Source: Oscillospiraceae bacterium (GTDB lineage Bacteria > Bacillota > Clostridia > Oscillospirales > UBA644). Taken from it: a DNA stretch of 64,000 bases. The DNA lies in contig CACZQB010000003.1 in NCBI GenBank assembly GCA_902783255.1, forward strand, positions 62,001-126,000, read 5' to 3'. Positions 1 through 64,000 of the stretch are shown one piece after another. Under the pieces are notes generated by a model that saw only the letters and a program-made list of their open reading frames with translations, was not told the origin of the DNA and ran no database searches. The position numbers and the translations under genes were made by a program. Numbering within the stretch: position 1 is the first letter of the stretch; every line of letters starts with the position of its first letter.

Positions 1-2
1 TC

Positions 3-1190
3 GGTAATCAGGAATGCGTGAGAGATCTTTCAACGTGGGAAAATCACAAAACCGTTATTTCCGATTATGAGCCCGGTCCGCAAAAAGACGATTTTCCGAA
101 GGACATAATAGTAAAGGACTGCTATTTTTATTATCTCGGGATATATGAAAAGCAGACTTCACCGGTAACGATGAGCGTATGTTCGCGCGTTTCGGTCGAC
201 GGCTGCACAATACATCATGTTCCGCGCGCGGGCATAAACATATGCGACGGTTCTTTCGGAGGACACAGAATACAAAACAATCTGGTTTTTGATACCGTGC
301 GCGAAACGGGAGATCACGGTCCTTTCAACAGCTGGGGCAGAGACAGATTCTGGTCTTTGGGCGGACTTGACGGCAGCGGAAAAGACGGAGAGATAAAAAG
401 ACATTACGCAACGCTCGATGCCGTTGAAACGACCGTCATTTACCATAATATGTTCTGCGGCAGCAGAGGCTTCGGCATCGATCTTGATGACGGTTCTTCA
501 AATTATCTGATAGAGAAAAACTACTGTGTGGGCGTGGGAATAAAGCTCAGGGAAGGGTTTCTGAGAACAGTCCGAAACAATTTCATTTCGGGCGCTCCGC
601 TCGATCTTCACTGCACATTTGCCGAAAATGACGACGTTATCGAAAACAACATCATTGTTTCGGAATCGCCGCTCAGCATCTATGCGCAAAACGAGGGCTT
701 TACCACAAAAGCGGTCAATAATTTATTTGCCGGCGCAGACCTTTCAGTTCTTTCCGACCGTCTTTTCAAAGACAACAAAAACTACGTCTGTGCCGCAGAT
801 GACGGAAACATGCTTTCCCTTTCACCGAAAGAAATATTCTTCGAGCCGTTCTCACTTGAATTCGGGAGAAAAGACAAGCCTAAACCTAATATCGCCAACA
901 GGCAAAAAATCAAAGACGATACAGTGGAAACAGAAGGAATGGTATTGACTCTGCCCGATGAATCGGTCCGCTCAATGGCGGGGCTTTCGGGCTTTGAAGG
1001 CGCATATGTAAAAACAATTCTGCCTCAGTCTCCGTATTACGGATCAGGGGTAAGACAAAACGATGTTATACTTGAAATTAACGGTAAAAAAATACTATCA
1101 CCCAATGATGTAACGGAATGCGGAACAGTAAAAACGATTTCCGTGTCCAGGGCGCAGAAAATACTTGAATTTACCGCGATCGGCAACTGA
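3..1190 (+). CDS. Right-handed beta-helix protein with C-terminal PDZ domain (5' truncated by window edge)
   Basis: The reading frame is open to the left edge, so the N-terminus is missing; the GTG at 18 is probably internal. The visible protein has the short beta-strand repeats of a right-handed parallel beta-helix, with many Asn/Asp/Gly turns, and an HGPFNSWGRDRFW stretch of the kind found in GH141-like and related polysaccharide-active helices. The last 75 or so residues (GAYVKTILPQSPYYGSGVRQ, then DVILEINGKK) form a PDZ-like fold. A glycan-active role is inferred from the fold. An alpha/beta hydrolase gene follows after 11 bp, so the two are probably co-transcribed. Confidence 0.8.
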   Translation, partial: GNQECVRDLSTWENHKTVISDYEPGPQKDDFPKDIIVKDCYFYYLGIYEKQTSPVTMSVCSRVSVDGCTIHHVPRAGINICDGSFGGHRIQNNLVFDTVRETGDHGPFNSWGRDRFWSLGGLDGSGKDGEIKRHYATLDAVETTVIYHNMFCGSRGFGIDLDDGSSNYLIEKNYCVGVGIKLREGFLRTVRNNFISGAPLDLHCTFAENDDVIENNIIVSESPLSIYAQNEGFTTKAVNNLFAGADLSVLSDRLFKDNKNYVCAADDGNMLSLSPKEIFFEPFSLEFGRKDKPKPNIANRQKIKDDTVETEGMVLTLPDESVRSMAGLSGFEGAYVKTILPQSPYYGSGVRQNDVILEINGKKILSPNDVTECGTVKTISVSRAQKILEFTAIGN

Positions 1191-1201
1191 AAGGGCGGAA
1201 T

Positions 1202-2164
1202 ATGATAAAAGATAAAATTTTGAACACCTATAAATCGCAGCTTTTTCGCCGCTACGACGATCCCGGATATCTTTTCTATTATTCCGCGGATGATTTTGAA
1301 GGGCTGAAAAAAGAAAGCTTCGATTTTATGACCGAAAAACAAAACAGGCTCAGAGGCTTTTTTTACTGCTACGACGACCCGATCGCAAACAGACTCGTGA
1401 TTTTCGACCACGGTCTCGGCGAAGGACATAAGGCTTATATGAAGGAGATCGAACTGCTTTGCCGTCACGGCTTTACGGTTTATGCATACGATCACACGGG
1501 CTGCGATAAATCGGACGGAAAAGATATAAACGGTCTTGGACAGTCGCTTGCCGATCTTGACGACTGCATAAAGGCGATAAGATCTTCAAGCAGATACAAA
1601 GATGCGGATATTTCAGTGATCGGACACAGCTGGGGCGGTTATTCGTGCGCAAACATATGCACATATCACAAAGATATTTCGCACATTGTTGTGATTTCGG
1701 GTTTTATTTCGGTAAAAAAAGCGTTGGATCAGCTTTTGCACGGTATTCTGAAACTTTTCGGAAAACCTGTTTATGATCTTGAAAAAAACGCAAATCCTAA
1801 ATATTATTCGTCGAATGCGGTTGATGCGCTGTCAAAAACAGAAGCAAAGACACTTCTTGTTTATTCTGCAGACGACCCGATAGTAAGCAAAAAATATCAT
1901 TTCGATGTTTTGAAAAAAGCACTGTCTGAAAAAAATAATATCAGATTTTTACTGGTTGAAAACAAGGGACATAATCCTAACTACACTGAAAATGCAGTAA
2001 AAAGTCTGAAAGAATGCGAAGCAAGGCTGAAGGAATGCCTTAAAGAGAAAAAACTTGAAACACCTCAGCAGAAAGAAGAATTCAAAAACGCTTTTGACTG
2101 GGATAAAATAACCGAGCAGGATGAAAGCGTATGGAAAGAGATTTTTGACGTTCTCGATGCATAA
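1202..2164 (+). CDS. Alpha/beta hydrolase (serine esterase/lysophospholipase-like)
   Basis: A 320-residue alpha/beta hydrolase of the Hydrolase_4 (monoacylglycerol lipase-like) type. The nucleophile elbow is GHSWGG with Ser143. Candidate acid and base are the Asp in YSADDPIVSK (about residue 228) and the His in NKGHNPNYT (about residue 258). No signal peptide is visible, so it should act in the cytoplasm. The ATG follows a GGGCGGA sequence. The substrate cannot be read from the sequence; placement after a beta-helix protein suggests deacylation of a glycan product, but that is inference. Confidence 0.8.
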   Translation: MIKDKILNTYKSQLFRRYDDPGYLFYYSADDFEGLKKESFDFMTEKQNRLRGFFYCYDDPIANRLVIFDHGLGEGHKAYMKEIELLCRHGFTVYAYDHTGCDKSDGKDINGLGQSLADLDDCIKAIRSSSRYKDADISVIGHSWGGYSCANICTYHKDISHIVVISGFISVKKALDQLLHGILKLFGKPVYDLEKNANPKYYSSNAVDALSKTEAKTLLVYSADDPIVSKKYHFDVLKKALSEKNNIRFLLVENKGHNPNYTENAVKSLKECEARLKECLKEKKLETPQQKEEFKNAFDWDKITEQDESVWKEIFDVLDA

Positions 2165-2235
2165 AAAGCAGCGTGCAAACGATATAACTGTTCGGTAAAA
2201 TTTAATAAACCGACATTTTTCAACGGAACGCAATA

Positions 2236-2282
2236 AAAAAACGACCATGTAAGAGTGCAGCACCCTTGCGCGGTCGTTTTTT
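2236..2282. terminator. Bidirectional intrinsic terminator
   Basis: The stem arms AAAAAACGACC (2236-2246) and GGTCGTTTTTT (2272-2282) lie between the convergent hydrolase and permease genes. The A-run and T-run allow it to work on both strands. Confidence 0.75.
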
Positions 2283-2345
2283 CTATCAGATAAACCAAAT
2301 ATCATAAGAGTTATGAAATGGATCGGTAGCGGGAAAGACAGACTG

Positions 2346-3257
2346 TCAAACGAATATGTTTATAAGAAGCCCTATAATGAACGAAAACAGCATGACAAAC
2401 GCAATATAAAGCACGAAGCGTTTGATACCGAATACGATCTTGAGCGCCCCTAAATTAGTTATTTTTGTAGCGGGACCGGTGATCATAAACGCCGCAGCGC
2501 TGCCAAGGCTCATCCCTTCCGCGAGCCAGCCCTGTATCAGCGGGATCGTGCCTCCGCCGCAGGCGTAAAGAGGAACGCCTATAGTTGCCGCCATAAGCAC
2601 GCCCCACGCATCGTTGCCGCCGAACACTTTTACCATCAGATCCTGCGGAACATATCTCTGAAATACTGCCGAAAGCACAATGCCGAGCAGGAACATAGGC
2701 CCTGTCGCCTTGATATTCCTTCCTATGTTTTTCAGAAGACGAATGAATATATTCGGATGGACGTCGCGGCTCTTCGGTTCGTCGAAGCTTTTGAAATCGA
2801 AAAACTCCTTACCTTTATAGAACATTCTCACAAGTATTCCGGCAACTATACCGCAAAGAAAGCACGAAACGATGCGCACGGTAAGCGCAGCGGGACCGAG
2901 AGCGGCGCTGTAGATGATTAATTGCGGGTTGAGCAGGATGGAAGTCATCATAAACGCCGCAAGCCAGTCATCACGCATACCGCTTCTTGAAACAGACGCG
3001 GCGAGAGGAATCGTTCCGTACATACAAAGAGGAGAAGCGATACCGAGAAGAGATGCCGGAACTATGCCGAGAATTCCGAGCTTTGCATCGCTCATCCTTT
3101 TAAGCAGTCCGTGGATATGGTCTTTCAGAAAGACAGATATACATGATCCCGCAACAATACCGATCACCCAGTAGAGAAAGATCTGACGGAACTGAATATC
3201 AGAATAATACCACAGATAAACAAACTCCCGCCGAACGATCTCCAAAAACTCACTCAT
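2346..3257 (-). CDS. YraQ/ArsP-family (DUF318) permease
   Basis: A polytopic membrane protein of about 303 residues. It has the features of the UPF0718/DUF318 permease family: a repeated Pro/Gly-rich motif with GIASPLCMYGTIPLA near residue 75 and the second copy GVPLYACGGGTIPLIQGW in the C-terminal half. Members of this family export organoarsenicals or are of unknown substrate. The ATG at 3257 is preferred over the TTG at 3260. It overlaps the stop of the upstream DUF362 gene by 8 bp, which implies translational coupling. It is the last gene of the TetR-led operon. Confidence 0.8.
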   Translation of the reverse strand: MSEFLEIVRREFVYLWYYSDIQFRQIFLYWVIGIVAGSCISVFLKDHIHGLLKRMSDAKLGILGIVPASLLGIASPLCMYGTIPLAASVSRSGMRDDWLAAFMMTSILLNPQLIIYSAALGPAALTVRIVSCFLCGIVAGILVRMFYKGKEFFDFKSFDEPKSRDVHPNIFIRLLKNIGRNIKATGPMFLLGIVLSAVFQRYVPQDLMVKVFGGNDAWGVLMAATIGVPLYACGGGTIPLIQGWLAEGMSLGSAAAFMITGPATKITNLGALKIVFGIKRFVLYIAFVMLFSFIIGLLINIFV

Positions 3258-4320
3258 CAATGCTTACCAATGTATATGTCCGAGAACCGAGTCCGATCTT
3301 TTCGGCGTGTTCGAGTGTATGAACGCCGTTCTGCCTCTCGATCCTGCGCTGAAGCGAAGCGCTGTCGGGCGCATTGTAAACAAGGTCGACGCAAGCCTGG
3401 TCGAGCGCCACGGGATCGGTCGAAGCAAGGATCCCTATATCATGCATATCCGGCTCTGCGGGATTTCCGTCACAGTCGCAGTCGACTGACAGACGGTTCA
3501 TAACGTTGATGTAAATGATATGTTCAGTTCCGACATGATCGCGAACGCCTGTCACCATCTCGCCAAGAGCTTCAAGCCAGGCGTCCTGATCGTTATACCA
3601 GATACTGCCGCTCGTTTTCGTGCCGGCAGTATGGACATAAACCTTACCTGACGGAGAAGACATGCCGATCGCCACGTTTTTGATCGCACCGCCGAATCCT
3701 GCCATTGCATGACCCTTAAAGTGGGAAAGAATTATCCAGTCTGTATAGTTTTCCGCATGACTTCCAACAATCGCGCGGTCAAGACGTGTTCCGCCCGTCA
3801 CCGGCCATTCCGTTTCGCCTTCCTCATCAAGAAGATCGAAAGGTGCGATATCTGTAAAGCCGTGGTCCTTTGCAACCTGCTTGTGCATAGCCGCGCTTGC
3901 ACGTGAACCTCCGTACGCAGTATTGCATTCGACTATAGTGCCGTCTACCAGCTGAACAAGATCTTTTATCAGCTCAGGGCGCAGATAGTTGCTTGAAGGA
4001 GGCTCTCCCGTTGATATTTTCACTGCAACTTTTCCCGTTGGTGTAAAATTAAGCGCATTATATATCTTTACAAGACCTTCCGGCGAGATATCCGAAGTAA
4101 AAAACACGGTCGGTTTGTCGGTATCATCCGCCTTTGACGAATCATTTTGTGTCACGGTCGAATTTTCTTCTGTGATTGCAGCTGATTCGGATATTTCATC
4201 AGAAGGAACCGCAGCATTGTTATCCGTATCGTCATGTTTAACATCGTTTTTTTCGCATGAGATGAAGCATATGAGCGCAGCCAGAAGGACAATTATCGCA
4301 AAATACAGTTTTTTCTTCAT
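3250..4320 (-). CDS. DUF362 family lipoprotein
   Basis: A 356-residue DUF362 protein that begins with a lipoprotein signal peptide; the lipid-accepting Cys is about residue 22 (FISCEK). The start at 4320 is preceded by AAAGG at good spacing, and the signal peptide starts there, so upstream in-frame codons are unlikely to be used. After an acidic Ser/Thr/Asp linker comes the conserved domain with KISTGEP, SHFKGHAMAGFGG and DCDCDGNP. It is a clear paralogue of the non-exported protein at 25136-26176. DUF362 proteins are often tied to iron-sulfur or ferredoxin-like functions, but the reaction is unknown. Confidence 0.8.
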   Translation of the reverse strand: MKKKLYFAIIVLLAALICFISCEKNDVKHDDTDNNAAVPSDEISESAAITEENSTVTQNDSSKADDTDKPTVFFTSDISPEGLVKIYNALNFTPTGKVAVKISTGEPPSSNYLRPELIKDLVQLVDGTIVECNTAYGGSRASAAMHKQVAKDHGFTDIAPFDLLDEEGETEWPVTGGTRLDRAIVGSHAENYTDWIILSHFKGHAMAGFGGAIKNVAIGMSSPSGKVYVHTAGTKTSGSIWYNDQDAWLEALGEMVTGVRDHVGTEHIIYINVMNRLSVDCDCDGNPAEPDMHDIGILASTDPVALDQACVDLVYNAPDSASLQRRIERQNGVHTLEHAEKIGLGSRTYTLVSIDE

Positions 4321-4333
4321 TTTATTACCTTTC

Positions 4334-5188
4334 TTATAAGCTTTTTCCGAGCTTATACGCTTTTTCAGGACAGAGTCTTTGGTTCGTTTGTGTATGAGTG
4401 GTCGGATCACCCAACGAGGGAGATGTATCGGTTTTACAGCCGGTGCATATTATCAGAGCTGCGCCGGTCAGCAGAGACAGAAGCACGAGGCAGACGGAGG
4501 TAAGCATCTTCGTCTTTTTGTTTTCGGTTTTGCCGGCCGTCCATTTGATTATCGACGCGGTTTCAGCGCCGAGAAACGCAAAAGCGATCAGAATTGCGAG
4601 GTTTTCAAGAAAAACGAGCGCTGCCGCTTTATCGTAATCAAAGAATGCGAACGGCGTGCGGAAAAACATGTAATCGGGAATGGAATTTTTGACGAAAAGC
4701 CAAAATCCGACACCTGCTAAGACAGCAAATACCGCTGTGACAGCGGATTTTAATCTGCCGTTCCATTTTAAGCCCGCAGTCATCGCAGGGATATGCAGTC
4801 CGAGATGAAGTCCCATAAGGATAAACGACCAGAACGACATAGCAAGGTGAAAACGCCGCGCGAAAGCTATAGGGAGCATTCCGTAAAGGAACGGCACCGC
4901 GTGAGAGCTCATTGCCATACCGCAGAGCGCCGTAAGTGCGATCGATGCAAGAAGCAGCGTGTTCACGATGACAGTCACGATGCGGCAGGCATTGTATCTG
5001 CCCTTGAAAAGCGATTTATACCATTTGAAATTAAGAATGTGGTGAACGATCAGCAATACTGTCATTGCGATCCCGCCCCATTCGTGCAGATTTTCGCCGG
5101 TCACCTGGTAAGCCATAAGACAGAGAAGAAGGACGCTCATAAGGGCATCGACTATTTTTTTTATAACGTTTTTTTTGTTTGTCGGCAT
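4334..5188 (-). CDS. DUF4405 membrane protein (cytochrome b-like)
   Basis: A 284-residue integral membrane protein. The first half matches the DUF4405 pattern: a first helix, then HEWGGIAMTVLLIVHHILNF, then a later helix with HLAMSFWSFILMGLHLGLH. The paired intramembrane histidines are suited to haem ligation. DUF4405 is a cytochrome-like family linked to extracytosolic flavin-based electron transfer. The C-terminal part adds two more membrane segments that I do not recognise. It lies between exported flavodoxin and DUF362 genes, with 13-16 bp gaps, so a shared redox role is likely. Confidence 0.75.
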   Translation of the reverse strand: MPTNKKNVIKKIVDALMSVLLLCLMAYQVTGENLHEWGGIAMTVLLIVHHILNFKWYKSLFKGRYNACRIVTVIVNTLLLASIALTALCGMAMSSHAVPFLYGMLPIAFARRFHLAMSFWSFILMGLHLGLHIPAMTAGLKWNGRLKSAVTAVFAVLAGVGFWLFVKNSIPDYMFFRTPFAFFDYDKAAALVFLENLAILIAFAFLGAETASIIKWTAGKTENKKTKMLTSVCLVLLSLLTGAALIICTGCKTDTSPSLGDPTTHTQTNQRLCPEKAYKLGKSL

Positions 5189-5204
5189 TTTGCCGTCCCC
5201 CTGT

Positions 5205-5939
5205 TTACTGGTTTAAGCCGTCGATCCACGATTCAAGGTCCGATTCCGAAACGCTTCCCGGGAAGCGCTTGCCTTCAAGCCAATTACCGCTTTTCGCGTT
5301 TTCTGCAAGGTTTTTTCCGCTCCTGCCTATACCGCTGCTCGAAGATGTGCAGAACGGTATCATCGTTATGCCGTCAAAATCATAGCTTTCAACGAATGTA
5401 TCCATAATGCGAGGTTCCTCGCCCCACCAGATCGGAAAACCGATGTATATCGTTTCATATCCTTCAAGAGATATGCGCTCGCTGCCTATTTCAGGGCGAG
5501 AGGAGGGATCGTTTTGCTCTTTTGTGGAACGGCTGCTGCTGTCGTTCCAGTTAAGATCTGCCGAAGTGTATTCCTGCGCCGCTTTTATTTCGTAAATATC
5601 GGCATTCTCAATTTTGGCGATCTTTTCGGCTACGCCCTTTGTGGTCCCGGTTGCCGAAAATACAACGACAAGGACTGATTTATGCGCTGAATCAGTGTCC
5701 GTTTCCGGTGTGGTTTCGGTCTCAGGAAAAGCCTCTTCCGTATTCTGCTCCGTTTCAGGTTCAGCAGAAGCAGAAGGTTCGGGCGTTTCTGTGTTCTGCA
5801 GTGTTTCATCAGAACCTGTTGTTTCATCCGTGACTGTTATCGAACTGTTTTCTTCAGTATTTTCCGAAGTATTTCCCGAACAGGCAACAAGCGCAAGCAA
5901 AAGCGCCGCTGTCAATAATAAAACGAATAATCTTTTCAT
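5205..5939 (-). CDS. Exported flavodoxin-like lipoprotein
   Basis: A 244-residue protein with a lipoprotein signal (LALVAC, Cys20), an acidic Thr/Glu-rich linker to about residue 85, and then a flavodoxin domain. The FMN phosphate loop FSATGTT is at residues 94-100, and the IGFPIWWGEEP loop follows the typical flavodoxin pattern. The family normally carries electrons on FMN in the cytoplasm; here the protein should be anchored outside the membrane. A good AGGAG site precedes the ATG. Confidence 0.85.
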   Translation of the reverse strand: MKRLFVLLLTAALLLALVACSGNTSENTEENSSITVTDETTGSDETLQNTETPEPSASAEPETEQNTEEAFPETETTPETDTDSAHKSVLVVVFSATGTTKGVAEKIAKIENADIYEIKAAQEYTSADLNWNDSSSRSTKEQNDPSSRPEIGSERISLEGYETIYIGFPIWWGEEPRIMDTFVESYDFDGITMIPFCTSSSSGIGRSGKNLAENAKSGNWLEGKRFPGSVSESDLESWIDGLNQ

Positions 5940-5957
5940 AACGTTCTCCTGTGTCTT

Positions 5958-6200
5958 TTATTTTTCAAGTAATCTAAAGGCGTTTCCCGCATAGATGAGT
6001 TCTCTGACGCCGTCATATTTCGGATTTTCGTCAAAATACTTTTTCTTGGATATTACGACATTTGCGGGGAAATGCGGAAAATCGCTTCCGTATACAATTC
6101 TGTCGTCTGCCGCGACGGCACGGAGCATATTGATATGCGTCGGCTCAGGGTCGCCCGCGATATCGAAATACAGCTTTTCAAATTCCGCTTGGTCTCCTTT
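5958..6200 (-). pseudogene. C-terminal remnant of an amidohydrolase (ACMSD-like) gene
   Basis: Translation of the minus strand from about 6200 to the TAA at 5958-5960 gives about 79 residues resembling the C-terminus of amidohydrolase-2 proteins: LYFDIAGDPEP followed by DRIVYGSDFPHFPANVV, where the GSDFP Asp is a metal-site residue. There is an in-frame TAA just upstream and no start codon before an internal Met. The N-terminal three quarters are missing. The remnant sits between the TetR stop and the flavodoxin start, so it was probably a former member of this operon that lost its front by deletion. Confidence 0.7.
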
Positions 6201-6205
6201 TTATA

Positions 6206-6823
6206 TCAAAGCAATCTTATAAGACAGCTGTATGTGATCTCGTAAACGGACTGATAGACATAATTAATGCCTGCGTCACACATTGCCGAACGCTGTTTTT
6301 CCGTTACGGAGGTGTAAGGGTATATACCGAACATGAACGGGTAAAAAATATAAATGAAATTCTGAATATCCGAAAGGGACTTTTCCGGGCAGAATTTTTC
6401 GAGAATCATGCAAACAAGCTGTATGGAACGACCGTAAGCTTTTTTAAAATCGGTCAAAAGCTCTTTTCTGCTGTTCGCCTCCATATCATAGTTGTTCATA
6501 GAAAGAAGCTTAAGAAGCTGCACCCGCTCAGCAAGCGACGACGCGATTTTTGCAGAGATCTCTTTTTTTTCAAGTTTTTCGTTATCTTCAAGGATCGAGG
6601 TGAGAGCCGCATTCCAGCGCTCGTATTCCCGCTCGAACAGCGCGAGGAAAATTTCTTCTTTCGTTTGGAACGAGTTGTAAATCGTCGGACGAGAGAACGG
6701 AACTTCATTTCCGATTTCTTTCAGCGTGATTTCCTTAAAACTCATTGTCTGATAGAGCTTTTCGCAGGCGTTCACGATCTCCTCGCGGCGCTCCGCGATC
6801 TGTTCTGATGTTTTTTTAAGCAT
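6206..6823 (-). CDS. TetR/AcrR family transcriptional regulator
   Basis: A 205-residue regulator with an N-terminal TetR-type helix-turn-helix (MSFKEITLKEIGNEVPFSRP then TIYNSFQTKEEIF, residues about 27-60). The C-terminal ligand domain resembles TetR_C regulators of the AcrR type. GGAGGG precedes the ATG. The gene is the first of the operon that runs to the terminator near 2236, and two matching palindromes overlap its promoter, so autoregulation is expected. Confidence 0.9.
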   Translation of the reverse strand: MLKKTSEQIAERREEIVNACEKLYQTMSFKEITLKEIGNEVPFSRPTIYNSFQTKEEIFLALFEREYERWNAALTSILEDNEKLEKKEISAKIASSLAERVQLLKLLSMNNYDMEANSRKELLTDFKKAYGRSIQLVCMILEKFCPEKSLSDIQNFIYIFYPFMFGIYPYTSVTEKQRSAMCDAGINYVYQSVYEITYSCLIRLL

Positions 6824-6844
6824 TTTCAGCCCTCCGAATTATTA

Positions 6845-6894
6845 TGACACCGTGTCAATATCGATATTATATCACGGTTCTGACACGGTGTCAA
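6845..6894 (-). promoter_or_regulatory. TetR promoter with two operator palindromes
   Basis: On the minus strand the -35 TTGACA (6889-6894) and the -10 TATAAT (6866-6871) are 17 bp apart. TGACACGGTGTCA (6881-6893) covers the -35, and its reverse complement TGACACCGTGTCA (6845-6857) lies near the start of transcription. Each is a 13-bp inverted repeat around one central base. This is typical of a TetR repressor blocking its own operon. Confidence 0.85.
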
Positions 6895-7177
6895 TATACA
6901 TTTAAATGTTTAACAAAAATTTCAATTTCTGATGTTCAGCCGGCAAAAGCAGCTGATTTTGTCTGAAAACAATTCTGTATGACGCCAAAGTGTGACACAG
7001 GTCAGACAAAGTTTAACAGTTTAAATGCAGAGCAGAGCGGAAACACGCTTGAATCGGCAGGATTTGAGGGTATCCGTTCCGTTCATCATCCGAGAAATCC
7101 GCAGAACACAGTCATAAAGAGAAAGAGAGGTCATTATGCCGCCCGAGCCGTTCCGTTAAAAAAAAGCAGAATAACGA
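6895..7177. other. Intergenic region without a recognised gene
   Basis: No reading frame here has both a ribosome-binding site and a recognisable product. The 79-codon plus-strand frame from 6979 has no family features. I see no tRNA or riboswitch consensus. Confidence 0.5.
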
Positions 7178-7181
7178 TAAC

Positions 7182-7215
7182 GGCTGAGAGGAATACTCTC
7201 AGCCGGGTTTTTATA
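7182..7215. terminator. Hairpin with T-run downstream of the SGNH gene
   Basis: GGCTGAGAG (7182-7190) pairs with CTCTCAGCC (7196-7204). On the plus strand the stem is followed by GGGTTTTTA. On the minus strand, the direction of the adjacent SGNH gene, the T-run begins about 15 bases after the stem, which is weaker. It is probably the 3' end of the 9.7-7.2 kb transcript, though the orientation is odd. Confidence 0.5.
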
Positions 7216-8272
7216 TGAGTTTTGCGAGTAAAGGATAAAGCCGTTCAAAGAAGCGGAAAAATCCGAGATCCGTGGGGTGACAAGTATCGACGGTGCACGA
7301 ACGGAGAGGGTCATCACCGAATATAGAAGCGCCGTCAATAAAGTAAACGTTTTTATCGCCTCGCGACAGTGCGTTTTCATATGTTTTTCTGATGATATCC
7401 CGTCTTACGGCAAACGACCGTTCAGCCTCAGGATCGACATTGATAACATCCGGTTTTGATATGATTATCACGGGCGTATCCGGATGCGCCTCGCGCACTG
7501 TCAGGAAAAACGGTTCATGCGTCCGCGCAAGATGCTCCGCGTCGGGTGCGTTATGGTCGTAGTCGAAGACAAATGCGGACATTTCAAGTCCCGCTATATA
7601 CCGAGCTATGATCTGCTCCCCTTTTGCCGAGCCGGAGAAACCGAGATTTATGTAATCGCAGTCTAAAGCGCGCGACAGCATCGCCTGGTAGCTGTTTCCC
7701 GGTCTTGACGCGCATCCGCCCTGGGTTATGGACGAACCGTAATAAACGACCGGCACCCGTCTGCCGTACCCGGCAGGTGTCTCAAACAAAGCCTTATCGG
7801 AAACACCTATGAAAAGTTTATCCACGTCGTTGTAAAGAGGAAAATCGATTATAAGATCCTGCATACCTCCCGGCGTTCTCAGCATGTTCTCGTATCCGTG
7901 CGGACAGTTGAACGGAGGAACGAAAGTACCGACAAATTCATGCTTTTCGTCACGGAGCCTGTACATATCGAATCCGCTTACGCCGGTACCCGCCATATGT
8001 GAAAAGCAGCATTGAGCACCCCATTCGGCATGTATCGCCACATACGGTGAATCGGTGCGGAGCCTCAGCCTGACGCCGGCAGTATTCGTTGCAAGCAATG
8101 ATACGCCGTCGTTCGTATTATCGGCTGTTTCTTTGGGCAGCCTTCTGAAAGGCGTAACGGAACAGCAGCCGTAAATACGAAATTCCGCACTGTCGGCCGG
8201 TCTCCATACGATATCATCCATTCGGACCGTCTCTTCCACCCTGAGATTTTTGTCTATTTCAGATATATGCAT
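7211..8272 (-). CDS. SGNH/GDSL hydrolase with N-terminal beta-sandwich domain
   Basis: A 353-residue two-domain esterase. Residues 1-165 form a beta-rich domain of the kind that precedes carbohydrate esterases. The SGNH blocks follow: GSSITQGG with Ser181, NLGFSGSAKG (Gly block), FDYDHNAP (Asn block) and DTCHPTDLG near residue 330 (Asp/His). No signal peptide is visible. It is likely to deacetylate sugars. It lies 13 bp after a sugar-binding lipoprotein gene and probably shares its transcript. Confidence 0.85.
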   Translation of the reverse strand: MHISEIDKNLRVEETVRMDDIVWRPADSAEFRIYGCCSVTPFRRLPKETADNTNDGVSLLATNTAGVRLRLRTDSPYVAIHAEWGAQCCFSHMAGTGVSGFDMYRLRDEKHEFVGTFVPPFNCPHGYENMLRTPGGMQDLIIDFPLYNDVDKLFIGVSDKALFETPAGYGRRVPVVYYGSSITQGGCASRPGNSYQAMLSRALDCDYINLGFSGSAKGEQIIARYIAGLEMSAFVFDYDHNAPDAEHLARTHEPFFLTVREAHPDTPVIIISKPDVINVDPEAERSFAVRRDIIRKTYENALSRGDKNVYFIDGASIFGDDPLRSCTVDTCHPTDLGFFRFFERLYPLLAKLI

Positions 8273-8285
8273 AATATTCTCCTTT

Positions 8286-9713
8286 TCAGTCTGTCGTTCC
8301 CCATACGTGTTCTATTCCCCTCTTTGAAGGAGCAACTTCTTTTTCTATATATTCTTCCAGTTTTGTTATGTTTGATTCTATAAATTCCGAAGGCGCCTGT
8401 CCGCTCACGACCCATTCGCCGAGAGCCGCATTCGTCGGAGCGCCGAGCGCCGTGAACTGGGTGTTAAGGAACATTCCGAAATAGATGTCCGCGTCGCGGC
8501 GGTCAAAAAAGTATGTGTGATATAAAAGATCTTTTACTGCATTGAGATCGGGATATTCTTCGAATGGTTCGTACAGCGCATCAAGAGCAAGCGCGGTCGC
8601 CTCGAGGTTCGGTGAAGTCTGCGGAATAACAATAACATTTTCAAGGTTTGTATAATGGCAAGCCATATATCCCGGCTCGACATTCGGACCCGACGGCCAC
8701 GGCAAAAGCCCGAAATTCGTCATTGTCTTAGCAATATTGCTTGTTACGTATTCAATGTAGTGCATAACGCCGAGCACTGTTTCGCCCGCAATAAGCGCCT
8801 CTACCTGAGCAGTGTTTCCTCCGCGTTTATCGACCGTATATGAAAGTGCGCCGTTGAAAACGTAATTTGCCTCGTTCATGGCTTCAAGAGCGGAAGGTTC
8901 GGTTATTCCCGAATGATAATTCCCGTCAGGACCTTTTTTTGCGACCTGAAATCCGTTTGAAAGAAGATAATTTGCTCCCAGATCGTGCCCTGATGTTGCC
9001 AGAGCGTAATGTTTCACTTCTCCGCCTTCATCAACGTAGTATTTTTCAAGACATTCGCGGAACGTCTCCCATGTCCATTTTCCGTTTTCATACAAATCGC
9101 GTGGATCTTCGGCGTTCAGAGAGGCAATGATTTCCTCGTTTACTACCGTCAGTCCCCTGTATGAAACCGAGGATGTAGGCCATGCGGCGGGGATCAGGCC
9201 GAAAACGTCGTCATTCCAGTAAAGAATTTCAAGAACGTTGCGTTTTCCCCATTTATCTTCATTGCGGTAATCGATATATTCCCCAAGCTCCGAAAGACCG
9301 ACCAGCAAGCCTGCTTTCATGCTGTCTCGAAATCTATCTGAAACACCGGTGAATATATCACAATAATACATTCCGGCAGCGATGCTCATTCTGAAGTTTG
9401 TTTCCATAGAACCGTCTGAATAATAAGAGATATCCAGTTTACAGTTGAGATCGTCCTGAACGTCCTTTATTCTTTGAACGGCAAGATCTGCAAGCACGGT
9501 ATTTACCGCATAGCCCAGAACCTGTTCATCGTCTGCGCTGAATGACTGATCGCCGGTTCTGCGCATATACTTCAAGGCTGCGCCTTCAAGGTCTGTTTTC
9601 TCGTTCTTTATAGAAAAATCAAGATCGAATGTTTCCTGCGCCTGCGTTACACATGCAGCAAGCATAACCGAGAATAGTAAAACAAAAATCAATGCTTTTA
9701 CTGTTTTTTTCAT
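8286..9713 (-). CDS. Extracellular solute (sugar)-binding lipoprotein
   Basis: A 475-residue ABC transporter substrate-binding protein with a lipobox (MLAAC, Cys21). Size and overall pattern fit the family 1 sugar-binding type, although the sequence is divergent. No permease genes lie beside it; the only sugar-type ATPase in the window is the MsmX/UgpC-like gene at 42346. The substrate is unknown. It is first in a two-gene unit with the SGNH hydrolase. Confidence 0.8.
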   Translation of the reverse strand: MKKTVKALIFVLLFSVMLAACVTQAQETFDLDFSIKNEKTDLEGAALKYMRRTGDQSFSADDEQVLGYAVNTVLADLAVQRIKDVQDDLNCKLDISYYSDGSMETNFRMSIAAGMYYCDIFTGVSDRFRDSMKAGLLVGLSELGEYIDYRNEDKWGKRNVLEILYWNDDVFGLIPAAWPTSSVSYRGLTVVNEEIIASLNAEDPRDLYENGKWTWETFRECLEKYYVDEGGEVKHYALATSGHDLGANYLLSNGFQVAKKGPDGNYHSGITEPSALEAMNEANYVFNGALSYTVDKRGGNTAQVEALIAGETVLGVMHYIEYVTSNIAKTMTNFGLLPWPSGPNVEPGYMACHYTNLENVIVIPQTSPNLEATALALDALYEPFEEYPDLNAVKDLLYHTYFFDRRDADIYFGMFLNTQFTALGAPTNAALGEWVVSGQAPSEFIESNITKLEEYIEKEVAPSKRGIEHVWGTTD

Positions 9714-9777
9714 CTTCTGCGTTCCTTTCTGATTTCACTTTTTTCGTCGCCGAGTCGGACTGATGCGCTGCGATAAA

Positions 9778-9829
9778 TTCAAACGTTTTCGCTTAAGATC
9801 ATATTATCACAATAATCGGCAGCTGTCAA
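9778..9829 (-). promoter_or_regulatory. Promoter of the sugar-binding protein gene with LacI-like operator
   Basis: The minus-strand -35 TTGACA (9824-9829) and -10 TAATAT (9801-9806) are 17 bp apart. Just downstream, TTCAAACGTTTTCGCTT (9778-9794, plus strand) has an AAACGTTT core and resembles LacI/CcpA-family operators, suggesting sugar-dependent control. The operator call is weaker than the promoter call. Confidence 0.65.
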
Positions 9830-9883
9830 CTGTTTTTTTGTTGTTTATCCATCTACGGAAATAATATTTTTTTCTTATTTTTC

Positions 9884-9919
9884 TGGAAAAAACAGGTCTG
9901 CCTGAAATTCAGGCAGACC
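9884..9919 (-). terminator. Terminator of the repeat-lipoprotein operon
   Basis: GGTCTGCCTGAA (9895-9906) and TTCAGGCAGACC (9908-9919) form a perfect 12-bp stem followed on the minus strand by TGTTTTTTCC. Confidence 0.8.
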
Positions 9920-9977
9920 CGAAAAATGAGAACAATGAGAACTTGTACTTTTTGATATTCAGTTATTAACTTAACGC

Positions 9978-10850
9978 CTACGGATTACATCTTTTACATG
10001 GTTCGTACCCCATGTTTATGATTTCGTCTCTGCTCTTGGTTGATTCCGCATAATTTTTTTCTTTTATTTGTTTAACGGAACCGCAATCAGGTTTGTGAAA
10101 CTTTTTTGTATTGGTATTTAAAACGTAATACCCGTATCCTCCGGATCTGGTTGTCTGCTCTTTTTCTTTATTCTTAGCCTCTTCTTCAGCCTTTATGCGC
10201 GCTTCTTCCTCGGCTTTCGCTTTTGCTTCGGCTTCCGCCTTCGCTTTTGCCTCTTCTTCAGCTTTCTTGCGGGCTTCTTCCTCGGCTTTCGCTTTTGCTT
10301 CTGCTTCCGCCTTCGCTTTTGCCTCTTCTTCAGCTTTCTTGCGGGCTTCTTCCTCAGCTTTCGCCTTGGCTTCGGCTTCCGCCTTCGCTTCTGCCTCTTC
10401 TTCAGCTTTCTTGCGGGCTTCTTCCTCCGCTTTCGCCTTGGCTTCGGCTTCCGCCTTCGCTTTTGCCTCTTCTTCAGCCTTTATGCGGGCTTCTTCCTCG
10501 GCTTTCGCCTTGGCTTCGGCTTCTGCCTTCGCTTTTGCCTCTTCTTCGGCTTTTATACGTGCTTCTTCCTCCGCTTTCGCCTTGGCCTCTTCTTCGGCTT
10601 TTATACGGGCTTCTTCCTCGGCTTTCGCTTCTGCATCGGCATCTGCACTTTCTTCATCAAAAGTAAAATCTTTTTCGGGAACCGTATCATCGTTATCATT
10701 TCTCAAAACTCCCCCGATGTCGGAAGTCACGGTATCTTTTATAAGAGTTCCTGAGAATCCTGATTTTTTTGATCCGTCTATCTGAGCGCATGATGTGAAA
10801 AGCAAAACCATCGACATCAAAAGCGGCAATATGATCCTTGACTTTTTCAT
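9978..10850 (-). CDS. Lipoprotein with long Ala/Lys/Glu helical repeat and C-terminal Cys/His (Ada-like) domain
   Basis: A 290-residue protein. It has a lipobox (LLFTSC, Cys21), a short linker, and a highly repetitive segment at residues 73-226 made of EEEARIKAEEEAKAKAEAEA-type units that should form a long single helix or coiled coil. The last 50 residues are a small domain seen at the C-terminus of some secreted nuclease-like and lamin-tail proteins: YYVLNTNTKKFHKPDC, then GYEPCKRCNP. The His and three Cys look like a zinc site. The design suggests a domain held away from the membrane by a stiff rod. Its biochemical role is unknown. Confidence 0.85.
   Translation of the reverse strand: MKKSRIILPLLMSMVLLFTSCAQIDGSKKSGFSGTLIKDTVTSDIGGVLRNDNDDTVPEKDFTFDEESADADAEAKAEEEARIKAEEEAKAKAEEEARIKAEEEAKAKAEAEAKAKAEEEARIKAEEEAKAKAEAEAKAKAEEEARKKAEEEAEAKAEAEAKAKAEEEARKKAEEEAKAKAEAEAKAKAEEEARKKAEEEAKAKAEAEAKAKAEEEARIKAEEEAKNKEKEQTTRSGGYGYYVLNTNTKKFHKPDCGSVKQIKEKNYAESTKSRDEIINMGYEPCKRCNP
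10173..10634 (-). repeat. In-frame tandem repeats encoding the Ala/Lys/Glu rod
   Basis: Imperfect units of about 33-66 bp (AAGGCGGAAGCC- and GAAGAAGAGGCA-like on the minus strand) repeat for about 460 bp. Variation is mostly at the third codon position and at IK/KK/AK positions, so the protein pattern is kept. Confidence 0.9.
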
Positions 10851-10890
10851 TTTTTCACCTTTTTATAATTCTGTTAATAATCCTGCGTAT

Positions 10891-11082
10891 TCAGCGAAAC
10901 AGTTTAAAAGATGTTTTGTTGTAAATTTTATTATAGACTGCTTTTTTTGGATTTTTCAGCCAGCCTGTTCCCTTTTTTCCGTAACCGGGAATCAGTATTT
11001 TTTTAATTTTACGCTTAAGTTTTCCTGTTGTGCGGGCTTTAAAAGATTTTTTCAGGCTCGGTTTTCTTAATCCGAATTTCAT
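10891..11082 (-). CDS. Small very basic protein, function unknown
   Basis: A 63-residue protein, with Lys and Arg making up about one third of the residues, and no membrane segment. The motif KPSLKKSFKARTTGKLKRKI and the later GKKGTGWLKNPKKAVYNKIY have the look of small uncharacterised Firmicutes proteins, some on phages. AGGAG at good spacing supports the start. It lies between the TM2 protein and the repeat lipoprotein in one transcript. High charge suggests nucleic-acid or polyanion binding, but this is inference. Confidence 0.65.
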   Translation of the reverse strand: MKFGLRKPSLKKSFKARTTGKLKRKIKKILIPGYGKKGTGWLKNPKKAVYNKIYNKTSFKLFR

Positions 11083-11124
11083 ATGATCTGCTCCTGATTA
11101 CGACAAATATTATTCTGTTGTTTA

Positions 11125-11619
11125 TTACGGAATATACTGTGACGGTTTGAGCGCGATCGCGATTATATCCAGAATCCAGCCTATTCCGAAAAGTCCGTAT
11201 GTAAAAAGGTAAACGATACCCATAACAATTTTGCCTTCGTAAAATTTATGCGCGCCGAACAAACCCAATAAGACACAAAGCAAAAGCGCGACCGATTTGC
11301 TTTTGACGTTTCCGCTAAAGTCAACCTGCTCCCTTACGGGTTCGGAGTATTCTTCCGGTTGATATACTTCTCTTACAACTATCTCTCTGTTTGCGGTATA
11401 TCCGCAATTGGGACATGCGTTTGTGTAATACTCCGTATTGCAGTCCGGGCATATTTTCGCCTGCTGCCCTGCCTTGACGCCGCATTTGGGGCAGAACAGT
11501 CCGTCTGAATACTCATTTCCGCAATTTGCACATATTATTCTGAATTGATTTGCTCCGCATCCGCTGCAGAATTTATCTGAATCGTGCGCAGTCCGTCCGC
11601 AATACTCGCATTTTTTCAT
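11125..11619 (-). CDS. Zinc-ribbon and TM2 domain membrane protein
   Basis: A 164-residue protein. The first 80 residues carry a series of CxxC pairs (CEYCG, CSGCG, CANCG, CPKCG, CPDCN, CPNCG), so three zinc ribbons. A linker leads to a C-terminal TM2 domain (LLCVLLGLFGAHKFYEGKIV, then GIGWILDIIAI) with two membrane helices. Such proteins are common in Clostridia, without a known role. It is the first gene of a three-gene unit. Confidence 0.85.
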   Translation of the reverse strand: MKKCEYCGRTAHDSDKFCSGCGANQFRIICANCGNEYSDGLFCPKCGVKAGQQAKICPDCNTEYYTNACPNCGYTANREIVVREVYQPEEYSEPVREQVDFSGNVKSKSVALLLCVLLGLFGAHKFYEGKIVMGIVYLFTYGLFGIGWILDIIAIALKPSQYIP

Positions 11620-11660
11620 AGGTTTTAACCCTCTTGTTCAGATTATGTTAACTTACTTAT

Positions 11661-11689
11661 ATTATAACAAACAGTCTGCCGTTTGTCAA
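11661..11689 (-). promoter_or_regulatory. Promoter of the TM2 protein operon
   Basis: On the minus strand TTGACA (11684-11689) and TATAAT (11661-11666) are separated by 17 bp, about 40 bp upstream of the ATG. Confidence 0.8.
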
Positions 11690-11897
11690 GCTTTTGCGAA
11701 GATACGGTTTTTGTTGGAACAGAGCCGTTTTTATAAAAACACGTAACTGTTTTTTTACTTGATAATTCCGGTCTCTGTCTTACTGCCGTATATTTTTTTC
11801 ACTCTATAGATATATTATTGCATATACGCAGAGGACCAATTGATCAAAGCTGATATCGATATATTTTGCGATCGTCCGAAAAATTTGTTTTACGGGG

Positions 11898-11926
11898 TTG
11901 AAAAATCGCTGATAATATGTTAAAAT
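11898..11926 (+). promoter_or_regulatory. Promoter of the URO-D family gene
   Basis: TTGAAA (11898-11903) and TAAAAT (11921-11926) are 17 bp apart, and GGAGG lies just before the ATG at 11975. The remaining intergenic DNA from 11690 to 11897 is AT-rich and holds no gene I can support. Confidence 0.65.
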
Positions 11927-11974
11927 GGTCTAAATGTATTAAATCGGTCGGTATCAGTTTTTTTCGGAGGATAT

Positions 11975-13006
11975 ATGACGCAGAGAGAAAACATGCTCAG
12001 AGTTATACGGTTTGAGCGGCCCGACTATATTCCCGTTAACTTTGCCGTCAGCGACTCGGTATTTTCGCATTACGATCCGCATGCGATTGAGGAACTGCTT
12101 GCATCGCATCCTATAATCGCAGGCAAGGAAAGAATGAATTGGAACAAGGTGCCGCAAAGCAAGGATGAAATAGACAAACCGCACATATATTACGATGAAT
12201 TCGGAGTTGAGTGGAAAGGCGACATAGACGGTATAAGGGGAGTTATTCAGAAGCATCCGCTGGATGATTTTTCAAAAATAAAATATTATAAGTTTCCGGA
12301 AATTCCGAAGTTTAATATCGAAGAGGAAAGGAAAAAAGTTGAAAAAGCTAAAAATGACGGCTTTTTCACAGTATCGGGACTTCCTCACGGACATACCTTT
12401 CTTCGGCTTACCGATCTGTGCGGCTACAGCAATGTTCTTTGCGGAATGATGGATGAAGATGCGGAGATGGAAAGCCTTATAAAAAAACTCGAGGATTATA
12501 ATTATGCATTTTCGGAGTTTTACTCAAAAGCAGGCTACGATATGATAAGTTTTCCGGAAGATCTGGGAATGCAGTCGGGGCCGATGATATCGCCGTCACT
12601 TTTCAGAAAATATATCAAGCCGTCTTACCGGAGGCTTATGAAGCCTGCAAGAGACGCGGGTGCTGTGATACACATGCATTCCGACGGAGACGTGAGAACA
12701 CTTGCCGACGATCTTATTGACGGCGGCGTTGACATTCTGAACATCCAGGATCTTGTGAACGGCATTGACTGGATCCACGATAAGTTTTTCGGGAAATATG
12801 CGCTTGAACTTGACATCGACCGACAAAATATCACGGTATTCGGCACTCCGAAAGACGTTGATGATCTTATAAGAAAAGAAGTGACGACTCTTTCGTCGCC
12901 ATCGGGCGGTCTGATGCTTATATACGGCTGGTATGCCGGAACTCCGATTGAAAATATACGCGCGCTTATGGACGCGCTTGAAAAATATATGTTCTATTGG
13001 GACTGA
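11975..13006 (+). CDS. Uroporphyrinogen decarboxylase (URO-D) family protein
   Basis: A 343-residue protein of the URO-D/MtbA superfamily (TIM barrel). The start is marked by GGAGG. There are no haem pathway genes nearby. Many such anaerobe proteins are corrinoid methyltransferase-like or unassigned enzymes rather than HemE, and the N-terminus lacks the HemE RxxxRQAGR signature. The IHMHSDGD segment is typical of this non-HemE group. The substrate is unknown. Confidence 0.8.
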   Translation: MTQRENMLRVIRFERPDYIPVNFAVSDSVFSHYDPHAIEELLASHPIIAGKERMNWNKVPQSKDEIDKPHIYYDEFGVEWKGDIDGIRGVIQKHPLDDFSKIKYYKFPEIPKFNIEEERKKVEKAKNDGFFTVSGLPHGHTFLRLTDLCGYSNVLCGMMDEDAEMESLIKKLEDYNYAFSEFYSKAGYDMISFPEDLGMQSGPMISPSLFRKYIKPSYRRLMKPARDAGAVIHMHSDGDVRTLADDLIDGGVDILNIQDLVNGIDWIHDKFFGKYALELDIDRQNITVFGTPKDVDDLIRKEVTTLSSPSGGLMLIYGWYAGTPIENIRALMDALEKYMFYWD

Positions 13007-13059
13007 CGGCAGTCCGTTAATAAGTTTTCAAATTTAATATTATACAGGAGAATCCATTC

Positions 13060-13923
13060 ATGAAAATCGCAGTACCTTATGAAAACGGAAATGTTTTTCA
13101 GCATTTCGGACACAGCGAAAAATTCAAAATTTACGACGTTGAAAACGGCAGCATCATTCGTGCCGAAATCGTTGACACCAACGGTAAGGGCCACAGCGCC
13201 CTCGCCACCTTTCTTGCCGATAACGGAGTAACCGCACTTATATGCGGCGGTATAGGCGACGGGGCGAAAACTGCTCTTCAAGAAGCGGGGATCGATATTT
13301 TTGCAGGAGCAGACGGAAGCGCCGACGAAGCTGTAAACGCGTTTATCCTCGGACAGCTTGAATATTCCGAAGGCGAATGCTGCGACCATCACTGCCACGA
13401 TGACGACTGTGACTGCGGCGATCACGACTGCGACTGCGGTCACTGCCATGGAGACGACGGCTGCGACTGCGGCTGTGAAATGCCTCATTTTGAAGGAAAA
13501 AACGTAGGAAAAAAAGTACGCGCGCATTACAGAGGAACATTTAACGACGGCACACAGTTTGATTCGTCATACGATCGCGGCGAACCTCTCGAATTCATAT
13601 GCGGAGCAGGACAGATGATCTACGGTTTTGATGCCGCCGTTGCAAATATGGAAGTGGGACAGATTTCGGATATCCATCTCATGCCCTCCGAGGCATACGG
13701 TGAATATGATCCCGATGCTGTTTTCACGGTAGAGATCGCTCAGATGCCCGGATCCGAAAACGTAACGGCAGGACAGCACGTATATCTTTATGATCATCAC
13801 GGACATCCGTTCCCCGTAACAGTTACGGCAAAGGACGAAAAAACCGTTACTTTTGACGCAAACCATGAAATGGCGGGAAAAGAGCTGAATTTCCGTATAG
13901 AACTGGTTGAAGTTGATGACTGA
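13060..13923 (+). CDS. Fusion: NifX/NifB-type domain, His-Cys-Asp-rich linker, SlyD-type prolyl isomerase
   Basis: A 287-residue three-part protein. Residues 1-104 match the dinitrogenase iron-molybdenum cofactor-binding fold (MKIAVPYENGNVFQHFGHSE; later ALICGGIGDGAKTAL). Residues 107-139 contain 11 Cys, 6 His and 11 Asp, a dense metal-binding tract. Residues from about 146 are an FKBP of the SlyD type with its inserted chaperone flap (KVRAHYRGTFNDGTQFDSSY; EAYGEYDPDAVF). In E. coli SlyD the metal-rich tract is at the C-terminus and serves nickel delivery; here it lies between two domains. A role in metal handling or metal-cluster protein folding is inferred. Acylphosphatase overlaps its end. 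Confidence 0.85.
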   Translation: MKIAVPYENGNVFQHFGHSEKFKIYDVENGSIIRAEIVDTNGKGHSALATFLADNGVTALICGGIGDGAKTALQEAGIDIFAGADGSADEAVNAFILGQLEYSEGECCDHHCHDDDCDCGDHDCDCGHCHGDDGCDCGCEMPHFEGKNVGKKVRAHYRGTFNDGTQFDSSYDRGEPLEFICGAGQMIYGFDAAVANMEVGQISDIHLMPSEAYGEYDPDAVFTVEIAQMPGSENVTAGQHVYLYDHHGHPFPVTVTAKDEKTVTFDANHEMAGKELNFRIELVEVDD

Positions 13924-14191
13924 TGCCGTCAGGCTGCACATACTGTTTTATGGCAGAGTGCAGGGCGTGGGATTTCGCTACAGGGCGTGTAATGCCGCGT
14001 TGAAATACGGCTGCACGGGCTGGGTCCGCAATAATATTGACGGATCCGTGGAAATGGAAATTCAGGGCAAAAAATATGATATAGACAGCGTAGTTTCCGC
14101 TATAGAAAAAGGAAGATACGTGCATATCGACAATATAACCGTAAAGGAAATACCGGTTACGGCAAAGGAATACGGTTTCAATGAAAAATAA
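13916..14191 (+). CDS. acyP: Acylphosphatase
   Basis: A 91-residue protein with the family signature GRVQGVGFRYR (catalytic Arg) and GWVRNNIDGSVE (catalytic Asn). It hydrolyses acyl phosphates in the cytoplasm. The ATG at 13916 lies inside the end of the SlyD fusion gene, giving an 8-bp overlap and likely coupling. An earlier TTG is in frame but less likely. Confidence 0.9.
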   Translation: MTDAVRLHILFYGRVQGVGFRYRACNAALKYGCTGWVRNNIDGSVEMEIQGKKYDIDSVVSAIEKGRYVHIDNITVKEIPVTAKEYGFNEK

Positions 14192-14194
14192 AAA

Positions 14195-14222
14195 AGGGAC
14201 GGGAATAAATCCGTCCCTTAAT
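14195..14222. terminator. Bidirectional terminator
   Basis: AAGGGACGG (14195-14203) and CCGTCCCTT (14211-14219) form a stem between the convergent acyP and DUF4956 genes, with A- and T-rich flanks. Confidence 0.8.
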
Positions 14223-14238
14223 ATATTTGTCCTTGTTT

Positions 14239-14910
14239 TTACAGTTGATTCTGCGTTTCGGTATACGGCAGGAGCGCGATCTCAAGGTTGCCGTTTTTTG
14301 TGCGAAGCTCATCTATAAAAGCTTTTTCTTCTGCGGGGTTTTTCAGCTGAACTTTATATGATAAGCGGAACATGCTGCCCATTCCGGTCGTTTTTACTCC
14401 GGCATTTTCGTATTTTTTCAGATAGTGCGCAAAAATATCGTCAAATGTTCCCGTATATTCAAGCGATTCGGGGATCGTGATCCTTAAAAGCTGGTCTTCA
14501 GCCATACTTTTATGTTCAAAAAGCGGAACAAGGCTGAGAAGAAGGAAAAGTACCGAAAGAGCAAGAAGGATGACTATACCGTATCCTATATATCCCATAC
14601 CGAATGCAATGCCGGAACCCATCGCTACAAGGATCGCCGCGATTTCGTCCGCGCTGCCCTGAGCGGAACGGAAGCGAATAAGGCTGAAAGCGCCGCCTAT
14701 AGCAACGCCAGCGCCGATATTGCCGTTGACGAATGTTATTACGGCAGCAACTACAAAAGGAATAAGCGCCGTAACGATGAAAAAACGCTTTGTGGAGCGG
14801 ACGCGAAAGCTCATGATCCACGAATACAAAAAACCCGTGACTATGGACACCGCAGCCATTATAAAGAATTCCGACGGAGCTACCGCGGAAGAATAAATTG
14901 AATCAAACAT
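14239..14910 (-). CDS. DUF4956 membrane protein
   Basis: A 223-residue protein with several membrane helices in the first 130 residues, including the conserved GAGVAIGGAFSLIRFRSAQG, and a soluble C-terminal domain of about 90 residues. DUF4956 genes are repeatedly found next to VTC-domain genes in bacteria, as here. It is the last gene of the operon that begins at 19121. AAGGAG precedes the ATG. Confidence 0.85.
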   Translation of the reverse strand: MFDSIYSSAVAPSEFFIMAAVSIVTGFLYSWIMSFRVRSTKRFFIVTALIPFVVAAVITFVNGNIGAGVAIGGAFSLIRFRSAQGSADEIAAILVAMGSGIAFGMGYIGYGIVILLALSVLFLLLSLVPLFEHKSMAEDQLLRITIPESLEYTGTFDDIFAHYLKKYENAGVKTTGMGSMFRLSYKVQLKNPAEEKAFIDELRTKNGNLEIALLPYTETQNQL

Positions 14911-14930
14911 ATAATAATCTCCTTCTTTAT

Positions 14931-15629
14931 TTACATTTTACGCGTATCGAGAAGCTGCTGTCTGTATGCTTCGCCGTATTTTGAGAAACTTGCTTTTCTT
15001 ATGTTGCCGCAGGAAATGATATCAACAAGCCAGAGCGGCATTGCTTCCTGTACCTTGACCTCGAGTATGGTCCAGCCTTCGTCAAGAAGCGAAGTGCCGT
15101 CCATCGATTTTGTCAGAGTGAGGTCGCTTGTTCTGTATCGCGGATTTTCGTCTATCGTAAGTCTGAGGTCTCCGCCCGGTTCGAAATATGCCACGCGGTC
15201 ATAAATAATAAGGCAGGCCGGCACAAGAACCTTATAAAAATCACGGAATGTTGTTATCTCCCTGTTGATCTGACCGGGCGAGCAGATATCACCGTCACCC
15301 GAAAAGAATTTATGAACAAGAGGGATCGTTGTTTCAACACGGCGTTTATATACAATGCCGTATGCTTTACGCTTCAGTTCAAGAAAAACCGGTGAAGATT
15401 CGGTCGCGAGCCCGTAAGAACGCAGACGGATCTTTTCTTTGAAAAGAGGTTTTTCAACGCTTGTGCGTATGAGCTGAAAAGTCGGGGTATCATAATACAG
15501 AGATGCGATCGACGTTTTGCCGTAATCGTCAGCCTGCATATGACCTTTCAGACGTTCTCTGAAATACGCCGTCTGCTCGGGTGAAAGCAGATATTTCAGT
15601 TCATACCGTTTCATCACGGTTATAGCCAA
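14931..15629 (-). CDS. VTC-domain polyphosphate polymerase-like protein
   Basis: A 232-residue VTC domain (the catalytic tunnel domain of yeast Vtc4), recognisable from RYELKYLLSPEQ, EKIRLRSYG, FLELKRKAYGIVYKRRVETT and LEVKVQEAMPLW. The many Lys/Arg residues of the tunnel bind polyphosphate and nucleotide. It probably makes polyphosphate from ATP at the membrane together with DUF4956. The start is uncertain: TTG at 15629 has a GGGGTGA site at suitable distance, while ATG at 15614 is the alternative. Confidence 0.85.
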   Translation of the reverse strand: MAITVMKRYELKYLLSPEQTAYFRERLKGHMQADDYGKTSIASLYYDTPTFQLIRTSVEKPLFKEKIRLRSYGLATESSPVFLELKRKAYGIVYKRRVETTIPLVHKFFSGDGDICSPGQINREITTFRDFYKVLVPACLIIYDRVAYFEPGGDLRLTIDENPRYRTSDLTLTKSMDGTSLLDEGWTILEVKVQEAMPLWLVDIISCGNIRKASFSKYGEAYRQQLLDTRKM

Positions 15630-15644
15630 AATATCACCCCGCTG

Positions 15645-16856
15645 TCACATGAATATGCGCAGAGTAAATATTCCGTTCGCAACATTTGCCGAAATACGCC
15701 CTCTCAGCGCCTTGACCGTATCTTTCACATACGAAAGGCCCAGTCCAGTTCCGTCGGAATTTTCAAGAGTTGTAAAGCGGTCAAATATCTGATCCGCAGG
15801 ACCGTCCGGAAGAGCCGCATCGTTGCTTGTTTCAAGAACGACATAGCCGTTTTCGTTTTTAAGAGTAAAAGATACTTTATGCAGAGCGAATTTTACTGCG
15901 TTATCTATAAGTTCGACGATCATTTTGTTGATCGAGTCTGGGTCAGCCGAAACTGTAACATCGCCATCGATATCGGTATGCAATTCAAGCCCTTGTGATG
16001 AAAATCTTTCGGCAGCATCGTCAAGAGCTGCGCTGAGATATTCCGAAACGGGCACTTTTTCCTGTTGCAGACCGTCTTCTTCGAATACTCCGATCTTCCC
16101 GAGTTTTTCAACAAGCTCGTTCATTTTGGCAAGCTGACGGCGGGTCGAGCGTGTCTGATCATCAGGTCCGTATTTTCTTTCCGCAAGTTCCGTATTGCCG
16201 CTTATCACGGTAAGCGGAACGCGAAATTCTTTATTTGCGTTTTTAATAAAGTTTTTCTGCTTTCTGTCTGCTTCTTCAAGAGGCGAATATATTTTTCTGC
16301 CGATACTGAATAAAAGAAGCCAGCTTGCGGCAAGAACTATTATTTCTCCGACAGCGGAGATGATCAGAATTCTGTATGACGGCAAAAGTTCCCGTCCCTG
16401 ATCGATCACTGTAACATATGTTGCGCCGTTGCGTTTGTAAACTCTGTAACGGTATGTATATTTCGTCCATCCGGTTTTTTTGCCGAGAAGGCTTTCCGCC
16501 CAGGAAACTGCCTCGCTCTCGGTGACAGCGGAAATATGGAACGCAACGGTTTCCGCATTGTTTTCTTTACCGGTAAAAGCAACGGTAAAATATCTCAGAG
16601 ATTTGTTGAGTTCCGGCGAATCGGGGCCCATCGGTCCCATGCCGAAAGCGCCTTTCTGCTGAAAACCCGTATTGCCGGATAAGGCGTCGCCCTTTTCAAA
16701 CGTTCCCTGTCTTTCGGCAAGCATCTGAGTTATTTCATCCGCATCAGATGACGCCATGGTAAAGTTTACGCCGTTGATCACGGCAAGAAGAACGGTAAGA
16801 AGAACAAATATCGTAAGCAACGAATAACATCTGAATTTTTTTTCCGCTTTATTCAT
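15645..16856 (-). CDS. Degenerate sensor histidine kinase (phospho-acceptor His replaced by Lys)
   Basis: About 403 residues. A membrane helix near residues 15-35, an extracytoplasmic region, a second helix near 165-185, then a kinase core. In the dimerisation helix the usual SHELKTPL motif reads NKEFRVPL, so Lys209 replaces the phospho-acceptor His. The ATP-binding half is better kept: N box VELIDNAVKF and G box DGTGLGLS. It may sense and signal without autophosphorylation on His, or act as a partner of the intact kinase at 19248. The ATG at 16856 overlaps the upstream regulator stop by 8 bp. Confidence 0.85.
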   Translation of the reverse strand: MNKAEKKFRCYSLLTIFVLLTVLLAVINGVNFTMASSDADEITQMLAERQGTFEKGDALSGNTGFQQKGAFGMGPMGPDSPELNKSLRYFTVAFTGKENNAETVAFHISAVTESEAVSWAESLLGKKTGWTKYTYRYRVYKRNGATYVTVIDQGRELLPSYRILIISAVGEIIVLAASWLLLFSIGRKIYSPLEEADRKQKNFIKNANKEFRVPLTVISGNTELAERKYGPDDQTRSTRRQLAKMNELVEKLGKIGVFEEDGLQQEKVPVSEYLSAALDDAAERFSSQGLELHTDIDGDVTVSADPDSINKMIVELIDNAVKFALHKVSFTLKNENGYVVLETSNDAALPDGPADQIFDRFTTLENSDGTGLGLSYVKDTVKALRGRISANVANGIFTLRIFM

Positions 16857-17445
16857 TTCCCGCCACCGCAGCAAATCCTTTCTTCGAAATATATTTTATT
16901 CTTGTTTTGGCACCTGATCCTGCAAGTTTTGCGTTCAGCGATGATATATATACTTTTTCTTCTGCCAGAAGCGGTTTTCCTTCTGTTACAGAAATAAAAA
17001 CATCCGTTTCTTCGGCAGTGACCGCCGGGCCGTTTTTCAAACGGAACGCCGAAACGTCTATTTCGGCGCCTGCCGCCTTAACGGTATCGACCGACATTGC
17101 TTTTTTCATTACGTTATCTATAACTGCCCTTATTTTTCCGGGATCGAATGGAAACGGAAGAAATGATGTCGGAAGGAGCTCCTCGTTGAGGATCTTAGGC
17201 GTGACCGATTCGTATATCAGAACGATAACGGGAATATTTTTTTTCTTTATTCGCGTCAATACTTCCTTATACTCGATACGGGGGATATTTCTGTCAAGAA
17301 TAACGATATCATATTTTTCTTTCGCCAGCGATGAGATCACCTGCGTTCCGTCAAAAACCGTTACCGTTTCCCATCCGTCGGGCTCAAACAGTTTGCCGAA
17401 GCATTCAAGCAGGTCCCTGTCTGACGATGCAAAAAGCATTCGCAT
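16849..17445 (-). CDS. Degenerate OmpR-like response regulator
   Basis: A 198-residue protein with a receiver-like domain (residues 1-115) and a short winged-helix-like tail. Asp51 (VILDRNIP) is kept, but the acidic pocket reads SSD instead of EDE or DDD, the conserved Thr/Ser region reads LIYES, and the switch Lys of YLTKPF is replaced in FLPFPF. The DNA-binding part is shorter than in OmpR proteins, with KTRIKYISKKGFAAV as a possible wing. Phosphorylation-independent function is expected. AAAGGTG precedes the ATG. It is paired with the degenerate kinase. Confidence 0.8.
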   Translation of the reverse strand: MRMLFASSDRDLLECFGKLFEPDGWETVTVFDGTQVISSLAKEKYDIVILDRNIPRIEYKEVLTRIKKKNIPVIVLIYESVTPKILNEELLPTSFLPFPFDPGKIRAVIDNVMKKAMSVDTVKAAGAEIDVSAFRLKNGPAVTAEETDVFISVTEGKPLLAEEKVYISSLNAKLAGSGAKTRIKYISKKGFAAVAGNE

Positions 17446-17471
17446 ATCATTTCACCTTTCGTTTTCAGTTA

Positions 17472-19121
17472 TTAAGACACCGAAGCATCGCTGTAACATG
17501 AAGTGGAAGAGTAGCCGTTTGAATTTGTAAATGTATATTTCGTTCCGTCGACCGTTACGGTATGACTTCCGGAAGAGTGAAGGGAAAGAGAAACCTGCTT
17601 TACGTTTCCTCCTGTGCTTACGCGGCCGTAGCCGAGAACTATCAGCGTTCCCGAAGTGATATTTACCGAACCGTCCGCATCTATTGCGGCAGCCATATCG
17701 CTGCCCGGACCTCTTGTTATCACAACGCCGCCGGTCTGATTATAAGTGCCGTTGCTGTCTATTCCGTCCGTATCTCCGTTCGGAGAAACAGTCACGTCAA
17801 GGTAGCCTCCGGTAACGTTGATCTGTGGCGTACTGTTGCCTTTGCAGGCGTTTACACCGTCGTCGTTTGCCGCAACATACGTTTTGCCTCCCGAAACATT
17901 GATAATGTTTGCTTCAAGACCTTCGTATGCGCTGTCTATATTTATTTCTCCTCCGGAAATATTCAGAGTACCGTCTGCGTGAATACCGTCTGCGCCGATG
18001 ACCGTCTGCTGTCCGCCCCATCTTCCCGGACCCATTCTTCCGCCCGCGGTTTTGTTTTCGGGAGCGTACACATTCATCGTTACCGTTCCTCCGGAGATAT
18101 TGATCGTTCCGAGTCCGCTTTGTCCGTCATCAAAAGCCGTTCCGTAATCCGCGTGCAGTCCGTCGTCATAAGTCTGAAGAGTAATGCTTCCCGCAAGGAT
18201 GTTTATTTCGTTCTGGACCTTCACGCCTTTGTATGAAGTTGTTGCCGCATCAGATGACGTATATCCGCTATATGAGCCGGTATAGACGGTTACTGCAGGT
18301 TCGCTTTCGCCTGCACTCATTTCAAAGCTGTGAGCCGCCTGAAAAGCATCTCCGGCAGCGTATACGGTAACAGATCCGCCGCAGATGATTATATCGCCTC
18401 TTGTAACGCCTTTTTTGCTGACATCCGTGTTTTCCGTTTTTATTCCGTCGCCGCCCGTTGATATCGCTACGACTTCACCGCTTGTAACGGTGACTGAGTC
18501 ATCGCCTTTAAGTGCGGTAGACGGAGCGGTAACTTTAAGTGAAAGATTTTGTATCTCGAGGTCCTTTGTTGTGTGGATACCGTTGTTGTATACCGAATTT
18601 ACAACAAGCGTTCCTTTGCCCTTCATTTTGAGGTCGCATTTTGCGTAAATCGCGCCTTTGCCGAGTGTGTCGTCTGTCAAAGAAGAGGAGCGTGTATCGT
18701 TGATAACATTTTCCGTATTCTTTTTTGCGGAAATCTCAACTTTGTCTGCATTGAGGATCTTTATTGGAGAATCTGTACCGCAGCTTATCGTTGCGCCGGA
18801 AAGCTCAATGACCACTTCGTCGTCATCGCCCGCATCAACAACGATCTGTCCTTCTAAAAATCCTTCCAATGCGTATGTTCCGGCGGTCGTAAGAGTGTAA
18901 ACATTGCCTGAATTTTCAAATGCTCCGTCGGCTGTTGTTACAGAGAAAGCCGATGTCGTTTCTTTGGCAGAAATATCTGTATCAGTGACCGCTTCGGCTG
19001 TTTGAGCAGCTGATTCTGTGACGCTCTCTGTTTGTTGTGTATCCGTATCTGTTTTTGAAGCGCAGCCGGCAAAAGATACCGCAATAAAAATTGCCAGAAG
19101 CAAAGCAGTTATTTTTTTCAT
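17472..19121 (-). CDS. Carbohydrate-binding domain lipoprotein (Cthe_2159/DUF4353-like)
   Basis: A 549-residue lipoprotein (lipobox SFAGC, Cys20). After a Thr/Ser-rich linker comes a long series of beta-strand repeats with recurring NISGG, GDGI, DGIHAD and DDGV motifs. This is the pattern of the carbohydrate-binding, calcium-dependent beta-helix family typified by C. thermocellum Cthe_2159. It should sit on the outer face of the membrane and bind acidic polysaccharide. It is the first gene of the operon with the degenerate pair, VTC and DUF4956. Confidence 0.85.
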   Translation of the reverse strand: MKKITALLLAIFIAVSFAGCASKTDTDTQQTESVTESAAQTAEAVTDTDISAKETTSAFSVTTADGAFENSGNVYTLTTAGTYALEGFLEGQIVVDAGDDDEVVIELSGATISCGTDSPIKILNADKVEISAKKNTENVINDTRSSSLTDDTLGKGAIYAKCDLKMKGKGTLVVNSVYNNGIHTTKDLEIQNLSLKVTAPSTALKGDDSVTVTSGEVVAISTGGDGIKTENTDVSKKGVTRGDIIICGGSVTVYAAGDAFQAAHSFEMSAGESEPAVTVYTGSYSGYTSSDAATTSYKGVKVQNEINILAGSITLQTYDDGLHADYGTAFDDGQSGLGTINISGGTVTMNVYAPENKTAGGRMGPGRWGGQQTVIGADGIHADGTLNISGGEINIDSAYEGLEANIINVSGGKTYVAANDDGVNACKGNSTPQINVTGGYLDVTVSPNGDTDGIDSNGTYNQTGGVVITRGPGSDMAAAIDADGSVNITSGTLIVLGYGRVSTGGNVKQVSLSLHSSGSHTVTVDGTKYTFTNSNGYSSTSCYSDASVS

Positions 19122-19202
19122 TGATATATTTCCCTCATTTCCCTGCGTTTTTTATAAAACCGCAGTTTTGATATTCTGTCACGTTTTTCGTTTTGCAGCA
19201 AC

Positions 19203-19236
19203 ATTATATAACACATAAATTGAAAAAAGATTGAAT
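19203..19236 (-). promoter_or_regulatory. Promoter with tandem response-regulator box upstream of the carbohydrate-binding lipoprotein
   Basis: On the plus strand ATTGAAA (19219-19225) and ATTGAAT (19230-19236) are direct repeats 11 bp apart. On the minus strand these read as TTCAAT units, and the second ends exactly 10 bp before the -10 TATAAT (19203-19208). No good -35 is present. This is how OmpR-family activators commonly bind. Confidence 0.65.
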
Positions 19237-19247
19237 GATTTAAATTT

Positions 19248-20519
19248 TTATTTTTTCGGGATCAGAACCGTGAATACCGCTTTGCCGTTTTTGTAGTCTG
19301 CGCGTATCTGACCGCCATGCGCAGAGGCAACTGCATGCGCTATGGAAAGACCGAGACCGTAATGAGAGTCTTCGCCTTTTCTTGCTTCATCGGTTCTGTA
19401 AAACCTGTCAAAAATATGCGCAAGCTGTTCATCGTCGAGCGGATCTGACTCGTTTGCGACCGAAAGACATGCGAAATGACGTTCGCTTTTAAGCGAAAGA
19501 TATATTACGGTGCCGGTTCCGTGAGATAAAGCGTTGTCAAGAAGAACGGATATAAGTTGGCGCAGCTGATTCTGACTGCCTTCGACAAAAATACCGTTTT
19601 CCGTTTCGCTGATTATCGTTTTTCCTTTTTCGAACGCAAGACTTTCAAACGGCAAGGCTTCGCCATTTACAAGCTTTGAAAAATCAAGCGTTTCTTTCGG
19701 TATTTTTTCGTTTTCCGCTTTTGAAAGCATAAGGAGCTGTTTTATAAGGTCGCTCATTCTTGAGTTTTCGTAATCTATATTATCGAGCCATTCGCTATCT
19801 CCGATCTCTCTTCTTAACAGTTCGCTGTTTGCGGAAATTACAGCGACAGGTGTTTTAAGCTCGTGCCCCGCATCAGAAACAAACCGTTTTTGACGAATGT
19901 CGTTTTCTTCAAGAGGACGGACGATTATTCTCGCAACGATTACTGATATTGCAAGAAGAACGGCAACGGCAGCCGCGCCGATCATAAGCATCTGTTTGAA
20001 TAAAAGCTCAAGATTCTTGTCGCCTATCGTGCCGTCTATCATTGCTACAAGAGTATAGCCGTCTTTGTCTGCAACACGGTAATATATACTCCCGTATGTG
20101 CCTGTTTCTTTTTTTCTTTCAAGCGCCGCCGACGCGATCTCAAGAAGCGTGTTTTCACTTTGAAGACCGTTATTGCCGTTATTTATCGAAATTATTTCTC
20201 CCGATTCGGAATAAGCCACGGAATAAAAAGTGGAAAGCCGGAATCCCGGTTCGTTTCTCATATGACCCTTTCCCTGCATCATACCGGGAAATTCCGAAAA
20301 CAAGTTGTCATGCTCCAAAGGAGGAGGATCCTCCTTGTCAAAATCCTCGCGTTGATTTTCAGGATCGTAAAGCCCGATATAGGTCATGAGCATTTCATCG
20401 TTTTCGTTCCGCATTGCCGCCCTGCTTGAAAGGTAGATCGTGCTCAGCGTTACTATCATAAGAGCAAGCAGTGATAATACTACAGTAAAAACGATTTTAA
20501 CTTTTGTTTTACCGAACAT
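19248..20519 (-). CDS. Sensor histidine kinase (intact)
   Basis: A 423-residue kinase. Membrane helices lie near residues 8-30 and 178-200, flanking an extracytoplasmic domain. The dimerisation motif DAGHELKTPVAV contains His219. The N box (LLDNALSHG), the F box (DRFYRTDE) and the G box (GLGLSIAHA) are intact. It should phosphorylate the regulator encoded just upstream; the genes overlap by 11 bp. Confidence 0.9.
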   Translation of the reverse strand: MFGKTKVKIVFTVVLSLLALMIVTLSTIYLSSRAAMRNENDEMLMTYIGLYDPENQREDFDKEDPPPLEHDNLFSEFPGMMQGKGHMRNEPGFRLSTFYSVAYSESGEIISINNGNNGLQSENTLLEIASAALERKKETGTYGSIYYRVADKDGYTLVAMIDGTIGDKNLELLFKQMLMIGAAAVAVLLAISVIVARIIVRPLEENDIRQKRFVSDAGHELKTPVAVISANSELLRREIGDSEWLDNIDYENSRMSDLIKQLLMLSKAENEKIPKETLDFSKLVNGEALPFESLAFEKGKTIISETENGIFVEGSQNQLRQLISVLLDNALSHGTGTVIYLSLKSERHFACLSVANESDPLDDEQLAHIFDRFYRTDEARKGEDSHYGLGLSIAHAVASAHGGQIRADYKNGKAVFTVLIPKK

Positions 20520-21192
20520 CGCGGCACCTCAGCTCGTAACCTATTCCTCGGACCGCTTTTATTTCGCATCGGGACTCCACAAAAGCGAGCTTTTTTCTGG
20601 CAAACGACATGTATACCTCTACATTGTTATATTCCGAATCGTTTTCATAACCCCATATTTTCAGGGCTATCTGTTCCCTGTTTAGAATTCTGTCGCTGTT
20701 GGCAATAAGATATTCAAGAATGCGGAGTTCTTTTTCTCCGAGCCTTACGCTCTGCCCGTTGTCGCAGCTGAGCACGGCATTTTTCAGGTCAAGCGTAATA
20801 TCCCCGTAAGAAAGACTGCCGTCGTTTGTAGGCAGGTTTCGTCTGGCAAGCGCACGCAGACGGGCAAGCAGCTCTTTCGTCATAAAAGGTTTTGTGAGAT
20901 AGTCGTCCGCTCCGCTGTCAAGGCCTTCCACTTTATCGTCAAGTTCACCTTTTGCGGTAAGCATAAGTATGGGCGTGCGAACACCTGCGGCACGCGTTTT
21001 TTTTGCAACGGAGTAACCGTTCATCCCAGGCATCATAACGTCAAGGACAATCAGGTCGTATATTCCGCTTTCCGCTTCGTAAAGAGCGTCTTCGCCGTTA
21101 TCTACGGATGCAACATCGTACCCTTCCTGACGCATTATTTCGCAAAGCGCACGATTCATTCTTTTTTCGTCTTCTGCAAGCAATACTTTCAT
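20509..21192 (-). CDS. OmpR-family response regulator (intact)
   Basis: A 227-residue regulator. The receiver has the acidic pair in LLAEDE, phospho-acceptor Asp51 (IVLDVMMPGM), LTAKG and DYLTKPF. The C-terminal winged helix is complete (GEKELRILEYLIANS; KAVRGIGYEL). It probably binds the TTTCAAT direct repeats found before its own gene and before the lipoprotein gene at 19121. Confidence 0.93.
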   Translation of the reverse strand: MKVLLAEDEKRMNRALCEIMRQEGYDVASVDNGEDALYEAESGIYDLIVLDVMMPGMNGYSVAKKTRAAGVRTPILMLTAKGELDDKVEGLDSGADDYLTKPFMTKELLARLRALARRNLPTNDGSLSYGDITLDLKNAVLSCDNGQSVRLGEKELRILEYLIANSDRILNREQIALKIWGYENDSEYNNVEVYMSFARKKLAFVESRCEIKAVRGIGYELRCRDVR

Positions 21193-21215
21193 TTTTTCCG
21201 TCCTCCGTCATAAAG

Positions 21216-21249
21216 AGAATACCATATGAAAATTGAAATCAGATTGAAA
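21216..21249 (-). promoter_or_regulatory. Promoter with tandem response-regulator box upstream of the intact two-component system
   Basis: ATTGAAA occurs at 21232-21238 and 21243-21249 (plus strand), an 11-bp period. On the minus strand the second unit ends 10 bp before TATTCT (21216-21221), the same geometry as at 19203-19236. Confidence 0.6.
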
Positions 21250-21389
21250 ATATGCCATGTTTTTAAAATTATACCACAATAAAAAAAAGCGCGCAATAAA
21301 CATGACCGAAAAGTCATAAAAAATTTGCCTGCACGGAATAATTCACGGCATACAGCCGTATTGTTTGATTTCTTTTTTCCCGATTGCGG

Positions 21390-21417
21390 TTGACTTTTTG
21401 CAAAAATATGCTATAAT
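21390..21417 (+). promoter_or_regulatory. Promoter of the GH2-like gene
   Basis: TTGACT (21390-21395) and TATAAT (21412-21417) are 16 bp apart. AAAGGA lies just before the ATG at 21480. Confidence 0.65.
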
Positions 21418-21479
21418 TAATAAGACTTTATCTGCATCCATATCCGTTTTATATAAATCGGAACGAAAGGATATATTTT

Positions 21480-24400
21480 ATGATTAGTTTGGAAAAAGAA
21501 AACTGGAAAATATGCGGACGGGAAGAAAACTGTTCGTTTTCGGACGGAATTATCCGCACAAAAGACGCTTTTGCGGTAAATAAGGAAATTGACGCCGAAA
21601 ATTTTGAGCTTGTTTTTTCTGCAAGATCACCTGAAACGGGACTTAAAACAGAGCTCTGGGCGTCTTTCAGAAGATACAGCCGCGATTATTTTTACATGGT
21701 CGGTCTTCGCGGTGACGGGCACAATCACCTTTATCTTTCCCGTCTCGGTTCGGGAGGATATGATAAGCTTCTCGCAGTATGTCCGCTTGATTTTTCCGTC
21801 ATGCCGGGCACATGGTATAAAATAAAAGTTGTTTGCGCCGGAAAAAAGATAGCGGTTTATCTTGACAACGAAACATCGCCGAGAGTTCTTTGCGAAGACG
21901 ACGCTCCGTTCGTTTCGGGAACGATAGCGTTCGGCGGCGGCTTTACCGAAAGCGAATACAAGGATATTTCACTGCAAAACGTTGAACGCAGCGCTCTTGA
22001 TGAAACGGATGCAGCTCCGGATTTTATTCAGACAATAACTCCTTCCGCGGAGGAAAAAGAAATAATAAGAAAACGCAACCGTGCAACATACCGTCCGTTT
22101 CCCGTACCTCTTCTGCCCGACGACAGAGCGGAAATGTCTCTTGAAGGCGACTGGCTTTTTATTCCCGAACAAGAGGCAGGCAAAAATGCCGCCGAGCTGC
22201 TCTATGACGATGCGAAGGCGCACACTATCCATGTTCCGGAATGCTGGATCCCGCTTCTTGCTTGGCTTGAAGGCGAGTATTTCGGCGACAGCAAGCTGAG
22301 CAAGGGTCAGAGCGATACATTTGCGATAGACAACCTGCGCCGTGTGCAGAATTACACGTTTGACTGGCAGGAAACTCAGTGTGCATGGTACCGCCATTAT
22401 ATCGATATGCCAAACGGCATAGAAAAGAAGAATATCACTCTTGATTTTGAAGGAATTGCGCTTGTAAGCGAAATATATATCAACGGAACAAAAGTTCACG
22501 AAAATATAGGTATGTTTGCGCCGATGCAGATTGACATAAGCGATTTTGTTCATGCGGGAAGAAACGTAATTGCAATAAAAGTAAGCCGCATTATAGATCC
22601 AAACGAAAATATAACCGACGGCAGCATTGACGATAATTATGCTCTTGCAAGAAACCCGCAGGCGGAAGAGTTTTATGCGAAAGACTGCGAACACCGTCCA
22701 TTCAATCTTGACGATATTCCGCATGCCTTTTATTCGGGACATCCCGGCGGAATATGGCGCTCGGTAAAAATGATTATCCGTGACAAACTTTTCACCGAGG
22801 GATGCTGGTTCAGGCCGAAAACCGACGGAGCTTCAATAGAAGTTACTCTTGCAAATACCGATACCGTCACCCGCAAAGGCAAGCTTTCGTATTCGCTTGT
22901 TCATACCGTAACCGGAGAATATCTGTGCGGCGGCGATATCTGCGATATTGCCATTGAATCGGGTAAAAAATCAACATTTACCGTGCAAACGCCAAAGGTA
23001 AGTCCGAGACTCTGGGAACCGGGAAAGCCTAATCTTTACAGATTAACGTTTGATATTTCCGAAGAAGACGATCTGAAGGACAGATATGTTGAAAAGGTGG
23101 GATTTCGCACCGTAACGCTTAACGGAAGTCAGCTGGTTTTTAACGGAAGGCCCATATGGGTAAGAGGCGGAAATCACTGTCCCGCCCATGTGAGGCCCAA
23201 CGATAAAGCACTTGCCGAAAAATTTATAGACTTAGCCTTAGAAAACAACGTAATAGCTACAAGAACCCACGCATCACCCTGGACCGACGTATGGCAGAGT
23301 GCGGCGGACGAAAAAGGATTTCTTGTTTCTTTTGAAGGAACATGGCCGTGGCTGATGGGCGGATATATTCCTAGCGAACGTTCTTTGGAAATATGGAGAA
23401 CGGAACTTCGGGCTCTCTATATGAGGCACAGAAACAGGCCGTGCCTGTTTGTGATAACAATGAACAACGAGATGAATTTTTATCTCACACGCGGCACGGA
23501 TGAAACAGTAAGGGAAAAGGCATACCGTATTCAAAGCGGACTGAAAATCGCAAGAGAGGTATTTCCCGATCTTCCGCTTATATGCGATTCCGGATACAAC
23601 AGAGCGCCCACGCTCGCAAAAAGCCGCGATCTGAACTTTCCTTTCGCAAACGGACGCTATGAACGCATAATTCAGAAATACGGTTTTGACGACGGAGATA
23701 TAGACGATCCGCATTTCTATTACGGCTGGTACGATATAGATTTCTTTCACTTTATGAACGGCGATTTCGGCTGGCGCGAAACGATACCCGGCCGCCCGTG
23801 CCTGCTGCAGGAGCTTTCGGTAGGCTATTGCAGAGATGAAGACGGACATGCCGTGCGCTCGTATCTTTATTCGCATCAGACGCCTCAGACCACCACCGGC
23901 AAACGTTCGTATGAGCATAACGATCCGAAATATTTCCAGAAGAGCCATGCTTTTCAGGTTCAGGGACTTGCTGAAACTTTCCGCAGAGTTGAGCATGAGC
24001 GCGTATGCGGAATATTGCTTTTTGCGTTTGAAACATGGTTTTATTACCATTGCGATGCTTTGCGTATTCAGCCTATGCTTTCGGCAAAAAGGCTGAAAAT
24101 GGCATATCAGCCGGTTCTTGTATGCGCAGAGCTTTATTCCCGTCACTTTATGGCAGGAAAGGAAATCGATATTCCCGTAACGATAATTAACGATGACCGC
24201 GACAGAGATGTTCTCATATCTCCCGAAGCGGAAGTTTCAATAGAAACAAAAGACGGCGTGATTGCATATGCAAAACTGACTTTTGACGATATCAGATATT
24301 TTGAAACTTCAATGAGAACTGCAATTCTGCATCTGCCTGAAAAGCTGGCGAACGGCGCGGTAAACGCGGTTTTGAAGCTCAAAGCCGTCAGCAACGGAGA

Positions 24401-25082
24401 AACTGTATCGCAAAACGACTACGATATTTTTATCGGCGAAAAAGACTGGGCAATTTCTCCGAAAAAAGATATGTCAGCTTTCTGCCTCGAAGACGACGAA
24501 AGAGCGATCTCATTTCTTAAAACGCATAAACTCAAGGCAGTGATAACAAAAGATGTTCCGTCCGAAAATGAAACAGATACAAGGCTTGTGATCGCCAAAA
24601 AACTCGATCCTGCGCGTTCCGCTCTCGTTTACCGCTTTGCAAGCGCAGGAGGCAAGGTTGTTATGCTCGATCAAAGAGAGCTTTACGCTGAGCTTACGGG
24701 AGGAAAAGATATTAAATTTGTTGAAGACGCCACGGAAATAGTTACGATGAACGTTCCCGAGAACAGTATCTTCAACGGCATAGACGAAGACGCGATCTCA
24801 TGGTTTGACAACTCAAAAAGCGTGCCCTACGCCGCATACGGCAGATACAATATAGACAGATTTGATAAATCTCTTTGCGCTATTGGCGAAACTCTTCACT
24901 GGCATAATTATATAGGCAAGCCAACCGATTATGAAATTCACGGCGGAACGCCTCTCCTCTCCGTAAAATGCGGCGACGGATGCATCCTTTTATGCACGGT
25001 CCGCACCGACGTAAACGACAAAGATCCCATTGCATGCAGGCTTACGGACAATATACTCACGTGGGATTTTAAGATCGACTGA
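21480..25082 (+). CDS. Large glycoside hydrolase family 2-like enzyme with N-terminal lectin-like domain
   Basis: A 1200-residue protein with no signal peptide. Residues 1-165 form a concanavalin-like beta-sandwich. The GH2 sugar-binding jelly roll follows (WYRHYIDMPNGIEKKNITLD; EIYINGTKVHENIG), then an immunoglobulin-like domain and a TIM barrel starting near NGRPIWVRGGNHCPAH. Candidate catalytic residues are the Glu in TMNNEMNF (acid/base) and the Glu in LLQELSVGY (nucleophile). A C-terminal region of about 300 residues is beta-rich and not recognised. The sugar specificity is unknown. The DUF362 gene downstream may share the transcript. Confidence 0.85.
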   Translation: MISLEKENWKICGREENCSFSDGIIRTKDAFAVNKEIDAENFELVFSARSPETGLKTELWASFRRYSRDYFYMVGLRGDGHNHLYLSRLGSGGYDKLLAVCPLDFSVMPGTWYKIKVVCAGKKIAVYLDNETSPRVLCEDDAPFVSGTIAFGGGFTESEYKDISLQNVERSALDETDAAPDFIQTITPSAEEKEIIRKRNRATYRPFPVPLLPDDRAEMSLEGDWLFIPEQEAGKNAAELLYDDAKAHTIHVPECWIPLLAWLEGEYFGDSKLSKGQSDTFAIDNLRRVQNYTFDWQETQCAWYRHYIDMPNGIEKKNITLDFEGIALVSEIYINGTKVHENIGMFAPMQIDISDFVHAGRNVIAIKVSRIIDPNENITDGSIDDNYALARNPQAEEFYAKDCEHRPFNLDDIPHAFYSGHPGGIWRSVKMIIRDKLFTEGCWFRPKTDGASIEVTLANTDTVTRKGKLSYSLVHTVTGEYLCGGDICDIAIESGKKSTFTVQTPKVSPRLWEPGKPNLYRLTFDISEEDDLKDRYVEKVGFRTVTLNGSQLVFNGRPIWVRGGNHCPAHVRPNDKALAEKFIDLALENNVIATRTHASPWTDVWQSAADEKGFLVSFEGTWPWLMGGYIPSERSLEIWRTELRALYMRHRNRPCLFVITMNNEMNFYLTRGTDETVREKAYRIQSGLKIAREVFPDLPLICDSGYNRAPTLAKSRDLNFPFANGRYERIIQKYGFDDGDIDDPHFYYGWYDIDFFHFMNGDFGWRETIPGRPCLLQELSVGYCRDEDGHAVRSYLYSHQTPQTTTGKRSYEHNDPKYFQKSHAFQVQGLAETFRRVEHERVCGILLFAFETWFYYHCDALRIQPMLSAKRLKMAYQPVLVCAELYSRHFMAGKEIDIPVTIINDDRDRDVLISPEAEVSIETKDGVIAYAKLTFDDIRYFETSMRTAILHLPEKLANGAVNAVLKLKAVSNGETVSQNDYDIFIGEKDWAISPKKDMSAFCLEDDERAISFLKTHKLKAVITKDVPSENETDTRLVIAKKLDPARSALVYRFASAGGKVVMLDQRELYAELTGGKDIKFVEDATEIVTMNVPENSIFNGIDEDAISWFDNSKSVPYAAYGRYNIDRFDKSLCAIGETLHWHNYIGKPTDYEIHGGTPLLSVKCGDGCILLCTVRTDVNDKDPIACRLTDNILTWDFKID

Positions 25083-25135
25083 CTCTTTTTAATTTCAGAA
25101 AAAAACATATCATTACATATTTCAGGAGGTATTAT

Positions 25136-26176
25136 ATGACAGATAAGCCGGTTGCTGGCAAAAACGGAAATAAATATGTTCCGTATGAAAACCGTACGGG
25201 CGAAAAATCCGTTGTTTTCTTTACAAGAGATCTTTCCGAAGAGGGACTGAAAAAGATTTACGACAGAGTAAGCCATGTGCTCTGCGGCAAAATTGCAGTA
25301 AAGCTCCACACGGGAGAACCCGAAGGACCGAATATCATTCCGAGACCGTGGGTAAAGGAACTTTTTGCTTCACGTCTTGAAAACGCAACGATCATTGAAA
25401 CAAACACATATTACAAGGGCGGAAGATATACGACTGAAGATCACCGCAAAACTCTTGAAACAAACGGCTGGACGTTCTGTCCCGTAGACATCACCGACAG
25501 TGAGGGTGTAACAACTCTTCCCGTAAAGGGCGGCAAATGGTTTACGGAAATGCATGTAGGTAAAAGCATGACAGACTATGATTCCCTGCTCGTTTTAACT
25601 CATTTCAAAGGACATGCGATGGGCGGTTTCGGCGGCAGCAATAAAAATATCGGCATAGGCTGCGCCGACGGAAGAATAGGCAAAAAAGAGATACACACTC
25701 ACAAGGGCTCTCTGAATATGTGGAGCATTGCGGAAGAAGAGCTTATGGAGAGGATAAGTGAAAGCACAAAAGCCACAATAGATTATTTTGCGCCTCATGT
25801 ATGCTATATAAACACAATGCGCAACATGTCTGTTTCATGTGACTGCGAAGGCGCGGGTGCGGAACCTGTTGTAACTCCCGATGTAGGCATTCTTGCCTCG
25901 CTTGACATTCTTGCAGTCGACAATGCGTGCATAGACCTGATATACAGTCTTCCCGACGGCGGTGGCAGGGAAATGATAAAGAGAGTGGAAACACGCCACG
26001 GTCTTCGCCAGCTCAGTTATATGAAAGAGCTCTGTATGGGCAATGACCTTTACACGCTTATAGATATTGACAACAACGATGCTGTTATCACCGCAAAGGA
26101 AGCGGTAAAGAATATAAAACCCGAATGGCATCCCGATAAATACAACACGTTCCGCGGAAGGAACAAAGCAGAATAA
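25136..26176 (+). CDS. DUF362 family protein (non-exported paralogue)
   Basis: A 346-residue DUF362 protein without signal peptide. It shares KLHTGEPEGPN, THFKGHAMGGFGG, SCDCEGAGAEP and the closing YTLIDID with the lipoprotein at 3250. The CDCEG motif may take part in metal or cluster binding. CAGGAGG precedes the ATG. It follows the GH2-like gene by 54 bp and ends at a strong terminator. Confidence 0.8.
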   Translation: MTDKPVAGKNGNKYVPYENRTGEKSVVFFTRDLSEEGLKKIYDRVSHVLCGKIAVKLHTGEPEGPNIIPRPWVKELFASRLENATIIETNTYYKGGRYTTEDHRKTLETNGWTFCPVDITDSEGVTTLPVKGGKWFTEMHVGKSMTDYDSLLVLTHFKGHAMGGFGGSNKNIGIGCADGRIGKKEIHTHKGSLNMWSIAEEELMERISESTKATIDYFAPHVCYINTMRNMSVSCDCEGAGAEPVVTPDVGILASLDILAVDNACIDLIYSLPDGGGREMIKRVETRHGLRQLSYMKELCMGNDLYTLIDIDNNDAVITAKEAVKNIKPEWHPDKYNTFRGRNKAE

Positions 26177-26207
26177 AATCATTGCTTTATATGCGATTTA
26201 TAAAACG

Positions 26208-26247
26208 ATATCCGGCTTAGCATAAAAGTTAAGCCGGATATTTCTGA
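26208..26247. terminator. Bidirectional terminator
   Basis: ATATCCGGCTTA (26208-26219) and TAAGCCGGATAT (26230-26241) form a perfect 12-bp stem between convergent genes. A T-rich tract follows on the plus strand. Confidence 0.85.
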
Positions 26248-27009
26248 TTATTTTTTTCCTTGCTGCCTGCACCATGTATCCATGACCATATCAACAGGCA
26301 GATGTTTTACAAGGCGGACCTGTCTTCTTACCGGAGCTCCTAGAATCGAAACTTTCTTTTTCTTTTTAAGATCCTTCATCGCCCTGTCAACAACCTGTTT
26401 TGCGGTATACCATCTGTCGTAGTATTTTATGGTGTCGTCATGAACCGCGCGGTCCATAAATTCCGTTTTTATCCAGCCGGGGCAAACGCACATAACATGG
26501 ATCCCTCTGGATTTCAGTTCTCTGCCGATCGCTCTTGAAAAGCTGAGAACATACGCCTTGCTTGCGGCATATACTGCCATATAGGGAACAGGCTGCCAGC
26601 TTGAATTTGAACCGAGATTTATAATAGAGTCACCCTGCTTCATATACGGTAAAGAAAGCAGACACATTGCCGTAAGAGCTTTGTCGTTCACCTCCGCAAT
26701 TCCGAGCTGATTTTCAAGGTCAAGCTGTTCAAATGTTCCGAAAAGACCGTAGCCGGCGGCGTTTACAAGAACTGATATTTCGGGTTTTATCTCCTCAAGA
26801 AGCGATTTATATTTTTCAAAGCTGTTTTTTTCGGAAAGATCCCACGCGAGGGGGCGAATTTTGCTGCGGCATTTCTCCGAAAGAGAAACAAGTCTTTCTT
26901 CCCTTCTTGCGATTACCCATATTTCGTCTAAATCAAACTCTTTGTCTACGGCAAATACAAATTCGCGTCCCATTCCCGAAGATGCGCCGGTGACGACCGC
27001 AATTTTCAT
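26248..27009 (-). CDS. Short-chain dehydrogenase/reductase
   Basis: A 253-residue SDR with the NAD(P) motif TGASSGMG, the NAAGYG motif, catalytic Ser in NLGSNSSW and YAASK (Tyr/Lys). The substrate is unknown. CGGAGG supports the ATG at 27009 over an upstream TTG. It lies 17 bp after the YgjP-like gene. Confidence 0.9.
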   Translation of the reverse strand: MKIAVVTGASSGMGREFVFAVDKEFDLDEIWVIARREERLVSLSEKCRSKIRPLAWDLSEKNSFEKYKSLLEEIKPEISVLVNAAGYGLFGTFEQLDLENQLGIAEVNDKALTAMCLLSLPYMKQGDSIINLGSNSSWQPVPYMAVYAASKAYVLSFSRAIGRELKSRGIHVMCVCPGWIKTEFMDRAVHDDTIKYYDRWYTAKQVVDRAMKDLKKKKKVSILGAPVRRQVRLVKHLPVDMVMDTWCRQQGKK

Positions 27010-27026
27010 ATACAATTCCTCCGATC

Positions 27027-27578
27027 TTACAGATCCGCCATTGCAAGAAGCTTTTCACCGTTTATTTTCAGCCAGTTTCTCTGCTCTTTGTATGACGGAA
27101 AAACTTTTAATACTTCGTCATAAAACTTTTTCGAATGATTCATTTCCTTGATGTGACAAAGCTCGTGAACAACAACACTGTCCGCGACCTCGCAAGGCGC
27201 AAGCATAAGAAGGCAGTTAAAGCTGAGATTTCCTTTTGCGCTGCAGCTGCCCCAGCGTGTTTTTTGCTTTCTTATCGATATTCTGCCGTATTTCACGCCT
27301 ATTGTCGGGGCGTAATACGCCACTCTTTCGGGAATTACCTTTTTTGCTTTTTCATACAGATCGGCGATTTCTTTTTCCGTCAGTTTTTTAACGTTTTTTC
27401 TTTCTCTTCGGGCTTCTCCCAGCTTTGCAGTCTGCCTGTCGATCCATTCCGAATGACGGGAAATAAAAGTATCTATATCCTTTTTTGCGGCGTAAAAAGG
27501 AACGCGAACGATAACGCGGTCTTTTTTTATCTGAATTTCAAATGTTTTTCTTTTGCTGCGAATGATTTCAAGGTCCAT
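27027..27578 (-). CDS. YgjP/SprT-like metallopeptidase (M48-related, DUF45)
   Basis: A 183-residue protein with the zinc motif HELCH (138-142) and the third ligand candidate His148, preceded by TRWGSCSAKGNLSFN, the signature of the YgjP (DUF45) family. Cytoplasmic. The physiological substrate of the family is not established. Confidence 0.9.
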   Translation of the reverse strand: MDLEIIRSKRKTFEIQIKKDRVIVRVPFYAAKKDIDTFISRHSEWIDRQTAKLGEARRERKNVKKLTEKEIADLYEKAKKVIPERVAYYAPTIGVKYGRISIRKQKTRWGSCSAKGNLSFNCLLMLAPCEVADSVVVHELCHIKEMNHSKKFYDEVLKVFPSYKEQRNWLKINGEKLLAMADL

Positions 27579-27708
27579 ATATCTGCCCGATCCCGTAATA
27601 ATACTGACAGCTTATTATATCATACCGTCCGGTGTATGTCAATCCTGCTTTCTGTTTAGGCGCAAATGAGTATGCGGAAATTTTTTCACTGATTTTGCGA
27701 AAATAATG

Positions 27709-27737
27709 TTGACATGGAGATTTTAATCTGTTATAAT
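27709..27737 (+). promoter_or_regulatory. Promoter of the GH27 gene
   Basis: TTGACA (27709-27714) and TATAAT (27732-27737) are separated by 17 bp. Confidence 0.85.
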
Positions 27738-27792
27738 TTCCGTAACGGCGATGCTTATGTCGCATTTAAGTAATAATCTTGGAGGGATAGCT

Positions 27793-28914
27793 ATGTTTCC
27801 GAAAAAACCTCCGATGGGTTTCAACACTTGGAACACCTTCGGTGAAAACATTAACGATGAAATGATCCGTCAGACTGCCGATGCGATGGCAGACACAGGT
27901 TTGCTGAAAGCAGGTTATGAATATCTTGTAATCGACGACTGCTGGAGCGAAAGAAAACGCGATGCCGTAACAGGTAAAATAATTCCCGATAAAAACAAAT
28001 TCCCGAACGGAATGAAAGCAGTTTCAGATTATGTTCACTCAAAAGGTCTGAAATTCGGCATGTATTCATGCGCAGGCGTTCTTACATGCGCCGGATATCC
28101 GGGATCTTTTGACCATGAATTTCTCGATGCCGAAACTTTTGCAGAATACGGCGCGGATTTTCTTAAATATGACTACTGTTTCAGACCTCACGACGTAAAC
28201 GGAACGATTCTTTACCGCCGTATAAGCATGGCTTTGCAGAACTGCGGTCGTGACATTCTTCTTTCCGCGTGCAACTGGGGCGCAGACAACGTTCATGACT
28301 GGATCCGCTCAACAGGATCTGGCATGTACCGTTCAACAGGAGATATCAACGACAGTTTCACTTCATTCCGCGATATTTTCCTCAGTCAGGTCAATAACTT
28401 CAAATATTCCGCTCCCGGTTGCTTCAACGATATAGATATGCTTACTGTTGGTATGCACAATAAAGGCAATGTTGCGTCTGCAGGCTGCACAGACACCGAA
28501 TACCGCCTTGAATTCGCCCTCTGGTGCATGGCGGGAGCTCCGCTCATGCTTGGCTGCGACGTTCGCTCGATAGACGATACGACCCTGAAGCTCGTTACAA
28601 ATCCGTATCTTCTTCGTATCGATCAGGACGAAGAATGCAGACCTCTTTTCCAGGTAAAAGGCGAAGGCGGAAACATTTATGTCCGCATTCTTTCCGGTGG
28701 AGAGCTCGCAATAATGCTCGTAAACTTCTCGGAACACAAATGGCCGGTATTTTTCCCGTTTGAACATATCGGACTTCCCACATCCGTAAAGAAGGGTCTT
28801 GCTCTTACAAACGCATTCACCGGCGAGAATGAAGGCGTTGAAAAAGAATATATCCGCAAACCCGTAGAACCGCACGACTGTGCAATTTATATTGCAAAAG
28901 TTGTTGATCTATGA
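27793..28914 (+). CDS. Glycoside hydrolase family 27 (alpha-galactosidase-like)
   Basis: A 373-residue enzyme. GFNTWNTF near the N-terminus, VIDDCW (48-51) and FLKYDYC with the candidate nucleophile Asp127 match GH27. TGDINDS (Asp184 or Asp187) holds the likely acid/base. The C-terminal beta-sandwich ends the protein at normal length. No signal peptide is visible. The ATG at 27793 follows GGAGGG, so the frame upstream to 27751 is not used. Its stop overlaps the start of the next small gene. Confidence 0.9.
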   Translation: MFPKKPPMGFNTWNTFGENINDEMIRQTADAMADTGLLKAGYEYLVIDDCWSERKRDAVTGKIIPDKNKFPNGMKAVSDYVHSKGLKFGMYSCAGVLTCAGYPGSFDHEFLDAETFAEYGADFLKYDYCFRPHDVNGTILYRRISMALQNCGRDILLSACNWGADNVHDWIRSTGSGMYRSTGDINDSFTSFRDIFLSQVNNFKYSAPGCFNDIDMLTVGMHNKGNVASAGCTDTEYRLEFALWCMAGAPLMLGCDVRSIDDTTLKLVTNPYLLRIDQDEECRPLFQVKGEGGNIYVRILSGGELAIMLVNFSEHKWPVFFPFEHIGLPTSVKKGLALTNAFTGENEGVEKEYIRKPVEPHDCAIYIAKVVDL

Positions 28915-29123
28915 GTTCCTGCATAATTTGCGGAAAAGAACTTGACGGATACGATATCGGTTTTTACAGAAAAATGGTAAACCGCGGCGCACAGGAATAT
29001 GCCTGTATTGAATGTATGTGCAAAAAAATAGAAATAACCGAACATCAGGCATGGGAAATGATACGCCGTTTTCAGAAAAGCGGCTGCGCGCTGTTTCCCG
29101 AAAAAGGAAAAAACGACCGGTAA
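28911..29123 (+). CDS. Small zinc-binding protein, function unknown
   Basis: A 70-residue protein with CIICGK at the start and CIECMCKK in the middle, so a likely four-Cys zinc site. Its ATG overlaps the GH27 stop as ATGA, a sign of translational coupling. No homologous function is recognised. Confidence 0.65.
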   Translation: MSSCIICGKELDGYDIGFYRKMVNRGAQEYACIECMCKKIEITEHQAWEMIRRFQKSGCALFPEKGKNDR

Positions 29124-29138
29124 AATATTTGTATTACT

Positions 29139-29173
29139 AAAAAGGAGAAGAGATTTGCTCTCTTCTCCTTTTT
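29139..29173. terminator. Bidirectional terminator
   Basis: AAAAAGGAGAAGAGA (29139-29153) pairs with TCTCTTCTCCTTTTT (29159-29173) between convergent genes. Confidence 0.9.
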
Positions 29174-29178
29174 ATTGA

Positions 29179-31275
29179 TCACTTATCGTTTTTTGTTATT
29201 GTTATTACTTCGCCCGTAGATGTTTCGATTTCTGTGACGTTGTTTTCAAGAGGTATTTTCTTGCCGTTTTTTATCGCGGCATAGCCGTCGCCCGGTTTTT
29301 CTATCCTTAATACTCTGCCCTTTTCGCTTGTGATCTCTGCAAAAACGACTCCGTTTTCCGTTTTTGCGCTTACAAGGAACGCCCCGTATGCGCGAAGAGA
29401 GCAGAATGAAGCATTTTTATTTTTTTGCCAGCAAGGGAAAAGCCGTATAACGTTTTCATAGCTCTGCAAAAGCATTTCATTTACGGTGGCAGGCACTGCT
29501 GCGCTGTCTTCAAGTCCGCCTCCGCCGAACTCAAACATACCGTTAGGCAGCCCGTATTTTTCTATGTTTGTATGTATATGAGAAATAATTTCTTCGGGCG
29601 GCAATCCAAGTCTTGCCGCAAGCGGATAATACGAACAGAATCTGTTGTGGCTTTCCCATATCGAAAGACGTTTATGCGTGTTTTTTGCAGCATCAAAAAG
29701 CGTTTTTGAAGAGTATTTACCTATCTGCCCTGCAGGATAACCGTATTCAAGAGCAAGTTCGCGTATTTCGGTACTGCCGTCAAGACCGCGAAGAAGCATT
29801 TCGCCGTTGCTTTCAAACGTTTCGGGCTCATAAAGGTTTTCAGCGATATGTTGCCATTTCGGTATTTTTTCGGAATTCTCGCCAAGCTCGGTTGAAATAT
29901 CTATAAGCAGATTCATTAGCATTTTTACAAGTCCAAGAGAAACGATCGGATTTTTATCGTCATGTCCCTGAGGCATACTGTCGGCAGAGCCATACCATCC
30001 CACTTCGTTCAGAGCATCGTTGTAGATCTGATATTTTCCGTTTTCAAAAACAAGATAATTTTCCCAGAATTCCGCAACGGAAAGAAGATAGGAATAATAT
30101 TCGCGCTTTGCAAATTCAGTATCTCGTGTGCCGTACCAGTGCATCATCGGTATTACCGCCGCGTATGCGCCGTTGCTTTTCTGTCCGTGAAAAAGATGTC
30201 CGTGTTCCTTTGTTTCGGGTCTTAAATCGGTTTCAAGTCCGAGAGGACCGAGCCCTACCGGAAAAATAGCACCTTTTATTCCGTAAAACTCTTCCGCATA
30301 TTTTTTGGCGGTCGGCAGATAATCGTTGAGCGGCGCCATATAGCAGTCAAGAAGTTCCGTATGATTTGATGATGTGACGGCGTAAAACGGAGCTTCATAG
30401 TTGTAGTTAAGATGATAGTCGCCAAACCACGCCATACTGTCCGCTGTAGAGTAGTTTCCCCAGAGACCGGGAGGGAATTTTTTGTTTCGTGCGCAGCAGG
30501 CAACGGCATAAATACCGGCATACCAATATAATTCAAGTTTTTCATCATCAAGAGAAACGCTGCTTTTTGCCCAGAACTTTTTCCACCACTCTATATGGTC
30601 GTTAAGCAGTTTTTCAACATCATCTTTTCTCATAACAGCAGCTTTTTCGAGCGCCTGTTGTTTATACGCGGCTGAATCGTTGCTTGTGATCACGCTTATT
30701 GCCCAGACCAAACGCTCCCTTCCGTCCGAAACCTCCCTTGATATCTGCTTTGCGGCGCAGATACCGTATGTGGGATATCTGCATTCCGGTGTATCAAAGC
30801 CTCGAACCGAATAAAGAACGCCGTTTTCGTTTCCCGTATCGGTGATCGCTTCGCATGAATCAAGCGGAATAAACGAGAATGAAGACGAAACTGCGGGAAA
30901 TGATTTTTCAAGCTCTATTATTACCGTGTTTTCTGTTGCGCATACAGTGATCCTGAGTTTTGCAAAAAGATTTTTCACATTAAGACTTAATGTGATATTT
31001 GCATTATCCATATCCTGACTTGCTTCGTATTCCGCATAAGCAAGGTGCGGAAGGAGTATTTCGGCGAGCGCCAGCGGAGCCAGTCCCCCTCTGTGTTCCG
31101 TATAAACTCTGCCGTCCGCTTTCCAGAAATCGTTTTTGCCTATATACAGCCTTATTCTGTCCGCTCCTCCGGAAAGTATGACTGAAACATCGCCGTTGCC
31201 TGTTATCATACCGTCCGGTAAAACCTGTGACGGTGTTTTTTGGGCGGGTTTTGAAGTCGTTAAAATATGTTTCAT
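29179..31275 (-). CDS. Six-hairpin glycosidase, GH95-like (alpha-L-fucosidase family)
   Basis: A 698-residue protein with an N-terminal beta-sandwich (residues 1-230) and an (alpha/alpha)6 barrel. KFPPGLWGNY followed by WFGDYHLNYNYEAPFY corresponds to the conserved GH95 region, and LSIWESHNRF lies further on. No signal peptide. The exact family (GH95 or a relative) is not certain. GGGAGG precedes the ATG. Confidence 0.75.
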   Translation of the reverse strand: MKHILTTSKPAQKTPSQVLPDGMITGNGDVSVILSGGADRIRLYIGKNDFWKADGRVYTEHRGGLAPLALAEILLPHLAYAEYEASQDMDNANITLSLNVKNLFAKLRITVCATENTVIIELEKSFPAVSSSFSFIPLDSCEAITDTGNENGVLYSVRGFDTPECRYPTYGICAAKQISREVSDGRERLVWAISVITSNDSAAYKQQALEKAAVMRKDDVEKLLNDHIEWWKKFWAKSSVSLDDEKLELYWYAGIYAVACCARNKKFPPGLWGNYSTADSMAWFGDYHLNYNYEAPFYAVTSSNHTELLDCYMAPLNDYLPTAKKYAEEFYGIKGAIFPVGLGPLGLETDLRPETKEHGHLFHGQKSNGAYAAVIPMMHWYGTRDTEFAKREYYSYLLSVAEFWENYLVFENGKYQIYNDALNEVGWYGSADSMPQGHDDKNPIVSLGLVKMLMNLLIDISTELGENSEKIPKWQHIAENLYEPETFESNGEMLLRGLDGSTEIRELALEYGYPAGQIGKYSSKTLFDAAKNTHKRLSIWESHNRFCSYYPLAARLGLPPEEIISHIHTNIEKYGLPNGMFEFGGGGLEDSAAVPATVNEMLLQSYENVIRLFPCWQKNKNASFCSLRAYGAFLVSAKTENGVVFAEITSEKGRVLRIEKPGDGYAAIKNGKKIPLENNVTEIETSTGEVITITKNDK

Positions 31276-31361
31276 ATGTTTTCCTCCCTTTTTTGTTTTC
31301 CCCGATATCTATGATACTATATGAATATTACAAAAATATGAAAAGACGGCTGTTACGAAAA

Positions 31362-31396
31362 AAACGTACCGTTCCTCTATTACGGACGGTACGTTT
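31362..31396 (-). terminator. Terminator of the ABC exporter operon
   Basis: AAACGTACCGT (31362-31372) and ACGGTACGTTT (31386-31396) form the stem; the minus strand then runs into TTTTT. Confidence 0.8.
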
Positions 31397-31403
31397 GTTT
31401 ATA

Positions 31404-33137
31404 TCATTCAAAAATATCGTTGTCTCTGAACTGAAGCGAATAAAGCGATTTGTATGTGCCGTTTTGCGCCATCAGCTCTTCGTGAGTGCCTCTTTCGGTT
31501 ATTCTTCCCTGCATAACGACTGCAATTTCATCGGCATTTCTTATCGTTGACAGACGGTGAGCGACGACAAGCGTTGTTCTGCCCTTGCAAAGTTCGTCAA
31601 GTGCCTGCTGAATAAGAACTTCGGTAGTGTTGTCAAGGGCACTTGTCGCTTCGTCAAGGATCAGTATCGCAGGATCTTTGAGAAATACCCTTGCAATACT
31701 CAGCCTCTGCTTCTGACCGCCGGAAAGCTTTACGCCTCTCTCGCCTATTTCGGTATCGTAGCCGTTTTGGAGCGTCATTACATAATCGTGAATATTTGCG
31801 CGTTTTGCCGCCTCTATTACCTCATCGTCGGTAGCGTCGGGTCTGCCGTACAAAATGTTTTCGCGGATAGTGCCTACAAAAAGGAAAACGTCCTGCTGAA
31901 CTATACCGATATTTTTTCTTACCGAATCAAGCGTAAGAGTGCGTATATCCTGCCCGTCTATAAAAATCGCTCCGTTGTCGGGACCGAGTTTATAGAAATT
32001 GGGAAGAAGATGGCAGAGTGTTGTTTTTCCGCCTCCGGAAGGTCCGACAAGAGCAAGCTTTCTGCCTTTTTCGATTTTGAGATTGATATCATGAAGCACT
32101 TCCTTCGTGCCGTCGTATGAATAAGTTACGTTTCTGAATTCGATCTCGCCCTTTACATCTTTCAGTTCCGTCGCGTCCGGCGCATCTGTTTCCGGTGTCT
32201 CATCCATTATTTCAAGAAAACGTTTGAAGCCCGTAACGCCGTTCTGATACTGTTCCATAAAATTTATAAGCGTATTCACCGGGTTGATAAACAGGTTGAC
32301 AGATACTATAAACGTTGAATAGTCGCCGAAAGATATGCGGCCGCCATAAAGGAACAGCCCGCCCGCGATCAGTATGAAAACATTGAAAACATCTGATACA
32401 AAGGATGTGGACGAAAAGAATTTCGCCATTGCGTTGTATGCTCTTTTTGAGGCGCCGACAAATTCGTCATCGCCTTTTTCAAACTTTTCTATTTCGCATT
32501 CGGCATTTGTATACGCTTTTGTTACCCTTATGCCCGTAACGCTGCTTTCTACTGCGGCGTTTATTGTGGCGGTGCTTTTGCGCCTGTCTTCAAAAGCTTT
32601 GTTCATAAGCCTGCGGTAATGCATCGTAACAACAATGAGTATCGGCACGCACGCAAAGATTATGAGAGTCAATATCCAGTCTATACTTAAAAGATAGCAG
32701 AAGGAGAGAACTATCATCACCGAGCTTATGAGAAGGTTTTCGGGACCGTGATGCGCAAGCTCGGCAACTTCGAAAAGGTCGCTTGTTATTCTTGTCATAA
32801 TACGGCCTGTTTCGTTGTTATCGTAAAACTCAAACGGAAGTTTCTGAAGATGTTTAAAAAGATCGATCCTCATGCGGGACTGCATGCTGACGCCTATTAT
32901 ATGACCGTAATACTGAACAAAATAGCGCAGAAGCATTCTTACCGCGTAAAGGAAAAGAACGGTTGCTCCGGCGAATATTATTTTGTCATACATTCTTCCG
33001 GGGATATATGTATTGAGCATTCTGTTAGTCATTATCGGGTATACCATACCGATAACGGAAATCAGAAGCGACGCGAGCATGTCAAGCACAAGCATTTTTT
33101 TGTGCGGACCGTAGTAGCTGATAAATCTCTTAAGCAT
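31404..33137 (-). CDS. ABC exporter, fused membrane and ATP-binding domains
   Basis: A 577-residue half-transporter with six membrane helices in the first 300 residues, then an ATPase with Walker A GPSGGGKTT, signature LSGGQKQR, Walker B ILILDEATS and the H-loop VVAHRLS. It should work as a dimer of two copies or with a partner not seen here. It is 3 bp downstream of an ArsR-type regulator, which probably controls it. Substrate unknown. Confidence 0.92.
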   Translation of the reverse strand: MLKRFISYYGPHKKMLVLDMLASLLISVIGMVYPIMTNRMLNTYIPGRMYDKIIFAGATVLFLYAVRMLLRYFVQYYGHIIGVSMQSRMRIDLFKHLQKLPFEFYDNNETGRIMTRITSDLFEVAELAHHGPENLLISSVMIVLSFCYLLSIDWILTLIIFACVPILIVVTMHYRRLMNKAFEDRRKSTATINAAVESSVTGIRVTKAYTNAECEIEKFEKGDDEFVGASKRAYNAMAKFFSSTSFVSDVFNVFILIAGGLFLYGGRISFGDYSTFIVSVNLFINPVNTLINFMEQYQNGVTGFKRFLEIMDETPETDAPDATELKDVKGEIEFRNVTYSYDGTKEVLHDINLKIEKGRKLALVGPSGGGKTTLCHLLPNFYKLGPDNGAIFIDGQDIRTLTLDSVRKNIGIVQQDVFLFVGTIRENILYGRPDATDDEVIEAAKRANIHDYVMTLQNGYDTEIGERGVKLSGGQKQRLSIARVFLKDPAILILDEATSALDNTTEVLIQQALDELCKGRTTLVVAHRLSTIRNADEIAVVMQGRITERGTHEELMAQNGTYKSLYSLQFRDNDIFE

Positions 33138-33140
33138 AAT

Positions 33141-33500
33141 TCAGTTATTTTTCTCCCTGTTTTCCGGCGCAACGTATGATTTGCACCTTAAATATTCTGA
33201 TTCGGCGCATCCGTAAAACGGTCCGTCGCACGGTTTGCGCTTTGTATCGCGGATTTCCGTAAGTTCTTCAATGACTGCGTTAAAAGCCTGCGTATCAAGT
33301 CCGTAGTGTGTGTAATAACCTTTTTTTACCCCATATACAAGCCCCGCTTCACGCAAAACCTTAAGATGCTGCGAAACTGCCGGCTCAGAAAGATAGCTTT
33401 TCAAAGCAAGAGCTCTGACGCAGTATGTTCTTTCTGCCATCAGCCTGAGAAGTAAAAACCGTTTCGGTTCAAACATTGCCTTAAGTATTTTTTCGTCCAT
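33141..33500 (-). CDS. ArsR-family transcriptional regulator
   Basis: A 119-residue winged-helix protein (ALKSYLSEPAVSQHLKVLRE is the HTH, residues about 33-55). The ATG at 33500 follows GGAGGA. The C-terminal tail carries three Cys in KPCDGPFYGCAESEYLRC, a possible metal or thiol sensor. It leads the operon with the ABC exporter. Confidence 0.9.
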   Translation of the reverse strand: MDEKILKAMFEPKRFLLLRLMAERTYCVRALALKSYLSEPAVSQHLKVLREAGLVYGVKKGYYTHYGLDTQAFNAVIEELTEIRDTKRKPCDGPFYGCAESEYLRCKSYVAPENREKNN

Positions 33501-33594
33501 TATTCTTCCTCCGATCGGTTTCATATTATACTACGCTTATTTAATTTCGTCAATACTAAATCAGTTCGATCCGTTGGAACTTTTTTTGACAAAA

Positions 33595-33618
33595 AAAGAA
33601 GCTCGGGCAAAACCCGAG
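33595..33618 (-). terminator. Terminator of the ECF S-component gene
   Basis: CTCGGG (33602-33607) and CCCGAG (33613-33618) form a short GC-rich stem; on the minus strand it is followed by CTTCTTTTTTTG. Confidence 0.75.
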
Positions 33619-33636
33619 TTTCAGATTATTACCGTT

Positions 33637-34167
33637 TTATTTTTCCATCAGTTTATTGAAAAGCTTTCTTATGCCGAGCTTCCAGCAGATGAGCATGCCG
33701 AAAACTGCGCCCACAGCCGCCTGAAGCGTCTGATACGGAAGTTTGATCAACGCCGTTTCGGGTGTGCTGTAAAAAAACGCTCTGCCTATCGAATAGCCCG
33801 CTATCATAATAACCGCGCCTACCGTAACGCCGATGCCCGATGCGACTGCGGGATGTTTTTTCAGTGTGTAATGCGAAATGAGCGAAATTGCGACCGCCTG
33901 AAGTCCGTGAGTTACAAGAGAAACGAACATAGGAGTCGGGTAAAAGAAAAAGTCGCCGAGAAAAGCGCCTACGCCGCCTACCATAAACGCGCCGAACGGA
34001 TCGAGCAGGATCGATGCAACGCAGATTATTATATCGTTAAGATAAAGATGTCCTCCCGGAACGGGGATGCTGAAAATGCTCATGCTCATAACAATGTTAA
34101 TCGCCATAAACAGCGCAGTCACGCAGAGCCATACTGTTGTCCGTTTTTTTAATCTTTTTTCTGCCAT
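33637..34167 (-). CDS. ECF transporter S component (possible vitamin B6 or related uptake)
   Basis: A 176-residue membrane protein with about six helices and the pattern of energy-coupling-factor substrate-binding proteins (GGHLYLNDIIICVASILLDP; FGAFMVGGVGAFLGDFFF). The energising EcfA/EcfT parts are not in the window, as usual for group II systems. It is divergent from a MocR-type gene; MocR/PdxR proteins often control vitamin B6 genes, so pyridoxine-type uptake is a reasonable guess, not shown. Confidence 0.8.
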   Translation of the reverse strand: MAEKRLKKRTTVWLCVTALFMAINIVMSMSIFSIPVPGGHLYLNDIIICVASILLDPFGAFMVGGVGAFLGDFFFYPTPMFVSLVTHGLQAVAISLISHYTLKKHPAVASGIGVTVGAVIMIAGYSIGRAFFYSTPETALIKLPYQTLQAAVGAVFGMLICWKLGIRKLFNKLMEK

Positions 34168-34180
34168 ATAAATTCACCTC

Positions 34181-34209
34181 TTGACATTTTTACCGATTCA
34201 GTATATAAT
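34181..34209 (+). promoter_or_regulatory. Promoter of the MocR-type regulator
   Basis: TTGACA (34181-34186) and TATAAT (34204-34209) are 17 bp apart in the 92-bp divergent region shared with the ECF S-component gene. Confidence 0.8.
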
Positions 34210-34259
34210 AATTATGATAAGATGAAAATAACCAAATCGGGAGAATTTCATATAACCAG

Positions 34260-35354
34260 ATGAAATATATTATTGATGCGCAGAAAAAGAGTCCTGCATA
34301 CCTGCAGCTTTACAATCAGGTAAAAGACGACATTATAGCGGGAACATACCGCTGCGGCGACAAGCTGCCGTCCAAACGTCTTACGGCGCAGGAAACGGGA
34401 GTAAGCACCGTAACGGTCGAGCACGCATACGGTCTTTTATGCGACGAGGGATATGTTGAATCGCGCGAAAGAAGCGGATACATAGTTATTTTCAGACAGG
34501 ACGACGGATTTATGGCTTCTGCCGAAAGATATGAAACCGCGGTTGAAGCAGAATATCCGCCGCATGTTTCGGAATCAAGTTATCCTTTTCCGCTTCTTGC
34601 AAAAACGATACGCAAAGTGCTTAACGACTGCGGCGAGCGTATTCTTGAACGATCCCCGAATACCGGATGCGCCGAACTGAGAAAGGAAATCAGCCGATAT
34701 CTTGAAAGAAGCCGAGGAATAAAAGCCGGACAAGAGCAGATCATTATAGGTTCGGGTTCCGAATTTTTTTACCGATTTACCGTTGATCTGATCGGAAAAG
34801 ACAGAATTTACGCTATCGAATCGCCGTCATACAAAAAAATCGAGCAGGTTTACGGTATATGCGGCATAACGTTTGAAATGCTGCCCCTGGGCAAGGACGG
34901 AATAATAAGCCGGTATCTGAAATCGACAAAAGCCACGATTCTGCATATTTCGCCATACAGAAGCTTTCCGAGCGGCGTAACGGCATCGGCGTCAAAACGG
35001 CATGAATATATACGCTGGGCGGAAAAAACCGGAGGTATAATAATAGAAGACGACTTTGAGTCTGAATTTTCCGTATCAAGGAAACCCGAAGAAACTCTTT
35101 TTTCGCTTACAAAAAACGAAAACGTAATATATATGAACACTTTTTCAAAAACACTCTCGCCGTCATTCAGAGTGGGATATATGGTTTTGCCGAAATACCT
35201 TGCAAAAGAATACGAAAAAAAGCTCGGCTTTTACTCGTGCCCGGTACCGACAATTATTCAGCTTGTTGTTGCCGAAATAATAAGAAGCGGCAATTTTGAA
35301 AGGCACATAAACAGAGAACGGAGAAAAAAAAGAAAAGAGATATTCAGAACGTAA
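34260..35354 (+). CDS. MocR-type regulator: GntR HTH plus aminotransferase-like domain, short C-terminus
   Basis: A 364-residue protein. Residues 1-75 are a GntR winged helix (LYNQVKDDIIAGTYRCGDKL, then PSKRL). Residues from about 100 are a fold-type I aminotransferase domain with IIEDDFESEF and the PLP lysine motif NTFSKTLSPSFRVGY. It ends soon after ERHINRERRKKRKEIFRT, where typical members have about 80-100 more residues forming the small domain. The next 40 bp do not restore the frame for long. Either a shortened regulator or a gene in decay. Confidence 0.8.
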   Translation: MKYIIDAQKKSPAYLQLYNQVKDDIIAGTYRCGDKLPSKRLTAQETGVSTVTVEHAYGLLCDEGYVESRERSGYIVIFRQDDGFMASAERYETAVEAEYPPHVSESSYPFPLLAKTIRKVLNDCGERILERSPNTGCAELRKEISRYLERSRGIKAGQEQIIIGSGSEFFYRFTVDLIGKDRIYAIESPSYKKIEQVYGICGITFEMLPLGKDGIISRYLKSTKATILHISPYRSFPSGVTASASKRHEYIRWAEKTGGIIIEDDFESEFSVSRKPEETLFSLTKNENVIYMNTFSKTLSPSFRVGYMVLPKYLAKEYEKKLGFYSCPVPTIIQLVVAEIIRSGNFERHINRERRKKRKEIFRT

Positions 35355-35395
35355 ATGTAAGTTCCCGCATTTAAACGCTCTGAAAGCCATATTTT

Positions 35396-35800
35396 ATGGA
35401 TAAAAAGACCGAAAAATATTTTGTCAATACATATATTCGCAAAGATCGCCGTGAAAGACTGCTTTACGAGCTGTCAACACCGAAAAAGAGATACGAGGGT
35501 ATCAGCCGTTTCTGCCACTGTTCAAAAGAGCTGATAGATCCGTCAAAAATCGCTATGGAAGGCGACGGTATAGACCGCGACCGCGGTTTTACGGATTTTT
35601 TGGCGCGGCATAATGAAATATGCCTCGTTCTTTCTCCCGAAAACTGCGATGAGGACCTGTTTTTGCCGCTTAAAGAAGCTATGGATATCGCGTCGCTCGG
35701 TCTTGACGCAATAGTGATAATAGGCAGCTGTTTTGCGGTAGTTTTCGGCGAACCGTCAAAAAACGGCAGAGACAAATTTCTTCTGACTGAAAAAAAGTAA
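35396..35800 (+). CDS. Hypothetical protein
   Basis: A 134-residue soluble protein with no family I recognise. It contains a RFCHCSK segment near residue 40 and a hydrophobic, possibly buried GLDAIVIIGSCFAVVFGE strand pair near the end. It follows the MocR gene by 41 bp and precedes the cystatin-like lipoprotein by 20 bp, so it may be co-transcribed with either. Confidence 0.6.
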   Translation: MDKKTEKYFVNTYIRKDRRERLLYELSTPKKRYEGISRFCHCSKELIDPSKIAMEGDGIDRDRGFTDFLARHNEICLVLSPENCDEDLFLPLKEAMDIASLGLDAIVIIGSCFAVVFGEPSKNGRDKFLLTEKK

Positions 35801-35820
35801 AATATAAAGGAGTATTTCAC

Positions 35821-36570
35821 ATGAAAAAAATCATCTCGTTACTTATCGCCTGCTTTATGCTTTTTGCATTTGCGGCATGCGCACAGCCGGATGGCGAAAA
35901 AGATAATACCGGAAACACACAGTCCGAATCGGAAACCGGCAGTGAGACTGGAGAAACGACCGGAACCATTGATCAGACTAATCTCCTTGGCGGATACAAA
36001 CTTGCGGAATCGATCGAAATAACGGAAGACATTCAGGCGATTTTCGATAAAGCGATCGCTAAAACGACTTTCGCGCCCGGAGAATGCGTTCCTCTCGCAC
36101 TTGTTGCAACGCAGGTAGTTGCGGGAATGAATTATCAAATTTTTACAAGGTTTGTCCCGCCCTTAAAAGGCGCTCCTGCAAATTTTTTTAATTTAATAAT
36201 ATACGCCGATTTGCAGGGCGATGCAACCGTCACAGAGCTGATAGAGTCAAGTTTCCAGGTTTCAGACTTCATGGCAGACCCTGTTCCCGGCGGCTGGACA
36301 TACGACGTAGCACCTGCTGTTACCGATGAGGTAAAGGATGCGTTTGCTAAGATATCCGAAGCGGATGAAGAAAAAGAATACACCCCGATCGCGCTCATAG
36401 GCGAGCAGGTAGTTGCAGGTATGAATTACTGTGTTTTATGCCAGGTTGCCGACAAAAAGTCAAATTCGCTGCCGATTTTGCAGATAATCGTTATTTATTC
36501 CGCGATTGACGGACATGCCGAGATAACGGATGTTTACGACTTTTTGGAGGGTACACCTTCCGAATCTTGA
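35821..36570 (+). CDS. Lipoprotein with two cystatin-like domains
   Basis: A 249-residue lipoprotein (lipobox AFAAC, Cys20). After a Thr/Ser/Glu linker there are two tandem domains of about 98 residues. Each has an N-terminal Gly pair (LLGGYKLAE; PGGWTYDVA), a helix, and the sequence QVVAGMNY starting at residues 98 and 196. QVVAG is the hallmark inhibitory loop of cystatins, inhibitors of papain-like cysteine proteases. The arrangement suggests a surface-bound double-headed protease inhibitor. Activity is inferred. AAAGGAG precedes the ATG. Confidence 0.8.
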   Translation: MKKIISLLIACFMLFAFAACAQPDGEKDNTGNTQSESETGSETGETTGTIDQTNLLGGYKLAESIEITEDIQAIFDKAIAKTTFAPGECVPLALVATQVVAGMNYQIFTRFVPPLKGAPANFFNLIIYADLQGDATVTELIESSFQVSDFMADPVPGGWTYDVAPAVTDEVKDAFAKISEADEEKEYTPIALIGEQVVAGMNYCVLCQVADKKSNSLPILQIIVIYSAIDGHAEITDVYDFLEGTPSES

Positions 36571-36598
36571 AAAAAGTGTTACAAATTGCCTTTACCTA

Positions 36599-36627
36599 TT
36601 GACATTTTGAAAAAGCGATGCTATAAT
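36599..36627 (+). promoter_or_regulatory. Promoter of the T-box/trpB unit
   Basis: TTGACA (36599-36604) and TATAAT (36622-36627) are 17 bp apart, directly before the T-box leader. Confidence 0.9.
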
Positions 36628-36639
36628 GACCGCAATTTA

Positions 36640-36917
36640 AAACCTTAAACCGTTGAAGCGGAGATAACGGCAATGATGCCTGTACAGAGAGTCTGTGGCG
36701 GTGAGATGCAGACGAGAAACAAGTTGTCAAATGGACCGCTGAGGGCGCAGTCAAATGAACGGATGTTCAGAGTATTCTGCGACGTATGGGCAGACGTTAC
36801 ATGCCGGGGATATGTAGGTATCCTGCAAGCGCACGGGTCATGCCGTGAATCAAGGTGGCACCGCGGATAAATATTTATTCGTCCTTGACAGTAGTATTAT
36901 TCTGTCAAGGACTTTTT
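36640..36917 (+). ncRNA. T-box leader, tRNA-Trp specific, with intrinsic terminator
   Basis: The T-box core AAGGTGGCACCGCGG is at 36852-36866. Stem I has AGAGAG followed by the GGCGGTGAGA loop. The specifier region reads AAATGGACCGCTGAG near 36732-36746, giving codon TGG (Trp) followed by ACC. The bulge TGGC would pair with discriminator G73, which fits bacterial tRNA-Trp. The terminator is GTCCTTGACAG (36881-36891) with CTGTCAAGGAC (36902-36912) and TTTTT. Uncharged tRNA-Trp should allow trpB expression. Confidence 0.9.
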
Positions 36918-37027
36918 GTTGACAATAAACTCCTTGAAGAATAAAATATATCACAAGGAGGCAGAAAAACCGTATTTCTCCGGTAAAGAGCGTAACAGAC
37001 AAAAATCAATAATTTTTCTTTATTACG

Positions 37028-37067
37028 AAAGGAGAAGGCGTTCAGAAACACGCCGATCAGAATTATG
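37028..37067 (+). promoter_or_regulatory. Distant Shine-Dalgarno joined to the trpB start by a hairpin
   Basis: The only strong ribosome-binding site, AAAGGAGA (37028-37035), is 29 bases before the ATG at 37065. Between them GGCGT (37037-37041) can pair with ACGCC (37050-37054). Folding would shorten the gap to a workable distance. Confidence 0.5.
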
Positions 37068-38438
37068 GAAAACAAAGATATCCCCTACAAAATATATCTT
37101 GAAGAAAACGAAATGCCGAAATATTGGTATAATGTCCGCGCAGACATGAAAAAGAAACCTGCTCCGCTTTTGAATCCCGGAACACATCAGCCCATGTCCG
37201 CGGCAGATCTCGCTCCGGTATTCTGCGAAGAACTTATCCAGCAGGAGCTCGACAATGATACCCGCTACTACCCCATTCCCCAGGAGATCCGCGATTTTTA
37301 CAAAATGTATCGTCCGTCTCCTCTTGTCAGAGCATACTGCCTTGAAGAAAAACTCGGCACACCGGCTAAAATCTATTATAAATTTGAAGGAAACAACACG
37401 TCCGGAAGCCACAAACTCAATTCGGCAATAGCTCAGGCATATTATGCAAAGAAGCAGGGACTGAAAGGCGTAACCACAGAAACAGGCGCAGGTCAGTGGG
37501 GCACGGCTCTTTCAATGGCATGTTCGTATTTTGACCTTGACTGCAAGGTTTACATGGTAAAGGTAAGCTATGAACAGAAACCTTTCCGCCGCGAAGTTAT
37601 GCGCGTATACGGCGCGTCGGTAACACCGTCTCCGTCCGAAACGACGCAGATAGGCAAAAAAATACTTTCAGAACATCCCGGCACAGGCGGAAGCCTCGGC
37701 TGCGCAATAAGCGAAGCTGTTGAAGTTGCCGTTTCAAACCCCGGCTACCGCTATGTTTTGGGCAGCGTTCTCAACCAGGTTCTGCTTCACCAGAGTATTA
37801 TCGGCGTTGAAACAAAAACAGCGCTTGACAAATACGGCATCACGCCCGACATAATCATCGGCTGCGCAGGCGGCGGTTCGAACCTCGGCGGACTCATCTC
37901 ACCGTTCATGGGCGAAAAACTCCGCGGCGAAAAAGATTACCGAATAATCGCCGTTGAGCCCGCATCATGCCCGAGCTTTACCCGCGGCGTATACGCATAC
38001 GATTTTGCTGACACAGGCATGGTTTGTCCTCTCGCAAAAATGTATACGCTCGGCAGCGACTTTATTCCTGCTCCGAATCATGCAGGAGGACTTCGTTACC
38101 ATGGCATGAGCCCGATCCTTTCCGAGCTTTACGATGAGGGCCTTATGGAGGCAGTAAGCGTAACTCAGACGAAAGTATTTGAAGCAGCGGAACAGTTTGC
38201 AAGAGTTGAAGGCATTCTTCCCGCGCCTGAAAGCAGCCACGCTATACGCGTTGCGATCGACGAAGCGCTCAAATGCAAAGAGACCGGCGAAGAAAAAACG
38301 ATCGTATTCGGTCTTACCGGCACAGGATATTTCGACCTCGTGGCATATGAAAAATTCCATAACGGCGAAATGACCGATTATATTCCCACAGATGAAGAAC
38401 TGGCAAAATACAGAGCAAAACTTCCCCAAATAGACTGA
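37065..38438 (+). CDS. trpB: Tryptophan synthase beta chain, TrpB2 type
   Basis: A 457-residue PLP enzyme that joins indole and serine to make tryptophan. The length and the opening PYKIYLEENEMPKYWYN with ADMKKKP are typical of TrpB2. The PLP lysine is Lys117 in GNNTSGSHKLNSA, and the phosphate-binding loop is GCAGGGSNLGG. No trpA or other trp genes lie nearby, so it may salvage indole or depend on genes elsewhere. It is controlled by the Trp T-box. Confidence 0.93.
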   Translation: MENKDIPYKIYLEENEMPKYWYNVRADMKKKPAPLLNPGTHQPMSAADLAPVFCEELIQQELDNDTRYYPIPQEIRDFYKMYRPSPLVRAYCLEEKLGTPAKIYYKFEGNNTSGSHKLNSAIAQAYYAKKQGLKGVTTETGAGQWGTALSMACSYFDLDCKVYMVKVSYEQKPFRREVMRVYGASVTPSPSETTQIGKKILSEHPGTGGSLGCAISEAVEVAVSNPGYRYVLGSVLNQVLLHQSIIGVETKTALDKYGITPDIIIGCAGGGSNLGGLISPFMGEKLRGEKDYRIIAVEPASCPSFTRGVYAYDFADTGMVCPLAKMYTLGSDFIPAPNHAGGLRYHGMSPILSELYDEGLMEAVSVTQTKVFEAAEQFARVEGILPAPESSHAIRVAIDEALKCKETGEEKTIVFGLTGTGYFDLVAYEKFHNGEMTDYIPTDEELAKYRAKLPQID

Positions 38439-38463
38439 TATTATCTGAAAGGCGATACTTAAA

Positions 38464-39123
38464 ATGAATAAAAAGACGGCGACAGCAATATGCTTTTTTG
38501 TTTTGTTTCTTGCGCTGACGGCAATGCTTCACTTTGTTGATGTTCAGCCCATAGGTCCGAATGACTCATCCGTTGGCTTTGCATCCGTAAACGGAGCTTT
38601 TCATAACATGACAGGTGAAAATCTCTTTCTTTACGAGCTTACTGATATTCTTGAAATAATTCCGTTCCTTGCGGTTTTGTGCTTTGCGGTCATAGGTCTT
38701 ATTCAGCTTATCAAACGAAAAAGCCTGTTGAAGGTAGACCCTGATATTCTTCTTTTGGGATGTCTTTATGTCGCCGTCGGCATCGTCTTTGTTTTCTTTG
38801 AATTATATGAAGTAAACTACAGACCGATACTGATCGAAGGCGTGCTTGAAACGTCATATCCGTCATCTACAACGATGCTTATTTTAACCGTTATGCCTTC
38901 CGCGACAATGCAGATGCAAAAACGGATAAAAAACAGAACGCTTATGATATGTTCGGTAGTGTTATGCTCAGTATACACGGTTTTCATGGTTCTGGCGCGT
39001 CTGATCTCAGGCGTTCACTGGCTTACGGATATAACAGGCGGAATTCTTATCAGTGCCGCGCTTGTGCTGCTTTATGCGGGGCTTTGCGATAACCTGGGAA
39101 AGCCGGGAAGAAGGTTTAAGTAA
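38464..39123 (+). CDS. PAP2-like membrane protein with altered catalytic motifs
   Basis: A 219-residue protein with about six membrane helices. The third PAP2 motif is kept (ARLISGVHWLTDITGG, Arg/His/Asp), but the second reads YPSSTTM where PSGH is usual, so the proton-donating His is missing. The first motif has Glu where Lys is expected before RP. It may use a different chemistry or be inactive as a lipid phosphatase. It follows trpB by 25 bp. Confidence 0.75.
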   Translation: MNKKTATAICFFVLFLALTAMLHFVDVQPIGPNDSSVGFASVNGAFHNMTGENLFLYELTDILEIIPFLAVLCFAVIGLIQLIKRKSLLKVDPDILLLGCLYVAVGIVFVFFELYEVNYRPILIEGVLETSYPSSTTMLILTVMPSATMQMQKRIKNRTLMICSVVLCSVYTVFMVLARLISGVHWLTDITGGILISAALVLLYAGLCDNLGKPGRRFK

Positions 39124-39124
39124 T

Positions 39125-39742
39125 ATGGCAGACACTTTTTTACACGACAGAAAAAAACTCGAAACCTTTGAATGGGATAACGTGTGGATAGAACACGCTG
39201 AAAAAGATGACATTACACGCATTCTTTATATCGGAGATTCTATTTCAGTAGGTACTCGCCACATCGCTACCGGATTGGGTTTGCAAAAAGCTTATTTTGA
39301 CAATTTCGGCACATCAAAAGCGCTTGACAATCCCTGTTTCTGCGATGCTCTACGCCTCTTTGGCGTTCAGGAAGGTTACAGGCATGCCGTGATTTTCAAT
39401 AACGGACTTCACGGCTGGCATATTGACGATGAAAAGGAGTATCCGGAATACTACGAAAAGATGGTGCTTTTTTTGCTTGACGCTTTTAAAGGAACGCCCG
39501 TATTTCTCGTGCTGACAACACATGTTAGAGATGAAGAGCTCAATAAACGAGTTGTAAAACGAAACGGTGCCGTAAAAGCGATAGCAAAAAAACACTGTCT
39601 CCCGACAATTGATTTCTATACCCCTTCGGCGGAAAACCCGGATCTCATCTCAGGTGACGGGGTGCATTTCACCGAAGAAGGATATCATGTGCTGGCAAAG
39701 ACCGCTCTTCAGGAATTGCAGACGGTTATTGAGACAAAATAA
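39125..39742 (+). CDS. SGNH/GDSL hydrolase
   Basis: A 205-residue single-domain esterase with IGDSISVG (Ser block), FGTS, NGLHGWH (Asn/Gly block) and GDGVHFTEEGY (Asp/His block). No signal peptide. Its ATG is 1 bp after the PAP2-like stop, so the two are translated together. Substrate unknown. Confidence 0.88.
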   Translation: MADTFLHDRKKLETFEWDNVWIEHAEKDDITRILYIGDSISVGTRHIATGLGLQKAYFDNFGTSKALDNPCFCDALRLFGVQEGYRHAVIFNNGLHGWHIDDEKEYPEYYEKMVLFLLDAFKGTPVFLVLTTHVRDEELNKRVVKRNGAVKAIAKKHCLPTIDFYTPSAENPDLISGDGVHFTEEGYHVLAKTALQELQTVIETK

Positions 39743-39801
39743 ACTCGTCTTATCCCAGGGGAATACACATCAGATAAAAACAGTTTACTGAAAAATACTT
39801 A

Positions 39802-39838
39802 AAGCATCTGCCTGATCATTGTCGGGCAGATGCTTTTA
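39802..39838 (+). terminator. Terminator after the trpB unit
   Basis: AAGCATCTGCC (39802-39812) and GGCAGATGCTT (39825-39835) form the stem, followed by TTATA. It lies between convergent genes. Confidence 0.8.
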
Positions 39839-39886
39839 TAGTTCATAAAAGTCGTAAAGTATTATTACAGATTGGCGCTAAAAAGC

Positions 39887-40987
39887 TCATAAACATTCTT
39901 CGATAAATCTCGTGACTGCATTGAAAAGATTTTCTTTTGCGTTTCTCATAGCATCGTCAATGCTCTGCCCTTCCGGAGTAATACAGACGGTTCTGAGTCC
40001 CTCCGGATTTTCCGTTGAATCATATCCTCCGCAAAAAACCGCAACAGGAACATTTGCCTTTGATGCGTGAGTATAGACCGTTCCGATCACCTTGCCCATA
40101 AAGCTCTGTGAGTCAAACCGTCCCTCACCTGTAAACACATAGTCGGCGTTTTTGAGTTTTTCGTCAAATCCCGAAAGCGCCATAACGATCTCGCTCCCCT
40201 TTCGCATATCAGCTCCGAGCAGATAAAGCGCTGCTGCAAGTCCGCCAGCTGCCCCTGTTCCCTTTTGGGCGGAAATATCGATACCTGTTTTTTTCCTTAC
40301 AATTTCAGCAAAGCGAATAAGACCTTTTTCCAGTTTCATCACAGTTTTTTCATCGGCGCCTTTTTGCGGAGCATAAACGAATGCCGCGCCGTTTTTACCG
40401 TAAAGCGGGTTTTCAACGTCACAAACAGCTGTAAGGCGGACTTTTTTAAGCCGCACGTCAATATCATCGATATTTATATCGTCAATTTTTTCAAGATCAC
40501 CGCCGCAAGGCATAAGCGATAAACCGTCGCCCGAAAATTTCGCTCCGAGAGCGGCAAGAAAACCCGCGCCGCAGTCATTTGTGGATGAACCGCCAAGAGT
40601 GACAGCTATCGTATCGGCATTTTCCGAAAGCGCGGCTTTTACAAGTTGCCCCACTCCGTATGTTGTTGTAATAAGCGGATTTCTCTCTTCGGGATCAAGC
40701 AGAGTAAGTCCGCAGGCTTTTGCGGACTCTATTATTGCGGTTTTGCCGTTTATGACGTATTCGGCGTTTATTTTTCTGCCGACAGGATCGTATACTTCAA
40801 CACTTTTTACAATACTGCCCGCCAAAGATGCCGCAAAAGAGAGCGTTCCCTCGCCGCCGTCTGCCATCGGAATTTTAACAACTTCGATATTTCCGCGGCT
40901 TTTCAGAGCTTCAGCCATAATATCGCATGCTTCAAAAGACGCAACAGAACCCTTGAATGAATCGGGAGCAAGAATTATTTTTTTCAT
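39887..40987 (-). CDS. Glycerate kinase
   Basis: A 366-residue GckA/GarK-type kinase that phosphorylates glycerate with ATP. The opening MKKIILAPDSFKGSVAS, ADGGEGTLS, GGSSTNDCGAGFL and the GEGRFDSQS near the end are diagnostic. The ATG at 40987 is preceded by AGAGG. It is transcribed alone. Confidence 0.93.
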   Translation of the reverse strand: MKKIILAPDSFKGSVASFEACDIMAEALKSRGNIEVVKIPMADGGEGTLSFAASLAGSIVKSVEVYDPVGRKINAEYVINGKTAIIESAKACGLTLLDPEERNPLITTTYGVGQLVKAALSENADTIAVTLGGSSTNDCGAGFLAALGAKFSGDGLSLMPCGGDLEKIDDINIDDIDVRLKKVRLTAVCDVENPLYGKNGAAFVYAPQKGADEKTVMKLEKGLIRFAEIVRKKTGIDISAQKGTGAAGGLAAALYLLGADMRKGSEIVMALSGFDEKLKNADYVFTGEGRFDSQSFMGKVIGTVYTHASKANVPVAVFCGGYDSTENPEGLRTVCITPEGQSIDDAMRNAKENLFNAVTRFIEECL

Positions 40988-41046
40988 AACCACACCTCTG
41001 AATCGTGATCATTATAATACGGAAAAGGGATTATGTCAATATAAAA

Positions 41047-41070
41047 AACAAAAGACGCCTTACGGCGTCT
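41047..41070 (-). terminator. Terminator of the zinc-ribbon gene
   Basis: AGACGCC (41053-41059) and GGCGTCT (41064-41070) form the stem; on the minus strand TTTTGTTTTTT follows. Confidence 0.75.
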
Positions 41071-41133
41071 CTTATTTTTACAGAACGGACAGGAAGGTCC
41101 ATTCTTCTTGCACGGCAAAAATTTTGTTTAGGA

Positions 41134-41412
41134 TTATTCGGCAGCCTTCATTTTAGCGTAGCATTCGCTGCAATATACGGGTCTGTCTTCTCTGGGCTGG
41201 AAAGGAACTTTAGCTTCTTTGCCGCATGAAGCGCAAGTAGCGGTGAAGAATTCACGAGGACCTTTGCCTGCGTTCTTCTTGGCATTTCTGCATTCTTTGC
41301 AACGCTGAGGCTCATTCTGGAAACCTTTTTCAGCGTAGAATTCCTGTTCGCCAGCGGTGAAAACAAAAGTTTTGCCGCAATCTTTACATACTAATTCTTT
41401 GTCTTCGTACAT
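41134..41412 (-). CDS. Zinc-ribbon domain protein
   Basis: A 92-residue protein with four CxxC pairs: VCKDCGK, RCKECRN, TCASCGK and YCSECY. These form two zinc ribbons. Similar small proteins are conserved in Clostridia and Bacteroidetes, with unknown roles. The ATG at 41412 follows GAGG; it is preceded by a long leader. Confidence 0.85.
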   Translation of the reverse strand: MYEDKELVCKDCGKTFVFTAGEQEFYAEKGFQNEPQRCKECRNAKKNAGKGPREFFTATCASCGKEAKVPFQPREDRPVYCSECYAKMKAAE

Positions 41413-41427
41413 TTTGTGAAACCTCAC

Positions 41428-41655
41428 TTAAATATAAATATGTGCCCGTTTCGGAGTTACACCGAATTTCGTCGAACATTCAGCCGAATTGATTACTCAC
41501 AGCTTCACACTTTAACCTAAGGTGCAAAGATCGCAACCCTGCCGTTTCCTGCTGCCGTGCAAGCGGTTCATTCAGGGGCCTTCCTTGTTTCTTAATGCTA
41601 TTGCCGGTTCAATATTGCGTTATTTTCAACGTGAATTTGTTCCTGGGCGTATGAA
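41428..41655. other. 230-bp intergenic region, possible structured RNA or repeat
   Basis: No gene can be supported. The DNA is not AT-rich as other gaps here, and contains CTGCCGTTTCCTGCTGCCG near 41539-41557. GGTGCAAAGATC (41521-41532) and CGTGCAAG (41556-41563) resemble motifs in the gap at 47325-47545. No SRP, 6S or tmRNA consensus was found. Confidence 0.35.
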
Positions 41656-41660
41656 AGCGA

Positions 41661-42203
41661 TTATTCATCGCCAAAAAGTTTTTTTATTTTATTTTTTATC
41701 CGCACAAGCGTATTGTCAACAGTTTTTTCGCTTATACCGAGTTTTTCGGAGATCTGAGCGTAAGTTTTATCTGCAAGATATTCTGAAAGAACGTTTTTTT
41801 CAAGATCGGTAAGTTTTTCAAGAAGATTCTGAAAAAAATCCTCCGTATACTCTCTTTCAACTATCTCAGCTTCGATGTTTACCGGATCGCTTATCTCGTT
41901 AAGGTCGATGTCTGCAGTTTCATCGTTTTTTTTCATTACCCTGTATGCGGCGATTATTCTTCTTTTAACGCATATTTTCAGATATGCTTCATACGGAACG
42001 TTTTTGTTTGCATCAAAAGTTCTGCATGCCGCATTCAATGCAACGAGCCCCTCCTGATAAAGGTCTTCGCGGTGACGCTCAGGGAATGACGAAACAACAC
42101 TGTGAATATACGGCGAAAACTCTTTTACCGTATTTGCAAAGTCCTGCTCATCGAAGCTAAAAGAAGAAATCTGATTACTTTTTACAGGGTCGGTTTTGTT
42201 CAT
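41661..42203 (-). CDS. Sigma-70 family RNA polymerase sigma factor
   Basis: A 180-residue sigma factor with region 2 (REDLYQEGLVALNAACRTFD and YLKICVKRRIIAAYR, residues 45-95) and region 4 (LTDLEKNVLSEYLADKTYAQ then ISEKLGISEKTVDNTLVRIK). Its compact form resembles SigH-like or other alternative sigma factors. No anti-sigma factor is adjacent, and its regulon cannot be told. Confidence 0.88.
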   Translation of the reverse strand: MNKTDPVKSNQISSFSFDEQDFANTVKEFSPYIHSVVSSFPERHREDLYQEGLVALNAACRTFDANKNVPYEAYLKICVKRRIIAAYRVMKKNDETADIDLNEISDPVNIEAEIVEREYTEDFFQNLLEKLTDLEKNVLSEYLADKTYAQISEKLGISEKTVDNTLVRIKNKIKKLFGDE

Positions 42204-42225
42204 TTGATAATTCTTTCCGTATAAA

Positions 42226-42273
42226 AAACAAAACGCACCCGCCCGTTCGGGGGTCGCCCGAACGGAAGGTGCA
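42226..42273 (-). terminator. Terminator of the MsmX/UgpC-type gene
   Basis: A strong GC-rich stem (CCGTTCGGG with CCCGAACGG, plus outer GCACC/GGTGC) is followed on the minus strand by GTTTTGTTTTTT. Confidence 0.85.
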
Positions 42274-42345
42274 CAATTTGGTTAAACGAAAATAAGCAGC
42301 ATAATGTTCAGAATAATATCCGGAATATAAACAGATATACGGAAA

Positions 42346-43467
42346 TCAGTTAATGATGGTCTGTTCGGTGTCGATATCAAACAGATGGATGTGAGACATA
42401 TCAAGGGCGATCTTGATTGTGTCGCCGGGTTTTGCGGTTGTTCTCGGTGAAACACGAGCAGTGAACTTATTGTCTTTAACATCGAGATACAGGTATGTTT
42501 CTGCGCCCATAAGCTCGGTAACTTCAACATTTGCGGTAATGATACTGTCGGGAAGTCTTTCAAGATACATATCTTCATCGTGGATATGTTCGGGACGGAT
42601 ACCCATAATTACCATCTTGCCGCCGTAAGACATAAGTTTGTCGTAGTTTTCGGTTTCAACCTTTTCTTTGGGAACTTTAACTGCGAAGTCAGCGAAGTTA
42701 ACGAATACATCTTCGCCTCTCTTTGTGAGTTTTACTTCAACAAAGTTCATCTGAGGAGATCCGATAAAGCCGGCAACGAAGAGGTTGCAGGGTTCGTCGT
42801 AAAGATGCTGCGGGGTATCGCACTGCTGAATAAAGCCGTCTTTCATAACTACGATACGGTCAGCCATCGTCATAGCTTCGGTCTGGTCGTGGGTAACGTA
42901 GATAAATGTTGTGCCGAGTTTGAGATGGAGTTTTGAAAGCTCTGTTCTCATCTGAGCACGCAGCTTAGCATCGAGGTTTGAAAGAGGTTCGTCAAGAAGG
43001 AATACTTTCGGTTCACGAACGATCGCACGACCGAGAGCAACACGCTGACGCTGACCGCCTGACAGAGCCTTCGGACGTCTGTCGAGAAGGTGGGAAATAT
43101 CAAGAATTCTTGCTGCCTCGTCAACGCGGCGCTTGATTTCTTCTTTGGAGACTTTGCGGAGCTTAAGTCCGAAAGCCATATTTTCAAAAACGGTCATATG
43201 AGGATAAAGAGCGTAGTTCTGGAAAACCATTGCGATATCTCTGTCTTTCGGAGCTATATCGTTTACAAGACGTTCGTCAATGTAAAGTTCGCCTTCGGTT
43301 ATTTCTTCAAGACCGGCGATCATACGCAGAGTTGTGGATTTACCGCAACCGGAAGGACCGACGAGAATGATAAATTCCTTGTCTTTGATTTTAAGGTTAA
43401 AATCGGTAACGGCACGAACGCCTCCCTGATATACCTTGCCGATGTTCTTTAATACTAATCCTGCCAC
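42346..43467 (-). CDS. Sugar ABC transporter ATP-binding protein, UgpC/MsmX type
   Basis: A 373-residue ATPase. It has Walker A GPSGCGKST, signature LSGGQRQR, Walker B VFLLDEPLSNLDA and the C-terminal regulatory domain of MalK/UgpC proteins. The start is GTG with GGAGG. It stands alone with its own terminator, like MsmX of Bacillus, which energises several sugar importers. It may serve the binding protein at 8286 and others elsewhere. Confidence 0.92.
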   Translation of the reverse strand: MAGLVLKNIGKVYQGGVRAVTDFNLKIKDKEFIILVGPSGCGKSTTLRMIAGLEEITEGELYIDERLVNDIAPKDRDIAMVFQNYALYPHMTVFENMAFGLKLRKVSKEEIKRRVDEAARILDISHLLDRRPKALSGGQRQRVALGRAIVREPKVFLLDEPLSNLDAKLRAQMRTELSKLHLKLGTTFIYVTHDQTEAMTMADRIVVMKDGFIQQCDTPQHLYDEPCNLFVAGFIGSPQMNFVEVKLTKRGEDVFVNFADFAVKVPKEKVETENYDKLMSYGGKMVIMGIRPEHIHDEDMYLERLPDSIITANVEVTELMGAETYLYLDVKDNKFTARVSPRTTAKPGDTIKIALDMSHIHLFDIDTEQTIIN

Positions 43468-43649
43468 AGTGTTAACCTCCGTTTATGTGATTAAGTTTGG
43501 TTCGTTTGCAATCAAACAATTATTACTTAAATATAATACCACATTTTTTTTATTTTGAAAAGTCGAATAATTGCTTAATATTATGTTTGTTTTTGTATAT
43601 TTTCAACAACTGTTCCGTATGACTGTCCCAATTTAAGGACACTGCTTGT

Positions 43650-43680
43650 CAAAAATGTCTGATTTTCAGCAATTCAGACA
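43650..43680 (-). terminator. Terminator of proC
   Basis: TGTCTGA (43656-43662) and TCAGACA (43674-43680) form a stem followed on the minus strand by TTTTT. The rest of the gap up to 43468 is AT-rich and carries no supported feature. Confidence 0.65.
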
Positions 43681-43699
43681 AGAAAATTTCGAATATCTT

Positions 43700-44515
43700 T
43701 TACTGTTCGATCTCTTTTTCTATAAGATTTGCGCGTTTTGTGCATGTCAGCATCGCATCGGCAATCGCCTGTTCAAAACCTCGTTTTTCAAGATAATCGA
43801 CCGCTTTTACGGTAGTTCCGTTCGGCGTGCAGATATCCGAGATCATTTTTGATATATCTTCATCGGAATTTTCAAGCATTTTTGCCGCGCCGAGGATCGT
43901 CTGCACTGCAAGTCTTGATGCCGCTTCTTCGTCGATACCCTGATTTTTAGCGCCTTCTGTCATTGCCCTGGCAAGCATATAAACATATACGGGGGACGAT
44001 GAATTGAGCGAGATCACCTCGTTCATTCTGTCTTCCGGCAGTATTTCAACGATACCTACCGTTTCAAGCATTGCGCGCGCTGCGGTAAGTTCGGTGTACG
44101 TTACGGGCATATCGTATGAAAGCGCTGTCGCACCCAGACCTACCGAGACCGCAGTATTGGGCATGATCCTTATGACCTTGCATTCGGGGCGCGTGAGATT
44201 CTTTATGAATTTGATCGATATTCCTGCCGCAACCGATACAATAACGTTGCCTACGGTTATTACAGGCGCGATCTTATTGAGAACAGTTACGATATCTGCG
44301 GGACGGACCGCAAGAAAAACAAATGTTGAGTTTAAAACGACCTCGGTTTCGGCTGATGCGGTATAAAATCCGCTGTTTCTGTAATTTTCGATCTTTTCGC
44401 TGTCAGCGTCATAAATGAGTATATCGTTTTTAGAATATGCGCCGGAGCCGATAAAACCGGAAATAAGTGCGCCTGCCATATGCCCCGCGCCTATAAAGCC
44501 GATTTTGTATTTCAT
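43700..44515 (-). CDS. proC: Pyrroline-5-carboxylate reductase
   Basis: A 271-residue enzyme that makes proline from pyrroline-5-carboxylate with NAD(P)H. GFIGAGHMAGALISGF is the nucleotide motif, and the C-terminal ICTPNGTTVKAVDYLEKRGF is the family signature (normally SPGGTT). The proline pathway partners are not nearby. GGAGG precedes the start. Confidence 0.95.
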   Translation of the reverse strand: MKYKIGFIGAGHMAGALISGFIGSGAYSKNDILIYDADSEKIENYRNSGFYTASAETEVVLNSTFVFLAVRPADIVTVLNKIAPVITVGNVIVSVAAGISIKFIKNLTRPECKVIRIMPNTAVSVGLGATALSYDMPVTYTELTAARAMLETVGIVEILPEDRMNEVISLNSSSPVYVYMLARAMTEGAKNQGIDEEAASRLAVQTILGAAKMLENSDEDISKMISDICTPNGTTVKAVDYLEKRGFEQAIADAMLTCTKRANLIEKEIEQ

Positions 44516-44549
44516 AGGTAAACCTCCTTATATATCGTTATTCGTTATA

Positions 44550-45893
44550 TTATTTGAAAGATTTCTGATTGAAGAAATCTGTAAGGCTTCTTTCAACGAC
44601 CTGCATAATTACGATATCCGGCTTCTTTTCAAGTATATCATTCTTGTCAAAACCGAGGGTCCATGAGAAAGTTGATTCGGAAAAGCTTTCTTTTATAAAA
44701 GGAACGAGAGCGATGCCGAAAGAGTCGCGTATGACGTATACCGACGGGGCGTCTGCGATAGCCGTGTTTTCAAATGCGCAATAATCCGTTTTGTCTCTGT
44801 AACCGTTTTCGTGGATATAGGCGTGAATGAATTCTCCGTAAGGACCACTGTCTCTTCTGTCTGTCATTATTGCGGTATCGCCGCTTCTGAGCGTATATAC
44901 GGGGCCCTCTTCGGTAATAGTATCATACCAGCCGAGATAATACGCTTCGTCTTTCATATACGAATCGAAATAATCTATCTGATATTCATCTCTGGTATGT
45001 ATAACTGCGTTCGGGAAGTCTTTTGAGATCACGTTCATGATCTGGGAATATGCTGCAAATCCACCGTGATTGTTCCAGTGTGTATCGAGTTTATAGTAAA
45101 GATTTTCCTCGGGACGCGCTTCTTTTGCAGCAAAAAGTCCGTCGCGGCAGTCTATGATGGGAACTTCGGTATTTTCTTTAAGATAATCGAGAACAACGTC
45201 TATTCCGCGGACATCCGCCATTTCAACGCCTTCTGTCGCCATATGCTCGGGATATACGGAATTTTTGTTCGGGGTTACGACAAAATAAAGCTTTATGCCG
45301 TTTTCTTTGCAGAATTCAAGGCGTTCCTCAAATTTTTTTGCTATATTTTTAAGACGTGTGTCGCCGTATCTGTAATTTCCGGTATAGTCGTCTATCGTTG
45401 CGCCGTAAAACATCCATCCGTCATTGCCGACGTAAACATTCTGCGCAACAAGTCCCGGAACTATCTGATCAAATTCAACTTTGGGCTTATTGTAATCGGC
45501 ATTCCAGTCGGGTTCTTCGTCGGGTATTCTGAGAGGAATAACTTTCAGGGAAGTTTCCTCGACCGGTTCATCGGACGGTTCTTCAGAAGGTTCATCGGAC
45601 GGTTCTTCTACGGGTTCTTCGGAAGGTTCCTCAGACGGTTCTTCAGAGGGTTCTTCGACAGGCTCTTCAGACGGTTGTTCCTCCGATTCTTCGGAAGTTT
45701 CTTCAGTTTCGGTTGCTGAATCGGTTTCTCCGTTTTCGGCAGTCTGATCGGTGGTCTGGCTTTCACTGTGGTTTTCTGCAGACTCGCTCACTTCATCCGT
45801 TTTGGGTTCAACATCGTTCGTGCATGCGGTAACAAATGCGATCATGCATATGATCGAAAGAGCAAGACAGAGAAATACAATGATTTTTTTCAT
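44550..45893 (-). CDS. AlgJ/DHHW-like SGNH lipoprotein with Glu/Pro repeat linker
   Basis: A 447-residue lipoprotein (lipobox FVTAC, Cys24). Residues 30-118 are an acidic linker with repeated SEEP/SDEP units. The rest matches the AlgJ/AlgX SGNH-like acetyltransferase/hydrolase fold: YKLDTHWNNHGGFAAY (Asp-x-His), and VIRDSFGIAL (catalytic Ser). Such proteins move acetyl groups to surface polysaccharides, usually with an MBOAT protein; none is next to it. AAGGAG lies 11 bases before the ATG. Confidence 0.85.
   Translation of the reverse strand: MKKIIVFLCLALSIICMIAFVTACTNDVEPKTDEVSESAENHSESQTTDQTAENGETDSATETEETSEESEEQPSEEPVEEPSEEPSEEPSEEPVEEPSDEPSEEPSDEPVEETSLKVIPLRIPDEEPDWNADYNKPKVEFDQIVPGLVAQNVYVGNDGWMFYGATIDDYTGNYRYGDTRLKNIAKKFEERLEFCKENGIKLYFVVTPNKNSVYPEHMATEGVEMADVRGIDVVLDYLKENTEVPIIDCRDGLFAAKEARPEENLYYKLDTHWNNHGGFAAYSQIMNVISKDFPNAVIHTRDEYQIDYFDSYMKDEAYYLGWYDTITEEGPVYTLRSGDTAIMTDRRDSGPYGEFIHAYIHENGYRDKTDYCAFENTAIADAPSVYVIRDSFGIALVPFIKESFSESTFSWTLGFDKNDILEKKPDIVIMQVVERSLTDFFNQKSFK
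45555..45690 (-). repeat. Tandem repeat coding for SEEP/SDEP units
   Basis: Units of about 12 bp (GAACCTTCTGAAGAA-like on the minus strand) repeat and give a run of Pro-Ser-Glu/Asp-Glu in the linker of the lipoprotein. This is typical of a cell-wall-spanning stalk. Confidence 0.75.
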
Positions 45894-46016
45894 ATAAATC
45901 GGCACTCCTTGATATTCTCATCAGCGCAGTTTACACATAAGCGCTTACTGATATAATAACACAATTGCATCACAATGTCAAGTAAAACAAAAATACGGGG
46001 TAAAAAATTCATAATT

Positions 46017-47177
46017 TCACATTTCATCATCGCTTACCGAAGAATAAAGTTCAACGGAAGGCATTACGGAAAGCTCGGAGAGAAGATCATAATACGCTTT
46101 CTTTGCCGAATTGTCGCCTTTCTTCGTTTTTTCTGCGCGGATAAGAAGATTTTTCGGCGTATCGAGCGGCGAACAGTATTCAACGCAGCTTACGGAATAT
46201 CCCTCCGCTTCAAGTTTTGCCATGCGTATACCGTCGGTAAGGATATCGTTCAGGCGTGCGCGCATAACACCGTGTTTTATTATCGGTTCAAGATCGTCTT
46301 TTCTGTATTTGTCAAGAAGCTCCTTATGGCAGCAGGGCACGCATATTATTTTTTCCGCCCCGTTTCTTACGGCGTATCCCAGAGCCATATCGGTTGCCGT
46401 GTCGCATGCATGAAGGGAAATAACAACGTCCGGATTTTTTTCGGTATTATAAAAGCGAAGGTCTTCACATATGAACTCCATATTTTTATAACCGAGCTCC
46501 TCAGCCATTTTTCTGCTTTCGGAAATAACGTTTTCGGATATATCGATGCCAATAAATCTTGCCTTTATACGCTTCACTTCCCACAAATAATAATTGAGAA
46601 CAAAAGAAAGGTAGCTTTTGCCGCAGGCGCAGTCCACAACGCAGATCTCGTCTTTTTCGGTATAACGGTCGAACATCGACGACGTAAGCTCTATAAAACG
46701 TTCGGTCTGATTGTATTTGCGTATTTTATCATTCTTTATTTTTCCGTCTTCGGTAAGATAGCCCAGAACGCGCATAAGTTTTCCCGCTTTGCCGGGATTT
46801 ATTATATAATCCTTCGCGCGCAACAGCGACGTGTCCACATACTCGCTTTCCGTTTCGTTCCTGGAAATTTTAACATTTCTGTCGTCTGCCGAAACTACTG
46901 TCGTTCTTCCGCGTTCCATATACGAAAAGACTGCTGAATCGTATTTCAGCATATCTTCGCATACCGCATCAAGCATCGCTTCTGCGGACTCAAAAGATCT
47001 GCGTCCGAGAAAAGAATACTCGAAACCGTCTCCGTTTTCGCGTATGCTTCCGCCGTATTTTTTTCCGCCCGAAACGAATTCGACGTTTGCTCCGATAAAG
47101 TATTCGGGATTTTCTTCGTATTTTGCCGCAATTCCCGAAAAAAACATCTTTATTTTTGTTCTGTTCTGAGATTTCAT
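46017..47177 (-). CDS. Class I SAM-dependent methyltransferase
   Basis: About 386 residues. The SAM site is VVDCACGKSYLSFVLNYYL, followed by GIDISENVI and VISLHACDTATD. VPCCHKEL is typical of the Methyltransferase_32 group, related to rRNA-type enzymes. The N-terminal half is a domain I do not recognise. The ATG at 47177 has AAGGGG upstream; a TTG at 47207 is a less likely start. Substrate unknown. Confidence 0.85.
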   Translation of the reverse strand: MKSQNRTKIKMFFSGIAAKYEENPEYFIGANVEFVSGGKKYGGSIRENGDGFEYSFLGRRSFESAEAMLDAVCEDMLKYDSAVFSYMERGRTTVVSADDRNVKISRNETESEYVDTSLLRAKDYIINPGKAGKLMRVLGYLTEDGKIKNDKIRKYNQTERFIELTSSMFDRYTEKDEICVVDCACGKSYLSFVLNYYLWEVKRIKARFIGIDISENVISESRKMAEELGYKNMEFICEDLRFYNTEKNPDVVISLHACDTATDMALGYAVRNGAEKIICVPCCHKELLDKYRKDDLEPIIKHGVMRARLNDILTDGIRMAKLEAEGYSVSCVEYCSPLDTPKNLLIRAEKTKKGDNSAKKAYYDLLSELSVMPSVELYSSVSDDEM

Positions 47178-47195
47178 AAAATTTTTGTAAACCCC

Positions 47196-47224
47196 TTGAT
47201 TTTTCAAATAAAATATTGTATAAT
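47196..47224 (+). promoter_or_regulatory. Promoter of tRNA-Arg
   Basis: TTGATT (47196-47201) and TATAAT (47219-47224) are 17 bp apart, 26 bp before the tRNA. Confidence 0.75.
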
Positions 47225-47249
47225 CTTAAGACGGCGACAGTGATGATAT

Positions 47250-47324
47250 GCCCCCATAGTTAAATGGATATAATAAGCCCCTCCTAAGGGCTAGTTATGG
47301 GTTCGATTCCCGTTGGGGGTGCCA
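47250..47324 (+). tRNA. tRNA-Arg (anticodon CCT)
   Basis: The acceptor arm GCCCCCA pairs with TGGGGGT. The anticodon loop CTCCTAA gives CCT, and the T loop is GGTTCGATTCC. CCA is encoded (47322-47324). Confidence 0.95.
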
Positions 47325-47545
47325 TTACCCGCCGTTTTACGTTTCATACCACGATTTTGCCATCGGCAAACTGCTTGCACGAATGGGATTTTCAGCGCAT
47401 TGCAGCCAAATCGAGTGCGGCAATGAATAAAAAGACTGAGGTGCAAGATCTACCGCGCTTATTTTACCATATTTTATACAAAATTACAATATAGGTATAA
47501 AAAAAATCACAGCCCTGTTTTCAAAATAATTTCGAAATACGAAAT
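47325..47545. other. Intergenic region with a possible dispersed repeat
   Basis: No gene is supported. CTTGCACG (47374-47381) and GAGGTGCAAGATC (47438-47450) recall the motifs in the 41428-41655 gap. A minus-strand frame is open but has no start or ribosome site. Confidence 0.35.
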
Positions 47546-47551
47546 TTATGC

Positions 47552-47580
47552 TTGACAAATCATGAGGTTTGTGATATTAT
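47552..47580 (+). promoter_or_regulatory. Promoter of rpsF-ssb-rpsR
   Basis: TTGACA (47552-47557) and TATTAT (47575-47580) are 17 bp apart. Confidence 0.85.
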
Positions 47581-47599
47581 TTTTTATATAATGCGGAAT

Positions 47600-47660
47600 T
47601 ATCCGCAAACGTAAGATTTCATCCTTGGGAAGCGTCTCTTCCCCGAAAGTCCAGAAGGAG
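47600..47660 (+). promoter_or_regulatory. rpsF leader, probable S6:S18 binding motif
   Basis: GGGAAG (47627-47632) pairs with CTTCCC (47638-47643), directly followed by CGAAAG, just before the GGAGGTG site. This matches the form of the bacterial S6:S18 autoregulatory leader. Confidence 0.6.
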
Positions 47661-47672
47661 GTGTAAAGTAAC

Positions 47673-47957
47673 ATGAACAAGTATGAGTCCATTTTTGTTC
47701 TCAGCACAAAAACGCTCGACGACGCTGCCATAGAGGCTGCTACCGAGAAATTCAAATCTCTCATTACCGCTAACGGCGGAGAGATAAAGAACGTTGATGT
47801 GTGGGGAAAGAGGAGACTTGCTTATGCCATCAATTACGAAACAGAAGGTCATTATGTTCTCGTAGAATTTGAAGGTCCGGCAGAACTCCCCGCGGAACTC
47901 GACCGTGTTTATCATATCACGGACGGCGTTCTTCGTTCCATCATTATCAAGAAATAA
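47673..47957 (+). CDS. rpsF: 30S ribosomal protein S6
   Basis: A 94-residue S6 protein; MNKYESIFVLSTKTLDDA, KRRLAYAINYETEGHYVLVE and YHITDGVLRSIIIKK are typical. It binds the central domain of 16S rRNA with S18. First gene of the conserved rpsF-ssb-rpsR operon, preceded by AGGAGGTG. Confidence 0.97.
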   Translation: MNKYESIFVLSTKTLDDAAIEAATEKFKSLITANGGEIKNVDVWGKRRLAYAINYETEGHYVLVEFEGPAELPAELDRVYHITDGVLRSIIIKK

Positions 47958-47987
47958 TCACAAGCGGAAAGGAGACGAGTTTTTATA

Positions 47988-48476
47988 ATGAATATCAATA
48001 AAGTTATGCTTATGGGTAGGCTTACTGCAGACCCCGAGCTTAAAATGTCTGCATCCGGCATACCGAATGTACGTTTTTCCGTTGCGGTAAACCGCCGCTT
48101 TGCAAGACAGGGAGAAGACAGACCGACTGCGGATTTTATCCGTTGCACTGCATTCAGACAAACAGCGGAATTCGTTTCCAAATATTTCAGGAAGGGTTCC
48201 GTAATAATCGTGTTCGGTTCTCTGCAGAACGACAATTACAAAGACAAAGACGGAAACGACCGTCAGTCCACGACCGTAATCGTTGATGAGGTTCAGTTCG
48301 GCGAAACAAAGCAGGACAGAAATCAGGCAAGAGACCAGGAAGATTATTCTTCTCACCCGCAGGCTGCCGCTCAGCCCGCGAATACGGCTTCCGCACCTTC
48401 CTCAGACCCCGACACCGGGGTAAATACGGAGTTTTTCGCCGATATCAAGGATATTGAGGACGAACTCCCCTTCTAA
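47988..48476 (+). CDS. ssb: Single-stranded DNA-binding protein
   Basis: A 162-residue SSB. The OB-fold starts MNINKVMLMGRLTADPELKM and the acidic tail ends in DIEDELPF, the partner-binding tip. A Gln/Ala/Pro-rich linker lies between. It protects ssDNA in replication and repair. Confidence 0.97.
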   Translation: MNINKVMLMGRLTADPELKMSASGIPNVRFSVAVNRRFARQGEDRPTADFIRCTAFRQTAEFVSKYFRKGSVIIVFGSLQNDNYKDKDGNDRQSTTVIVDEVQFGETKQDRNQARDQEDYSSHPQAAAQPANTASAPSSDPDTGVNTEFFADIKDIEDELPF

Positions 48477-48497
48477 TCTCAGAAAGGAGAATAAATA

Positions 48498-48797
48498 ATG
48501 GAAAACAATAACGTAACCGCACCGGCAGAAAATGCGGCTCCCGCACGCGAACAGCGCGAACCCAAAGACAGAGACAGCTTCAAGAAAAAGCCCAGAAAGA
48601 AAGTTTGTCAGTTCTGCGCAGACAAAGTAGACTGCATAGATTATAAAGACGTTGCAAAACTTCGCCGTTTTATCAGCGAAAGAGGCAAAATTCTTCCCAG
48701 AAGAATCACCGCCACATGCGCTATGCATCAGCGTGAGTTGACAGAGGCTATCAAACGCGCTCGTCAGATCGCTATTCTTCCCTACACTAACGACTGA
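48498..48797 (+). CDS. rpsR: 30S ribosomal protein S18
   Basis: A 99-residue S18 with a longer than usual charged N-terminus (residues 1-33). The core [35 protein letters not shown] and [20 protein letters not shown] is canonical and keeps the Cys residues that suit zinc. Confidence 0.97.
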
Positions 48798-48810
48798 TTT
48801 TATTCCGCAG

Positions 48811-48852
48811 GAGTGAGGAGCGGGGCTTTGGCCTCCTCTTCACTCTTTTTAT
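48811..48852 (+). terminator. Terminator after rpsR
   Basis: GAGTGAGGAG (48811-48820) pairs with CTCCTCTTCACTC (48833-48845), followed by TTTTTATTT. Confidence 0.8.
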
Positions 48853-48872
48853 TTATATGATTGGAGCAGATT

Positions 48873-49355
48873 ATGAAGATCGGTATGGGCTTTGACTCCC
48901 ACAAACTTGCGGAGGGCAGGAAACTGATTATAGGCGGAACGGAAATTCCTTTTGAAAAAGGCCTTCTGGGGCATTCCGATGCCGATGTGCTCACGCACGC
49001 GGTCATAGACGCGCTGCTTGGGGCATGCGCACTCGGAGACATAGGAACTCATTTTCCGGACAGCGATTTGAAGTATAAAAACGCAGACAGCATGGTTCTT
49101 CTTGAAAAAACGGCGGAAATGATCAGACAGAACGGCTTTACCGTCGGCAACACAGACGCTACGGTGATCATCGAACGTCCGAAACTCGCGCCGTATATTT
49201 TTGAAATGCGCGAAAAAATTGCAAAAGCTATCGGAACTGATATTGAAAACGTAAGCATTAAAGCGAAAACAAACGAAGGCATGGGCGATATCGGTCTTGG
49301 CAATGCCGCGGCAGCCGTATGCACAGCGCTTGTTTTCAAAAGCGGTGAGTGCTGA
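48873..49355 (+). CDS. ispF: 2-C-methyl-D-erythritol 2,4-cyclodiphosphate synthase
   Basis: A 160-residue enzyme of the non-mevalonate isoprenoid pathway. MGFDSHKL carries the metal Asp/His, and HSDADVLTHAVIDALLGA and KTNEGMGDIGLG are signatures. GGAG supports the ATG at 48873. Its stop overlaps the start of the radical SAM gene (TGATG). Confidence 0.96.
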   Translation: MKIGMGFDSHKLAEGRKLIIGGTEIPFEKGLLGHSDADVLTHAVIDALLGACALGDIGTHFPDSDLKYKNADSMVLLEKTAEMIRQNGFTVGNTDATVIIERPKLAPYIFEMREKIAKAIGTDIENVSIKAKTNEGMGDIGLGNAAAAVCTALVFKSGEC

Positions 49356-50467
49356 TGAAAAGCGTGAATCTGCTTATAAAGCCGGCTTCGTCGCTTTGCA
49401 ATATGCGTTGCAGATACTGCTTTTATCACGATGTTGCAGGGAACCGTGAAATAGAAAGTTACGGTATTATGTCTGCCGAGACGGCGCATTTGCTTATCGA
49501 CAGAGCATTTGAATATACCGACAATATATTTTTTGCGTTTCAGGGCGGAGAACCGACGCTTTGCGGACACGAATTCTACACCGATTTTACGGAATACGCA
49601 GCAAAAAAGCAGTCCGGAAAAAAAGCGGATGTCCGCTACGGAATTCAGACGAACGGGTTGCTGATAGACGAAAAATTTGCGGAGATATTCGCGAAAAACA
49701 ACTTTCTTGTCGGCATTTCGCTTGACGGAACGAAAGAATGTCACGATCTGAACCGGATCGACGCCGCGCACGAGGGAACTTTTTCAAGAGTAAAAAAAGC
49801 CGCTGATCTGCTGGCAAAAAAGAAAGTGGATTTCAACGTTCTTTCTGTCGTTACTGAAGCAGGTGCAAGACACGCCGAGGGCAATTACAACTTTTTCAAA
49901 AAAAACGGTCTTGAATTCATTCAGTATATACCGCAGATAGCTCCGTTTGACAAAAAAGGCGATTCCGACACACTTTCGGCAAAAAGCTACGGAATGTTTT
50001 TATGCAGAACTTTCGATCTGTGGTACCGTGATTTTTGCTCCGGGAAATATATAAGCATACGCGATTTTGACAATTACTGCGGCATTCTTATGGGCAGAAG
50101 ACCGGAAATATGCTCTCTTCAGGGCAGATGCTCATGCAATCTTACCGTCGAGGCGAACGGGAACGTATATCCTTGCGATTTTTACGTTCTTGACGAATAT
50201 CTTATCGGCAACATACGTGATCTTACTCTGGACGAAATGATCAATTCAGACACGTCAAAAAAATTCATTTCGGAGTCATTCGCTGAGCAAAAAGAATGCT
50301 CGAACTGCAGATGGCGTCCTCTTTGCAGGACAGGCTGCAGAAGAAACAAGGAGCCGATAAGCGACACGGGCGGTTATCAGTTTTTCTGTGATGCATACAA
50401 AATGTTTTTCGAACACTGTTTTGAGAGAATGAAAACCGTTCCATCGATCCTAAATACCAAATACTGA
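49355..50467 (+). CDS. Anaerobic sulfatase maturase-type radical SAM protein (anSME)
   Basis: A 370-residue radical SAM/SPASM enzyme. Cys15, Cys19 and Cys22 form the CNMRCRYC cluster motif, FAFQGGEPTL follows, and further Cys in the C-terminal part (CSLQGRCSCNL; CSNCRWRPLCRTGCRR) should hold two more clusters. The family converts a Cys or Ser of sulfatases to formylglycine. No sulfatase is in the window, so it may act on one elsewhere. Confidence 0.88.
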   Translation: MKSVNLLIKPASSLCNMRCRYCFYHDVAGNREIESYGIMSAETAHLLIDRAFEYTDNIFFAFQGGEPTLCGHEFYTDFTEYAAKKQSGKKADVRYGIQTNGLLIDEKFAEIFAKNNFLVGISLDGTKECHDLNRIDAAHEGTFSRVKKAADLLAKKKVDFNVLSVVTEAGARHAEGNYNFFKKNGLEFIQYIPQIAPFDKKGDSDTLSAKSYGMFLCRTFDLWYRDFCSGKYISIRDFDNYCGILMGRRPEICSLQGRCSCNLTVEANGNVYPCDFYVLDEYLIGNIRDLTLDEMINSDTSKKFISESFAEQKECSNCRWRPLCRTGCRRNKEPISDTGGYQFFCDAYKMFFEHCFERMKTVPSILNTKY

Positions 50468-50482
50468 CAGCAGGCATACAAA

Positions 50483-52648
50483 ATGATTTTATCGGTAAAA
50501 AATGTAAAAGCACATATGGAAACGCTGTCGCCTCTTCTGAAAAGCAGCTCGCTCAGAACTATGAGAATCGGGCAGAACATGATAGGCGATATTATAAAAG
50601 CAAGAAATAAAAACGATGTTATCATCCGCAAACACGAATTCGAAAAATTTACGGGAGCGTGGGTAATTCCGAAAGACGAACGAAGAGACGGCGTAATAAT
50701 TTATCTTCACGGCGGCGGATATACGTGCGGAGGACTGGACTACTCGCTCGGCTTCGGTTCTGCAGCAGCGGTGGAAAGCGGAACAAAAGTTTTTTGCTGT
50801 GCATACAGGCTTGCCCCCGAAAACAGATACCCTGCGGCGCTTGAAGACGCACTTGAAGCGTATGAATACGTTATTTCAAAAGGCTATCCGCCGCAGCGCA
50901 TAACGCTTGCCGGGGAGAGCGCCGGCGGAGGACTATGCTATGCGCTTTGCCTGAAACTGCGCGAAAAAAACATGCCGATGCCATGCGGCATCGTTGCCGT
51001 ATCGCCGTGGACTGATTTCACGATGTCTGGCAGTTCGTATAAAGAAAACGAAAACAGTGATCCTTCGATGTCCGAAGGACAGCTTGATTTTTTTGCAAAA
51101 AGCTATACTGATAACAGGACCGATCCGTTCGTATCTCCGCTTTTTGCCGACCTTCGGGGAATGCCCCCTTCAATAATATTTGCGGCGCAAAACGAGATCA
51201 TGTTCAGCGACGCAAATCTTCTTCACCTGAAACTTCTCGATTCGGGCTGCGAAAGTCTGTTTTACTCAAAACCCGAACGGTGGCATGCGTATGTTGTATA
51301 TATGCTTGATGAAGACCGCGATGATTTTGAGAGAATAAACAGGTTTTTGAACAAACACATGGCAGTGCAGAAAAAGATGCGCTGGTTCAGACTTGACAAC
51401 GCCGCAAAAATATACCCTGCTGCAAGAAGAAAAAACTGGAGCAATGTTTTCAGGCTTTCGCTCACACTCACAGAAGATATTGACAAAGAGATCCTTCAGT
51501 CCGCCCTTGACGTTACGGTAAGAAGGTTTCCTTCAATATCGGTCCGCCTCAGAAAAGGCGTTTTCTGGTATTATCTTCAGTCTACCTCGTCCGTGCCGCA
51601 GGTAAAAGAGGAAATGAGCTACCCGCTTACCGAAATGTCAAAACGGGAAACACGGAAATGCGCATTCAGAGTCCTTTACTATAAAAACCGAATTGCGGTC
51701 GAAATGTTTCATTCTCTCACTGACGGGACCGGAGCTCTGATTTTTCTGAAAACTCTTACCGCAGAATATATCCGTCAGAAATACGGCGAAACGATCCCGC
51801 CAAAAAACGGCGTTCTTGAAAGAGTGGAATCGCCTTCCCCCGAAGAGCTTGAAGACAGTTTCAGCAAATATGCCGGCTCGGTAAGCGCAAGCAGAAAAGA
51901 AAACGATGCATGGCCTATTCGCGGAACTCCCGAAAAAGACGGATTTCTCGATCTTACTTGCTTCAGGCTTGATGCGAATAAAGTGACGGAAAAAGCGCAT
52001 TCATACGGGGTTTCGGTCACGGTGTTTTTATGCGCCGTTCTTATGGATGCACTTCAGGATATCCAGAAGGAAAAGGTAACGAATCAGCACAAAAGAAAGC
52101 CGATCAAGGTGCTGATCCCTGTCAATCTGCGCAATCTTTTCGAAAGCCGCTCTCTTCGCAATTTTGCGCTCTATACAACGCCTGAGATACTGCCTAAGCT
52201 CGGAACATATTCTTTAGAGGAGATATGCGAGGCGGTAAAGCATAAAATGGGACTTGAGATAACGAAGAAGCAGATGAGCATGAAAATTGCCGCAAACGTA
52301 AACAGCGAAAAGCTTATGGCGGTAAGGATAATGCCTCTTTTCATAAAAAATCTCGTTATGAAAGCCGTATACGATACGGTAGGCGAGAAAAAATCGTGCA
52401 TCAATTTTTCCAATCTCGGTCTGATGAAACTGCCCGACGAAATGGATAAATATGTTGAAAGAGCCGATTTTATACTTGGCGCTCAGGCAAAAAATCCGTA
52501 CAATTGCTCGGCGATCTCTTACAAAGGCACTCTTTACATGAACTTTATCAGAAATATCAAAGAAAACGATCTTGAAGTGCGTTTTTTTGAAAAACTGCGT
52601 GATCTCGGCATTGAAGTCGAAGCGGAAAGCAATCTTTCATCGAGGTAA
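50483..52648 (+). CDS. Fusion: acetyl-esterase-like alpha/beta hydrolase and HxxxDG acyltransferase
   Basis: A 721-residue two-domain protein. Residues 1-300 are a hormone-sensitive-lipase type hydrolase: HGGG at 76-79 and GESAGGG with Ser146; a DxxFVSPLFAD segment and a late His (ERWHAY) complete the fold. Residues 310-721 resemble condensation/alcohol acetyltransferase enzymes with HSLTDG (His410, Asp414). The latter half normally uses acyl-CoA or carrier-bound acyls. Together they could make and break esters. The DUF6320 gene follows by 5 bp. Confidence 0.85.
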   Translation: MILSVKNVKAHMETLSPLLKSSSLRTMRIGQNMIGDIIKARNKNDVIIRKHEFEKFTGAWVIPKDERRDGVIIYLHGGGYTCGGLDYSLGFGSAAAVESGTKVFCCAYRLAPENRYPAALEDALEAYEYVISKGYPPQRITLAGESAGGGLCYALCLKLREKNMPMPCGIVAVSPWTDFTMSGSSYKENENSDPSMSEGQLDFFAKSYTDNRTDPFVSPLFADLRGMPPSIIFAAQNEIMFSDANLLHLKLLDSGCESLFYSKPERWHAYVVYMLDEDRDDFERINRFLNKHMAVQKKMRWFRLDNAAKIYPAARRKNWSNVFRLSLTLTEDIDKEILQSALDVTVRRFPSISVRLRKGVFWYYLQSTSSVPQVKEEMSYPLTEMSKRETRKCAFRVLYYKNRIAVEMFHSLTDGTGALIFLKTLTAEYIRQKYGETIPPKNGVLERVESPSPEELEDSFSKYAGSVSASRKENDAWPIRGTPEKDGFLDLTCFRLDANKVTEKAHSYGVSVTVFLCAVLMDALQDIQKEKVTNQHKRKPIKVLIPVNLRNLFESRSLRNFALYTTPEILPKLGTYSLEEICEAVKHKMGLEITKKQMSMKIAANVNSEKLMAVRIMPLFIKNLVMKAVYDTVGEKKSCINFSNLGLMKLPDEMDKYVERADFILGAQAKNPYNCSAISYKGTLYMNFIRNIKENDLEVRFFEKLRDLGIEVEAESNLSSR

Positions 52649-52653
52649 AAAAA

Positions 52654-53349
52654 ATGTATTGTATAAAATGCGGAGTTAAGCTTGCAGACAGCGAAAAATT
52701 CTGTCCTCTGTGCAAAACGAGAGTATATCATCCCGATTTCCCCCCAAAAGAGGACGCATATACATATCCGAAAAACAAATATCCGAAAAAGGAACGGCGT
52801 TCTCTTGGATTTCCGATTTTTGTTACGGCATGCGCTCTTTTTGTGATAATCATTACTCTTGCATGCGATCTGAGGTTCAATTTTGCCGTAACGTGGTCCG
52901 GATATGTTGTAGGAGCGGTGATGCTTGTGTATATTGCGCTCTTTTTGCCGACATGGTTTTCATCGCCAAACCCCGTTATATTCGTACCGTGTTCTTTTGC
53001 GGCAACGGCGCTCTTTCTTTTTTACATTAATTTCGCTGTAGGCGGAAACTGGTTTGTGCCGTTTGCGTTGCCCGTAACAGCATTTACGGCAATATTAGTC
53101 ACTGCAACCGTAACGCTGACGCGATATATCAAAAAAGGCAGACTTTATATTTTCGGCGGAGCCGCAGCTCTGCTCGGTCTTTTCATGCCGGTTCTCGAAT
53201 ATCTTATTTCGCATACGTTCGGCAGCGGACAGATGATGGGATGGTCGTTTTATCCCATGTCAGCACTTATTCTCGTGGGTGGATTTCTTATCTTTCTCGC
53301 AATATGCCGTCCCGCAAGAGAATATGTTGAAAGCAAGTTTTTTATTTGA
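52654..53349 (+). CDS. Zinc-ribbon membrane protein (DUF6320-like)
   Basis: A 231-residue protein. It opens with a zinc ribbon (MYCIKCGVKLADSEKFCPLC), then a linker, then about six to seven membrane helices. Proteins of this form are known as DUF6320 and sit next to acyltransferase/hydrolase genes in Clostridia. A role as membrane partner of the fusion enzyme is inferred. Confidence 0.75.
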   Translation: MYCIKCGVKLADSEKFCPLCKTRVYHPDFPPKEDAYTYPKNKYPKKERRSLGFPIFVTACALFVIIITLACDLRFNFAVTWSGYVVGAVMLVYIALFLPTWFSSPNPVIFVPCSFAATALFLFYINFAVGGNWFVPFALPVTAFTAILVTATVTLTRYIKKGRLYIFGGAAALLGLFMPVLEYLISHTFGSGQMMGWSFYPMSALILVGGFLIFLAICRPAREYVESKFFI

Positions 53350-53421
53350 AATTGTATAAATATAAGTATTAACTGCATATAAACCGAATAAATATTCAAT
53401 AAAAATTCACATTTGCCCCTA

Positions 53422-53467
53422 TTGACAAAACAGGGGCATTTTTGTATAATTGTATACAATCATACAA
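53422..53467 (+). promoter_or_regulatory. Promoter with a 26-bp near-perfect palindrome (GntR operator)
   Basis: TTGACA (53422-53427) and TATAAT (53445-53450) are 17 bp apart. The palindrome spans 53442-53467 with one mismatch, centred on TTGTATACAA, and covers the -10 box. The FadR/FCD-type GntR regulator encoded as second gene probably binds it. Confidence 0.8.
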
Positions 53468-53488
53468 AAACAAAAAAGGTGAAGAAAA

Positions 53489-54883
53489 ATGCTTGAGCTC
53501 AACAGGAAATCAAACGTCCTTGAAGAAGAAACATACCGATACGAGGTTCAGGACCTTAAAAACCCCGAGCTTTACAGAGATATATACCCTTACAACGAGA
53601 TACCGAAGATCTCGTTCAACCACCGTCATGTGCCGATGCAGACGCCGGAAAATATTTGGATCACAGATACGACATTTCGTGACGGACAGCAGTCACGCTC
53701 GCCGTATACGGTAAAGCAGATCACCGATATTTTCGATATGATGCACCGTCTGAGCGGACCGAAAGGCATACTGAGACAGACGGAATTTTTCGTATACAGT
53801 GAAAAAGACAGAGATGCGCTTTACAAATGCATGGAAAAAGGATACGAATTTCCCGAGATAACTACATGGATACGCGCGTCGAAAAACGATTTCCAGCTCG
53901 TTAAGGATATAGGCATCAAAGAGACCGGCATACTTGTTTCATGCTCCGACTATCATATCTACAATAAGCTTAAGCTTACAAGACGTCAGGCAATGGATAA
54001 ATATCTTGCTGTTGTGGCAGAGGCGTTTGAAGCGGGACTGCGACCGAGATGTCACTTTGAAGATATCACAAGAGCCGATTTTTACGGATTTGTCGTGCCG
54101 TTTGCAAACGAACTGATGAAAATGTCCAGACAGGCGGGAATTCCCGTAAAAATCAGAGCGTGCGACACGATGGGCTACGGCGTTCCCTACATAGGCACGG
54201 CATTGCCTAGAAGCGTATCGGGAATAATGTACGGTCTTCGCACGTATTCCGACGTCCCTTCTGAATGGCTCGAATGGCACGGTCACAACGACTTTTACAA
54301 GGCTGTTGCCAACGCGTCTATGGCATGGCTTTACGGCGCTTCAGCCGTAAACTGCTCTCTTTTCGGCATCGGAGAGCGCACGGGCAATATTCCGCTTGAG
54401 GCAATGGTAATGGAATATGCCGAGCTCCGCGGAACGACAGACGGTATGGATACGACCGTCATTACCGAACTGGCAGAATACTATGAAAAAGAGATAGGCT
54501 ACGAAATTCCGCCGATGACACCGTTTGTGGGAAGAGATTTCAACGTTACGAGAGCGGGCATACATGCGGACGGTCTTTTGAAGGACGAAGAGATATACAA
54601 TATTTTCAATACCGAAAAGATCCTTAACCGACCCGCAGCCGTTTCGATCTCAAACGTTTCGGGTCATGCCGCCATAGCATTCTGGATAAACAGGCGCTTC
54701 AAGCTTGAAGGAGACGACCAGGTTGATAAAAAGGCTCCTTTTATTGCAAAAATGAAGGAGTGGATCGATGCCCAGTATGCCGCAGACAGGCAGACGATAA
54801 TCAGCGACGAAGAAATGCTTGCGCTCGTTACCGAATATGCGCCCTTCCTTTTCGACATCGAAAAACAGAGGGCTGCAAAATGA
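53489..54883 (+). CDS. Isopropylmalate/homocitrate synthase family enzyme (possible Re-citrate synthase)
   Basis: A 464-residue HMGL-like TIM barrel. ITDTTFRDGQQSRSPYTVKQ carries the metal/catalytic motif, and CHFEDITRADFYG, WHGHNDFYKAV (metal His pair) and NCSLFGIGERTGN are typical. It lacks the LeuA C-terminal regulatory domain. Clostridial Re-face citrate synthases belong to this group, and the sequence resembles them, but LeuA-like or homocitrate synthase activity is not excluded. AGGTG precedes the ATG. Confidence 0.8.
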   Translation: MLELNRKSNVLEEETYRYEVQDLKNPELYRDIYPYNEIPKISFNHRHVPMQTPENIWITDTTFRDGQQSRSPYTVKQITDIFDMMHRLSGPKGILRQTEFFVYSEKDRDALYKCMEKGYEFPEITTWIRASKNDFQLVKDIGIKETGILVSCSDYHIYNKLKLTRRQAMDKYLAVVAEAFEAGLRPRCHFEDITRADFYGFVVPFANELMKMSRQAGIPVKIRACDTMGYGVPYIGTALPRSVSGIMYGLRTYSDVPSEWLEWHGHNDFYKAVANASMAWLYGASAVNCSLFGIGERTGNIPLEAMVMEYAELRGTTDGMDTTVITELAEYYEKEIGYEIPPMTPFVGRDFNVTRAGIHADGLLKDEEIYNIFNTEKILNRPAAVSISNVSGHAAIAFWINRRFKLEGDDQVDKKAPFIAKMKEWIDAQYAADRQTIISDEEMLALVTEYAPFLFDIEKQRAAK

Positions 54884-55539
54884 ACAGAATATATTCCGAT
54901 GACTCCGGCTCGCTGCACATGAAGGTGTTCCGCGAAATAGAACAGGCGATCTTAGACGGTGATTTTCCTCCCGGATACAGTTTGACGGAACAGAAACTTT
55001 CAACGGCTCTCGGAGTAAGCAGAACTCCCGTGCGCGAAGCGCTGCGTCAGCTCGAACTCGAAGGACTTGTGACGAGCGTTCCGAACAAGGGAGTCGTGGT
55101 CGTGGGAATTTCCGAAAAAGATATTGACGATATATACACCATACGCATGGCGATAGAAGGCATAGCGGCAAGGTGGGCGGCGGTAAACATTACGCAGGAA
55201 GAGCTTGAAAAGCTCAGAGATATTGTTGAGCTTCAGGAATTTTATGTTGCAAAAAACGACGTTTTGCAGATTCGCCATCTCGACTCGCAGTTTCATCAGA
55301 CTGTATATTCCGCATCGGGCAGCCGTCCGCTTCGCCAGATCCTTTCGCAGTTTCACAATTATATACAGAAACCGCGTGAAATATCCGTAAAATATTCGGG
55401 CAGAGCGGTCGCATCGGTTGGCGAACACAGAAAAATATACGAAGCTATAGCAGCACACGACTCTATACTTGCTGAAAAAGAAGCGGCTGAGCATATTCGC
55501 CGGGCAAAAGACAATCTTATCAAAGCGATAAAAGAATAA
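54880..55539 (+). CDS. GntR-family regulator, FCD (FadR-like) type
   Basis: A 219-residue regulator with a GntR winged helix (SLTEQKLSTALGVSRTPVRE then ALRQLELEG, residues 30-60) and an all-helical FCD ligand domain (DIYTIRMAIEGIAARWAA; HLDSQFHQTVYSAS). Its ATG overlaps the stop of the synthase gene (ATGA), so it is co-transcribed and coupled. It likely controls its operon from the 53442-53467 palindrome, possibly sensing an organic acid. Confidence 0.92.
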   Translation: MNRIYSDDSGSLHMKVFREIEQAILDGDFPPGYSLTEQKLSTALGVSRTPVREALRQLELEGLVTSVPNKGVVVVGISEKDIDDIYTIRMAIEGIAARWAAVNITQEELEKLRDIVELQEFYVAKNDVLQIRHLDSQFHQTVYSASGSRPLRQILSQFHNYIQKPREISVKYSGRAVASVGEHRKIYEAIAAHDSILAEKEAAEHIRRAKDNLIKAIKE

Positions 55540-55577
55540 AAAAAGAGGCATATCTTTAATGATATGTCTCTTTTTAT
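55540..55577. terminator. Bidirectional terminator
   Basis: AAAAAGAGGCATATC (55540-55554) pairs with GATATGTCTCTTTTT (55561-55575) with one G-T pair, between convergent genes. Confidence 0.85.
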
Positions 55578-55578
55578 T

Positions 55579-56313
55579 TCAGTATCGTTTGCAAAGGAAG
55601 TCAGATATCGGAGACGGGTCCGACAGACTGTGCGGATGGTGGTCACAGCCTTTTTTTACTATGCACAAAATATCTCCGCCGCCGTTTTTGTATGTATTTT
55701 CAAGAAGCTTTCCGTTTTCTTCATACGGGACCGTGCGATCGCTGTCGCCTGCCACAAGAGCAACGGGGATATGAAGAGAAAGGAGCTGTTCAAGTTTGTC
55801 AGACGGATTTTGCCTGAATGAAAGAACACTGCTTTTATCAAGTCCGTAAAGAGAAAGACATTCTTCAAATTCGCGCGGCGCTCCTACCCCTTTTCCCAAT
55901 CCGCCGGGCCAGCTCTTTATATCAAGCACGGGCGCATCAAGATAAAGCGCTGCAACCGTATCGGGGTATTTCAGCGCATAGTTGAAGGCGTAAAGTCCTC
56001 CCCTGCTGAAACCGAAAAGGACTGTTTTTTCGTTAAAACCGTGTTCCGTCATAAAATCGCGGAATTTTTTCATCGTTCGGACTGCATCGGGATGACCGTA
56101 CATATTGCTTACGGAAATATAAGCGAGCGCATAGCCTTTTGAAAGCATATCCGTATCGACCGAATCGAAGGCACCGAGAAATTCGGTACGCCAGATCCAT
56201 TTGTTGCCTTCAGACAGACTGTCGGGAAAAACGACCGTGCAGTGTTTTCCGTCAAAAACGAATTGTTCGCTGTTATATCCTCTGTATTCGCCTGTTTCTG
56301 AATTATCAAACAT
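55579..56313 (-). CDS. Alpha/beta hydrolase
   Basis: A 244-residue hydrolase. The nucleophile motif is GFSRGG, the acid is likely in VAGDSDRTVP and the base in CDHHPH near the end. The first 40 residues do not look like a signal peptide. The ATG at 56313 overlaps the stop of the sialate O-acetylesterase gene by 8 bp, so the two enzymes probably act on one substrate. Confidence 0.82.
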   Translation of the reverse strand: MFDNSETGEYRGYNSEQFVFDGKHCTVVFPDSLSEGNKWIWRTEFLGAFDSVDTDMLSKGYALAYISVSNMYGHPDAVRTMKKFRDFMTEHGFNEKTVLFGFSRGGLYAFNYALKYPDTVAALYLDAPVLDIKSWPGGLGKGVGAPREFEECLSLYGLDKSSVLSFRQNPSDKLEQLLSLHIPVALVAGDSDRTVPYEENGKLLENTYKNGGGDILCIVKKGCDHHPHSLSDPSPISDFLCKRY

Positions 56314-57691
56314 ACTTAATCTCCACATCGTTAAACGCAATTATAGGCAATCCGCTTCCCGGATCCATAGGAGGAACGGATTTCGGCCAGCTTGATTTTG
56401 CATACGATACTTTTGCCTGTCCCTCGGGTTTTCTTTCGAGTTTTATTATTATTCTGTTTTCTTCTCCGGCGTAATATACGGGTGTGATCAGACCTTTTTC
56501 GTCTTCCACCGTAAAGTCGCATGCCGCCGCGGGAACATCAAGCGTAAGCATATAATGATGAACGTTATCGAATTCAAGCGTAAGCATATCGTTTTTGCAG
56601 ACTGCGCATTTTATATCCGGCGCAAAACCGTATGCGGTTTTTTTATAATATCCTTCAAGAGCAACGCGGGCAAGACGTTCGCCGAGAACCATATTTGAAG
56701 AAGACGCATTGTGAATTGCATCGTTGAGCGCAAGATCAATAGACGGAACGACGAAAACGTTGTTTATCTCCTTTGCTGCTCTGCGCTGTATATCTCGAAT
56801 ATCCGCCCAGTATCGGTTTTCGGCGCTGAGAACCTTGTTTATCTGAACGGTATATACCGGCAGTGAAGGCGATCTGAAATCACTTCTCATATCAGATACC
56901 ATCTGCGAAAATCTTTCGAAATAAACGCCGCTGTTCTGATCGTCGCAATCCGAACAGCCCTGATACCATAAAACGCCTGCGACACGCATATCTCCGTCAG
57001 TAATCCTTCTTACAGACTCGACCATACTGTTGTAAAGATCGCCGTTTACGCGCCTGTTCCAACGTGAAATGGGACTTCCGCCGAGCGACTCCTGAATAAG
57101 TCCCACAGGATAGCCCAGCGCTTTTTTCATCATTTTACCGAAAGAGAGATACGGCGAATGATCGGCAGCCGGCTCTCTGTTTACAGGGTGTTTTGTGTTT
57201 TCGGGATCGTTCAGCGGATGCGTTGCAACAGTCCATACCTCGCTGTTGCGGCAGAGGTGAACGCCGAACTCCGGCGGATCGGCTATAGGCGTGCGTCCGT
57301 AACCTGCGGAGTTTGACTGACCCGTAATCAGGAAAAGATCGCCAACGCCTATATGATATATTTTATTGCCCTGGTAGCTCCATTCTATCCCGGTAAGGCT
57401 GTCCCATACGGCGGAATCAATTCTGTAAAGACCGCCTGCAGGCAAAGTGATCGAAATTGCGAATTTATTCAGCGGCGTGCCGTCTTCGTCTTCGGTCCTG
57501 CCTGTATAGTCGGCTTTTTTCCAGTCGACAACAACGGATTTGTCGTCTTCTCTTACTACTCTGAGCCATGTTGCGGCATCGCCGCTTATAATGCTTACGC
57601 CTTCAAGATCAAGCGTTGCCTTTCCGTTTATCTGCTGATATATCCGCCAGTCGCTTGCGCCTTTTGTGATTTTAACGTTGTTTATCGTCAT
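56306..57691 (-). CDS. Sialate O-acetylesterase family (SASA/CE6-like) esterase
   Basis: A 461-residue enzyme. After an N-terminal beta-domain of 110 residues, the SGNH core has GQSNSAGYG (Ser126), ESLGGSPIS and VLWYQGCSD. DAIHNASS may replace the usual DxxHP block, so the Asp/His site needs care. A C-terminal beta-domain closes the protein. No signal peptide is visible, so it would act on imported sugars. Acetyl release from sialic acid or xylan fragments is the family role. Confidence 0.82.
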   Translation of the reverse strand: MTINNVKITKGASDWRIYQQINGKATLDLEGVSIISGDAATWLRVVREDDKSVVVDWKKADYTGRTEDEDGTPLNKFAISITLPAGGLYRIDSAVWDSLTGIEWSYQGNKIYHIGVGDLFLITGQSNSAGYGRTPIADPPEFGVHLCRNSEVWTVATHPLNDPENTKHPVNREPAADHSPYLSFGKMMKKALGYPVGLIQESLGGSPISRWNRRVNGDLYNSMVESVRRITDGDMRVAGVLWYQGCSDCDDQNSGVYFERFSQMVSDMRSDFRSPSLPVYTVQINKVLSAENRYWADIRDIQRRAAKEINNVFVVPSIDLALNDAIHNASSSNMVLGERLARVALEGYYKKTAYGFAPDIKCAVCKNDMLTLEFDNVHHYMLTLDVPAAACDFTVEDEKGLITPVYYAGEENRIIIKLERKPEGQAKVSYAKSSWPKSVPPMDPGSGLPIIAFNDVEIKYV

Positions 57692-57718
57692 AATACTTCT
57701 CCCTTTTTGTAATATAGT

Positions 57719-58105
57719 TCAATCCTTCAGCATGCCGGGAAATCCGCATTTCGAGCACGGGGTAAGCCCCATCGAAACAGCTGTTTCGTAATCGGTATAT
57801 TCTGTATTTTTACTGTTTCTTATATATTGGCATTCTCTTGTAAGATGCCATTTTTTTCCGTGTGCGGAATAATAAAGTTTAAGTCCGGCATAATCCTCCG
57901 CGGAATATGACATTTCTTCTTCAGGTTCCGAATCATCGTCAAATACGCTTTCGCCGCGGGTTATCTGCGCCGCATCCGGCAAATAATAATCAGAAACATC
58001 GAAAGACCCAGCCGACAAGACAAAAAGAACCGCAGCAAGAGCGGTATATGCCGCGCCTGCAATGAGATTAAATATCGATCCGGTTCTCTTTTTTGTATTT
58101 GTCAT
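57719..58105 (-). CDS. Small membrane-anchored protein with Cys/His (Ada-like) domain
   Basis: A 128-residue protein with one membrane segment (residues 12-33), an acidic linker and a C-terminal domain KLYYSAHGKKWHLTRECQYI followed by GLTPCSKCGF. The His, Cys and CxxC spacing matches the C-terminal domain of the lipoprotein at 9978. Role unknown. It lies 1 bp after cysK and is probably in its operon. Confidence 0.7.
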   Translation of the reverse strand: MTNTKKRTGSIFNLIAGAAYTALAAVLFVLSAGSFDVSDYYLPDAAQITRGESVFDDDSEPEEEMSYSAEDYAGLKLYYSAHGKKWHLTRECQYIRNSKNTEYTDYETAVSMGLTPCSKCGFPGMLKD

Positions 58106-58106
58106 C

Positions 58107-59000
58107 TTATACTCCGAAAAGCTGTGTGCTCAGATACTTTTCGCCTCTGTCAGGAAAAATAACTGCGATGCGGCCCTTTTCGATCCGCTCCGCGACTTTT
58201 ATTGCCGCAAGCATTGCCGCACCCGACGACATGCCAACAAAAATACCTTCTTCCGACACTATGCGTCTTGCAACTTCAAAAGCCTCTTCGGTATCTATCA
58301 TTATATGTTCGTCTATCATTTCGGGCTTGTATATGGCGGGAACGATAGCCTCTTCCATGTTTTTCAGCCCCTGGATATAGTGCCCCTTTACTGGCTGAGC
58401 CTCTATTATTTTTATTCTCGGGTCGCTTTCCTTAAGTCCTGCCCCAACACCCATTATCGTGCCAGAAGTGCCCAGAGCGGAAACAAAATGCGTTATTTTG
58501 CCCTCCATCTGGTGCCATATCTCCTCTGCAGTCGTTCTGTAATGAGCCATTTTATTATAAATATTCGTAAACTGATCAGGATGGAAATATCTGTCCGGCG
58601 CAGCCTCGACTCTTCTTCTGCATTCGCATATTGCGCCGTCTGTGCCTTTTGAAGGGTCGGTAAGAATAACGCTTCCGCCGAACGCTTTGATCATTTTCTG
58701 TCTTTCTACCGATACCGCTGCGCTCATTACTATTTCAACATTATATCCGCGCACACGGCCTATCATTGCAAGGGCTATGCCCGTATTGCCCGACGTAGCT
58801 TCGATTATCGTGTCTCCCGGTTTCAGTTTACCTTCTGCTTCCGCCTGATCTACCATTTTAAGGGCGATCCTGTCTTTGATGCTTCCGGTCGGATTAAAGC
58901 CTTCAAGCTTTGCAAATATTTCAACGTTCGGGTTCGGAGAAAGGTGGTTTATTTTTACCATCGGCGTATTCCCGATCGTGGCAAGTATATCGTTATTCAT
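58107..59000 (-). CDS. cysK: Cysteine synthase (O-acetylserine sulfhydrylase)
   Basis: A 297-residue PLP enzyme making cysteine from O-acetylserine and sulfide. The PLP lysine lies in PTGSIKDRIA, with TSGNTGIALA (substrate loop) and GTSGTIMGVG (phosphate loop). It is slightly shorter than typical CysK and could also be CysM-like. No CymR-type operator or S-box is evident. Confidence 0.93.
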   Translation of the reverse strand: MNNDILATIGNTPMVKINHLSPNPNVEIFAKLEGFNPTGSIKDRIALKMVDQAEAEGKLKPGDTIIEATSGNTGIALAMIGRVRGYNVEIVMSAAVSVERQKMIKAFGGSVILTDPSKGTDGAICECRRRVEAAPDRYFHPDQFTNIYNKMAHYRTTAEEIWHQMEGKITHFVSALGTSGTIMGVGAGLKESDPRIKIIEAQPVKGHYIQGLKNMEEAIVPAIYKPEMIDEHIMIDTEEAFEVARRIVSEEGIFVGMSSGAAMLAAIKVAERIEKGRIAVIFPDRGEKYLSTQLFGV

Positions 59001-59059
59001 ATTAATATCCTCAGAATGGAAGGGTTCTGACAGTTTTTTTAATGCAGTCAGTTTTGCTG

Positions 59060-59088
59060 ATTATACCGCATCGGTTTCTTTTTGTCAA
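59060..59088 (-). promoter_or_regulatory. Promoter of cysK
   Basis: The minus-strand TTGACA (59083-59088) and TATAAT (59060-59065) are 17 bp apart. Confidence 0.85.
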
Positions 59089-59108
59089 GTACCGCCCTGA
59101 GATTTCTA

Positions 59109-59137
59109 TTGACTAAAACGCCTCGTCGTGGTATAAT
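59109..59137 (+). promoter_or_regulatory. Promoter of the prepilin-peptidase-like gene
   Basis: TTGACT (59109-59114) and TATAAT (59132-59137) are 17 bp apart; AAGGTG precedes the ATG at 59169. Confidence 0.8.
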
Positions 59138-59168
59138 CAAAGCAGTAAGAAAAAAAAAGGTGAAAAAA

Positions 59169-59876
59169 ATGCCGTTTCCCGAACTATACTCAAACATACT
59201 TTTTGCCTGCATAACGGTTTTCTGCACCGTTATATCGTTAGCGTCAGTGCCGTTTTACAACACATTGCACAAAAAGGAGCTTCTGTCGGAAAAATTTCCG
59301 TCAAAAAAAGCATCTTCGCCTCTCATATATATTATCTGCGCCGTTTTCGGCGCCGCCGTCGGGGTATTATTTGCGCTGAAAGATATTGATATTGCGGATG
59401 TTTTTCTCGTTCTGATGATACCGTCTGCCGTAACGGTATCCGTATGCGACGCACTGAACGGGTTCATACCTCTTGCGGGGCTCGTTTTTTCGGGGATATG
59501 CGTTGTTTTAAGAACTGCCGCAGTCTGTTTTTCGGAAGGCTCAGCATGGCATCTTCTGACATTTTTTTCGGGCGCGGTTTTTGCCGTTGTTTTAATGTTT
59601 TTTATTAATTTTATCGCGAAAAAAACCGGGTCCGCACCGTCCGATATCGGACATATCGCGCTGATCGCGATCCTGTTCGCATGCGCGGGCATCGTTCCGG
59701 GAACAGCCATACTTGCCGCCGCCGAAATCGCCGCTCTGCTTTTTTATATCCTTCCCGTTTTTATTATTTCAGGAAAAAACGGCGAAGAAATAAAACTGTC
59801 GTCAGTATCATACCCTCTCGCGCCGTTCATGACCGTATGTTTTTATGCGGCTGCGGTCTTTGGGATATTCAGATAA
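59169..59876 (+). CDS. Prepilin peptidase-like (A24) membrane protein, altered
   Basis: A 235-residue protein with six or more membrane helices. CDALNGFIPLAGLV resembles the first Asp motif of type IV prepilin peptidases (DxxxxxIP). The second motif, normally GxGD, appears as SAPSDIGH, keeping the Asp but not the glycines. The N-terminal cytoplasmic methylase domain is missing. No pilin genes are nearby. The call is tentative. It ends 8 bp inside the convergent glycosylase gene. Confidence 0.5.
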   Translation: MPFPELYSNILFACITVFCTVISLASVPFYNTLHKKELLSEKFPSKKASSPLIYIICAVFGAAVGVLFALKDIDIADVFLVLMIPSAVTVSVCDALNGFIPLAGLVFSGICVVLRTAAVCFSEGSAWHLLTFFSGAVFAVVLMFFINFIAKKTGSAPSDIGHIALIAILFACAGIVPGTAILAAAEIAALLFYILPVFIISGKNGEEIKLSSVSYPLAPFMTVCFYAAAVFGIFR

Positions 59877-60354
59877 ATTCACGGATAACGGAATACGCCT
59901 TTATAAGCATTTCGATTGTCACAGCCGCGTTTGCGGGACTTGTTGAAGGCAATACCCGCGCTTTTATGCCGCATTTCGGTTCAACATATTTCGCATAAAG
60001 CGCGCCCGATGTTTTTCCGTTGGCAAAAACCGCTTTTATACCGTATTTTTCGATAACGGAACAAATATCGTTAGGCACAACGTTTTTTATGGAACTGTCG
60101 CTTGACCCGGATATTTCGCATGAAAAAACCGTATCCCACAATGCGATGCCGCATCTGTCGAGCATCGCTTTTTTTTCTTCGATCTTTACGGGCACGGGCA
60201 GATCGAATACTCCGGCGATAACCTGCCAGAATCTGTTTCTCGGATTTCCGTAATAAAAACCCGTCTCGCGTGATTTTACGGACGGAAAAGAGCCGAGAAT
60301 AAGTATTTTCGGCTCACTGCCGATAAACGGCTCAAAAGGATGAACGATAAACAT
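59869..60354 (-). CDS. DNA-deoxyinosine glycosylase (uracil-DNA glycosylase superfamily, family 6)
   Basis: A 161-residue enzyme that removes deaminated bases from DNA. HPFEPFIGSEPKILILGSFP with GFYYGNPRNRFW is the hallmark of the hypoxanthine-DNA glycosylase family. The closing LPSTSPANAAV is the second motif. Start at 60354 fits the family; longer frames to 60435 are not supported. Confidence 0.88.
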   Translation of the reverse strand: MFIVHPFEPFIGSEPKILILGSFPSVKSRETGFYYGNPRNRFWQVIAGVFDLPVPVKIEEKKAMLDRCGIALWDTVFSCEISGSSDSSIKNVVPNDICSVIEKYGIKAVFANGKTSGALYAKYVEPKCGIKARVLPSTSPANAAVTIEMLIKAYSVIREFI

Positions 60355-60454
60355 TTTTCTTTCAAACAATCTTTCTGTTTGCGCTCTGCGAGAGCACTTT
60401 AAGAATGCTTCAATATATACGGATATTGAACGCATCCTCTATGCGCAAGGCGGA

Positions 60455-61339
60455 TCAATCGCCGCCGTGACTGTAATAATAATCTTCCGCTTCGTAATAG
60501 TCGAAAAAGTCGTCATAATACCAGTCGTAAAAATCTTCGGGACTTGAAAATCCGTCGACGCTCGGACTGTCATCGTCCGAACTGTTATCGTATGTTATTG
60601 TGGAACCTTTTTTGGGGGTGTAAGGGACCCACGGATCGTTTCTGTAATCCTTCACCTCTTCTACTATGCCAAACATACAATAGGCAACAAAAATAATGTT
60701 GCCGTCCTTTTTAAAATAATAGCTATTCCCTTTATGTCGTTCAGTCTTACCGAGGTATTTGCGCCAGGCGTAATAGGTACTCGTGGAGGACGGTTTGCCA
60801 AGTATAGTATCGCCTATTCTGGACTCATCCATTCCAACGAAGGGAACTCCGGTTTTGATTTTGATTTCAGTTTCCTGTTCTTTTTTTTCTCTCTCACGAG
60901 CAAGGTAATCATCATATTCTTTTTCGAGAAGCTGCATAAATTCTTCGCTTCCCTCAGGTGCGGTATAATAATAACTGCTCTTATACCATTTCAGTGCTTC
61001 TTGCATACGCCAGTGCGCCCAGTCGATGTATCCAACATTATACGAGTTATGCGCTTCGCAAATCAAAAGAAGGGCTTCCGTATCAAAAGGAGACTTTTTC
61101 TTTATTGTTTCAAGCACAGCTTTTGCCTGTTTATAATCGCCCTCTGCCATAAGGGATTGAGCTTTTTTATATGCCGATTCCAATTTTGAAGAACTGACTG
61201 CGCAGAATATAATATATGCGAATAAAGCCGCAAGAAGAAGCAGTCCGATCCAGACACCGGGATTGATCTTTGATTTATTATTCTGCTCCGTATTTTTTGA
61301 TATAGTATTATCCATTCCAGCTTCAATACCTTTAATCAT
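60455..61339 (-). CDS. Membrane-anchored protein with TPR-like region and Tyr/Asp-rich tail
   Basis: A 294-residue protein. A single membrane helix lies near residues 30-50. Residues 51-110 form TPR-like helices (AYKKAQSLMAEGDYKQAKAV). A middle domain contains DESRIGDTILGKPSS. The tail from about 263 is rich in Tyr, Asp and Glu. No family is recognised. An ATG 24 bases further in (61315) is an alternative start. Confidence 0.65.
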   Translation of the reverse strand: MIKGIEAGMDNTISKNTEQNNKSKINPGVWIGLLLLAALFAYIIFCAVSSSKLESAYKKAQSLMAEGDYKQAKAVLETIKKKSPFDTEALLLICEAHNSYNVGYIDWAHWRMQEALKWYKSSYYYTAPEGSEEFMQLLEKEYDDYLAREREKKEQETEIKIKTGVPFVGMDESRIGDTILGKPSSTSTYYAWRKYLGKTERHKGNSYYFKKDGNIIFVAYCMFGIVEEVKDYRNDPWVPYTPKKGSTITYDNSSDDDSPSVDGFSSPEDFYDWYYDDFFDYYEAEDYYYSHGGD

Positions 61340-61448
61340 ATTTTCTCTTTTTCAAAATATCTCGCATACTTCTGTTTATTTTAGCACATTTCAGAAAAAA
61401 AAGCAAGATTGCTCTCAGCATTTGCCCGGCAGGGCAAACATCATTTAA

Positions 61449-61487
61449 AAAAACGCCTTTTGTCGGTAGACAAAAGACGTTTTTTTG
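61449..61487. terminator. Terminator after tRNA-Ser
   Basis: ACGCCTTTTGTC (61453-61464) pairs with GACAAAAGACGT (61469-61480); T-runs flank both sides. Confidence 0.8.
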
Positions 61488-61488
61488 A

Positions 61489-61579
61489 TGGCGGAGAAGA
61501 GGAGATTTGAACTCCTGCGCCGGTTTCCCGACCTACACCCTTAGCAGGGGCGCCTCTTCACCAACTTGAGTACTTCTCC
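61489..61579 (-). tRNA. tRNA-Ser (anticodon GCT)
   Basis: GGAGAAG pairs with CTTCTCC, the anticodon loop CTGCTAA gives GCT, and a long variable arm (GTCGGGAAACCGGC) is present, as in type II tRNAs. CCA is encoded. Confidence 0.96.
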
Positions 61580-61614
61580 GTATAATTGGTGAATATTTAT
61601 TTTTTAGCTTAGTT

Positions 61615-61643
61615 ATTATATCACAAAAATAACGGTTTTTCAA
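61615..61643 (-). promoter_or_regulatory. Promoter of tRNA-Ser
   Basis: The minus-strand TTGAAA (61638-61643) and TATAAT (61615-61620) are 17 bp apart. Confidence 0.75.
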
Positions 61644-61709
61644 GTGGTAATGCCGTTAAAATGTTGAATAAAATGTGACATATCCCGCCGCAAAGGTGTT
61701 CATCTCACG

Positions 61710-61740
61710 AAAAAACGGCAGGAAGACGTTCTTCCTGCCG
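61710..61740 (-). terminator. Terminator of the Gfo/Idh gene
   Basis: CGGCAGGAAGA (61716-61726) and TCTTCCTGCCG (61730-61740) form a perfect stem; the minus strand continues with TTTTTTCG. Confidence 0.85.
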
Positions 61741-61749
61741 CTGTTTTGT

Positions 61750-62718
61750 TTATTTTGAAGCGTTTACTTTATATGTTTCTTCAAGAAGTCTTGTTAGCTC
61801 TATGCCGGCTTTCGTTCCGAATTCCTCAGGCGAAGGACTGCCGCTCAGGCAGACATCCGGGAACATGCAGATCGGTTCGGGCAGAGACTGGGGAAGAGCA
61901 GGAGTAATAAATCCGTTCTGATATTCAGCTGTCTTCCAGTTTTTGAACTGCACATTGCCGTCTGTGGATATCAATACGCCTTTCGTTCCGTGAACTTCTA
62001 TTATATTCGGCGATGAATAAGACACGAAAGATGTTTCCGAAACACCCGTTGCCCCGTTTTCAAATTCTATCAGCGCAGCCGCGTTCTCATCGACAGGAGT
62101 GCCGAAAGGAGACGAATATATTGCGGCGTAGTTTTTCGGCTTACCGAGAAACATTGAAAGCAGATACATCGGATGGCATCCCAGATCCATCATAGCACCG
62201 CCGCCTGCCGCAGACTCGTCGAACCAGTAGGACGGAAGCCATTTGCCCGAGATCCCGTTATGCGCGTTTCGGATCCTTATGAGCGTGACATCTCCAAAAT
62301 CACCGTTATCGATACATTTTTTTATAAAAAGAACATCTTTTCTGCATTTGTGGGGCATAGAAAGCATAAAAACTACTCCGTTTTTTTCCACGGCGTCCGC
62401 GATCGCAAGACAGTCCTCTACGGTAGTAGCCATTGCTTTTTCGGAAAAAATATGTTTTCCGGCTTTTGCAGCCTTTATGAGAACTTCTCTGTGCATTGTT
62501 GTGGGAGTGCAACAGCAGACCGCATCTGCATCACTTTGAGAAAGAAGAGTATCAAGATTTGCATAAAACGGAACGCCGAGCTTATTTGCCCAGTCTGCTC
62601 CGCGCACGGGATCCTCGTCCCATACGGCGCATATATTTACTTTGCCCGTTTTTCTGAGCATATCGGCATATCCGTCGGCATGAACATGCCAACGGGAAAG
62701 CATTGCAACATTCAGCAT
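61750..62718 (-). CDS. Gfo/Idh/MocA family oxidoreductase
   Basis: A 322-residue NAD(P)-dependent sugar dehydrogenase-type enzyme. The EKP-like motif is SEKAMA (Lys catalytic candidate) and GGGAMMDLGCHPMYLL holds the active-site Asp/His. The Rossmann start reads MLSRWHVHADGY, not the usual GxGxxG, so cofactor binding may be altered. Substrate unknown. It is transcribed alone. Confidence 0.88.
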   Translation of the reverse strand: MLNVAMLSRWHVHADGYADMLRKTGKVNICAVWDEDPVRGADWANKLGVPFYANLDTLLSQSDADAVCCCTPTTMHREVLIKAAKAGKHIFSEKAMATTVEDCLAIADAVEKNGVVFMLSMPHKCRKDVLFIKKCIDNGDFGDVTLIRIRNAHNGISGKWLPSYWFDESAAGGGAMMDLGCHPMYLLSMFLGKPKNYAAIYSSPFGTPVDENAAALIEFENGATGVSETSFVSYSSPNIIEVHGTKGVLISTDGNVQFKNWKTAEYQNGFITPALPQSLPEPICMFPDVCLSGSPSPEEFGTKAGIELTRLLEETYKVNASK

Positions 62719-62774
62719 TGTGTATATCCCTTTCGATCGTTTTTATTTGATTATAACTTTTTACGAAGGTTTTG

Positions 62775-63101
62775 TCAATACCGCAGCACGGTGATCTCCG
62801 TATATTTTTTCATATCGTGCAGTTCTTTTTCGACCGCCCTTCGCAGTATATCGAGTTTTCTGTATACAGATGTCGGAGAAAACCAGCACTCAATTGAAAC
62901 AGCGTTGACGTTTCTTCTTCCGTTCTCAAAAAAATAAGAAAATATTCTGTCAAATTCCGCCCTTGTTCCATCCCCCTCACTTTCGATTTTGAAAAGCGCG
63001 TTTTCGACTGCCTTTCTTTCGGGAAAACTCCGTACAGGCTTTTCGTAATATTTTCTGATAAGTTTTATGCAGTTTTTTCTGTATGCCGAACTGTTTTTCA
63101 G
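62775..63101 (-). CDS. Phage-type HTH regulator without a normal start codon
   Basis: An open frame of about 108 codons ends at the TGA 62775-62777. It reads like a small phage transcription regulator: RKYYEKPVRSFPERKAVENA, then CWFSPTSVYRKLDILRRAVE, a helix-turn-helix near the C-terminus. There is no ATG, GTG or TTG at the N-terminal end; AAAAGGGG is followed by a CTG at 63101. It may use CTG or be a decayed gene. It is divergent from the XRE repressor. Confidence 0.5.
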   Translation of the reverse strand: MKNSSAYRKNCIKLIRKYYEKPVRSFPERKAVENALFKIESEGDGTRAEFDRIFSYFFENGRRNVNAVSIECWFSPTSVYRKLDILRRAVEKELHDMKKYTEITVLRY

Positions 63102-63146
63102 TGTTTTTGCTACCCCTTTTATAATAAAAAAATTTTAAACTACCTC

Positions 63147-63175
63147 TTGACAAATCACAAAAAGTGAGATATAAT
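63147..63175 (+). promoter_or_regulatory. Promoter of the XRE repressor with an operator-like repeat
   Basis: TTGACA (63147-63152) and TATAAT (63170-63175) are 17 bp apart. TCAC (63155-63158) and GTGA (63164-63167) form an inverted repeat in the spacer, a likely repressor site. Confidence 0.75.
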
Positions 63176-63215
63176 TGTCACACAAGTAGAATTATGTTAG
63201 AAGGAAATGGGAAAA

Positions 63216-63599
63216 ATGACATTTGGAAACAAACTTCAAACTCTGAGAAAAATGAGACACATGAAACAACGTGAACTTGCCAAGGAGTTCGGCGTAGCAC
63301 TAAGCACAATTGCCATGTGGGAAACAGCTAACAGAGCACCAAGCAAGGATATGATAGTCAAAATTGCCGATTATTTCTCGGTTTCTACCGATACACTTCT
63401 ACGTGATAATATAGAGCTTGAATTTGATAGCAATAATAGTTTAAAGCACGATGCTCGTTTTGACGAAGAGATTATTTCTTTGAGAAATACCCTACATTCC
63501 CGTTCCGAAATGCGCGCGCTTTTTTCCGTTTCGAAAAGCGCAAGCAAGGAAGATATAGAAAAAGCAATTAAAATTATAGAGGCGCTGAAGCAGTTTTAA
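63216..63599 (+). CDS. XRE-family transcriptional repressor
   Basis: A 127-residue regulator. The HTH is at residues 1-60 (TLRKMRHMKQRELAKEFGVA then LSTIAMWETANRAPSKD). The C-terminal region is helical. AAGGA is 10 bases before the ATG at 63216, but only one base before the ATG at 63207, so the later start is chosen. It looks like the master repressor of a prophage or integrative element. Confidence 0.88.
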   Translation: MTFGNKLQTLRKMRHMKQRELAKEFGVALSTIAMWETANRAPSKDMIVKIADYFSVSTDTLLRDNIELEFDSNNSLKHDARFDEEIISLRNTLHSRSEMRALFSVSKSASKEDIEKAIKIIEALKQF

Positions 63600-63600
63600 A

Positions 63601-63813
63601 ATGGACGATATACATGTAAGGCTTTTAAAGCTTCCGTCGACCGTATACGGCGTGACCGTAAGAGACGAAAACGGAGATTTTAACGTTTATATCAATTCAA
63701 ATCTTTCATCTTCCGCGCAGTCAAGGGCGCTTGAACACGAGATGAAGCACATTAAACGCGGAGATTTTTATTCAGACGAGTGCATAGAAACGCTTGAAGA
63801 AAACATGCCGTGA
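63601..63813 (+). CDS. Short ImmA/IrrE-like metallopeptidase
   Basis: A 70-residue protein with HEMKH (HExxH zinc motif) followed by IKRGDFYSDE, as in ImmA/IrrE proteins. ImmA cleaves the phage/ICE repressor it is paired with. It is much shorter than full ImmA (usually over 130 residues), so it is either a mini-form or a remnant. It starts 1 bp after the repressor stop. Confidence 0.75.
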   Translation: MDDIHVRLLKLPSTVYGVTVRDENGDFNVYINSNLSSSAQSRALEHEMKHIKRGDFYSDECIETLEENMP

Positions 63814-63999
63814 TCAGACGGGGCGAAGCTTGCAAAGCTCCGTAAAGATCGCCGTGTCAAAATCACATTCATATCCGCATGGAATAGCTGCCGCTGAGAT
63901 AATATGGTTATTATCAAGCGGCAGTTTTTTTCCGTAAATACGCAGAATTTTAAGGTATATATACCGTAAAAGCGACGCCGCTGAAAGGATCTGATCATC
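63814..63999 (-). CDS. Possible C-terminus of a gene entering from the right edge
   Basis: A 61-codon frame is open from the window edge to the TGA at 63814-63816 and has codon use like its neighbours. No family is recognisable. It converges on the ImmA-like gene with stops touching. It contains the hairpin at 63888-63931, which weakens the case. Confidence 0.4.
   Translation of the reverse strand, partial: DDQILSAASLLRYIYLKILRIYGKKLPLDNNHIISAAAIPCGYECDFDTAIFTELCKLRPV
63888..63931 (+). terminator. Terminator of the XRE/ImmA unit
   Basis: CTGCCGCTGAGATAATA (63888-63904) pairs almost fully with TTATTATCAAGCGGCAG (to 63924) and is followed by TTTTTTT. Confidence 0.7.
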
Positions 64000-64000
64000 C

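Follow-up and report, generated by a model that had tools for sequence, protein, structure and literature searches.

A conserved pseudo-histidine kinase and pseudo-receiver pair is linked to a putative VTC-DUF4956 polyphosphate polymerase in gut bacteria

VTC domains make polyphosphate in yeast, and bacterial VTC genes travel with DUF4956. What, then, might a two-component pair do beside such genes when both of its partners lack the residues for phosphate transfer? This question is raised by a locus in a 64,000-nucleotide stretch of Oscillospiraceae DNA (the window), in which a preliminary description had placed five minus-strand genes at 14239–19121. All five were found in place, each with a Pfam match, and they include a degenerate receiver (pRR), a degenerate kinase (pHK), whose ATG start overlaps the pRR stop (ATGAATAA), and the VTC and DUF4956 proteins (Table 1). 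The five-gene boundary did not hold: because a canonical regulator and kinase immediately precede these genes on the minus strand (19248–21192), the functional unit comprises seven genes.

Table 1. Features of the seven-gene locus, in positions of the window.
Feature	Position	Strand	Evidence
Canonical OmpR-type response regulator	20509..21192	-	Pfam Response_reg 4.1e-29, Trans_reg_C 2.7e-18
Canonical membrane histidine kinase, HELKTP box	19248..20519	-	Pfam HisKA 2.8e-14, HATPase_c 1e-16
Operator box TTCAATCTGATTTCAA, 5' of regulator gene	21233..21248	-	Exact match; position kept in cassette relatives
Operator box TTCAATCTTTTTTCAA, 5' of lipoprotein operon	19220..19235	-	Exact match; position kept in cassette relatives
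Cthe_2159-type carbohydrate-binding lipoprotein	17472..19121	-	Pfam Cthe_2159 1.8e-64; lipobox SFAGC in sequence
pRR, pseudo-receiver and cut-down OmpR winged helix	16849..17445	-	Pfam Response_reg 5.3e-8; model pLDDT 91
FLPFPF of pRR, Phe for switch Lys	17146..17163	-	Alignment with normal regulator
pHK, membrane pseudo-histidine kinase	15645..16856	-	HATPase_c 4.6e-11; HisKA sub-threshold; His absent in 32/32
AAA codon, Lys209 (ATG numbering), phospho-acceptor position of pHK	16230..16232	-	
VTC domain, putative polyphosphate polymerase, TTG start	14931..15629	-	Pfam VTC 3.2e-40; Vtc4 profile match; invariant charged residues
DUF4956 membrane protein, ~4 hydrophobic segments	14239..14910	-	Pfam DUF4956 2.7e-9; hydropathy

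pHK has a HisKA/HATPase_c architecture, with HATPase_c above the cut-off and HisKA just below it (5.4e-5). Its codon and its alignment with the canonical kinase (NANKEFRVP vs DAGHELKTP) agree in putting Lys209 at the place of the phospho-acceptor His, which relatives of the canonical kinase retain. Across 32 distinct pHKs this position was occupied by Lys (20), Arg (7), Ser (3), Met or Gln and never by His, such that only the loss of His is constant; the suggestion that Lys209 is itself a conserved functional residue was dropped. The phosphatase Thr was missing from all 32, but the N-box Asn, F-box and GLGL, the main motifs for binding ATP, were retained and the outside sensor part carried conserved motifs including GPMGP.SPE and VTVIDQGREL. 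On these residues, pHK is predicted to be incapable of autophosphorylation, phosphate transfer and phosphatase action by the usual mechanism. It is nonetheless under strong purifying selection (dN/dS 0.07, or 0.066 unrounded, between close relatives), with a value below that of the canonical kinase. The structure model of pHK had low confidence and was too weak for reading the sensor; structural matches of the kinase part included DivL.

The partner receiver is degenerate at the corresponding sites. Where the canonical regulator has its complete residue set (ED, D51, T79 and K101; 87–97% identity among cassette relatives), pRR has SS for the acidic pair and FLPFPF for YLTKPF, and both the acidic pair and the switch Lys were gone in 32 of 32 distinct pRRs, confirming the losses first read from this locus. 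Asp51 was present here and kept in 29 of the 32. The receiver fold was modelled with confidence and matched the PmrA receiver 7m0s (Z 19.3, rmsd 2.2 over 119 residues), with RitR structures also among the matches. pRR is thus a receiver protein as described, but more than a bare receiver, since it ends in a cut-down OmpR-type DNA-binding domain with a reduced fold in the model. An intact winged helix-turn-helix was not found: the DNA-binding end was shortened in every pRR, the recognition region (IWGYEN) was absent in 32 of 32 and the whole C-terminal domain was gone in 11. The β1-α1 face was conserved and the α4-β5-α5 face variable. pRR evolves faster than its neighbours (dN/dS 0.17 between close relatives) and is predicted to be unable to take part in phosphate transfer. 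A salt bridge between the Lys or Arg of pHK and Asp51 of pRR is possible; the two positions do not strictly covary, as two loci (L044 and L099) have Lys at the one and Ser at the other.

We found these losses in 32 distinct pHKs and 32 distinct pRRs, drawn from several independent assembly projects, which rules out chance, local mutation or assembly error and bears out the earlier view that the pseudokinase and pseudo-receiver evolved as a set; no pair homologue in the same gene order had kept the His or the Lys. Sequence comparison thereby establishes both the conservation of the pair and the loss of its catalytic residues. The order pRR-pHK-VTC-DUF4956 was contiguous in all loci long enough to show it, and pHKs occurred only next to one VTC-DUF4956 subfamily, all pHKs forming one clade (100/100) and the matching VTC and DUF4956 proteins another (100/100). 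Two members of the latter clade (L041 and L046) lacked the pair, which is therefore not essential for the enzyme. Reading frames were intact in several families and also in a second order, where a wider search detected the core in one genome (L111); besides this genome, no core match at E 1e-55 or better was found in a phylum sample of 348 genomes, and the weaker matches in the class search proved to be ordinary, His-bearing kinases. The lipoprotein may, as first suggested, pass a surface-glycan signal to pHK; several early-branching pair loci had no detected lipoprotein relative upstream of pRR, and in two such loci a relative lay downstream of DUF4956. Host genomes were those of gut bacteria, best represented in ruminants. 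An origin of pHK as a tandem duplicate of the neighbouring kinase was ruled out, the two kinases falling in different clades.

The VTC protein matched a yeast Vtc4 profile (7.8e-8), and the 22 charged or motif positions checked, covering the tunnel Lys, Arg and Glu, were invariant in 21 homologues, with none found to lack the tunnel residues. From this we infer that the cytosolic VTC protein and the membrane protein DUF4956 would together form a polyphosphate polymerase. Yeast VTC has an SPX regulatory domain, and a Pfam scan detected no SPX domain in any of the seven proteins. Among 11 genomes of the pair clade, polyphosphate kinase was found in one only (PPK1 in one of the 11, PPK2 in none). 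The locus also suggests that a putative VTC enzyme makes polyphosphate under regulation in these anaerobes; a literature search returned no useful paper on bacterial VTC proteins as polyphosphate-making enzymes.

An 11-bp direct-repeat operator (TTCAATCTNNTTTCAA boxes) was located 5' of the canonical pair and 5' of the lipoprotein operon, where its box lies 11 nt before TATAAT. As the operator is common to both units and its exact form occurs at only these two sites in the 2-Mb genome, the canonical pair probably runs transcription of both: regulator and kinase would switch on both their own transcription and that of the five-gene operon by way of this putative operator. With such a system upstream, the pseudo-pair is not the only signalling system of the operon.

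We infer that the pHK-pRR pair gates the VTC-DUF4956 complex, and have moderate confidence that the seven genes constitute a polyphosphate regulon in which a phosphotransfer-free sensor unit gates the polymerase. Because the phosphate-passing parts were lost long ago, yet both proteins were kept beside the enzyme, control of this likely polyphosphate-making enzyme is probably exerted by shape and contact, not by phosphate transfer. pHK and pRR would be an ancient, selected pair in which pRR, whose usual kinase-docking face is retained, is most likely bound to pHK at all times; pHK would turn an outside signal, possibly with ATP binding, into a change of shape that would switch the complex on or off. 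This gating would parallel what the SPX domain does in yeast VTC. More tentatively, the two proteins may have been converted together from phosphotransfer to purely allosteric signalling, and may gate the enzyme directly as a permanent membrane complex replacing the SPX sensor of eukaryotic VTC. The earlier idea of a non-phosphorylating pair serving a polyphosphate complex is consistent with the linkage to VTC-DUF4956 and its intact charged residues, except that the pair does not signal alone.

Alternatively, pHK and pRR could act on the adjacent canonical system, with mixed kinase dimers or competition by pRR tuning operon transcription. Both pairs share a locus in most cassettes, and there are precedents in DivL, a pseudo-histidine kinase of Caulobacter whose binding of a phosphorylated regulator involves no catalysis (PMC4211667), in a ChrS pseudokinase variant that forms heterodimers with HrrS (PMC9491836) and in models for CmrT (PMC12632262). 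However, the pseudo-pair is linked to VTC-DUF4956 and not to the canonical system, and early-branching loci carry the core with no canonical pair detected nearby; in three genomes (G296, G247 and G518) no regulator exceeded 46% identity with the canonical one, and in G375 a regulator 62% identical to it was on another contig. Together with the separate clades of the two kinases, this makes action on the canonical system rather unlikely. Still less probable is that the pair merely scaffolds or stabilises VTC-DUF4956 and passes no signal; obligate linkage and lost catalytic residues would be expected of a scaffold, but the conserved outside sensor and ATP-site motifs would be superfluous in one. 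pRR might instead be a phosphorylation-independent transcription factor like other atypical regulators, with pHK as its membrane anchor or switch, as roughly two in three pRRs still have the reduced winged-helix end, which is confidently modelled. This is very improbable given the deletion of the recognition region throughout, the loss of the entire C-terminal domain in 11 pRRs and the lack of conservation on the α4-β5-α5 face, which OmpR-type dimers use. That the pair is a decaying remnant of a former two-component system, now without function, is barely credible, for although pRR outpaces its neighbours and several lineages lost its DNA-binding end, the reading frames are intact over several families and a second order, and purifying selection on pHK over such distance contradicts decay, which the dN/dS values rule out.

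The pair has counterparts among known degenerate signalling proteins. Like DivL, pHK combines a kinase fold of the HisKA type with a substituted acceptor His and, as predicted here, lost catalysis and a retained regulatory role; DivL, however, has Tyr at that position, recognises DivK, a genuine regulator, in its phosphorylated form and works on the kinase CckA, whereas the partner receiver of pHK is dead and its genetic neighbour is an enzyme complex. RitR, CmrT, HP1043 and ChxR share with pRR a receiver fold without phosphorylation residues (PMC12632262). Nearly all studied pseudo-receivers are orphans without a kinase partner, with two of 20 characterised pseudo-receivers and atypical regulators as exceptions, and most act through DNA (PMC12632262); the pRR gene, in contrast, overlaps that of its own pseudokinase, and its DNA-binding domain is mostly or wholly lost. 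Pseudokinases and pseudo-receivers are each known separately, and our literature search found no report of a conserved pseudo-pair operon tied to a polyphosphate polymerase. A 2025 review called the switching of bacterial pseudo-receivers a mystery (PMC12632262); the pair described here is under selection, has a constant partner and a constant neighbouring enzyme and exists in more than 30 natural variants, which makes this switching directly testable.

The enzyme side of the locus also has relatives. Yeast VTC (Vtc4, PDB 3g3q) likewise places a VTC domain with charged tunnel residues beside a membrane protein, but the set described here includes no gene for an SPX domain, its membrane protein DUF4956 is of another kind and the bacterial polymerase is putative. 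In other Clostridia (L051, L054 and L056-L063), VTC-DUF4956-Cthe_2159 genes lie beside a canonical kinase and regulator; in the tree, pHK falls in a group with their kinases, but those with a readable box keep His and pRR-pHK is absent. VTC-type and DUF4956 genes also travel as neighbours in Gram-positive Pel clusters, where accessory sets comprise CotH, polyphosphate polymerase and DUF4956 beside Pel genes (PMC7112168), whereas the locus described here combines a Cthe_2159-type protein with two two-component pairs. The genome from which the window derives also carries a CotH-VTC-DUF4956 locus.

The five minus-strand genes that a preliminary description had claimed for this locus lay at the proposed positions with tight intergenic spacing, and Pfam agreed with their family assignments. 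They encode a Cthe_2159-type lipoprotein, a pseudo-receiver protein (pRR), a membrane pseudo-histidine kinase (pHK), a VTC domain protein and DUF4956. The pHK start is better set at ATG 16856, where it overlaps the pRR stop codon as ATGAATAA, and the earlier numbering of Lys209 (codon AAA) holds with this start. A complete canonical response regulator and histidine kinase (the normal pair), absent from that description, lie directly upstream on the same strand.

Features of the locus and of compared loci
Sequence	Position	Strand	Feature
Window	13060-13923	+	Fusion of a FeMo-cofactor (NifX-like) domain and an FKBP-type isomerase, with a His/Cys/Asp-rich stretch between them
Window	13907-14191	+	Acylphosphatase gene adjoining the NifX-like/FKBP fusion gene
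Window	14239-19121	-	Five-gene set
Window	15645-16856	-	pHK
Window	16849-17445	-	pRR
Window	19220-19235	-	Candidate operator, lipoprotein gene
Window	19248-20519	-	Normal kinase
Window	20509-21192	-	Normal regulator
Window	21233-21248	-	Candidate operator, regulator gene
L035 (own genome, second contig)	4581-9035		Second VTC-DUF4956 pair, following a CotH protein (1044 aa, lamin-tail domains)
L037	5554-6315		MgtC-family gene inserted downstream of normal kinase
L041	12688		Further operator box
L042	5800-8880		FMN-binding/4Fe-4S membrane protein and ApbE gene inserted between normal kinase and lipoprotein gene
L078	5725-7621		Extra two-component pair between normal pair and lipoprotein gene
L088	5523-7491		As L078
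L102	3374-5270		As L078
L102	5290, 11835		Further operator boxes

We found no His at the acceptor position among 32 distinct pHKs (K in 20, R in 7, S in 3, M and Q in 1 each), and V, L or I in all 32 replaced the normal kinase's Thr, which is required for the usual phosphatase activity. The N-box Asn, F-box core and GLGL motif of the ATP site were retained throughout. The predicted pHK model was weak (pLDDT 69.7), but its kinase part still matched the CpxA, HK853 and DivL structures. All 32 distinct pRRs had replaced the acidic pair (first S, A or V; second S, P or A) and the switch Lys (Y, F or L), with Asp retained in 29 and Thr in 21. The part of the normal regulator's DNA-binding domain that surrounds IWGYEN was missing from every pRR, and 11 had lost the entire C-terminal domain. 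AlphaFold modelled the window's pRR confidently as a receiver with a reduced winged helix (pLDDT 91; in structure comparison the receiver gave Z 19.3 and an rmsd of 2.2 over 119 residues). According to a review, 0.9% of HisKA domains lack the His and pseudo-receivers make up about 6% of bacterial receivers, with their switching described as unknown and characterised cases nearly all orphans (PMC12632262). The part of the literature searched described no operon pair with both partners lacking phosphotransfer residues.

A search of relatives with pRR returned clear orthologues from four genomes, three of congeners and one from another family, all with the window's seven-gene order. With DUF4956 as query across 394 genomes of the order, we recovered a tight subfamily (at least 71% identity, 16 genomes; next matches below 50%), most members of which carried pRR-pHK just upstream of VTC-DUF4956; L041 and L046 were without the pair, and the L036 contig ends too early to show it. 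Scanning named genomes for pHK gave 27 pair loci (L076-L102) and the end of another (L103); the patterns were taken from the N-terminus and so left the acceptor position unselected. Genome titles that state a source point to the gut of ruminants, namely goat, sheep and yak, together with the RUG series, which we take to be rumen genomes; a few had no named host. The order pRR-pHK-VTC-DUF4956 (the core) held at every scanned locus long enough to tell, and recurred in one genome of another order, L111, whose pHK shows 36% identity and has Lys in the acceptor place. A phylum sample of 348 genomes gave no further match at E 1e-55 or better.

Comparison of the window with its nearest relative (dS about 0.2) gave dN/dS values of 0.066 (pHK), 0.17 (pRR), 0.03 (VTC), 0.01 (DUF4956), 0.08 (lipoprotein), 0.10 (normal kinase) and 0.07 (normal regulator), which is constraint and not decay. 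In a midpoint-rooted kinase tree, all pHKs formed a single clade (100/100, long stem) grouping with His-keeping kinases that flank VTC-DUF4956-Cthe_2159 loci in other Clostridia, and the adjacent normal kinase sat in another clade. One clade of the midpoint-rooted VTC+DUF4956 tree held all pair-bearing loci (100/100, long stem), and because L041 and L046 nested within it, the pair most likely had a single origin and two losses. The core was present at the early-branching loci L043, L044, L045, L098, L099 and L111 with no normal pair detected nearby, some contigs being short, which suggests that the normal pair and upstream lipoprotein gene were later additions.

It is VTC-DUF4956 that the pair accompanies, and not the normal kinase and regulator. 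On pRR, conservation was seen at the b1-a1 face, with which ordinary regulators dock on their kinase, and the a4-b5-a5 face was variable. Together these patterns narrow the choice of mechanism, and they favour direct, phosphate-free gating of VTC-DUF4956 by pRR-pHK, a reading we hold at about even probability. Feedback of pRR-pHK on the normal pair, for which DivL (PMC4211667) and a ChrS variant (PMC9491836) offer precedents, is the main rival and appears rather unlikely. A role for pRR as a transcription factor would fit less well than one as a fixed pHK subunit, which the face conservation favours.

The VTC protein matched yeast Vtc4 by profile (7.8e-8), with its charged residues invariant in 21 homologues. 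Among 11 genomes from the clade, PPK1 was found in G375 alone and PPK2 nowhere, so the putative VTC polymerase may be their main polyphosphate enzyme, although these are incomplete assemblies in which absence is uncertain. Our literature search found no report of activity for a bacterial VTC protein. Pel clusters have CotH, polyphosphate polymerase and DUF4956 as neighbours (PMC7112168), and the window's genome likewise has a CotH-VTC-DUF4956 locus (L035), with no two-component relative detected within the fetched stretch.

The regulator and lipoprotein genes are each preceded by TTCAATCTNNTTTCAA. It consists of two half-sites spaced 11 bp apart and, in the window, stops 11 nt short of a -10-like element. 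The motif precedes both genes in nearly all cassettes and was not found in core-only loci allowing at most one mismatch. The exact pattern occurred only at these two places in the window's genome; one-mismatch matches elsewhere numbered 2 vs 1 for the control, and the two-mismatch count, in the window alone, was not above chance. The case for this candidate operator is its position and the conservation of that position, a pattern that fits predicted binding by a dedicated regulator driving its own gene and the operon. Compared with the normal pair, the extra pairs of L078, L088 and L102 showed 41% and about 30% identity. Other Cthe_2159-type genes lie close to the additional boxes in L102, pointing to a wider regulon at that locus.
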